Assembly (NCBI GenBank): GCA_025462785.1
Contig: JAOAPG010000149.1
Span: 1-37,520 of the forward strand
From: Acidobacteriaceae bacterium
GTDB lineage: Bacteria > Acidobacteriota > Terriglobia > Terriglobales > Acidobacteriaceae
DNA length: 37,520 nt
Direction of reading: 5' to 3'
Below are positions 1 to 37,520 of this stretch, piece after piece (the first letter of the stretch is position 1; each line of letters opens with the position of its first letter). Both the position numbers and the translations under genes were made by a program. Under the pieces are notes generated by a model. That model made no database searches and was not told the DNA's origin. It was given only the letters and a program-made list of their open reading frames with translations.

Positions 1-305
1 ATGTAGACCTCCGTGAACAGTTTGTTCGGACAAAGCGCCATCATCCCGGGAAATGTACTTGAACCCGACAGGTTGATGTTGAAAAAAGGCCCAGTATCCG
101 CTTGAGCATCAATGATTTCCAACACCGGGATAACTCCCCCGGTAACGCTAACGTGTAGCGGATTCGAGACAAACGCTCGAAATGTATATCCGCTGCCAGT
201 CTTTTTCGCGGAACTGCTTCCGCAGGATACAAGGAGCACACTTCCAACTACGAGCACGGCAATACCACATAAGGCTTTTTTCAAACCTGGAACTCCGAAG
301 AGCAT
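1..305 (-). CDS. Putative lipoprotein, partial (runs off the left edge of the window)
   Basis: Minus-strand frame from CAT at 303-305 is open to base 1: MLFGVPGLKKALCGIAVLVVGSVLLVSCGSSSAKKTGSGYTFRAFVSNPLHVSVTGG...; hydrophobic signal plus lipobox-like LLVSC. Absent from ORF track because it has no stop in the window. Confidence 0.7.
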   Translation of the reverse strand, partial: MLFGVPGLKKALCGIAVLVVGSVLLVSCGSSSAKKTGSGYTFRAFVSNPLHVSVTGGVIPVLEIIDAQADTGPFFNINLSGSSTFPGMMALCPNKLFTEVY

Positions 306-497
306 GCAAGGATAGAGATTTAGATGCAAAGTAGCGGATTATATCAGAGCTTGGGGAAGGAATTCTTTAAGTCGGCCGACACCTTGTTCACACCATGCGG
401 CTTGTAAGGTGCAAAACCTGCGGTCATCTTGTATTCTCGATGTACCCGCGAAAGGCCCTTTGACCTCGCATTCTTAATAGCATGGCTGCCGACTTTC

Positions 498-2357
498 ATG
501 GCTGAAAACTTTCTAGATCGTCTGAAGAAATCGCCGGTTCTTTGCGATGGCGCGATGGGAACCCTGCTCTATGCCAAGGGAATTTTTATTAACCGCTCCT
601 ACGACGAACTGAACGTCTCGCAGCCGGATCTGATCCGCAGCATACATCACGAGTATTTGCAGGCGGGTGCGGAGATCATTGAAACCAATACTTTCGGCGG
701 AAACTCGTTTCGCCTGGCGCGGCATAGCATGGCGGACCGTGTCCGGGAAATCAACTTGGCCGGGGCGCAATTGGCCCGTGAAGCGGCAAAGAGTTACGAC
801 GTTTGGGTTGGAGGATCGGTAGGCCCACTTGGAATCCGAATCGAGCCCTTGGGGAAAACCTCGTTCGAAGAGGCACGCGCGGCATTTCGTGAGCAGATCG
901 CAGCCCTGGTGGAAGGCGGGGCCGACCTGTTGATCATGGAAACCTTCGGCTACGTCGAGGAGTTGCATCAGGCAATCCTGGCCGCAAGAGATGTCAATCC
1001 GAAGATTCCGGTGGTCGCTCTCGTCACCGTCGACGAAGAATCGAATTGCCTGGATGGTTCCACTCCGGAATCCTTTGCACCCCGGCTGCAGGAGTGGGGT
1101 GCAGATGTTATTGGTTGTAATTGCAGCGTGGGCCCGGTAGCCATGCTGGAGGCAATGGAGCGGGTGCGCCAGGCGACTTCCCTGCCCTTGGCTGCCCAGC
1201 CAAATGCGGGAATCCCTCGCTCAGTCGAGGGCCGCAATATCTATCTTTGCTCGCCAGAATACATGGCCAGCTACGCGCGAAAATTTGTGGCTGCGGGCGT
1301 GCGACTGGTTGGCGGTTGTTGCGGGACGACGCCTGACCATATTCGGGTCATGAAGTCCGCTTTGCGGGCTGGAGAAGCGCGTTCGAAGCCTCCTGTTGCG
1401 CAAGTCACGGGAGAAGCGAAACCGGTCGTGGCGCCTGCCGTTCCGATCGAAAAGCGTTCGCTCATCGGGGAAAAGCTGGCGGCTGGCAAATTTGTAACGA
1501 TGGTGGAGATTGTTCCTCCCAAAGGCACTGACATTCGGAAGGAAATCGAAGGAGCCCGCTTTCTCAAATCCGTCGGGGTCGATGCCATCAACATTCCTGA
1601 CAGTCCGCGGGCATCGGCACGCATGAGCAATCAAGCTTTATCGCTCTTAGTACAGCGCGATGTCGGGATCGAAGCGATTCTGCACTACACCTGCCGCGAC
1701 CGCAATGTGCTGGGGATTCAATCTGATCTCTTAGGAGCCGCCGCCACCGGAATCCGTAATTTGATTTGCATTACGGGTGATCCCCCGAAGATGGGCAGTT
1801 ATCCCGACGCGACAGCGGTGTTCGATGTGGATGCCATCGGACTCGTGAATATCGTTCACAATCTGAATCGCGGCCAGGATATCGGAGGGAACCCCATTGG
1901 AGCTGGCACTGCCTTTGTAATCGGAATCGGCGCCAATCCGGGAGTTGCGAACCTGGATGAGGAAGTACGGAGATTCGAGTATAAAGTGCAAGCTGGTGCG
2001 GAATATGCGGTTACCCAACCTGTATTTGACCTCGCCCTGCTGGAGAAATTTTTGCGGCTAATAGAACATTACCGCGTTCCTGTGGTCGCTGGAATATGGC
2101 CGCTGGTTAGCGCTCGAAATGCCGAGTTCATGAAAAATGAATTGCGGGTTTCGGTCCCGAACTCCATCTTGGACCGTATGACTAAGGCAAAGACTCCAGA
2201 GGCGGCGCGAGAAGAAGGAATCCTCATTGCCCGAGAAATGCTGATTGCAGTGAAAGATATGGTGCAGGGGGCACAGATCAGCGCTCCGCAAGGAAGGTAC
2301 CCCTCCGCCGTGGATGTTTTGGAGGCATTGGGCTCTTCGGGTTCGGCCCACGCGTAA
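498..2357 (+). CDS. Bifunctional homocysteine S-methyltransferase / methylenetetrahydrofolate reductase
   Basis: ORF 429..2357; N-terminal LCDGAMGTLLYAKG, ETNTFGGN, GGCCGTTPDHI (homocysteine methyltransferase zinc motif) and C-terminal MetF-like MVEIVPPKGTD...NLICITGDPPKMG. ATG at 498 is the likely start. Confidence 0.9.
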   Translation: MAENFLDRLKKSPVLCDGAMGTLLYAKGIFINRSYDELNVSQPDLIRSIHHEYLQAGAEIIETNTFGGNSFRLARHSMADRVREINLAGAQLAREAAKSYDVWVGGSVGPLGIRIEPLGKTSFEEARAAFREQIAALVEGGADLLIMETFGYVEELHQAILAARDVNPKIPVVALVTVDEESNCLDGSTPESFAPRLQEWGADVIGCNCSVGPVAMLEAMERVRQATSLPLAAQPNAGIPRSVEGRNIYLCSPEYMASYARKFVAAGVRLVGGCCGTTPDHIRVMKSALRAGEARSKPPVAQVTGEAKPVVAPAVPIEKRSLIGEKLAAGKFVTMVEIVPPKGTDIRKEIEGARFLKSVGVDAINIPDSPRASARMSNQALSLLVQRDVGIEAILHYTCRDRNVLGIQSDLLGAAATGIRNLICITGDPPKMGSYPDATAVFDVDAIGLVNIVHNLNRGQDIGGNPIGAGTAFVIGIGANPGVANLDEEVRRFEYKVQAGAEYAVTQPVFDLALLEKFLRLIEHYRVPVVAGIWPLVSARNAEFMKNELRVSVPNSILDRMTKAKTPEAAREEGILIAREMLIAVKDMVQGAQISAPQGRYPSAVDVLEALGSSGSAHA

Positions 2358-2449
2358 CTCAGCCGAGCAACTTACTACTTGAGCTACCTACAGGTTTAAC
2401 CGGATTCCTATCGGCTTGAACTACAGTAGAATCCTTCGAGGAGCCTCAC

Positions 2450-2689
2450 TTGCCGAAATTCGAAGATTGCCTCCAGCGTCTGGAAAAAATTGTCCAAGAA
2501 CTCGAAAAAGGTGATGTGCCACTTGAGAAGTCTCTGACGCTTTTTGAGGAGGGAATGCAGCTTTCTAGTGCCTGTCGAAAGGAACTGGAAGAAGCAGAAG
2601 GCAAAGTCGAGATTCTGTTAAAACAAAATGGCAAGCTACAGCCTGAGCCATTTGAAGGTGTTGGCGAAAGAGCAGGCAGCCGAAGATAG
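2450..2689 (+). CDS. xseB: Exodeoxyribonuclease VII small subunit
   Basis: 79 aa: FEDCLQRLEKIVQELEKGDVPLEKSLTLFEEGMQLSSACRKELEEAEGKVEIL, typical XseB; TTG start. Confidence 0.93.
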   Translation: MPKFEDCLQRLEKIVQELEKGDVPLEKSLTLFEEGMQLSSACRKELEEAEGKVEILLKQNGKLQPEPFEGVGERAGSRR

Positions 2690-2809
2690 TTTTACCGTCC
2701 GTCGTCGTTCGTCTCGTATTTTGGGAGCCCCTAACCGTTTGCAACAGGACTCCTGGTGGTGCTGTTGCAGCCCGCTCACCGCTCAAAGCGGTCAGTTGCG
2801 GAGGGAAGT

Positions 2810-3166
2810 ATGCAGCTGTCTCACGTTGTTCTCCTTCAGCGTGACATCGATGTCACCGAGTCCATGGCCGCGAGTCTGTCTAAGGCGTTTTCTTCCATTG
2901 ACGCAACCCAGTCCATCGACAAGCTTCAGAGAAGCATCGCCGAACGCCGCCCCGCAGTTGTAATCGTCGATTTAGAAATGATCTCGATAAACGACGTTAA
3001 GCGTCTCTGCACCGATTTTTCGGACGTAAAATTTATCTGCACTCACCGTTTGGCAGACGACGAGATGTGGACGCAGGCGCTTGGCGCGGGCGCAGTAGAT
3101 GTCTGTCCGTCATTCGACGTCGGTGGTATCGCAAGCTCAGCTTTGCGAAATACTGCGATGGCCTAA
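2810..3166 (+). CDS. Response-regulator receiver-like (atypical REC) protein
   Basis: In ORF 2756..3166; from ATG 2810: MQLSHVVLLQRDIDVTESMAASL...RPAVVIVDLEMISINDVKRLC...GAGAVDVCPS; REC-like beta/alpha pattern with conserved central Asp, no output domain. Confidence 0.6.
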   Translation: MQLSHVVLLQRDIDVTESMAASLSKAFSSIDATQSIDKLQRSIAERRPAVVIVDLEMISINDVKRLCTDFSDVKFICTHRLADDEMWTQALGAGAVDVCPSFDVGGIASSALRNTAMA

Positions 3167-3203
3167 GCTCCTGTTGCGTACTGGAGCAGGCGGCCCTCTC
3201 AAT

Positions 3204-4145
3204 ATGGCGGACAACTCTGGCGCTACATCGAAGTCCACATCTTCGCTTGCTATACTCTCGCTCATGCTTAAAGAGACTCTGGAGCGAGGCCAGGCGCAGA
3301 CCGATGCAGCTTTGGAACGGCTGATCCCGCCTGCCACACAGCATCCGACCTCCATCCATCTGGCCATGAGACATAGTGTGTTCGCAGGAGGTAAGCGGAT
3401 ACGGCCGATTCTGTGCATTGAAGCTGGGCGGATGATCGCCGGGTTGATCCCCCCAGGCATCGAAGAACTAGGCGCTGCACTGGAAATGTTGCACACCTAT
3501 TCCCTAATTCATGACGATCTCCCAGCTCTCGACAATGATGATCTGCGGCGGGGTCGTCCGACTTGCCATAAAGTCTTCGGAGAGGCGATCGCAATCTTGG
3601 CAGGCGATGCCCTGCAAACCCAGGCGTACGAAGTTCTCTCCCAATTACAATGCCCGGCAGACGCAAGCGTGCGCATCATCAATGAAATCGCTCGCGGCAC
3701 AGGAACTGTAGACGGGATGATCGGCGGCCAGGTGGTGGACTTGGAAGCCGAAGGGACAAAACCGAGTACCGAAACACTGAAATATATCCACCGAGCCAAA
3801 ACTGCTGCGCTGATTACGGCCAGCATTGTGAGTGGAGGGATATACTCGGGCGCTGAAGATACCGAGCTTGCCAAATTAAGGTCGTTCGGACAGTCAATCG
3901 GCTTGGCATTTCAAATCGTGGACGATGTGCTTGATGTTACCCAGAGTTCCGAGCAATTGGGAAAGACGGCCGGGAAAGACACAGTTGCAGAGAAAGCAAC
4001 GTATCCGGCGCTGTTTGGGATCGAGGAGTCGATCAAGAAAGCAGACACTCTGGTGGAATCGGCATTTGCTTCGCTGCAAAGTTTCGGTAACCGGGCGGAT
4101 ACGCTAAAGGCATTGGCAAGATTTCTGGTGGAACGAAAGAAATAG
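3204..4145 (+). CDS. ispA: Polyprenyl synthetase (farnesyl/geranylgeranyl diphosphate synthase family)
   Basis: GGKRIRPILCIEAG, first Asp-rich motif LIHDDLPALDNDDLRRGRPT, second motif AFQIVDDVLDVT. Start could be ATG 3204 or 3264. Confidence 0.9.
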   Translation: MADNSGATSKSTSSLAILSLMLKETLERGQAQTDAALERLIPPATQHPTSIHLAMRHSVFAGGKRIRPILCIEAGRMIAGLIPPGIEELGAALEMLHTYSLIHDDLPALDNDDLRRGRPTCHKVFGEAIAILAGDALQTQAYEVLSQLQCPADASVRIINEIARGTGTVDGMIGGQVVDLEAEGTKPSTETLKYIHRAKTAALITASIVSGGIYSGAEDTELAKLRSFGQSIGLAFQIVDDVLDVTQSSEQLGKTAGKDTVAEKATYPALFGIEESIKKADTLVESAFASLQSFGNRADTLKALARFLVERKK

Positions 4146-4235
4146 GGACTTGATTTTCATAGGTGAAGGGGTTACCTCCGGTCGTCCCAAGTCCTGCTAT
4201 TCCCCCCAACGTCTGTGATAAAAAGGTAAGTGTCT

Positions 4236-4296
4236 CGGCGATGGAGTTCGCCATAACCGCCTGTCTTGTCCTTCCGGATCAGGCTGATAACTCCTA
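4236..4296 (+). promoter_or_regulatory. Fluoride riboswitch (crcB RNA motif)
   Basis: CGGCGATGGAGTTCGCCATAACCGCCTG...CAGGCTGATAACTCCTAC matches the crcB-motif consensus. Stems GGCG 4237-4240/CGCC 4249-4252 and GCCTG 4259-4263/CAGGC 4280-4284; pseudoknot GGAGTT 4243-4248/AACTCC 4289-4294. Directly upstream of crcB. Confidence 0.95.
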
Positions 4297-4314
4297 CAAA
4301 CTCTTTGTAGGGAG
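4291..4314 (+). promoter_or_regulatory. Expression-platform hairpin sequestering the crcB Shine-Dalgarno
   Basis: CTCCTACAAA-CTC-TTTGTAGGGAG: 3' aptamer strand pairs with GGGAG, ~8 nt before the GTG start at 4324; exclusive with the aptamer pseudoknot. No following T-run. Confidence 0.8.
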
Positions 4315-4323
4315 AACTCTATC

Positions 4324-4698
4324 GTGAACGATTTCCTTGTTGTATCTGTCGGCGCCATTCTCGGCGCGAATGCACGTTACATCCTGAGTCGCTACGTCGC
4401 CAAGCTTTTGGGTCCCGCCTTTCCCTACGGAACCCTGTTCATCAATGTCACCGGAAGCTTGGTTGTCGGCTTCTTCATGATTTGGGCAACTGAGCGTGTG
4501 CTGCTCGATCCGCGCTGGCGATTGCTGGTCGTCGTCGGATTTTGCGGCGCGTTCACCACGTTTTCCAGCTACGCATTCGAAACCATGGCTTATTTCGAGC
4601 AGGGCCAATGGCTACTCATGTTCACCAACATTTTTACCAACAACGTATTGTGTTTGCTGGCTGCGCTGACGGGCATGGCACTCGCGAGGGTGCTGTAG
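4324..4698 (+). CDS. crcB: Fluoride ion channel CrcB/Fluc
   Basis: 124 aa membrane protein: VGAILGANARYILSRY, GTLFINVTGSLVVGFF, GFCGAFTTFSSYAFE, typical CrcB motifs. Confidence 0.95.
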   Translation: MNDFLVVSVGAILGANARYILSRYVAKLLGPAFPYGTLFINVTGSLVVGFFMIWATERVLLDPRWRLLVVVGFCGAFTTFSSYAFETMAYFEQGQWLLMFTNIFTNNVLCLLAALTGMALARVL

Positions 4699-4699
4699 A

Positions 4700-5029
4700 A
4701 TGCGAGAGAACATGGCTGTCCAGGTCACAATTTACTTGATGGAAGGCGATAAGTTTGGGAACCGGCCGCTGCATTCGGAGATTCTCAACTATCTTCACCA
4801 AGAAAACGTCTTTGCGGCGGTTACTTTTCACGGAGTGGCTGGGTTCCTGGGCCGAATGCGAATCAAAACAAGTCACCTCGTGGACGCTGGGGGCAAGTTG
4901 CCCATCGTCATTATCTTCGTCGATGCAGATGAACACGTGGCTCGTGTCCTCCCGAAACTGAAGGAAATGGCAGCGCATCGGTTGATCGTGCGCGAGAACG
5001 TGGTGATCGAGCAGGGCAGCCTTGACTAA
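4700..5029 (+). CDS. DUF190 family protein
   Basis: 109 aa, VTIYLMEGDKFGNRPLHSEILNYLHQENVFAAVTFHGVAGFLG...KLPIVIIFVDADE, DUF190 pattern; 1-nt gap from crcB. Confidence 0.85.
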   Translation: MRENMAVQVTIYLMEGDKFGNRPLHSEILNYLHQENVFAAVTFHGVAGFLGRMRIKTSHLVDAGGKLPIVIIFVDADEHVARVLPKLKEMAAHRLIVRENVVIEQGSLD

Positions 5030-5801
5030 CACGTCCGCCCGTTCGCTCGACGTTCTGGCCGTTGCTGCTCATCGCGATGATGTCGAACAGACCTGTGGTG
5101 GAACCATGCTCAAGATGTCGCAGCTTGGATATCGGACAGGTATTCTCGATCTGACACAGGGAGAGATGGGAACGCGAGGCACCGCTGAAGACAGAAAGCG
5201 CGAAGCTGAAGAAGCAGCTAAGATTTTGGGCATTGCGTGGCGAAAAGCGCTAGACATCCCTGACGGTCGCGTCGAGAACACGTGGGAAAATCGCCTGAAA
5301 GTTGCGCAAGTACTACGGGAGCAAAAGCCCCGCGTAGTGATATTGCCATACTGGAAGGGGCGTCATCCAGATCACTACACTGCTTCAACTTTGGGATACG
5401 AAGCTTGCTTTCTGGCAGGTCTCGCGAAACTCGATGTAAGCCAAACCCTAAGCACTCAGCATTCTTCGTTCAGCGAAACTCTCGCTGCACATAGTTCTCC
5501 ACACCGTCCCTTTAAGATTGTTTATGCGACGCTTTACTACGATATTCGGCCAACATTCGTCGTGGACATCACGGAACAATTCGAAGCACGCTTCGAGTCT
5601 CTAATGGCCTATAAGACACAGTTCAGCGATCAGGAAGCCGGCAAAGACCTCTTCCCTGCCCGAGCAGAGATTCGGTCGCGAATAGAAGCGATGGCAAGAT
5701 TCTATGGAATGTTAGGAGGAGTGACGTACGCAGAACCATTCCTGCAAAAAGAAGTGGGACTAGTCGAAGATCTAACGACGATTCCAGTCAAGTCCATTTA
5801 A
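5022..5801 (+). CDS. bshB1: LmbE-family deacetylase, likely bacillithiol biosynthesis deacetylase BshB1
   Basis: LDVLAVAAHRDDVEQTCGGTMLKMSQLGYRTGILDLTQGEMGTRGT...PYWKGRHPDHYTAS; 8-bp overlap with upstream ORF; TTG start. Confidence 0.85.
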   Translation: MTNTSARSLDVLAVAAHRDDVEQTCGGTMLKMSQLGYRTGILDLTQGEMGTRGTAEDRKREAEEAAKILGIAWRKALDIPDGRVENTWENRLKVAQVLREQKPRVVILPYWKGRHPDHYTASTLGYEACFLAGLAKLDVSQTLSTQHSSFSETLAAHSSPHRPFKIVYATLYYDIRPTFVVDITEQFEARFESLMAYKTQFSDQEAGKDLFPARAEIRSRIEAMARFYGMLGGVTYAEPFLQKEVGLVEDLTTIPVKSI

Positions 5802-6347
5802 GTTCGTATTATGCCAACTCATTTGACAAGCTACGAAGTTTTTCACACAGACCGGAGCTCTTCAATTGTCATGAGAGGGGACCTAAACAATGGTTGGCGA
5901 AAGCTAAAGAATCGGTGGGGCTTTGATTCCTCGCGCACGATTCCTTTCCGACAGGGTTGTTCAATTCGCGCGCGCATTTGTGTGTTACCGCGCATGGTAG
6001 TCTCGCTCAACACATACCAGAATTCCCCGGAATCTCGGTTGGAAGAAACGAAAAATTGCTGCGGTACTCTTTGCGAAATCGAATCCTAGAGGTAACCATT
6101 CCCCTCACTAGCGAACAGCAATGGAGGACTATGAGCAATGGTCGGAATGGACTGGAAGTAGAGGAACCCGTATTTGTCCGGATCATTCCCAGAACTCTTC
6201 ACTTCAGCTTCACTAGTCTAATTGTCTTTCATGAGTCCTACCCAGCGATCCCCGATGTGAAAGAATGGGGGCAGAAAATGTTTCTCCATGGCGGTCGACC
6301 CGAGTCAAACCGAAGGCGATTCTGACATTTATGAAAAATACGCGAAT

Positions 6348-7034
6348 TTAATGCTTAATAGCGACCGCTACTCCATCCCTAACCGGTAAAATTGTCGTGA
6401 ACACCTCGGGCGAGCTATAAAGGGCCCGATTCAATTCCTGGATCGCCTTGGTTCGCGCATCTGCGCCGTTTTTCTCGACGACCTTGCCGCTCCAAAGAAC
6501 GTTATCTGTAATGAACAAGCCGCCCTTTCTCAGTCTCGGCATAGCAGCGCGAAATGCACGAGGATAATCTTCTTTATCGATATCGTTAAAAATGATATCG
6601 AACTCCTGTTTCTGCTCTGACAGAAGCTCCAATGCGTCTCCCGTCTTGACCGTTATACGATCGCTCACCCCCGCTTTTTCGAAGTATCCGCGGGCCTCAT
6701 CGGCATTGTTCCGGTCTCCATCGGTATAAATCACGCGTCCACCCTCTCCGACAGCACGCGCCCACCAGATCGTCGAGTATCCGATTGCCGAACCCATCTC
6801 GAATACCGATTTAGCGTTGATCATTAGCGCAAGTTGATGAAGAATGCGAGCCACTACGGGCCCGACAATCGGGATATGACGCTGCGTTGCCTGCTCTTCC
6901 ATTTTCTGCACAACTTCATCTCGCGGCGGAAGTAGTGAATACAAATAATCATCCACGCCCGGCTCAGTAACAAACCCTTGATGTTGCCAATCCGGTTTTG
7001 TTTCAGCCAATTTTCCCTCCACCCAAAAAGGCAC
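6348..7034 (-). CDS. O-methyltransferase, caffeoyl-CoA OMT-like (Methyltransf_3)
   Basis: VFEMGSAIGYSTIWWARAVGEGGRVIYTDGD, DIIFNDIDKEDYPRAFRAAMPRLRKGGLFITDNVLWSGKV. Confidence 0.88.
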   Translation of the reverse strand: MPFWVEGKLAETKPDWQHQGFVTEPGVDDYLYSLLPPRDEVVQKMEEQATQRHIPIVGPVVARILHQLALMINAKSVFEMGSAIGYSTIWWARAVGEGGRVIYTDGDRNNADEARGYFEKAGVSDRITVKTGDALELLSEQKQEFDIIFNDIDKEDYPRAFRAAMPRLRKGGLFITDNVLWSGKVVEKNGADARTKAIQELNRALYSSPEVFTTILPVRDGVAVAIKH

Positions 7035-7090
7035 CCATTAAATATTGCGACAATGAATTTCTTCCCGAACTTTCTATCTGCTGGGAAGAC

Positions 7091-7792
7091 CTAGGAAATC
7101 GTTTCGCCCGGCTTCATCTCATGAACGTCGACGTGCGGCACCAGTTTCCGCAATTCGCCCGGCCTTCCTACCAAGACCGGAAAAGTTCCGAAGTGCATTG
7201 GAATCACCGTTTTCGCTTGCAGCAAATTGCATGCGTAGGCCGCTTCTCGCGGTCCCATGGTGAAATGATCTCCGATGGGTATCATCGCAATTTCCGGACG
7301 GTACAGCTCACGAATAATCTGCATATCACCGAATACATTCGTATCGCCGGCGTGGTAGATTTTCACTCCATTTTCAAATTCGATGACATAACCGCAGGCT
7401 TCGCCGCCATAAATGAGCTCATCACCATCTTTGATACCACAGGAATGGTCGGCGTGAACCATGGTCACCTTAATGTCGCCGACAGTCTGCGTGCCGCCCT
7501 TGTTCATCGCAGAAGTTTGTTTCGCGCCTTTTTTCTCCAGCCATCCCGCCAATTCAGGAATACCGACAACCTTTGGATTATGTTTCTTCGCAATTTCAAC
7601 TGCATCGCCAATATGATCGAAGTGCCCGTGAGTGCAGAGCATCACGTCGACTTTCTTGATGTCTTTTTCTTCACCTGGACACATGGGATTGCCCATCACC
7701 CACGGGTCTACAAGAATAGTCTTGCCCGCGGGAGTTTCCATCCGAAACGTTGCGTGTCCCAGCCAAGTTATTTTGACGCCTTTCAGATTCAT
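7091..7792 (-). CDS. UPF0173-type metal-dependent hydrolase (metallo-beta-lactamase fold)
   Basis: MNLKGVKITWLGHATFRMETPAGKTILVDPW, LCTHGHFDHIGDAV, VMVHADHS, YHAGDTNVFGDM, IPMHFGTFPVL. Start trimmed from 7858 to the internal ATG. Confidence 0.9.
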   Translation of the reverse strand: MNLKGVKITWLGHATFRMETPAGKTILVDPWVMGNPMCPGEEKDIKKVDVMLCTHGHFDHIGDAVEIAKKHNPKVVGIPELAGWLEKKGAKQTSAMNKGGTQTVGDIKVTMVHADHSCGIKDGDELIYGGEACGYVIEFENGVKIYHAGDTNVFGDMQIIRELYRPEIAMIPIGDHFTMGPREAAYACNLLQAKTVIPMHFGTFPVLVGRPGELRKLVPHVDVHEMKPGETIS

Positions 7793-7904
7793 GTAATTCT
7801 CTTTCGTGACGCCGTTCCAATTTCGCAGCTGCCGCTTAGCACGACTTTGCTTCTGCAAACTTCTAAGTGCTTACTGCCGATAGCTAGTTTAATATGGAAA
7901 ACCC

Positions 7905-8459
7905 ATGTCAGAGCTGAAGGTATTGATTTCGCGTAAACAGATTGCAGATCGAGTAATTGAAATGGGCGCTGAAATATCGCGCGACTTTAGTGGGCAGTCC
8001 ATCATGTTCGTAGGCGTGCTCAAGGGTGCTGCTATTTTTTTGAGTGACCTTGCGCGGAATGTCCAACTTGATTCCACATTTGACTTTATTGGCGTATCCA
8101 GCTATGGAAACCGGCCCAGTCCAGATCACGAGTTGAACGTCGGTTGGGACTCAACTGGCGAGGTCAAGCTCACGAAAGATGTCGATCAATCCATGAAGGA
8201 TAGGAATATAGTTCTTGTTGAAGACATTCTCGACACCGGTCTCACTCTGACTTATCTGAAAAAACTATTTCTCAGTCATGAGCCTAAGGCATTCCGCATC
8301 GCCACCTTGCTTGATAAGCCGTCCCGCAGAAAATTGCCTATCCATGCCGACTACGTGGGCTTTAGTATTCCCGATGAATTTGTCGTTGGCTACGGACTCG
8401 ACCATGCGGAACGCTACCGAAATTTGCCGGATATCTGCGTAGTTCCGCGGGAAAACTGA
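7905..8459 (+). CDS. hpt: Hypoxanthine phosphoribosyltransferase
   Basis: MFVGVLKGAAIFLSDLAR, NIVLVEDILDTGLTLTYL (PRPP-binding), FVVGYGLDHAERYRNLPDICV. Confidence 0.95.
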   Translation: MSELKVLISRKQIADRVIEMGAEISRDFSGQSIMFVGVLKGAAIFLSDLARNVQLDSTFDFIGVSSYGNRPSPDHELNVGWDSTGEVKLTKDVDQSMKDRNIVLVEDILDTGLTLTYLKKLFLSHEPKAFRIATLLDKPSRRKLPIHADYVGFSIPDEFVVGYGLDHAERYRNLPDICVVPREN

Positions 8460-8537
8460 TTCTTCGATCACTAACTGTTGGCTTCGCGAATTCACGGTGC
8501 TTTCCCACTCGGGAAGCCCTCTCCTCGGCTGGTATGA

Positions 8538-10313
8538 TTGAGTAAAGCACAAATGGCCGCCTCCCAGACTGATATAGAATCCAGAGTAGATCCCCTTCTT
8601 TTAGAAGTGGCCGACGTGGTCAATACCACGCTCGATCTTGATACGACCCTGCGCCGGGTTGCCGAGCTCGTCCGTAAGGTCATCGATTACGAGATTTTTG
8701 CCATTCTTTTGCTCAATGAAAAAACTCAGGAGTTGCGTTTTCGTTTCAGCCTTGGCCACACTCACGAAGTAGCCGACCGTCTACGTATCAAAGTAGGTGA
8801 AGGAGTTACGGGATTGGCCGCGCAACGACGCGAGGCTGTTCTTATCAGCGACGTTTCAACCGATTCTCAGTATATTTCTGCCGTCCCAAATGTACGGTCG
8901 GAGCTGGCTGTCCCTCTCATTGTCAAGAACCGTGTCATCGGCGTCATCGATATCGAGTCGCAAAAGGCGAATCACTTCACCGAAGAACACAAACGGCTGC
9001 TAACTCTGATCGGCTCGCGCATGGCCGTGGGGATCGAGAATGCTCGTCTTTACACCCGCACGACCCGGCAAGCCCGCACGCTGCTTCTGTTGAACGAGAT
9101 TGCACGCGAACTGACGTCCATTCTGAATTTGGATGAACTGCTCAAGCGAATTGCCGAACTGCTGAGCCGGCTGATTGATTACCAGATGTTCAGCATCCTG
9201 CTCCTGGACTCAACCGGAGATAAGTTGCAGCATCGATTTTCGCAACGGTTCCAGGAAAACATCCAGCTTAAGCACGACATACCTCTCGGCCGCGGTGTCG
9301 TCGGACATGCCGTTCAGCACAAGCACGCTGTCCTCGTCCCGGATGTCAGCAAAGACTCTCGTTACATCGAGGTCAATCCCGAAACTCGGTCGGAGCTAGC
9401 GGTTCCATTAATCTACAAAGACAAAGTCATCGGCGTTTTGGATTTGGAACATACGCGCCGCGGATTCTTTACCGAAGATCACCAGCGGACCGTGACCACC
9501 CTGGCAGCACAGGTTGCAATTGCAATCGAGAACGCTCAGCTCTATGAAGAGATTGCGCGCCAGGAGCGACGTCTTGAACGCGATCTGGCATTAGCTCGCG
9601 AATTGCAGTTTCGCTTGCTTCCGCAATCACGGCCGAAGCTCGCCAACCTCGAAATTGCCGCGAAGTTTGTTCCTGCCAGGGCAATCGGTGGCGACTTGTA
9701 CGATTTTGTGAGCTATTCGCAGTCGCGCACCGCCCTCGTAATAGGAGATGTCAGTGGCAAGGGTGCACCAGCTGCAATCTACGCGGCGTTAGTCGGCGGA
9801 ATTCTGCGATCACATGCTCCCATTGAACCCGGGCCAGCGGAAATGCTTTCCGCAGTCAATTATTCGCTCGGGGAACGCCGCATCGAAGGTCAGTTCGTGT
9901 CGTTGATCTACGCCGTGTGGAACGATCAGGAACGTACGCTGGAAGTGTCGAACTCAGGGCTTCCCCGCCCCATCCACTGCCGCGATGGAAGAATAAAAAT
10001 CATCGAAGCGACGGGCCTGCCGCTCGGTCTGTTTGAAGAGGCGGATTACGACGAGTTTACGATTCAGGCCAAGCCAGGTGACGTATTCGTTTTTTTCAGC
10101 GACGGCATTCTGGATGCGAGTAATCGAGCCGGAGAATTATTTGGCCGTGCGCAAGTTGAGAAGATCGTTTCCGAGTGCTCAGAGAATTCAGCCGAATCCA
10201 TAGTCACTTCACTTTTCAAAGCGGTGGCAGAGTACGCTGCCGGCATGGAGCCTTTTGACGATCAGACAGTGGTGGCGATCAAAGTGAAAGGCAGTTCCGG
10301 AAAACGCAAGTGA
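8538..10313 (+). CDS. Dual-GAF SpoIIE/RsbU-type protein phosphatase
   Basis: Two similar GAF-like halves followed by ERDLALARELQFRLLPQ...IGGDLYDFV...VIGDVSGKGAPAAIYAAL...FFSDGILDASN (PP2C SpoIIE). Confidence 0.92.
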   Translation: MSKAQMAASQTDIESRVDPLLLEVADVVNTTLDLDTTLRRVAELVRKVIDYEIFAILLLNEKTQELRFRFSLGHTHEVADRLRIKVGEGVTGLAAQRREAVLISDVSTDSQYISAVPNVRSELAVPLIVKNRVIGVIDIESQKANHFTEEHKRLLTLIGSRMAVGIENARLYTRTTRQARTLLLLNEIARELTSILNLDELLKRIAELLSRLIDYQMFSILLLDSTGDKLQHRFSQRFQENIQLKHDIPLGRGVVGHAVQHKHAVLVPDVSKDSRYIEVNPETRSELAVPLIYKDKVIGVLDLEHTRRGFFTEDHQRTVTTLAAQVAIAIENAQLYEEIARQERRLERDLALARELQFRLLPQSRPKLANLEIAAKFVPARAIGGDLYDFVSYSQSRTALVIGDVSGKGAPAAIYAALVGGILRSHAPIEPGPAEMLSAVNYSLGERRIEGQFVSLIYAVWNDQERTLEVSNSGLPRPIHCRDGRIKIIEATGLPLGLFEEADYDEFTIQAKPGDVFVFFSDGILDASNRAGELFGRAQVEKIVSECSENSAESIVTSLFKAVAEYAAGMEPFDDQTVVAIKVKGSSGKRK

Positions 10314-11626
10314 AACAACCACCGCGGCCAAACGGCCGACCACCCGCTTTCACCTACCAACCTAGCAGCAAGAAATCAGTTGGCCACATAGATTCGTCCT
10401 TGCACGGCGACCAGGTTGCGCTGTCATTACTTGCGAAACGCTATGGCACGCCGCTGTACGTCTACTCTGCATCCAGCATTCGCCAACGCGCAGCAGCCTT
10501 TGAGTCCGCGTTTCGCAAAGTTCCCCACACGATTTGCTATTCGGTAAAAGCGAACTCGAACCTGGCTATCTTGCGCATGCTGGCAAAAGCAGGCTACGGA
10601 TTCGACGTGGTCTCCGGGGGAGAACTCGAACGCGTTCTGCACGCAGATAAGGGGGCAGCCAAGAAGGTCGTATTCTCCGGAGTCGGGAAAACCCGAGAAG
10701 AAATGAAGGCGGCTCTGAAAGCCGGAAGTCTTCTTTTCAATGTAGAAAGCGCATCGGAGTTGCGAGCGCTTGCCGAGTGCGCGGCCCAAGCACGAAAAAT
10801 TGCGCCAGTGGCGATGCGTGTGAATCCAGATGTTTCTGCCAAAACTCACCCTTACATTTCTACTGGCCTGCACAAACATAAATTTGGTATCCCGATCAGC
10901 GAAGCTCGATATCTGTATGCAGAGGCTGCAAAATCAAAGCATCTGAAGGTCGCTGGAGTGAGTGTTCACATCGGATCGCAGATCACGGATGTGCAGCCGT
11001 TCTCCGAGGCAATGCAGCGCGTCGCGGCTTTAGTGCGCGACCTTAGAGCAGACGGACACAAGATCAATTACATCGACGCTGGCGGAGGACTGGGAATATC
11101 TTACGATCACGACGATAGGTCCGACTTCGCCGACAAAGTTGGTGGATATGCGGAAGCACTCTTGCGTCCCTTGCGAGGTTTGAAGCTACATCTGCTCCTT
11201 GAACCGGGGCGCTCGATCATCGGACCTGCTGGAGCCTTACTCACCCGAGTGTTGTACAAGAAAACAAACGGTGGAAAGAAGTTCCTCGTGGTGGACGCAG
11301 GCATGACCGAATTAATCCGGCCATCACTCTATCAAGCGCATCACCAGATCATCCCAGTCACCAGTTCAGATTCAGCGAAACAAGAGGTAGTGGATGTAGT
11401 CGGGCCGGTCTGCGAAACGGGGGACTTCTTCGCCCGAGATCGTCAAATGCCAGAAGTCGAAGAGGGAGAACTGCTAGCCATTCTGGACGCGGGCGCGTAC
11501 GGAATGGTTTTAGCGTCAAACTACAACACGCGACCAAGGCCCGCGGAAGTGCTGGTGGATGGAAAGTCGTCCAAACTGATCCGGCGGCGAGAAACGATTG
11601 GCGATTTAATGCGAAACGAGATTTGA
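10310..11626 (+). CDS. lysA: Diaminopimelate decarboxylase
   Basis: YGTPLYVYSASSIRQR, CYSVKANSNLAILR, HIGSQITDVQPF, INYIDAGGGLGISY, EPGRSIIGPAG, GPVCETGDFFARDR; PLP fold III decarboxylase. Confidence 0.95.
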   Translation: MKQPPRPNGRPPAFTYQPSSKKSVGHIDSSLHGDQVALSLLAKRYGTPLYVYSASSIRQRAAAFESAFRKVPHTICYSVKANSNLAILRMLAKAGYGFDVVSGGELERVLHADKGAAKKVVFSGVGKTREEMKAALKAGSLLFNVESASELRALAECAAQARKIAPVAMRVNPDVSAKTHPYISTGLHKHKFGIPISEARYLYAEAAKSKHLKVAGVSVHIGSQITDVQPFSEAMQRVAALVRDLRADGHKINYIDAGGGLGISYDHDDRSDFADKVGGYAEALLRPLRGLKLHLLLEPGRSIIGPAGALLTRVLYKKTNGGKKFLVVDAGMTELIRPSLYQAHHQIIPVTSSDSAKQEVVDVVGPVCETGDFFARDRQMPEVEEGELLAILDAGAYGMVLASNYNTRPRPAEVLVDGKSSKLIRRRETIGDLMRNEI

Positions 11627-11656
11627 TTTAGACTCGCGATTTAATGTGTCACTGGA

Positions 11657-12550
11657 CTAGCGCTGCCCCCACTTCATCTTGCTGCGAAGAACATCGAAGA
11701 ATGTCCCGCTAAAATGCAGCAATTTCACATGGTATTCGGACTTGCGGCAGCAGACTCGATCGCCGTCCATCATAGGCATACCGAGTTGCCCATCCACGCT
11801 CAGATATGCTTCGTCGGTGCCGGTCTTCGCCACTATCTCAATCTCCGCAGTATCGCGAACCACCAACGGACGATGAGTGAGCGAATGCGCCGAAACCGGC
11901 GTAATCACAAAAGCATGGACGTCTGGCATCACGAGTGGCCCTCCAGCGGCTAGGGAATACGCTGTCGAGCCTGTCGGTGTCGAGACAATCAAGCTGTCGG
12001 CTTGATAGCTGGACACAAAAACGCGATCAACATAAACATCACAATGATTCAGACGAGCAATCGTGCTCTTGCCGACAACCACATCATTCAGGGCATCATA
12101 CTGCGCAACACACGTGCTGTCGCGGAAAACCTCGCAATGCACCATCGAACGCACATCTACTTCACAGCGATTTTCCTCAATCGCCTGCAGAGTGGGATAC
12201 AGGTCTTCCACGGGCACTTCCGTCAGGAACCCCAGTGAACCCAGGTTAATCCCCAACACCGGAATACCAGCCTTCGCCACCGCACGGGATGCGGCAAGCA
12301 GCGTGCCGTCGCCTCCAAGAACGACTACGAAATTCAGGGGGCGCGAGGCCATCTCGTGACGGTCAATAATCTCCAGACCTTTTGCATACGGAGCAGTTTC
12401 AGGGTCGGCTACGATATGGTAATGATGACGACGGAACCACTCAATCAAATCGGGCACAATGCCAGACAGCTCCAGCTTCCCTGGTTTGGAAATAATTGCG
12501 ACAGATTTCTTTTCGGCAGATGCGGTATACCCGGTATCGGTAATGGCCAT
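11657..12550 (-). CDS. nadK: NAD kinase
   Basis: VVVLGGDGTLLAASRAVA, GINLGSLGFLTEV, VSTPTGSTAYSLAAGGPLV. Confidence 0.95.
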   Translation of the reverse strand: MAITDTGYTASAEKKSVAIISKPGKLELSGIVPDLIEWFRRHHYHIVADPETAPYAKGLEIIDRHEMASRPLNFVVVLGGDGTLLAASRAVAKAGIPVLGINLGSLGFLTEVPVEDLYPTLQAIEENRCEVDVRSMVHCEVFRDSTCVAQYDALNDVVVGKSTIARLNHCDVYVDRVFVSSYQADSLIVSTPTGSTAYSLAAGGPLVMPDVHAFVITPVSAHSLTHRPLVVRDTAEIEIVAKTGTDEAYLSVDGQLGMPMMDGDRVCCRKSEYHVKLLHFSGTFFDVLRSKMKWGQR

Positions 12551-12592
12551 AGGAAAGTGAAAATGGAATTGTACAGAAGTTTGCTGGAAAGC

Positions 12593-13360
12593 TCAGAACA
12601 TCCCGTGCAGCAGAAACTCGCGGTTTCCTTCCGCGCCCAAGATTGGAGATTCGATCACGTCTGTGCTGAGACAACCTAGGGCGCGTAAACTCTCCCGAAC
12701 TTTTTCGACAGCCCCCAACTGCGCCGCTTTGTCGCGCACAATACCGCCCTTGCCTACAAACTCACGCCCTACTTCGAATTGTGGCTTTACCAGCACTACT
12801 ATTTGCCGACCTCGCCGCTCGGCTTGCGATTCTGGAAAAGCTGACGAAATGACAGCAGGTAGCACCAGGGTTGCTGAGATGAACGAAACGTCCATGACAA
12901 TAAGATCAATAAGCTCGCCAAGCTGATCGCGCGTGAGATAACGTGCGTTCGTCTTTTCTAAAAGCCGTACTCTGGGGTCCTGCCGCAGACAGAAATCAAT
13001 CTGGCCATGCCCGGTGTCGACGGCAGTGACGTGCGCTGCACCGCTTTGCAGAAGACAATCAGTGAAGCCTCCGGTAGAAGTGCCGACATCAAGGCATTTC
13101 TTGCCTGTCACGTCGATGTGCCAGTGGTCCAGCGCCCTTTCTAGCTTCAGTCCTCCGCGACTCACGAACTTTAAATCCGCACCCAGAAGTTTTATGCTGG
13201 CTTCTGAATCGACCGCCGCTCCAGACTTTTCAACCTTCTGGCCGTCAACCAAAATTTTGCCCGCAATTATGAGAGCTTGCGCTCGTTCACGTGAGGTCAC
13301 AATACCGCGTTCGAGAAGCAACTTGTCGAGTCTGATCTTCAATGCATTCTTTGCAACCAC
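12593..13360 (-). CDS. tlyA: TlyA-family S4-domain rRNA methyltransferase (hemolysin A family)
   Basis: S4-like N-terminus (IRLDKLLLERGIVTSRERAQALIIAGKILVDGQ), KCLDVGTSTGGFTDCLLQSGA, LIVMDVSFIS, VVLVKPQFEVGRE. Confidence 0.93.
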   Translation of the reverse strand: MVAKNALKIRLDKLLLERGIVTSRERAQALIIAGKILVDGQKVEKSGAAVDSEASIKLLGADLKFVSRGGLKLERALDHWHIDVTGKKCLDVGTSTGGFTDCLLQSGAAHVTAVDTGHGQIDFCLRQDPRVRLLEKTNARYLTRDQLGELIDLIVMDVSFISATLVLPAVISSAFPESQAERRGRQIVVLVKPQFEVGREFVGKGGIVRDKAAQLGAVEKVRESLRALGCLSTDVIESPILGAEGNREFLLHGMF

Positions 13361-13570
13361 TTGCAGTCCTCTATACGGCCTAGCACCAACGTGCTAGCAC
13401 TCTACTTTGTGCAAGGTGTAAAAGCATCTCTGCTGGAGTTACTTACGGAGATACTACCCGGCTTTTCCACAAACTTATGCACTAGAGTGTTGAAAACTTT
13501 GGAATGACTCAGGAAGAAGTTCCGCTAACCTCGAAACCAAGGAGCTCGAACGGAATTCACTAACAAGAAA

Positions 13571-13590
13571 AGCCGCCTCGCAAGGCGGCT
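13571..13590 (-). terminator. Rho-independent terminator downstream of yebC
   Basis: AGCCGCCT-CGCA-AGGCGGCT perfect 8-bp stem; on the minus strand followed by TTTCTTGTTA; 24 bp past the yebC stop. Confidence 0.85.
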
Positions 13591-13613
13591 TGAGTGTGAG
13601 ACTCTGCGTAGAG

Positions 13614-14363
13614 TTATCCCGCGACTTCCTCCAGCAATTTCTGATCAATGTCGAAATTGGAATGCACGTTCTGCACGTCGTCCTGATCTTCGAGTGCTTC
13701 CATGAGACGGATCATCGTATTTGCTGCCTGTCCTTCCAGCTTAATGTAATTCTGCGGAACCATAGCCACGCTTGAAGATACCGGCTCGATCCCAGCCTTC
13801 TTGACTGCCTCCAGCACAGTCTCGTATGCCGATGGCTCAGTCAGGACTTCCCAGTTCTCACCATCGTCGTTCAAGTCTTCGGCTCCGGCCTCGAGAACTA
13901 AGGCCATCAAATCATCTTCCTTGGCTGCTGATTTCGGAACTGAGATGCTTCCCTTCTTGTGGAACATCCATGAAACCGCGCCCGCTTCCGCCATATTCCC
14001 GCCGTTTTTTCCGAACGCATGACGAATCTCGCTAACTGTGCGATTGCGATTGTCGGTGCTGATGTCGACAAGAACTGCCGCTCCGCCGGGACCATAACCT
14101 TCCAAAACAAATTCTTCATAGGACACGCCCGGTAATTCGCCCGTACCCCGCTGAATTGCGCGCTTAATGTTGTCCTGCGGCATGTTCTCGGCTTTTGCAG
14201 CAGCGATGGCACCACGCAGCCGTGGGTTAGCGTCTGGATCGCCGCCTCCGTTCTTTGCAGCAATCGTGATTTCCTTGATAAGACGGGTGAAAATCTTCCC
14301 GCGCTTGGCATCCAGCGCCCCCTTCTTATGCTTGATTGTGGCCCATTTTGAGTGGCCGGACAT
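13614..14363 (-). CDS. yebC: YebC/PmpR-family regulatory protein
   Basis: [43 protein letters not shown]...[23 protein letters not shown]. Confidence 0.96.
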
Positions 14364-14509
14364 GACGATACCTCGTATGAAATCAACTGGATTGGCGTTG
14401 CTATCTAAGTGACGAAATCAACGCGGACAACCTGAAATTATAGCACGCGTTACTAAACCCAAGACTCGGACCATGGTCATAAGCAAATCGAAATTGCGAT
14501 CTAAAACGT

Positions 14510-14977
14510 TTACGGAATCTGCTCTTTGGTCTTGGATCGATATGCGAAAATCACCGCCAGCAAAGGCGGCGCCAGCAGGACTCCCCAGAACGGCAACGTG
14601 AATCCAAATACTATTGGCGTTAAGATTGACGCCCAGACCGGCACCTTCGATGTTCGTTTCATGATCATCGGCTGAAGCACAAATCCGTCGATCACCGCGA
14701 TTGCCGCATAAAGGATCAGAACATAGGCCGGATGTTGCCAATCCCTCCAGTGAGCGGTTGCCGCGAGAACCGGACCAATCAATCCCAGCACTGGGCCAAG
14801 ATGGGGAACAAATTGCAAGATCGCAGCCAGAAACGCCCAGAGCGGTGCCCATGGAACTTTCAGAACATAGAGCCCGACCCACCACAGAATTCCAACAGAA
14901 CACGAATCCAACAGTTGGGCAATGAACCAACTCTTGAGCGCTCTGCCCGTGAGGCGTAGATGTTCTCCGAATTTCAA
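14510..14977 (-). pseudogene. AI-2E-type (PerM family) transporter, C-terminal half only
   Basis: 155 aa: LPWAPLWAF-like region VPWAPLWAFLAAILQFVPHLGPVLGLIGPVLAA...IDGFVLQPMIMKRTSKVPVWASILTPIVFGFTLPFWGVLLAPPLLAVI resembles the C-terminal part of the family (~350 aa). In-frame TAA lies shortly upstream of the TTG start. Confidence 0.65.
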
Positions 14978-15074
14978 TCTTTTATGTTGACCCCTTTAGT
15001 TCGTTAGCAGCCGTGTCGAGTCGGACGAGCTGATTTCAACATGTTAAAATGAATCATCTCCAAGAGGAAAACTG

Positions 15075-15770
15075 ATGAAATTTGGCGTCATCATCTTCCC
15101 CGGATCGAATTGCGATCACGACGCGTACTGGACTATCCAGCAAGTTGCAAAACAGCCGGTTACGTTTCTATGGCATGACTCGCATGACCTACAGAACTGC
15201 GATGCCGTTATCGTGCCTGGCGGATTTGCGTATGGTGATTATCTTCGCACCGGCGCTATCGCGAAGTTTTCCCCGGTGATGGAATCGGTTCGCAAGTTTG
15301 CTGCGAACGGGGGACTAGTCCTCGGGATCTGCAATGGCTTTCAGATTCTTTGCGAATCAGGGCTACTACCCGGCGCGCTGATGCGCAACGTCGGCCTGAA
15401 ATATATTTGTAAGCCGGTGCATGTGCGCGTCGAGAACACCGATACTCCGTTTACTAATTCCTGTCGTGAGGGGGACGTTCTCACAATCCCCGTAGGTCAT
15501 ATGGAGGGGAATTATTTTTGCGATGACGCAACTCTCCAGGAGTTACGCCGCGATAAACGCATCGTGTTTCGTTATGCGGACCAAAGTGGTGAAGTTAGCC
15601 AAGCGGCTAATCCTAACGGATCACTGGACAGTATCGCTGGCATCTGTAACCCCGGCCGCAATGTCCTTGGGATGATGCCCCACCCGGAACGTGCTAGCGA
15701 GCCGGAGCTAGGCTGCGTCGAGGGATTTAAGATTTTCGAGTCGTTGGTCGGAGCCATGGCGAACAAGTAA
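15075..15770 (+). CDS. purQ: Phosphoribosylformylglycinamidine synthase subunit PurQ
   Basis: [74 protein letters not shown]. Confidence 0.97.
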
Positions 15771-15940
15771 GCACTTCGTAAGAGTTAAGCGACGTGTTGC
15801 AATCCCTCAACCCGCCACCGCTCGCGAAATAATTCTTGTTTATCCACAGCCTTACGTTTGTTATTGTGGTCTCCCCCTTCGCATTTAACGTCGACTGCAA
15901 GCGCGTGGATTAGTGTGTCTTACTAGGAGGTCCCACGTAG

Positions 15941-17032
15941 ATGTCCACAGCCAAAGTAGCCGGGGTTCTTTCTCAACACGTACTTTCTGACGAAAACGTT
16001 TTGAGCACCGCAGAACGGGACCTCATCTCACGTCTTATAGCCCGAGCCAGGATTTCTGCACAAACCAACGACCGTCCATTGCCTCAGTCAATTGCCCGGC
16101 TTGCGGGAGAGATCATTGCAGAGCGAATGTATAAGAATCTGGGTGCAGACATAGAACGCCTGCTACTGGAGCTCGACTCTGAATTCTCCGATCTAAGTAT
16201 TCCAATCCAAGTAGGTGCCGGTTCACCTCCTTCACCTTCTCCGATGCAAGTACCGCGCAATCCCGGCCCTACACCCCCAGCAATTAGCTCCGTCGTGCGT
16301 ATGGGACCGGGTTCACCTACCCCGACCCCACCCGTGCAAGTGCCGCGCACGCCTGGCCCGAATCCGGGCGCGTCGACTGCCATGAATTTCGAAGGAAGGA
16401 GGCCAAGCACAAGGGACCTCCCCGAGGTTTTAACCGCACAATGCGTCCTCTTTGAGGAATTTCTTGCACCGGAAGAGTTGAACAACTTGATGCAGGACAC
16501 TTTTCAACGGGAAATGGACTTTGAAATCAGCGAAGTTATTTCTCCCGGGCTCACGGCTGGAGCCGTCGATTTCGAGTGTAGGCGATCGCGCGTCCTTATG
16601 GACGCGGGCGCGCATCGCGATGTGATCCTCAATCGGATACAAAGCTGTTTAGCAAGGGTGGTGGAAAAGCTCGGGTTACAGCCGTTTTCTCCCACACACG
16701 CAGAAGTCCAGATTACCGCCAGTAATCACGGAGATTATTTCCGCTGCCATAGCGATAACGGTCATGAAAACCTCAACTCGCGAGAGCTTACCTTCGTCTA
16801 CTTCTTTCATAGGGAACCAAAGAGGTTTCAGGGGGGCGAATTGCGGCTATACGATTCGCGATGGGAGAACGGAGCTTACGTAGCCACCGAGAATTATCGT
16901 GCTATTATGCCTCGACAAAACCAGATCGTTCTGTTTCCCAGTTCATTGCTGCATGAGATTACACCGATAGATAGCTCTGCGAAGGCATTCGCGGACAGCC
17001 GCTTCACGGTGAACGGATGGCTTCATCGCTAG
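15941..17032 (+). CDS. 2OG-Fe(II) oxygenase (prolyl 4-hydroxylase-like) with N-terminal extension and duplicated Pro-rich linker
   Basis: C-terminal YFRCHSDNGHE (HxD), FQGGELRLYDS, IVLFPSSLLHEITPI (distal His), RFTVNGW (Arg). AGGAGG SD at 15926-15931. Pro-rich region 16214-16366. Confidence 0.82.
   Translation: MSTAKVAGVLSQHVLSDENVLSTAERDLISRLIARARISAQTNDRPLPQSIARLAGEIIAERMYKNLGADIERLLLELDSEFSDLSIPIQVGAGSPPSPSPMQVPRNPGPTPPAISSVVRMGPGSPTPTPPVQVPRTPGPNPGASTAMNFEGRRPSTRDLPEVLTAQCVLFEEFLAPEELNNLMQDTFQREMDFEISEVISPGLTAGAVDFECRRSRVLMDAGAHRDVILNRIQSCLARVVEKLGLQPFSPTHAEVQITASNHGDYFRCHSDNGHENLNSRELTFVYFFHREPKRFQGGELRLYDSRWENGAYVATENYRAIMPRQNQIVLFPSSLLHEITPIDSSAKAFADSRFTVNGWLHR
16214..16366 (+). repeat. 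Duplicated proline-rich coding module, 90-bp period
   Basis: GAGSPPSPSPMQVPRNPGPTP (16214-16276) and GPGSPTPTPPVQVPRTPGPNP (16304-16366). Confidence 0.8.
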
Positions 17033-18042
17033 ATCTTGGAATTGGCTATGGGTCTGCCACAGATTTTATGGCGGACCACACTAACTTCCCCGAGCGGCTT
17101 TTTTATTGCCGCCTGGACGAACAGCCGGATCACCTCGTTCCGGAACGCTACCTCCAGGACGAGCCACGGGAGGATTCGGCTGAGCGTCCGCTCTTTGTAA
17201 ATCCTCAATTTCAGTTCGCTCGAAATGGATTGCCAGATTCGCTGCAGCACCTCGCTCCATCGTTGGACAATTTTGACCTTCGAGGAGACGTTATCTGGAT
17301 CAAAGCGATCGGCAGCCGGGCTGCCCTTCCCTTCTGGGTAGAACCTGAATTTATGTCAATAATGGCGGGAATGCGCCCGGGCAATCAAGCTCCAACCGCG
17401 CTCTCCCCCGAACGCAGGCGAGTCCTCGCGATGGCAGGGGTACTGGTTCCGCCCGATTACGACTCAGCGAGGCGAAGGCACTGGGAGACTGACATCGAGC
17501 TTTGTGCAACGAAATTCTCTCAGCGAAAATATGTCCCCATCGGTCGCCTTATCCATCCTTTTCACATCTCGGCCCTGCGTCGTTATTATCGACTACTGAT
17601 CCGTCGGGGCAGGCTGAAATTAGGAGACTCTCAAACAGCACGCCGATATGGCGCACAGAACGAAAGCGTGTCGCGGTTTTTTCATCAACAACTAACACCA
17701 ACCGTAAGCGCGATCGTCGGGCAGCCGGTGAAGCCGTCTTATACCTATCTCGGTTCTTACCAGAGCGGGGCCAACCTCGAGATTCATACTGACCGCGAAC
17801 AATGTGAATTCAGCATCACCTTTTGCTTAGATTTTTCCCCTGAACCGCGTCACGAAACGCCTTGGCCTATACATCTGCACACCAGCAAAGGAAAAGCGAC
17901 CGTCTTTCAGGGCCTCGGCGACTCGCTAATCTATTGTGGTGGAGAAATCCCGCACTCCCGAGACGTTTTGCCCCCAGGCTATACATCTACCTCGATTTTC
18001 TTCCACTATGTGCGAGAAAGCTTCCAAGGGAGACTGGACTAG
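17017..18042 (+). CDS. Putative second 2OG-Fe(II) oxygenase-like protein with uncharacterised N-terminal region
   Basis: C-terminal LEIHTDREQCEFSITFCLDF (HxD-like) and GDSLIYCGGEIPHSRDVLPPGYTSTSIFFHYV (distal His); overlaps preceding gene by 16 bp. Alternative ATG at 17068. Confidence 0.6.
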   Translation: MASSLDLGIGYGSATDFMADHTNFPERLFYCRLDEQPDHLVPERYLQDEPREDSAERPLFVNPQFQFARNGLPDSLQHLAPSLDNFDLRGDVIWIKAIGSRAALPFWVEPEFMSIMAGMRPGNQAPTALSPERRRVLAMAGVLVPPDYDSARRRHWETDIELCATKFSQRKYVPIGRLIHPFHISALRRYYRLLIRRGRLKLGDSQTARRYGAQNESVSRFFHQQLTPTVSAIVGQPVKPSYTYLGSYQSGANLEIHTDREQCEFSITFCLDFSPEPRHETPWPIHLHTSKGKATVFQGLGDSLIYCGGEIPHSRDVLPPGYTSTSIFFHYVRESFQGRLD

Positions 18043-18083
18043 AGCGGGAGCCGGCTGAATTTGATTAACTAGTCAACCAACAT

Positions 18084-20642
18084 CTATTTCAATCCAGACG
18101 CGACATACAAAACCGAAAGCGTTTGGTAGTAGCTATAGGCAAACTGTGATCCATCCTGCGTACTGACTACAGGGCCAATCGAAACAACGCCGGCCCGGTC
18201 CGCAGGGACCAGCTCGCGCAGCAAGTCTTTCCTTCCAGTCGCAATCTCCAGCCGATAAATTTTGAGCGGAACTTCTCCGGATCTATAAATATAAACAGCT
18301 TTACTATCCGCGGACCAATCGGCGACAGAATAGCTCGTATCCACACCCGTTACCGTAACGCTCTGGCCACCATCGACCGGAAACAAAACAACTCCGTCTT
18401 TCCCTCGTGCCCCAGCAAGATACTTCCCGTCAGGGGATGGCATCATGGCCGAGATACCTTCCGGAGTTACCGCGCGCAGCGCGCCTCCAGAAATATCAGT
18501 AATGTAGCTGCGGATCGATTTGCCCGGCTCGCTTCCAACCACCACAACCCGCTTTCCGTCCGGCAAGAATCGCGCTGCCCCATTCAGCAGATGCTCGAGT
18601 CCCGGCAATGGCAATTCGCGGGGTTGCCCCGTCCCGACCGGGAACAAGGTCAGGTGCTCCAGTGTCCCCGTGAATACGGATGCGGCCCATTTGCCATCTG
18701 GAGACAATCCTCCTGCGGTACCCTCGCCAAGTCGTATCGGAGGTGAACCATCGGTTTTGCGGATACCCACGGCGTAATGCGGTCCAGTAGGCTGGCCACT
18801 CTCTTCAAACAAAACCCATCGCCCATCCTCCGAAACATCTTTCGCTTCCGTCCAGTCATACCAGGAAAGTTCTTGCGTCTGCCGCTTCTCTTTCCCGGAC
18901 CATTCCATTGCCAAGCGTTCATTATCAACAGTGAAGAGAACGCGTCCGTCCGCGGCAATATCCTGCAACGTGATTCCCCCCGGAACGCCCAGGACTTGTC
19001 GTCGCTTTCCCGAGGAGTTGACAGCCCACAACTCACGATCATTGCCGTTCTCGACAGCGGTGAACCACACCTCGTCTCCCTTAGGCGACCAGGCTAATCC
19101 ATCTTCTGAATCCCATCCGGACGACAGTGTCGTGCGATGGCCAGCCGTGTCTGTGATGCAAACTGAGCCGCGATCATCCGAGGCTTCAGGATGATCCATG
19201 TAAGCGATTCTGTCTCCTTGGGGAGAAATACGAATATGACTGATCGTTCCTGTCGTCTCGTAGAGCACGTTTCCAATTGGATATTCCAGGCGGATCCGGC
19301 CCGGAACATGGTGCACCACCGCCAGCTTTCCATCCGGACTCCAGTCTGCCCAACGCACGTCTTCGAGTATTTCGCGTGGAGCGCCACCTGCTACAGGTTC
19401 GCTGGCCAATGTTCCATTTACAAAATCCAAATGTCCGCCGTGCATCCCATTCACAGAAAGAGCCAATTCATTAGTGCGGGACAGGGCTAGCAAGTCTGCT
19501 GAGGATATTCCCAGCGGATGCGCGAGGGGAGCGTTGGCCAGGGTGGAGTAAATTTCGAGAGCCCGTCCATTCCAAGACGCGCCATAAATGATGCTGCCCC
19601 CATCTGGTGTAAAACGGGCCGAATAGATTGTGCCTCGCTGGAAAGTCAGGCGGCTGTACACCGGGGCCGAGGCAGATTTGAGACGCTCTCCCAGGAAAAA
19701 GCCGGCACACCCCAGGACCAACACCGCTGCAACCCACGGTAACGATTTTCGCCATGGCACTATCCCGCCGCGAAACGCAACTACAGGTTTGCTTGCCGTA
19801 ACATCCGACACAGTACTCAGCGCGAAAACTAATTCCCGGGCTGACTGAAAGCGTTCCTCTGGTTCTTTCTGAAGACAATGTTGAACAATGCGTTCGAAGG
19901 CGATCGGAATGCTCCGCCTGAGCAAAATCATTTGCTGCGGCTCTTCTCGCAGCACGGCCATCATTGTGTCGGCTTCCGTTTCGCCGGAAAAAGCTCGCCT
20001 GCCAGTTAACATTTCATACAGAATCACGCCGAGTCCAAAGATGTCGGTGCGGTGATCAACCGTTTTGCCGCGAAGCTGTTCCGGAGACATGTATGCGACC
20101 GTGCCCATAACCGAACCACTCTTCGTCTGGGTTGTCATACTGGCTGCCGACTGCTCTTGGTTTTTGTCGATTGTGGTTAATTTCGCAATGCCAAAATCCA
20201 GAATTTTTACGCGCCCGTCGTGGGTGACGAACAGGTTCTCCGGCTTCAGGTCACGGTGGATAATGCCCTTTTCGTGAGCTGCGACTAAACCACGTGCAAT
20301 TTGTGAGGAATAGTCAGTGACATGACGGATGGGTAACGCTCCAGTCATTAGTTTCTGCCGGAGCGTTTGGCCTTCGAGCAATTCCGAGACAATATAGGGC
20401 GCGCCGTTATGCAAACCGGTGTCAAAAATGGCCACAATGTTAGGGTGATTCAGGGCAGCGGCCGCGCGTGCCTCCTGCTCAAACCGGCGCAGGCGGTCTT
20501 TGTCATTAGCTAGAGAGGCTTTTAGAACTTTGATGGCTACTTCCCGGCCAAGGCGATCGTCGCTTGCGCGGTAGACTTCGCCCATCCCGCCAGCGCCGAT
20601 TTTTTCCAGTACTCGATAGTGCCCTAAAACTTCGCCAATCAT
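18084..20642 (-). CDS. Serine/threonine protein kinase with C-terminal PD40/WD40-like beta-propeller
   Basis: IGEVLGHYRVLEKIGAGGMGEVYRASD, IIHRDLKPENLFVT, ILDFGIAK, GTVAYMSPEQLRG; TM segment, then repeated DWSPDGK / SPDGKYLAG propeller motifs. ORF opens at 20702, likely start ATG at 20642. Confidence 0.92.
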   Translation of the reverse strand: MIGEVLGHYRVLEKIGAGGMGEVYRASDDRLGREVAIKVLKASLANDKDRLRRFEQEARAAAALNHPNIVAIFDTGLHNGAPYIVSELLEGQTLRQKLMTGALPIRHVTDYSSQIARGLVAAHEKGIIHRDLKPENLFVTHDGRVKILDFGIAKLTTIDKNQEQSAASMTTQTKSGSVMGTVAYMSPEQLRGKTVDHRTDIFGLGVILYEMLTGRRAFSGETEADTMMAVLREEPQQMILLRRSIPIAFERIVQHCLQKEPEERFQSARELVFALSTVSDVTASKPVVAFRGGIVPWRKSLPWVAAVLVLGCAGFFLGERLKSASAPVYSRLTFQRGTIYSARFTPDGGSIIYGASWNGRALEIYSTLANAPLAHPLGISSADLLALSRTNELALSVNGMHGGHLDFVNGTLASEPVAGGAPREILEDVRWADWSPDGKLAVVHHVPGRIRLEYPIGNVLYETTGTISHIRISPQGDRIAYMDHPEASDDRGSVCITDTAGHRTTLSSGWDSEDGLAWSPKGDEVWFTAVENGNDRELWAVNSSGKRRQVLGVPGGITLQDIAADGRVLFTVDNERLAMEWSGKEKRQTQELSWYDWTEAKDVSEDGRWVLFEESGQPTGPHYAVGIRKTDGSPPIRLGEGTAGGLSPDGKWAASVFTGTLEHLTLFPVGTGQPRELPLPGLEHLLNGAARFLPDGKRVVVVGSEPGKSIRSYITDISGGALRAVTPEGISAMMPSPDGKYLAGARGKDGVVLFPVDGGQSVTVTGVDTSYSVADWSADSKAVYIYRSGEVPLKIYRLEIATGRKDLLRELVPADRAGVVSIGPVVSTQDGSQFAYSYYQTLSVLYVASGLK

Positions 20643-20979
20643 TGTGGGAGCAAGCAAGCCAGTAAGTGCGGATATGTTATGAGTGACACTCTGGCAAGTC
20701 AATTAATTTAACCATGGACGATTCCGCCGCAACGGGCTTCCCAGAAAGGATTACAAATAATTACAATCCAATGTGCGTTTAGAAATGGCTCCCGCGCAAG
20801 CTTAGCGGCGCACTTATGCGCTGCAGTCAGGTCCTACTAATGTTGCCGGTCATCAAATTCTCAACAGGTTGCTGAGTGACAGAACGCATCTCACTCTAAT
20901 AGCGAACATCCCAGAAAACGGAACTGCTATATTGCCTGTTACTCTACAACACTGGATGAAAGTTGGTTAGCGCCCACTA

Positions 20980-21555
20980 ATGCCTAATATTCGACTGCTC
21001 AGCCGTTTCTCCAAGAACATTTTTAAGTTGGTAATTTCGCTTGCTCCTGCGCTGTCCTGCTTGCCTGCATCAGCTCAGCACGCGCCCGAGCTGGAACTGT
21101 TTGGTGGCTACTCGTATTTGCGATTTGACAGCAAGCCATTGGGCTATCCGAGCAATTCCAATCTGAATGGATGGAATGGATCCCTGACGGCTCCCCATCT
21201 TTACCGCGAACTCGGTCTCGTGGTTGACGTTAGCGGTCACTACGGATCAGGTTTCAGGGAATACAACTTCATGGTGGGACCCCAAGTTACAACTGATTTC
21301 CGAGGTTACACGGTGTTTGGACGGTTCTTGTATGGCAGAGCAAGAGATCGCGTGGAAATCAATGGACAATCACCTGTTGGACTTTCCAGCCTAGGGCGTG
21401 CGATAGCGGTGGGTGGCGGCGTTGAGAAAAGCCTCTCCGCCAAGCTTTCATACCGAATCGTTCAGGTGGACTATATAAATGCGAGTACATTGGGACAAAC
21501 CCAAGGCAATATACGTGTCTCGACTGGCTTTGTATTTCGATTTGGCGGCAAATGA
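20980..21555 (+). CDS. Predicted outer-membrane beta-barrel protein
   Basis: Signal peptide-like N-terminus (LVISLAPALSCLPASAQ), ELFGGYSYLRFD, amphipathic strands, ends RVSTGFVFRFGGK. Confidence 0.75.
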   Translation: MPNIRLLSRFSKNIFKLVISLAPALSCLPASAQHAPELELFGGYSYLRFDSKPLGYPSNSNLNGWNGSLTAPHLYRELGLVVDVSGHYGSGFREYNFMVGPQVTTDFRGYTVFGRFLYGRARDRVEINGQSPVGLSSLGRAIAVGGGVEKSLSAKLSYRIVQVDYINASTLGQTQGNIRVSTGFVFRFGGK

Positions 21556-21607
21556 GCGGCAAACTCTGCGGCGGACGAAATTCCTAAACTTTCTGAAGAG
21601 GTTTGAT

Positions 21608-22738
21608 ATGCAAGCCAAAGCTGTAGCCCTGTTTTCCGCGTGCTTAATGCTTGCGGGTCTTTCCGGATGCGGTTCGTCTTCATCCTCGTCCACCACAGCT
21701 CCAGCGGGTTCGCATCTTGCGTACGTTACCGCCGGGACAGGGATCTCGGCGTTTCGTGTTGATAATCGGTCTGGAAGTTTCACTTCTGTCGTAGGATCGC
21801 CATTTTCTTTCCCGATTTCACCCAGCTCGCCCAACAACTTCACCTCGCCTACGGCAGTGAATGTGCATCCCTCGAAAAAGTTCGCCTATGCCCTAAATCA
21901 GGCTCAGAATGACATTTCACTTTTCCAAATTGACAGCAATTCCGGAGCGCTCTCTGAAGTTCTTCCTCGCACCTCAACGGGTATTTCCCCTTCTTCCATG
22001 AGCATGACCGCCGGCGGCGACTTCCTGTTTGTGACGAATTTTTCGTCCGACACTATTTCCGTATTCTCGGTAAATTCCGGAAGCGGCGCCCTCACGGAAA
22101 TTTCCGGATCTCCTTTCGCCGCCAGCTTAAATCCAAGCAAAATCATGGTCTCCCCAAGCGGAAAATTCTTATACGTTCTGAATCCCAACCTTACTGCGAT
22201 CTCCGCTTACGCCATTGCCTCAGGTGCAGGTACGTTGACGCCAGTGTCTGGCTCTCCATTTGTTATCGGGGGTGCGCCTCGTTCATTCGCTATCGATCCT
22301 GCCGAGCACTTCATGTATGTAACTGATGTAAACGCCAACACTGTCTCGGCGTACAGCATAAATTCAAGTACTGGGGCACTTACGTTTGTCCAAAACTCCA
22401 CCATAGCGACAGGAACAACCCCTGTCCAAGTCCTTGTTCACTCCTCGGGAACCTTTTTGTACGTTGCCAATACTGCCTCCAGCAATATTTCGGAGTACAA
22501 GCTCGACTCGGCTACCGGCATACCCGCCGTGAACACGAATTCAGCCACAATTACGGGAGGCGCTGGCGCTTCCTTCATGTTGAACGATTCCACGTCAGGG
22601 AATTATGTTTTCGTAGGCAGCGGAAACACTGGGACAATCGGCGAATTCTCCGTGAATCTCACAACCGGTGTTTTGACCACCACCTCAAATGGCCCATCGA
22701 CAGGCGCGGGTTCAAACTCAATGTTTCTTACCAAGTAA
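21608..22738 (+). CDS. Lipoprotein with YVTN/lactonase-like beta-propeller repeats
   Basis: Lipobox LAGLSGCGSSSSSS; repeated FLFVTNFSSDTISVFSVNSGSGALTEISGSPF / FLYVLNPNLTAISAYAIASGAGTLTPVSGSPF / FMYVTDVNANTVSAYSINSSTGALT. Confidence 0.88.
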   Translation: MQAKAVALFSACLMLAGLSGCGSSSSSSTTAPAGSHLAYVTAGTGISAFRVDNRSGSFTSVVGSPFSFPISPSSPNNFTSPTAVNVHPSKKFAYALNQAQNDISLFQIDSNSGALSEVLPRTSTGISPSSMSMTAGGDFLFVTNFSSDTISVFSVNSGSGALTEISGSPFAASLNPSKIMVSPSGKFLYVLNPNLTAISAYAIASGAGTLTPVSGSPFVIGGAPRSFAIDPAEHFMYVTDVNANTVSAYSINSSTGALTFVQNSTIATGTTPVQVLVHSSGTFLYVANTASSNISEYKLDSATGIPAVNTNSATITGGAGASFMLNDSTSGNYVFVGSGNTGTIGEFSVNLTTGVLTTTSNGPSTGAGSNSMFLTK

Positions 22739-22773
22739 ACTTGGGTCACTTAAGTTGAGCTATAACATTTCTC

Positions 22774-23781
22774 ATGGTCAATTTTGGCATCCTCGGTTTC
22801 GGACTGCATGCGGTCAAGCGACTCATGCCGGGCTTCGCGCTGGCTAAGAACTGCCGGGTGATGGGTCTCTCTCGGCGTGATATGGCGAAAGCGAAAGAGT
22901 CTGCGCGTCAATTCGACATTCCGCTAGCTTTTGATTCAGCGAAGGACTTATGCCGTTCACCCCAAGTTGACGCGATTTTCGTAACGACTCCAAACGCTTG
23001 CCACTTGCAAGACGTGCTTACGGCCATTGACTCGGGTAAACCTGTACTCTGCGAGAAGCCAATGGGAGTAAATGCCGACCAGTGTCGGCAGATGGTCGAG
23101 GCTGGTCGGAAAGCGAATGTGTTGCTAGGAATCGCGCAAATATTCCGTTTTGAAGAAAGCACAGCTCGACTTCGGGATCGCATCGCCGCAGGAGAAATCG
23201 GCAAACCCATATTCGCCCGTTCTGAATTTTCGTTTCCAGGAAAAGCGGATCACGCACGCAAGTGGCTGTACGATCCGAAGGTCGCGGGAGGAGGACCAAT
23301 AGCTGACGTCGGCGTGCACTCAATCGATGCCCTGCGTTTCATTCTGCAAGACGAGGTTCTACGGGTAAGCGCCAGGGCTATGTCGGATGACGTCTCCGGA
23401 GATCTTGAGGCTGCGGCAGTGCTGACTTTGGAATTTTCGCGAGGCACGATTGCGTCGGTCTTGGTTTCATTCCGCGCTGAATATCGCACACCGCTCGAAT
23501 TCGTGGGCGAAAGCGGAGTCCTGCGGGCCGACAATGGATTCAACGTCGAGAGGCCAATCAAGCTGGAACTGCGCCGAGGTTGGGATGTGGTCGAAACCGA
23601 GACAGTGTCGAATTCCTTAGCCTATGCGCGGCAAGTTGACTCTTTTGCGGCTGCAGTTGAAGGCAAAGAGAAGTTCCCTGTTCTCGGAGAAGAAGGCTGG
23701 CAAAATCAGGAGATTATCGATGCAGCCTACAAAAGCATTAAAAACCGCAAAGCAGAAGACGTTCCTAACGTATTCGCATGA
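22774..23781 (+). CDS. Gfo/Idh/MocA family oxidoreductase
   Basis: VNFGILGFGLHAVKRLMPGF, VDAIFVTTPNACHLQDVLTAIDSGKPVLCEKPMGVNADQCRQMV, GGGPIADVGVHSIDALRFIL. Confidence 0.92.
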   Translation: MVNFGILGFGLHAVKRLMPGFALAKNCRVMGLSRRDMAKAKESARQFDIPLAFDSAKDLCRSPQVDAIFVTTPNACHLQDVLTAIDSGKPVLCEKPMGVNADQCRQMVEAGRKANVLLGIAQIFRFEESTARLRDRIAAGEIGKPIFARSEFSFPGKADHARKWLYDPKVAGGGPIADVGVHSIDALRFILQDEVLRVSARAMSDDVSGDLEAAAVLTLEFSRGTIASVLVSFRAEYRTPLEFVGESGVLRADNGFNVERPIKLELRRGWDVVETETVSNSLAYARQVDSFAAAVEGKEKFPVLGEEGWQNQEIIDAAYKSIKNRKAEDVPNVFA

Positions 23782-23845
23782 GGAATGAAGCTGGCCACAG
23801 CAAGATGAAAATATTGGAACGTTTTAATCGCCGGAGTTTCGAAGA

Positions 23846-24403
23846 TTAGAAGTGCGCAGGCGCTCTGTCTCGGAGACTTCGCACCATCAGCCAAATCACA
23901 ATACCCAACATTCCCGCCCAACCTAGCAGTCTAACTACGGAAGCAATCGATGTGTCATATGGCAATACACCCAAACTGGAGAACATCGTATTCCAATCGT
24001 GCTCGGCAAAGTCGGGATCTCCAACCGTGACCAGCGGCAACGCCATAGCCCGCGCATCCGCCATGTATGTTGCGGTGTATAACCAGTTTTCGAAAAAGAA
24101 AAATGTACAGAATACAAATGCGGTGGTCTGGCGCTCCCTAAGGAAATAGGCTGCCAACAGTGCAGGCACCAGCCATTGCAGAATGGTCCCTCCCCAAAGT
24201 CCGAGCGTAGCCCCGAGCCAGCCGAATAGGAGATGACCACCTTCGTGCACAACCAAGTTCACAAAATCAATCAAAAGAAAATCGCCATGCTTCTGGAAGG
24301 CATACAGGAGAAAAGCTGCATAAAACGTGAGCCACGCGATAAGAGCTGGCATCGGAACGCGACGCCATGGCCGTTCAGCAAATGCCAGTAATTGCGTAGT
24401 CAT
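23846..24403 (-). CDS. Small multispanning membrane protein with HEGGH (HExxH) motif
   Basis: 185 aa with several hydrophobic segments; DFVNLVVHEGGHLLFGWLG, motif coded at 24233-24247. Confidence 0.6.
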   Translation of the reverse strand: MTTQLLAFAERPWRRVPMPALIAWLTFYAAFLLYAFQKHGDFLLIDFVNLVVHEGGHLLFGWLGATLGLWGGTILQWLVPALLAAYFLRERQTTAFVFCTFFFFENWLYTATYMADARAMALPLVTVGDPDFAEHDWNTMFSSLGVLPYDTSIASVVRLLGWAGMLGIVIWLMVRSLRDRAPAHF

Positions 24404-24551
24404 AGATGGAGATTCTAGGTTCCTATTGGCATGGGAAGAAGATTACGCCAGTGCACCCGGAGGCTCCCGAGGCGATCGCTTTGCTGGACCTCCTACATGT
24501 GTTCTGACCGTATAATGATCCGCGGCAGGATTTGCCAACGCCGCGAGAATC

Positions 24552-26386
24552 ATGAAATCTCGTCAACTGCTGATAATTGCCGGGCTCTTACTGCTGGTCC
24601 TTGCCGCCATTGCGGGGCTTATGCTGACCCGCGAATCAGCGCAGCCTGCATTGTCGAAAGCTTCAAAGAAATCCGTAAAGCCACCTCCGGTAGATGAAAA
24701 ACCACCGCAGACTGCACGGAGTCTTGCGCCTAGCGCAGCAACACCCCAGGAGCGGCGTTTCGCGCAAGAAGCGGAGCGAGTGAGTGACCACGAAGTCGAT
24801 CTCGCCTTTGCGCAAGCGTTACGAGACGCTGGAAATAAAGTCGATCAAGCCTCGCCTCAAAATCGCGAACTCTTTGATCGCCTGAGCAAAGCCGAAGCTG
24901 GAGTTGCGAAAGACCAAGCGCGCCTTGACGAATTGAAGAACAAGTCGACGCGGCAACTGGAGACCGCAAGGACAACCTCCAACAACAGCTTGAGCTACTG
25001 CAGGTACAGGTGGAACTTGACGGAGATGAAGTCAGCGATGTGAAGGAAGAGATAGACCGTTCTGGAACTGATCCACGAACTCCCATCCAAAACCAATTCA
25101 CTACCCACGAAACTGCTGAGCATGCGCTTGATCAGAGCCGTTCCACAGCAAGCGCTAATACAGCCGTAAATTACCGCTCCGATACCTTGTGGGGACAACT
25201 TACCGAATGGCATGCTCTCCACAACAAGGCAGCTACGTTGAACCAAGCACGGGACGAGGCGGACCAAAACGCGACAAAGCTCACTCAATCCCATGACAAA
25301 TTAAACCAACTCAAAACCCAGGGCTCAGACGACCAGACGATCACGCAACAAGCTATTAGCCAACTCACCTCAGGCAGTGGGGATGCTGGCGATTACGCCG
25401 AAGCGACCGATACAGCGGTTACCTCGCTCAATCGCCTCTCAGACGTAAAGAAAGACCTGACGGATTTTGACAAACGTATTCAAGATCATCAAGAGATTCG
25501 TGACGCCTACGGGAATTGGCTTGTCTTAGTCGCGCTACAGCAGCGTACGGTAATGCATCGAGTGATTCAATTTGTTCTCTGGATCATCCTCATTTTCTTT
25601 GCCGTGTATTTGACCGGACTCGCAATTGATCACTTTCTTCCTGCCGCCAGCACAGAACATAACCGTATTCGAACGCTTCGCGTTGTCATTCGTTTCGTGG
25701 TACAGGTGCTTGGCGTGCTGCTGGCGTTATTCATAGTCTTTGGCGCTCCCCAGCAGATGCCGACGATCTTAGGCTTGGCGGGTGCGGGGCTCACGGTGAC
25801 TCTAAAAGACTTTATCGTCGCGTTCGTCGGTTGGTTCGTATTGATGGGCCGCAACGGAATCAAAGTAGGCGATTGGGTCGAAATCAATGGCGTCGTCGGC
25901 GAAGTGATCGAAGTTAGTTTGTTCAGGACTGTGCTACTTGAAACTGGCAATTGGACAGATACGGGCCATCCCACGGGTCGTAAAGTCTCATTCGTGAACA
26001 GCTACGCAATTGAGGGACACTACTTTAATTTTTCCACAACGGGTCAATGGCTGTGGGATGAACTCGAGATCATGGTTCCGTCTTCCGAGGATCCTTATCC
26101 GATCATTGAGTCAATTCAAAAAATGGTCGAGAAGGAAACGGATGCAAACGCGCGAGCAGCCGAGAAGGAATGGAAAGAAGCTACAACGCGCTACCGTGTG
26201 CAATCAGTTACGGCAACTCCAGCGGTAAATCTCAGGCCGACGACTTCTGGCGTAGAGGTACACGTTCGCTATATCACTCGCGCCCATGAACGTTTTGAAA
26301 CGCGCGCCCGATTGTATCAAGCCTTAGTCGCTTTGCTGCGCCGCAAAGGTGTCAGCGAACCAGAAGAGGCCGCAACAGCCAAATAA
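24552..26386 (+). pseudogene. MscS-family mechanosensitive channel, split by an apparent frameshift
   Basis: ORF 24552..25043 (signal/TM plus coiled-coil) continues in another frame as RIEEQVDAATGDRKDNLQQQLELLQVQVELDGDEVSDVKEEIDR... into ORF 25010..26386, which holds MscS core (GLAGAGLTVTLKDFIVAFVGWFVLMGRNGIKVGDWVEINGVVGEVIEVSLFRTVL). Confidence 0.75.
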
Positions 26387-26402
26387 AATTTCGGGTGGAC
26401 TT

Positions 26403-27302
26403 CTATGCCTTTATCTTGCGGGCCAATGCAACTGCTCCGAGCACCGGCTCGACAATATTCGAATTTATTTCTGCGTATTCAGCGATCAACCTTTTCGAGA
26501 AAGCTTCACGTACAGTCCCGCTGTGGGCAAATACTCCGCCAATCATGGCGATCTTCACTGTCTGGCCTTCCGGAAACAAACGTTTGATTGTCGTCTTCGC
26601 AAGACCAGAAAGCTCGTTGGCCGCACTCTCAAGGACCCGAATAGCGACTGTATCGCCGGAAGCTGCCGCGGAAACTACACTTGGGAACAAAGCAGCAAAA
26701 TCGGGCGCTGGACTTCCATTCGCGGCGAGAACCAACTGCTCGCGATCCTTGAGATGCCACGTATTTAGAATGCTTTCTGATAATCGAGTTTGGGTTTCTT
26801 CATCATGGGCCCGCATTATGGCTGCTACGGCGGCGCGACCGATCCAATGTCCAGATCCTTCGTCGGAGATTGCAAATCCCCAACCGCCCGACCGCGCTGT
26901 CTCTCCATTCGTATTCCGGCCATACGCAATTGATCCCGTGCCAGCGATCACAATCACGCCGGGCCCGTCGCCGAAGGCAGCTTGCAGCGCAATCACCATG
27001 TCGCCTACTACCTCAATCTCTCCCGCGACGATTTCCGCAACGATTTCACGCACTATATCGTCCACGTCCTTGCGCGCACCGCCAGCAACTCCAACGCATG
27101 TCCGAGAGATCTGCTGTGGAGCTATGTTCGCGTCAGAGCAAGCCTGGTGTATGGCTTCAGTAAGCGACTGGCGCGCCGATGCTTCTCCGACGCGAACCAC
27201 ATTGCTAGCGGCACCTGTCCCGCTTCCAAGTGCCGAGGTTTCGTCGCCGAGTAAACAGGAAGTCTTACTGCCGCCACCGTCAATTCCGAGGAAGAAAGCC
27301 AC
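26403..27302 (-). CDS. BadF/BadG-type ATPase, N-acetylglucosamine kinase-like
   Basis: MAFFLGIDGGGSKTSCLLGDE, GVAGGARKDVDD, VIVIAGTGSIAYGRN, GGWGFAISDEGSGHWIGRAAV. Confidence 0.9.
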   Translation of the reverse strand: MAFFLGIDGGGSKTSCLLGDETSALGSGTGAASNVVRVGEASARQSLTEAIHQACSDANIAPQQISRTCVGVAGGARKDVDDIVREIVAEIVAGEIEVVGDMVIALQAAFGDGPGVIVIAGTGSIAYGRNTNGETARSGGWGFAISDEGSGHWIGRAAVAAIMRAHDEETQTRLSESILNTWHLKDREQLVLAANGSPAPDFAALFPSVVSAAASGDTVAIRVLESAANELSGLAKTTIKRLFPEGQTVKIAMIGGVFAHSGTVREAFSKRLIAEYAEINSNIVEPVLGAVALARKIKA

Positions 27303-27425
27303 GAGCGTAGTTCTATCATAGGATCGCAGCTAGAGCTTGCTCGCCGCGAGTTTCATTGCCTTCGATAGTCGCTTCTATCAGCGTTCTCACTGTCTCACTA
27401 CCACTCCCGCCTTCTGCCCTGCATA

Positions 27426-28895
27426 ATGAACAATCCGATGGGCTTAAACACTCTCGACTTCGTCATTATCGCGCTATATCTTGCGGGTATAACTCTGTTC
27501 GGACTTCGCTTCCGCAAACGCCAGCGCTCGCTTCGTGATTATTTTCTTGCCGACCGCAATATACCCTGGTGGGCCATCGCGCTTTCCATCGTGGCGGCCG
27601 AAACCAGCACGTTGACGATCATTAGCATCCCGGGCCTCGCCTACGATACGAATCTCACGTTTCTGCAGGTGGTGGTCGGATACCTAGCAGGAAGGATCAT
27701 TATCAGCTTCATCCTTCTGCCGCAATATTTTCGCGGCGATCTCTTTACTGCCTACGAACTGATTGAACGCCGCTTCGGACGAACACTACGCTCACTGACC
27801 GCAGGATTGTTCTTGCTCACGAGGGCCGCGGCAGAAGGAGTGCGTGTCTATGCCGTCTCAATTGTTGTAGCGATTGCACTCGGGACTGGTGAAATTGCCT
27901 CTATCGCAATCATTACTGCACTAACGCTGGTCTACACATTTGAAGGCGGATTGGCGGCAGTCATCTGGACTGATGTTGTCCAAACATTCATCTACGTCGG
28001 TGGAACATTGGTCGGCGTGTTTACCATCTTGCACCTGATTCCGGGAGGATGGACAAGCATTCACACTATCGCGGCAAGCGCTCATAAACTGCAGGTGTTC
28101 GACTTCACTCCGACTTTGTGGAAACCGTACACGTTCTGGGCAGGACTGATTGGCGGAGCATTTCTTACCACAGCCAGTCACGGGACGGATCAGCTGATTG
28201 TTCAGAGACTACTGGCAGCTCGCGACCAGCGGCAATCCGTGACGGCCCTCCTCTCTAGCGGAATTGCTATTCTCTTCCAGTTCGCCCTTTTTCTTATCGT
28301 GGGCGTTATGCTGTTTGCTTACTATCACGCCCCATCTGCAGCATTTGGCCTTGCGGACCGCATTTATCCGACCTTCATTGTCACGAAGATGCCGCACGGA
28401 ATTTCTGGCTTGCTGATCGCTGCGATTTTGGCAGCAGCCATGTCAAACTTAAGCGCAGCGCTGAACTCCCTCTCATCTAGCTCGATGATGGATTTTTACC
28501 TGCGGCGCCATCCAAATTTGGATAACCGCATTCAGATGCGCCTCTCGAGAATTTCAACGTTGATTTGGGCCCTGGTGCTTTTCGGATTGGCAGTGTTGTC
28601 ACTGCACAAAGTAGGCCGGGTGATTGAAGTCGGGCTGCAGATTGCATCCCTCGCCTACGGGGCACTATTAGGAGTGTTTCTGCTGGGAGTTCTCACGAAA
28701 CGCGCAAACCAGAGCGGCGCAATCGTAGGCATGGCATGTGGCTTGGCAATAGAACTCTATATATGGCTGGGAACGCGTGTGCCATGGACTTGGTACGTCG
28801 TCCTAGGAACGATCGTCACGTTCAGCGTTGGATATATTGCGAGCCTTCTTCGCGGCAAAATCGCAAAGCTCAGCGTCAAAGCGGAAGTTTCCTGA
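27426..28895 (+). CDS. Sodium:solute symporter (SSS family)
   Basis: About 13 hydrophobic segments; LRDYFLADRNIPWWAIALSIVAAETSTLTIISIPGLAY, SHGTDQLIVQRLLAARDQRQS, AAILAAAMSNLSAALNSLSSSSMMDFY. Confidence 0.92.
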   Translation: MNNPMGLNTLDFVIIALYLAGITLFGLRFRKRQRSLRDYFLADRNIPWWAIALSIVAAETSTLTIISIPGLAYDTNLTFLQVVVGYLAGRIIISFILLPQYFRGDLFTAYELIERRFGRTLRSLTAGLFLLTRAAAEGVRVYAVSIVVAIALGTGEIASIAIITALTLVYTFEGGLAAVIWTDVVQTFIYVGGTLVGVFTILHLIPGGWTSIHTIAASAHKLQVFDFTPTLWKPYTFWAGLIGGAFLTTASHGTDQLIVQRLLAARDQRQSVTALLSSGIAILFQFALFLIVGVMLFAYYHAPSAAFGLADRIYPTFIVTKMPHGISGLLIAAILAAAMSNLSAALNSLSSSSMMDFYLRRHPNLDNRIQMRLSRISTLIWALVLFGLAVLSLHKVGRVIEVGLQIASLAYGALLGVFLLGVLTKRANQSGAIVGMACGLAIELYIWLGTRVPWTWYVVLGTIVTFSVGYIASLLRGKIAKLSVKAEVS

Positions 28896-28923
28896 TCACA
28901 TTCACGTATACTCATTCCCTTTA

Positions 28924-30318
28924 GTGGCTACATCTACGCAAACTCGTCCCGAACTCTCCCGCGATCTTGGCGTGAGCCATGCCTCTGCCGTAGTGGTGGG
29001 CACGATCATTGGAAGTGGCGTTTTCTTGGTGCCGGCTGAAATGATGCAGGCCGTTGGCTCGGCCAAACTCGTATACCTGGCTTGGATTGTGGGCGGCTTA
29101 CTTTCATTTTTCGGCGCCCTCACCTATGCGGAACTCGGCGCGATGAAGCCCCAGGCAGGGGGCGAATACGTGTATGTCCGTGATGGGTACGGACCACTGG
29201 CTGGATTTCTTTATGCATGGACGTGGTTCGTCATCGCTAAACCCGCGTCCATCGCCAGTGTGACCATTGCTATCGTGCGCATTCTGGGGAACTTTTCCGC
29301 GTTTTATTTTTTCAGCCACAATGTGATTGACCATCCATTTGCAATCACCTTCGGACAGTTGTTCGCCATCCTTGTTACGGTTCTGATCTCGTTCTTGAAT
29401 TACATCGGAATCAAACGAGCGGGAGAATTCCAACTGGTATTCACTCTGCTAAAGGTAGGAATGATCCTTGCCATCGTAGCAATTGGCTTCAGCTACGCCG
29501 CGGGAAGCTGGAGTCACTTCGGAGGCAGCTACGACGGCGCGGAAGGAGGAATCGCTGGGTTTATGGCGGCGCTGGTTGCAGCGCTCTGGGCGTATGACGG
29601 ATGGAACGATCTGAACATGGTGGCTGGCGAAATCCGTCAACCTGAGCGCAATATTCCCATCGCATTGATTGCGGGCGTTGCGGTCGTTGCTGCGCTTTAC
29701 ATGCTAGTCAACGCTGCCGTGCAGTTCGTATTGCCAGCAGCGGCAGTTGCGGCGACTCCGCGTCCGGCGTCTGATGCAATTGCGCTGGTCCTGGGCCCAG
29801 TCGGCGCCAGTATAGTTTCAATCGGCATGGCGATCTCAATGCTAGTCACTCTCAACGGCACAATCATGAGTGGAGCGCGTGTGCCGTTTGCTATGGCGCG
29901 GGATCGCTATTTTTTCTCGGCAATGGCCGAGGTCCATGCGAAATTCCACACACCCTCGGTCGCGATTATTGTTCAAGCAATTCTTGCCATTTTGCTGCTG
30001 CTGTTGGGAGGTAGTTTCCGCCAACTGTTCTCGCTTGCCATTTTCTCCGAATGGCTCTTCTACATGATCGCCAGCAGCACTGTCTTTGTATTTCGTCGGC
30101 GCGACCCTAATGCATCACGTCCTTACCGTGTTTGGGGATATCCGATCGTTCCCGCCCTGTTTGTGCTCGCCTCCGCGGTATTGCTCTACTACACGTTCAC
30201 CGACAACCTCCGCAATTCAGCGCTGGGATCACTAGTTATTCTGTCGGGTGTTCCAGTCTTCTACTTTTTTGCACGCCTCCGCAAGCAGCGTGCCGCATAT
30301 CCTCTTTCCCAAAACTAG
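28924..30318 (+). CDS. APC-family amino acid permease
   Basis: SHASAVVVGTIIGSGVFLVPAEMMQAVGS, LTYAELGAMKPQAGGEYVYVRDGYGPLAGFLYAWTWF, ALWAYDGWNDLNMVAGEI; GTG start at 28924 preferred over 28828. Confidence 0.9.
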   Translation: MATSTQTRPELSRDLGVSHASAVVVGTIIGSGVFLVPAEMMQAVGSAKLVYLAWIVGGLLSFFGALTYAELGAMKPQAGGEYVYVRDGYGPLAGFLYAWTWFVIAKPASIASVTIAIVRILGNFSAFYFFSHNVIDHPFAITFGQLFAILVTVLISFLNYIGIKRAGEFQLVFTLLKVGMILAIVAIGFSYAAGSWSHFGGSYDGAEGGIAGFMAALVAALWAYDGWNDLNMVAGEIRQPERNIPIALIAGVAVVAALYMLVNAAVQFVLPAAAVAATPRPASDAIALVLGPVGASIVSIGMAISMLVTLNGTIMSGARVPFAMARDRYFFSAMAEVHAKFHTPSVAIIVQAILAILLLLLGGSFRQLFSLAIFSEWLFYMIASSTVFVFRRRDPNASRPYRVWGYPIVPALFVLASAVLLYYTFTDNLRNSALGSLVILSGVPVFYFFARLRKQRAAYPLSQN

Positions 30319-30466
30319 ACACGGTCTCAAATTGAAACGGCGACGGTTACCCTAGTACACGCCCACCAGACACGTTTACCCCGTGTCCATTCTCCCGTAC
30401 TTTGAGAACTCCACCCGCGTCCTCGCCCCCCGGCCCGGGTTCCTCTTTAGGAGCTGATGGAGATCT

Positions 30467-31480
30467 ATGCCTGACAATTTCGAGATGGGTCTTCTGCCGG
30501 AACGAAAACTGGAGTGGCGCACCATTGCCACCAGTTACGGCATCGAGGCTCTTTTCATTCTGCTGTTATTGTTCGTCGGAGTCTTGTGGCCCGAACACCT
30601 CAACATAAAGCCAAAATATTCCATTACCGAACTTATTCCACCACCGGCACCACGTCAGAAAGCTGTTAAGCCGCATCAGAAACGTCCCAAGTTAATGGCG
30701 AAGGCGCTGCCACCCGTGTTTACAGCCCCGAAGCTAGTCGTTCCAAAAGAGTTCCGAAGATCCAAAAAGAAAGAGGAGAAGGTCGAAGCTCCTAACCTTG
30801 AGGCTAAGTTTGTAACGCCCATATTGCCGGTTCAATCGAATGCGATGCCAGCAAAACTCATTTACACGGGCTCCTTCGGCACCTCGGCCCCAGTTACCGT
30901 CAATGCTCCGGTGCAAACGGTGCAAACAGGCGGGTTTGGTGACCCGAACGGACTCAAAGGCGCTGGCAAGGAGAACGCGCCTTTAACTGCAACTCAGATG
31001 GGTGGATTCGATCTGCCTGCGGGAGGCGGGAAAGGAAATGGCAGCGGGGGTACTAAAGGCATCCAGGGCACAGTCACGAGCACCGGCTTTGGAAACGGTA
31101 TTGCTCAGTCAGGTCAGGTAAGAAGTCAGGGTACGGCACAAGTTGGCGGTTTCGGCGCGCAGCAGGTCGCTACTAACACTCCAAAGCGTTTGGTGGAGAA
31201 TGGCCCAGCTACGACTCCGGTCAACATTACTTACAAACCGAATCCGACTTACACGCAGGAGGCTCGTAATCTTCAACTCCAAGGCGAGGTCCTGTTAGAA
31301 GTGCTTTTCGGTGCGAATGGAGAATTGCACGTGAATCGCGTCGTCCGCGGATTGGGACATGGACTCGATGAAGCAGCCGTCGCGGCTGCTAACAAGATCC
31401 AGTTTAAACCTGCTCTGCGCGAGGGTTCAGCGGTTGATTCCACAGCAGTCGTGCATGTCGTCTTTCAACTGGCTATGTGA
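30467..31480 (+). CDS. TonB-family energy transducer
   Basis: Single N-terminal TM, Pro/Lys-rich linker, C-terminal NPTYTQEARNLQLQGEVLLEVLFGANGELHVNRVVRGLGHGLDEAAVAAANKIQFKPAL. Confidence 0.88.
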   Translation: MPDNFEMGLLPERKLEWRTIATSYGIEALFILLLLFVGVLWPEHLNIKPKYSITELIPPPAPRQKAVKPHQKRPKLMAKALPPVFTAPKLVVPKEFRRSKKKEEKVEAPNLEAKFVTPILPVQSNAMPAKLIYTGSFGTSAPVTVNAPVQTVQTGGFGDPNGLKGAGKENAPLTATQMGGFDLPAGGGKGNGSGGTKGIQGTVTSTGFGNGIAQSGQVRSQGTAQVGGFGAQQVATNTPKRLVENGPATTPVNITYKPNPTYTQEARNLQLQGEVLLEVLFGANGELHVNRVVRGLGHGLDEAAVAAANKIQFKPALREGSAVDSTAVVHVVFQLAM

Positions 31481-31568
31481 CATTCAGGCAAGAAGATGCA
31501 GCTGGATAAGGAACCACAGGTTGCAATATTAAGACTTCGAGATGTGAACAGAGAGAGGGAAAAGAGTT

Positions 31569-33365
31569 ATGGGCACAACGAAATCGTTACTCACAGCCGT
31601 CCTGCTCGCCACGCTAACCGCGGCCGCGCAGACTACCAACCAAGCATCGCCTAGCGAAATGCCGGCGACAGTCGCATCCCAACCTGCAACAACGGATGCG
31701 TCCTCCACGCCAGCGCCGGCGCATACCGCTGCTTCGCAGCCGCCTGCTGCAGCGACACAGACGTTGCCACCGGTCGTTACGATGGAAGACGTCGTGAACC
31801 GCGCCATTGCGCGCGAGCATGCGCTTATGGACATGCTCAAGACCAGAAATCCCTTGGTCGAGACCTATCTGCAGAATTTGAAGCCTGATCAGCAGCTTGG
31901 CGCCGTCCCCAAGGAAGATCACTACTTCCTCGGTCGCATGGACCTCGGAGAAAGCGTTGACCGCCGCGACTACCTGACCAAGGATTCCAGCTTGCAAAAG
32001 AGTCTGATGGGCGGAGTCACGAAGCTCTTCAAATTCGAATATCAGCCGATGGGTTTTTCCTGGATGATTTTTGCCGACCGAGAAGACTTCGATCGCAATC
32101 ATTATGAGTTCAAGTATGTGCGCCGCGAATTTCTGGGCGACGTGCGCTGCCTGGTGTTCGACATCACACCCAAGAAAGATGCTGGCAAAGGCCGCTTCGT
32201 CGGCCGCGTTTGGGTCGAGGATCAGGACTATAACATCGTGCGCTTGAACGGCACTTACGCGCCGCGTCCGAGGAACGCATATTTCTTCCACATGGATAGC
32301 TGGCGTTTGAATTTGATTCCCGGCTATTGGGTGCCAGCATATATCTACAGCGAGGAAGGCGACTTCAGCTACGGCGCAAAAGACAAAATGGCATTCAAGG
32401 CCCAGAGCCGCATCTGGGGGTACGATTTGAAGCAGGCTGCTAAGGAAGACGAACTCACGCAGCTGCGAGTTGACTCAGTAAAAGACGACAGCACCGCAGC
32501 TGGCGATGCTTCTCCGCTCGAAGCTCAACGCCAATGGCAGCAGCAGGCCGAAGACAACGTAGTCGCCCGGTTGCAGGAAGCCGGATTGGTCGCACCTGAA
32601 GGTGAAGTCGATAAAGTTTTGCAGACTGTCATCAACAATCTCGAGGTCACGAACAACATCGATCTTCCCCGCCCCGTTCGTGCCCGTGTCATGCTAACGT
32701 CCCCGCTGGAAACCTTCAGCGTGGGCAATACCATCATCGTGAGCCGCGGCCTTATCGATGTTCTTCCTGATGAGGCGAGCCTCGCTATGGTTCTTTCGCA
32801 TGAACTCGCGCACATCGTCCTCGGACACAACTTGGGCAGCAAATTCGCCTTCAACGATCGCATGCTATTCAATGACGAATCCACATATAGCAATTTGGGA
32901 TTCCGTCACAACCCCGATGAAGAAACCGCAGCTGACACCAAAGCTCAAGATCTGCTGAAGAACTCGCCATATGCGCAGAAGCTTGATACCGCAAGATTGT
33001 TCCTGAAAGAACTCTCGGCGCGCTCTCCGCAGCTTTCCGCACTACTGACTGCTCACTTGGGCAACAGTTTTGTCGACAGCAAGTCTGGCCAGTTGACGCG
33101 GTTGTCAGGATTGATCGCAGGAGGTCCGGCGCTTGATGCAAACAAGCTGGATCAAATGTCTGCTTTGCCTCTGGGTGGACGTGTGAAGCTGAACGCTTGG
33201 GACGATCATGTGGAACTGGCAAAGTCAGCTCCGGTCGCGATCACTTCGGCACGGGACAAAATGCCGTTCGAAGTAACACCGTTCTTCCCGCGTCTGACGC
33301 GATTGATGAGTGGTGCGGCGCCGAGCAGTACAACAACTGCGGCGAATGCAACGCCTAACAATTAA
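31569..33365 (+). CDS. M48-family peptidase-like protein
   Basis: Signal peptide, Ala/Pro/Thr-rich segment, then ASLAMVLSHELAHIVLGHNLGSKF (HELAH) and DEETAADTKAQDLL. Confidence 0.88.
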   Translation: MGTTKSLLTAVLLATLTAAAQTTNQASPSEMPATVASQPATTDASSTPAPAHTAASQPPAAATQTLPPVVTMEDVVNRAIAREHALMDMLKTRNPLVETYLQNLKPDQQLGAVPKEDHYFLGRMDLGESVDRRDYLTKDSSLQKSLMGGVTKLFKFEYQPMGFSWMIFADREDFDRNHYEFKYVRREFLGDVRCLVFDITPKKDAGKGRFVGRVWVEDQDYNIVRLNGTYAPRPRNAYFFHMDSWRLNLIPGYWVPAYIYSEEGDFSYGAKDKMAFKAQSRIWGYDLKQAAKEDELTQLRVDSVKDDSTAAGDASPLEAQRQWQQQAEDNVVARLQEAGLVAPEGEVDKVLQTVINNLEVTNNIDLPRPVRARVMLTSPLETFSVGNTIIVSRGLIDVLPDEASLAMVLSHELAHIVLGHNLGSKFAFNDRMLFNDESTYSNLGFRHNPDEETAADTKAQDLLKNSPYAQKLDTARLFLKELSARSPQLSALLTAHLGNSFVDSKSGQLTRLSGLIAGGPALDANKLDQMSALPLGGRVKLNAWDDHVELAKSAPVAITSARDKMPFEVTPFFPRLTRLMSGAAPSSTTTAANATPNN

Positions 33366-33420
33366 CCTGCTAAACGATAGGGCAAGGGCTTCCTAGCCGT
33401 CTTCAAATTGAGTAATGACG

Positions 33421-33454
33421 AGGCCGAGAGCGGAAGAATTCCGATTCTCGGCCT
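33421..33454. terminator. Bidirectional hairpin between convergent genes
   Basis: AGGCCGAGA-gCGGAAgaaTTCCGat-TCTCGGCCT; lies between stop at 33365 (+) and stop at 33461 (-). Confidence 0.75.
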
Positions 33455-33460
33455 TAGTAC

Positions 33461-34051
33461 TTATGGGGTGCAGTAATAGATCCTGGCGGGCAATATGTTC
33501 CAGAACTGAAATCCGTGCTTCACTGAACGGAAATTAGATTTCAGATATGGCAGCGCAACATTGGTAAATTGATACATCAAAAAAACTCCATCTGTCCCGA
33601 GGGCACGTCGCGACTCGCCGATAACTTCTTGCCGCATCGAATCCGTCAGAGTGCTGTAAGGAATGCCGGAAACGATGTAGTCTGCGTGTTCCAGCTGCAA
33701 TGATCTGAGTACTTCTCGCACCTTGTCCGCCGACGCGTGCGCAACATGCAACCTCGTATCGCTGATTTCCTCACGTAAAAAATCGACGAACTCCTCGTTC
33801 AATTCGAAAACTATCAGTTTCGCATCCGAGCGCATGCGTTTGAGTATCTCTTGCGTAATCGTTCCAACACCGGGCCCGAATTCGACAAGGACTCGAGCCT
33901 TTTGCCAATCAATCTTGGAAAGTACATCGTCGACTAGGAATCGTGAACTCGGAACGACCGAGCCCAGCATTAGGGGCGCTTTGAAGAAATTCTGAGCAAA
34001 AAGGATTGTGGAAGAGCCAGGCTTTCGCAATTTTCGAACTAGATCGTGCAT
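33461..34051 (-). CDS. Class I SAM-dependent methyltransferase (phospholipid N-methyltransferase / rRNA dimethylase-like)
   Basis: FFKAPLMLGSVVPSSRFLVDDVLSKIDWQKARVLVEFGPGVGTITQEILKRM, LIVFELNEEFVDFLRE, ADYIVSGIPYSTL. Confidence 0.85.
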   Translation of the reverse strand: MHDLVRKLRKPGSSTILFAQNFFKAPLMLGSVVPSSRFLVDDVLSKIDWQKARVLVEFGPGVGTITQEILKRMRSDAKLIVFELNEEFVDFLREEISDTRLHVAHASADKVREVLRSLQLEHADYIVSGIPYSTLTDSMRQEVIGESRRALGTDGVFLMYQFTNVALPYLKSNFRSVKHGFQFWNILPARIYYCTP

Positions 34052-34178
34052 TCGAATCCCTCTGTGACATGGGTCTTCCAAGACATTACACGCATTGAGA
34101 GTAGAAGCGGATTTTTTCGGGAGCTGCCGGTGTGGCTATACGTTCGTTATGAAGCACTTGTTAATAGTGGCCTTCCAA

Positions 34179-34208
34179 TTCTCCTATTTTTGAATTCAAA
34201 AAGGAGAA
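34179..34208. repeat. Inverted repeat with palindromic core
   Basis: TTCTCC-ta-TTTTTGAATTCAAAAA-GGAGAA: 14-bp stem with one 2-nt bulge, in the dinB/methyltransferase intergenic region. Confidence 0.8.
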
Positions 34209-34228
34209 GAAAGCGTTTTTTGCCCGAG

Positions 34229-35473
34229 TCAGCTTTGTCCCTTATTTTTTCCCGGCACCGCTGCGGGATTCTCCTGCGTTCTCTCCCGGAATCCTCCCTT
34301 TAATCCTGACGCCAGCGACACCGTCGACTCGCCGAACTTATCGCGTAGCTTGTCCGCCGCCGACAACGCTCTCTGCCATCGCTCTCGAGGGCCATCCTCA
34401 AGCAGATTTCCTTGCTCTGCCCGCCCTTCGAAAGACGATGCTTGTACGCCAAGTAGCCGAACCAGTGCACCCTTGTGCCAGTTCTTGCGGAATAGTGTTC
34501 GGATCGCTGCGAAAATTTCCGTATCGAGCTGTGTTGGGGCGTCTAAAGTGCGAGCGCGTGTGATCGTCGTGAAGTCTTTGTAGCGCAACTTGAGCTGCAG
34601 AGTCTTTGCGTGGAGATCTCCTTCCCGCAATCGTCTACCCACCATCTCCGAGAGTCTCATCAGAGTGGCCTCTATTTGAGTAACGTCAGCAGTGTCGTCG
34701 TTATAAGTATGCTCGTGACTGATCGATTTCGGGTCGCTCTCTGCTCCTACTTCAGTGTCAAACCATCCACCAGCATCTTCACCTCGCGCCTTGCCTGCGA
34801 GCGCTAATCCCCATTTGCCAAAGTGGTCTTCGAGGAAAGCATCGTCAAATCGGCCAAGATCGCCAACTCGCCGAATACCGAGCCCCTGCAAATTTTGTTC
34901 TGTTACTTTGCCGACGCCCGGAATATCACGAACATCAAGCGGCGCCAGGAATCTCGCTTCTTGCCCCGGAATCACCCAGAGTACGCCGTGTGGCTTGGCT
35001 TTCGCGGATGACACCTTCGCTATCAGTCGCGAAATACCGATGCCAATCGAGCAGTTCAGTTGTGTTTCGGCTTTCACTTTCTGATTCAGGCAATGCGCGG
35101 CTCTCAACGGCGGTCCGTGCAGGCGTTCCGTTCCTGTCATGTCGAGATATGCCTCGTCGATCGAAGCCATTTCGACCATTGGAGAAAACGAACAAAGAAC
35201 ACGGTGCACTTGTTCTGAGCAATCGCGATAGCGGTCCATGTGCCCATTCACAAAAATGGCGTGAGGGCATAATTTCTCAGCCGTCCGCAAAGGCATGGCT
35301 GAGTGCACGCCGAATTTGCGAGCTTCGTACGAGGCGGCAGAAACCACACCCCGCTCGCCTCGCTGCCCGCCAACTACGACGGCTTTGCCCTTTAGGGATG
35401 GATCAAAGATCTCTTCCACGGACAAAAAGAAGTCATACATGTCGACATGAAAGATGTTTCGGGGAAAAGGCAT
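34229..35473 (-). CDS. dinB: DNA polymerase IV (Y-family)
   Basis: MPFPRNIFHVDMYDFFLSVEEIFDPSLKGKAVVVGGQRGERGVVSAASYEARKFGVHSAMPL, MASIDEAYLDMTGTERL, IGIGISRLIAKVSSAKAKPHG. ORF extends to 35689 but the domain starts at ATG 35473. Confidence 0.93.
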   Translation of the reverse strand: MPFPRNIFHVDMYDFFLSVEEIFDPSLKGKAVVVGGQRGERGVVSAASYEARKFGVHSAMPLRTAEKLCPHAIFVNGHMDRYRDCSEQVHRVLCSFSPMVEMASIDEAYLDMTGTERLHGPPLRAAHCLNQKVKAETQLNCSIGIGISRLIAKVSSAKAKPHGVLWVIPGQEARFLAPLDVRDIPGVGKVTEQNLQGLGIRRVGDLGRFDDAFLEDHFGKWGLALAGKARGEDAGGWFDTEVGAESDPKSISHEHTYNDDTADVTQIEATLMRLSEMVGRRLREGDLHAKTLQLKLRYKDFTTITRARTLDAPTQLDTEIFAAIRTLFRKNWHKGALVRLLGVQASSFEGRAEQGNLLEDGPRERWQRALSAADKLRDKFGESTVSLASGLKGGFRERTQENPAAVPGKNKGQS

Positions 35474-35574
35474 TGGGATGAGGCTGTGAGCCCGCCAGAC
35501 CGAGGTTATTCGGTCTGACTCCAAGCTCCATCCGATTTTAGCAACTACAGGAGATCGCGACGAAGACTCCGCCC

Positions 35575-37125
35575 TTAGTCTCCGATCGAAACTAACGGCT
35601 CGAATCCAATTGCTCGGCGAGGCGTCGGAACTTTGAGGTCTGGCATAGGCTTGCCGGCAAACAGGTGCCGGCATGGTTTGGCGAGCCATCTAGCCCACTT
35701 CCCTGACCAACTGACACGCGCGCTGTCGGTGGCGATTCCGGTGTCGGCGTACATCTGCCGGTAAATTTTAGAAATCAAAATAAACGCAAGCCGTCCCCGG
35801 CTCGATTTGATAAAGCTCGATCGCTTCCAGATTGATTTCAAGCTGTAAAAATTGTCCCAGACGGTTTGCGTTCGCGCGCGAATCTCCTCGCCCGACATAA
35901 TCGGATGATCCCAGTAAACCTTGGGACGAAGCGCCTGCGGAATAAGCCACCGCCGAGTTAGCGGAATTCCAGCAATCATCGGCGGATTGCCAGCAAACCC
36001 CTTCTCCCATCGATTGAAGTCTATTGTGCCCGGGTAAGGACTCAGCATCACAAACTGTGCAAAAGTGACATCAGCGCTGATGGCAGCCGCTGCTGTGGCG
36101 TCGAAAGTTTCCGGGCGATCGCTCGGAAGTCCGAAGATAAACGATCCGAGTACGTGCACTCCATGTCGCCGGAAAGTTCTTAAGCGCTCGATCAGATTAT
36201 CGCCGGCAAGATTGAAGTCCTTGTATACGTCCTTCAAGCCCGCGGGAGTTACAGACTCAACCCCGACCAACGCTCCTTTTATACGCGCCGCTTTCATCGC
36301 ATCAAGAAACTCAAGATCCTCGGCGGCTTCCATTGTAATTTGAGTAAAAAAGACCATGTCGTCCGGGAGTTGCGCCAATCGGGACATGAGCTCAAATCTC
36401 TCCGCACGGATGGCGGTCAACTCATTTACTCGTGGGGTATTGTTTTGTTGAGTCGCAAGTTTGATGTCAGTAATTGTTACTGGGTAGAAATTGTCGTCGG
36501 CGAGCGCTATGAATCGGAAACCTAATCGCCGAAGCTGAACAATCTCTTCGATCACGACGTCGGAAGCGCGCTGCCGAGGCCGCTGCCCATCGGTTCGCCA
36601 AACGGAACAAAATGAACAATGCTTTGGACATCCACGCACTGTTTGTACGGACGCCCACATGTAACGATCACGAGGCACCAAATCCCATCGGGCCGCCATA
36701 AACTCGCTTGCTTCAATTTGCCCGCCTGTATAGACCGACTGGGGGGTACCTTTGCGGCAATCCTCCAGCGCTCGCGCCCATGCCACATCGCCGTCACCCT
36801 TTACCACTCCGTGCGCACCACCTAAATTTATCGCTTCGTCTGGATACAGCGTCGCGTGGATGCCGCCAAAAATTACGTAAGCGCCACGACTGCGCGCCAG
36901 CTTTCCGATCTCATATCCGCGTAGAGCATTCGCTGTGTGAATTCCAATCCCAACAATGTCACCCTTTTGAATGCTCTCCTGATCTACCTGGGCTAGCGTT
37001 TCATCCACCAGAATCGGGTCGCCGAAGGTGGCGGGGGTTGCGGCGGCGAGTACGTACTGCCAACGAGGCGTGATGACAGCGGTGCCGAACGAAACTGTAC
37101 TAGGATTCACAAGGTGAACGGTCAA
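35575..37125 (-). CDS. B12-binding-domain radical SAM protein
   Basis: N-terminal cobalamin-binding-like region (GIGIHTANALRGYEIGKLARSRGAYVIFGGIHATLYPDEA), CPKHCSFCSVW (CxxxCxxC), ALADDNFYP, LVGVESVTPAGLKDVYKDFN, GSFIFGLPSDRPETF. Confidence 0.9.
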   Translation of the reverse strand: MTVHLVNPSTVSFGTAVITPRWQYVLAAATPATFGDPILVDETLAQVDQESIQKGDIVGIGIHTANALRGYEIGKLARSRGAYVIFGGIHATLYPDEAINLGGAHGVVKGDGDVAWARALEDCRKGTPQSVYTGGQIEASEFMAARWDLVPRDRYMWASVQTVRGCPKHCSFCSVWRTDGQRPRQRASDVVIEEIVQLRRLGFRFIALADDNFYPVTITDIKLATQQNNTPRVNELTAIRAERFELMSRLAQLPDDMVFFTQITMEAAEDLEFLDAMKAARIKGALVGVESVTPAGLKDVYKDFNLAGDNLIERLRTFRRHGVHVLGSFIFGLPSDRPETFDATAAAAISADVTFAQFVMLSPYPGTIDFNRWEKGFAGNPPMIAGIPLTRRWLIPQALRPKVYWDHPIMSGEEIRARTQTVWDNFYSLKSIWKRSSFIKSSRGRLAFILISKIYRQMYADTGIATDSARVSWSGKWARWLAKPCRHLFAGKPMPDLKVPTPRRAIGFEPLVSIGD

Positions 37126-37413
37126 TCGTGGAGCTCCTTGTAGCGAGAATTGCCGTGAATCGCGACCCTATTTTGCCATAATCTTCAAGGGGACGAGTTC
37201 CGCGTCATTGATGGTTCTGATAGCGGGTTTTGACGGTTGCAACAATGATTCGAATATGTAATTCGCTTGCAACGCCTAGGACGGAATGAAAGAAGTCAAT
37301 CATTCGGCCGTGGAACGCGGGCGGAGAAGACTAAAATGAGCCGAACCCGTCAGAAACGCTGATGGCAGCGTAGGCTAAAGACACGGTCCTGTCAAGATCG
37401 ATGACTGCAGATT

Positions 37414-37520
37414 GTCATACCACAATAGAAATGTCCCCGGTTTGTCCACAATAGAAATGTCCCCTGGTTTTTGGTTTCACCATGCTGCAGAAAAAGCAGG
37501 TGTGTTCATCTGTTGATAGC
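37414..37520 (+). mobile_element. Probable terminal region of an insertion sequence (partial; runs off right edge)
   Basis: Two exact 19-bp copies of CCACAATAGAAATGTCCCC at 37420-37438 and 37446-37464 (26-bp period), followed by an ATG at 37482 opening a frame to the window end (MLQKKQVCSSVDS). Repeated 'AATAGAAATGTCC' resembles ends of IS481/ISNCY-like integrase-type elements (recollection). Confidence 0.6.

Follow-up and report, generated by a model that had tools for sequence, protein, structure and literature searches.

The stretch of DNA analyzed here (37,520 nucleotides, hereafter the window) carries on its forward strand the gene for a three-part protein, P0001, followed by the gene for a second protein, P0002. 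The features discussed below are as follows.

15941..17032, + strand: P0001, ORF of 363 aa with a helical N-terminus, a Pro-rich repeat linker and a C-terminal 2OG-Fe(II) oxygenase
15941..16204, + strand: N-terminal helical domain of P0001, residues 1-88, delimited by alignment and predicted helices
16214..16276, + strand: Pro-rich module copy 1, GAGSPPSPSPMQVPRNPGPTP, from the in-frame translation
16304..16366, + strand: Pro-rich module copy 2, GPGSPTPTPPVQVPRTPGPNP, in frame and 90 nt downstream of copy 1
16421..17029, + strand: catalytic domain of P0001, residues 161-363, delimited by invariant residues and Foldseek
17017..18042, + strand: P0002, 341 aa, a second protein with an oxygenase fold, its start overlapping the end of P0001

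Domains of P0001 and its oxygenase neighbor

A preliminary description of the window had reported duplicate Pro-rich modules with a 30-aa period at 16214-16366, placed between an N-terminal helical region and a P4H-like domain. Both statements hold, as the two copies lie 90 nt apart in frame and are followed by a PF13640 oxygenase domain, which passes its gathering cut-off (64.9 bits against 27). Alignments show that the three-part layout is common to the orthologs. The structure model, of moderate confidence in this part, predicts N-terminal helices at residues 3-16, 23-42 and 47-82; residues 98-158 have a pLDDT below 50 and are predicted to form a disordered linker, and the C-terminal domain is modeled as strand-rich. 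Searches of PDB and Pfam with the N-terminal domain gave no convincing match, the few weak Pfam matches coming from single members. Within a 299-genome sample of the class this domain is present only in fused proteins of the P0001 family, and the one remote match in the class search was itself a fused protein. P0001 is probably cytoplasmic, since no signal sequence was noticed.

The prolyl-hydroxylase-like character originally proposed for the C-terminal domain agrees with its sequence, its fold and an invariant HxD...H...R set. Residues H270, D272, H338, R354 and W360 are invariant in an alignment of 20 sequences, and by analogy with PHD2 the first three are predicted to bind iron and R354 to bind 2OG. 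R354 lies six residues before W360, which from our own comparison we take to be the position of the 2OG-binding arginine in PHD2. C-P4H uses lysine for 2OG, in contrast to the arginine of the P0001 catalytic domain. The best solved-structure match to a profile of 20 relatives is a Dictyostelium prolyl hydroxylase (6t8m), and a Foldseek search with the P0001 model places the P. putida P4H (4iw3, in complex with EF-Tu) first, then PHD2 and other PHDs including 6t8m. All 50 Foldseek matches listed are the P. putida P4H, PHD2, or a Dictyostelium or Trichoplax PHD, with moderate TM scores of 0.50-0.66 by target length. Sequence and model together thus place the catalytic domain nearest to the bacterial and HIF-type prolyl hydroxylases, with prolyl hydroxylation as its predicted activity.

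P0002 has no match in Pfam or NCBIfam and none in a sequence search of PDB, and across 22 members of its family the Pfam search returned only one chance match (E 0.16). Its oxygenase assignment is therefore resolved only by fold: the model (pLDDT 83.6) has as its best Foldseek match the P. putida P4H 4j25, with a TM score of 0.73 normalized by target. In the alignment of 22 sequences H257, D259 and H313 are invariant and the Arg or Lys that usually anchors 2OG does not stand out, so that the activity of P0002 is predicted from its fold. The pairing of P0001 with P0002 is conserved, with a P0002 homolog at 23 of the 30 loci retrieved for relatives; the remaining 7 include contigs that end near the gene as well as distant homologs. 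Upstream of the fused gene lies purQ in 6 of the 8 loci listed (of the other two, one lies on a contig that ends before purQ, and at the second the ORF picker did not resolve it), and a Ser/Thr kinase gene lies downstream on the opposite strand in all 8, as it does in the window. A short ORF upstream of purQ in the window (14510-14977, - strand) resembles by eye a fragment of an AI-2E-type permease, and a similar ORF, also upstream of purQ, is found at one other locus (L032).

Repeats in the linkers of the fused family

The two modules of the window are identical at 36/50 nt (72%) with a spacing of 90 nt (30 codons), and their proteins match at 13 of 21 positions, 6 of these 13 being specified by different codons. 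The best self-offset of the linker has a score of 6 at offset 30 (p ~0.01 by residue shuffling). The duplication in P0001 alone is thus modest, above chance and not overwhelming, and the case therefore rests on the family.

Within the order, 36 of 298 genomes contain homologs, distant ones included, at E <=1e-15. A contig scan with the single P0001 protein as query returned no relatives, whereas a scan with an alignment succeeded and gave 80 named loci, about 40 of which encode fused Terriglobia proteins; the viral contigs held one partial relative. Linkers were compared in 19 full-length orthologs and in the set of named loci, two sets that overlap because several of their loci lie on shared contigs. 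Across the 40 fused linkers tested, the mean Pro content is 26% and most are repeated, with a self-match beyond all 300 shuffles in 37. The preliminary description would have been contradicted by homologs with an unrelated, non-Pro linker, and there were none among the fused loci examined. The repeat units vary strongly by lineage (PQPPS, GPGPK, APRPPSPGPPSPG, GPQPPSGPQPPSVKRPPMKD, EPDPPGVRAPTKPLREAPLPPSPK, FAPRPPSPGPPSPG and others) and are present in 2 to 8 tandem copies, the highest count being the 8 copies of FAPRPPSPGPPSPG at one locus (L091).

The more distant homologs, mostly cyanobacterial, differ in their N-terminal regions and carry few repeats or none. Among 55 other homologs in which 40 or more residues precede the catalytic domain, the mean Pro content is 12% and repeats are found in 7, mostly EIPA-type tetrapeptides from one cyanobacterial group. 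The fused clade is recovered in a tree with support of 98/95 (14 fused sequences sampled), and the Pro-rich repeat segment is characteristic of it. Two loci (L065 and L077) were considered as fused-family members without the N-terminal part and rejected, that part being encoded in another frame; they are frameshifted, by error or decay, and are not counter-examples. A fused protein from another family of the class (L145, genome G446) has GPGPK-type repeats instead of the PQPP type, together with the N-terminal domain as in P0001 and an adjacent P0002 homolog.

Pro-rich repeats also occur as ORFs of their own beside standalone oxygenases. In three Okeania genomes a small Pro-rich ORF upstream of tandem oxygenase relatives repeats a 16-aa unit, IPGPPGPPAPVEGELR, 6, 4 and 3 times, and its start and the stretch just before it are conserved. 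At a further locus (L055), which branches off just outside the fused clade (support 85/77), a Pro-rich ORF lies upstream of the oxygenase and in frame with it, separated by a single TAG that may be natural or an assembly error, with a possible ATG 15 nt after the TAG. Near the other standalone homologs, among them an additional 29 cyanobacterial loci and another 20 stretches, no comparable small repeat ORF was found, so that the evidence for the separate arrangement comes from two lineages.

Selection on the repeat copies and the role of the linker

Differences between repeat copies, pooled over 19 genes, comprise 261 synonymous and 69 non-synonymous changes, a pN/pS of 0.10, where the 19 genes are not fully independent because the genomes share ancestry. 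In a neutral simulation, in which a copy was mutated at random to equal divergence and the best-matching segment then picked identically, pN/pS ranged from 0.57 to 1.22 over 200 runs. The fact that segments are picked identically means that any bias toward protein similarity in the choice of segment is in the main covered. Gene conversion alone is a poor fit, since it would homogenize the synonymous sites too and these have diverged. The comparison points to strong purifying selection that keeps the repeat copies alike in protein. The window pair (pS 0.68, pN 0.28 over 25 codons) is less well conserved than the pooled family pairs and is either older or less constrained.

The leading explanation, to which we give a probability of about one half, is that the repeats would be a built-in, multi-site peptide substrate, hydroxylated by the protein itself or within a dimer. 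The preliminary description had proposed auto-hydroxylation or hydroxylation by the second oxygenase, an idea that is partly supported here and gains strength from the family comparison. P0001 would then be a prolyl-hydroxylase-type enzyme fused to its own peptide substrate, its disordered Pro-rich repeats being offered to the catalytic site within their own chain, or to that of the other subunit if the protein dimerizes, and the prolines of each repeat would become hydroxylated; P0002 probably works on the P0001 repeats too, or acts after P0001. From the sequence we infer alike the hydroxylation of the repeats, the enzyme responsible, its action in cis or in a dimer, and the role of the product. 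The intact catalytic residues, the predicted prolyl-hydroxylase-like fold, the predicted disorder of the linker, the Pro-rich repeats across the fused family, the selection between repeat copies and the co-conservation of P0002 would all fit such a substrate, as would the separate Pro-rich ORFs beside related oxygenases. The rapid change of unit between lineages seems natural for a tethered substrate that needs only a proline in a suitable context. Against the substrate reading, units that differ so widely by lineage would call for an enzyme of relaxed specificity or for co-evolution, selection on the repeat sequence would fit a binding motif too, most standalone homologs lack a nearby Pro-rich repeat ORF in the stretches scanned, and PPHD, a characterized bacterial relative, hydroxylates a folded protein, EF-Tu (PMC7864055). 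The broader generalization, that a clade of bacterial prolyl hydroxylases hydroxylates its own multi-copy, fast-changing Pro-rich substrate and has split-gene relatives, is put forward more tentatively.

The repeats could instead be docking or scaffold polyproline, itself unhydroxylated, that keeps a partner close to the active site, be it P0002, a second P0001 chain of a dimer or the true substrate. Selection on the repeat sequence together with the multiple copies fits multivalent binding, and P0002 is encoded beside P0001 in most loci, but the units change completely between related genomes, a change that any conserved partner would need to track, and a Pfam search over 22 members recognized no known peptide-binding domain in P0002. 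We consider this explanation rather doubtful. The preliminary description had also allowed for a simple flexible linker; the predicted disorder agrees with this, but the purifying selection between copies argues against a plain spacer. A linker that is only a flexible spacer between domains, with Pro-rich tandem repeats arising from replication slippage, would account for the free variation of linker length and copy number, slippage being easy in such DNA, and in related cyanobacterial proteins too the catalytic domain is preceded by a short stretch that is mildly rich in Pro. Such a spacer has, however, no need for copies that stay alike in protein while diverging synonymously; the Pro content and repeats are moreover specific to the fused clade, and Pro-rich repeats occur as separate ORFs too. 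For these reasons a plain spacer seems unlikely. That the repeats form a pseudo-substrate, closing the active site until they are displaced by another substrate, for instance a translation factor, seems highly improbable. PHD-type relatives do act on other cellular proteins, as PPHD does on EF-Tu (PMC7864055), but autoinhibition needs one site rather than 2 to 8 tandem copies and leaves the separate Pro-rich ORFs unexplained.

Known systems and further gene contexts

The fold and the iron/2OG pattern of P0001 are those of the PHD-type enzymes (PPHD, 4iw3/4j25; PHD2/EGLN1; Dictyostelium PhyA, 6t8m), which act on separate proteins, folded or disordered, namely EF-Tu, HIF and Skp1 (PMC7864055); P0001 differs from them in having a repeated Pro-rich segment within the chain and an N-terminal helical domain without a convincing match. 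The C-P4H alpha subunit has N-terminal dimerization, middle and C-terminal catalytic domains and acts on repeated Pro-rich peptides, which it binds through the middle domain (PMC12433258). Its middle domain thus binds the peptide substrate, whereas the middle of P0001 is itself a Pro-rich, substrate-like sequence. The nearest architectural parallel is found in the borosins (OphMA; split SonM/SonA), in which the enzyme is fused to its peptide substrate or encoded beside it and which carry a helical binding or leader domain (PMC8429565). In P0001 and its relatives a repeat segment, here a putative substrate, is fused or adjacent. The chemistry of borosins is that of an alpha-N-methyltransferase, in contrast to the 2OG-Fe(II) oxygenase domain of P0001, and the fused borosin core is C-terminal whereas the Pro-rich segment of P0001 is internal, between two domains.

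Searches of the open-access literature found no prolyl hydroxylase described as carrying Pro-rich repeats within its own chain, which is weak evidence as subscription papers were mostly outside this coverage, and open-access work on autohydroxylation and on RiPP prolyl hydroxylases yielded nothing on point. If the substrate reading is true, the sequence of P0001 would reveal the substrate of a bacterial prolyl hydroxylase, and the protein would add an enzyme-substrate fusion with oxygenase chemistry. It would also raise the question of what leads soil Acidobacteria to retain a self-modified Pro-rich module in a conserved chromosomal place beside purQ.

Relatives of either protein are found in several other gene contexts. 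P0002 homologs at two loci (L150, genome G738, and L154, Hyphomicrobiales UR115) lie near ORFs that are PqqD-like and HprK-like by eye, and one ORF of this set combines a Tat-like signal with a tail rich in Cys and Pro. On a plasmid of Eleftheria terrae (L152) a 2OG-Fe(II) oxygenase relative lies near genes annotated as sulfotransferase, aspartyl/asparaginyl beta-hydroxylase and pyruvyl transferase, the P0002 match falling inside the gene annotated as sulfotransferase, and on a plasmid of Pseudanabaena galeata (L153) an oxygenase relative lies near genes annotated as Nif11-like leader peptides. Two further loci (L053 and L054) have distant oxygenase pairs downstream of two large genes of unassigned function, the first of which carries at L053 a stretch of KPIVPV repeats.
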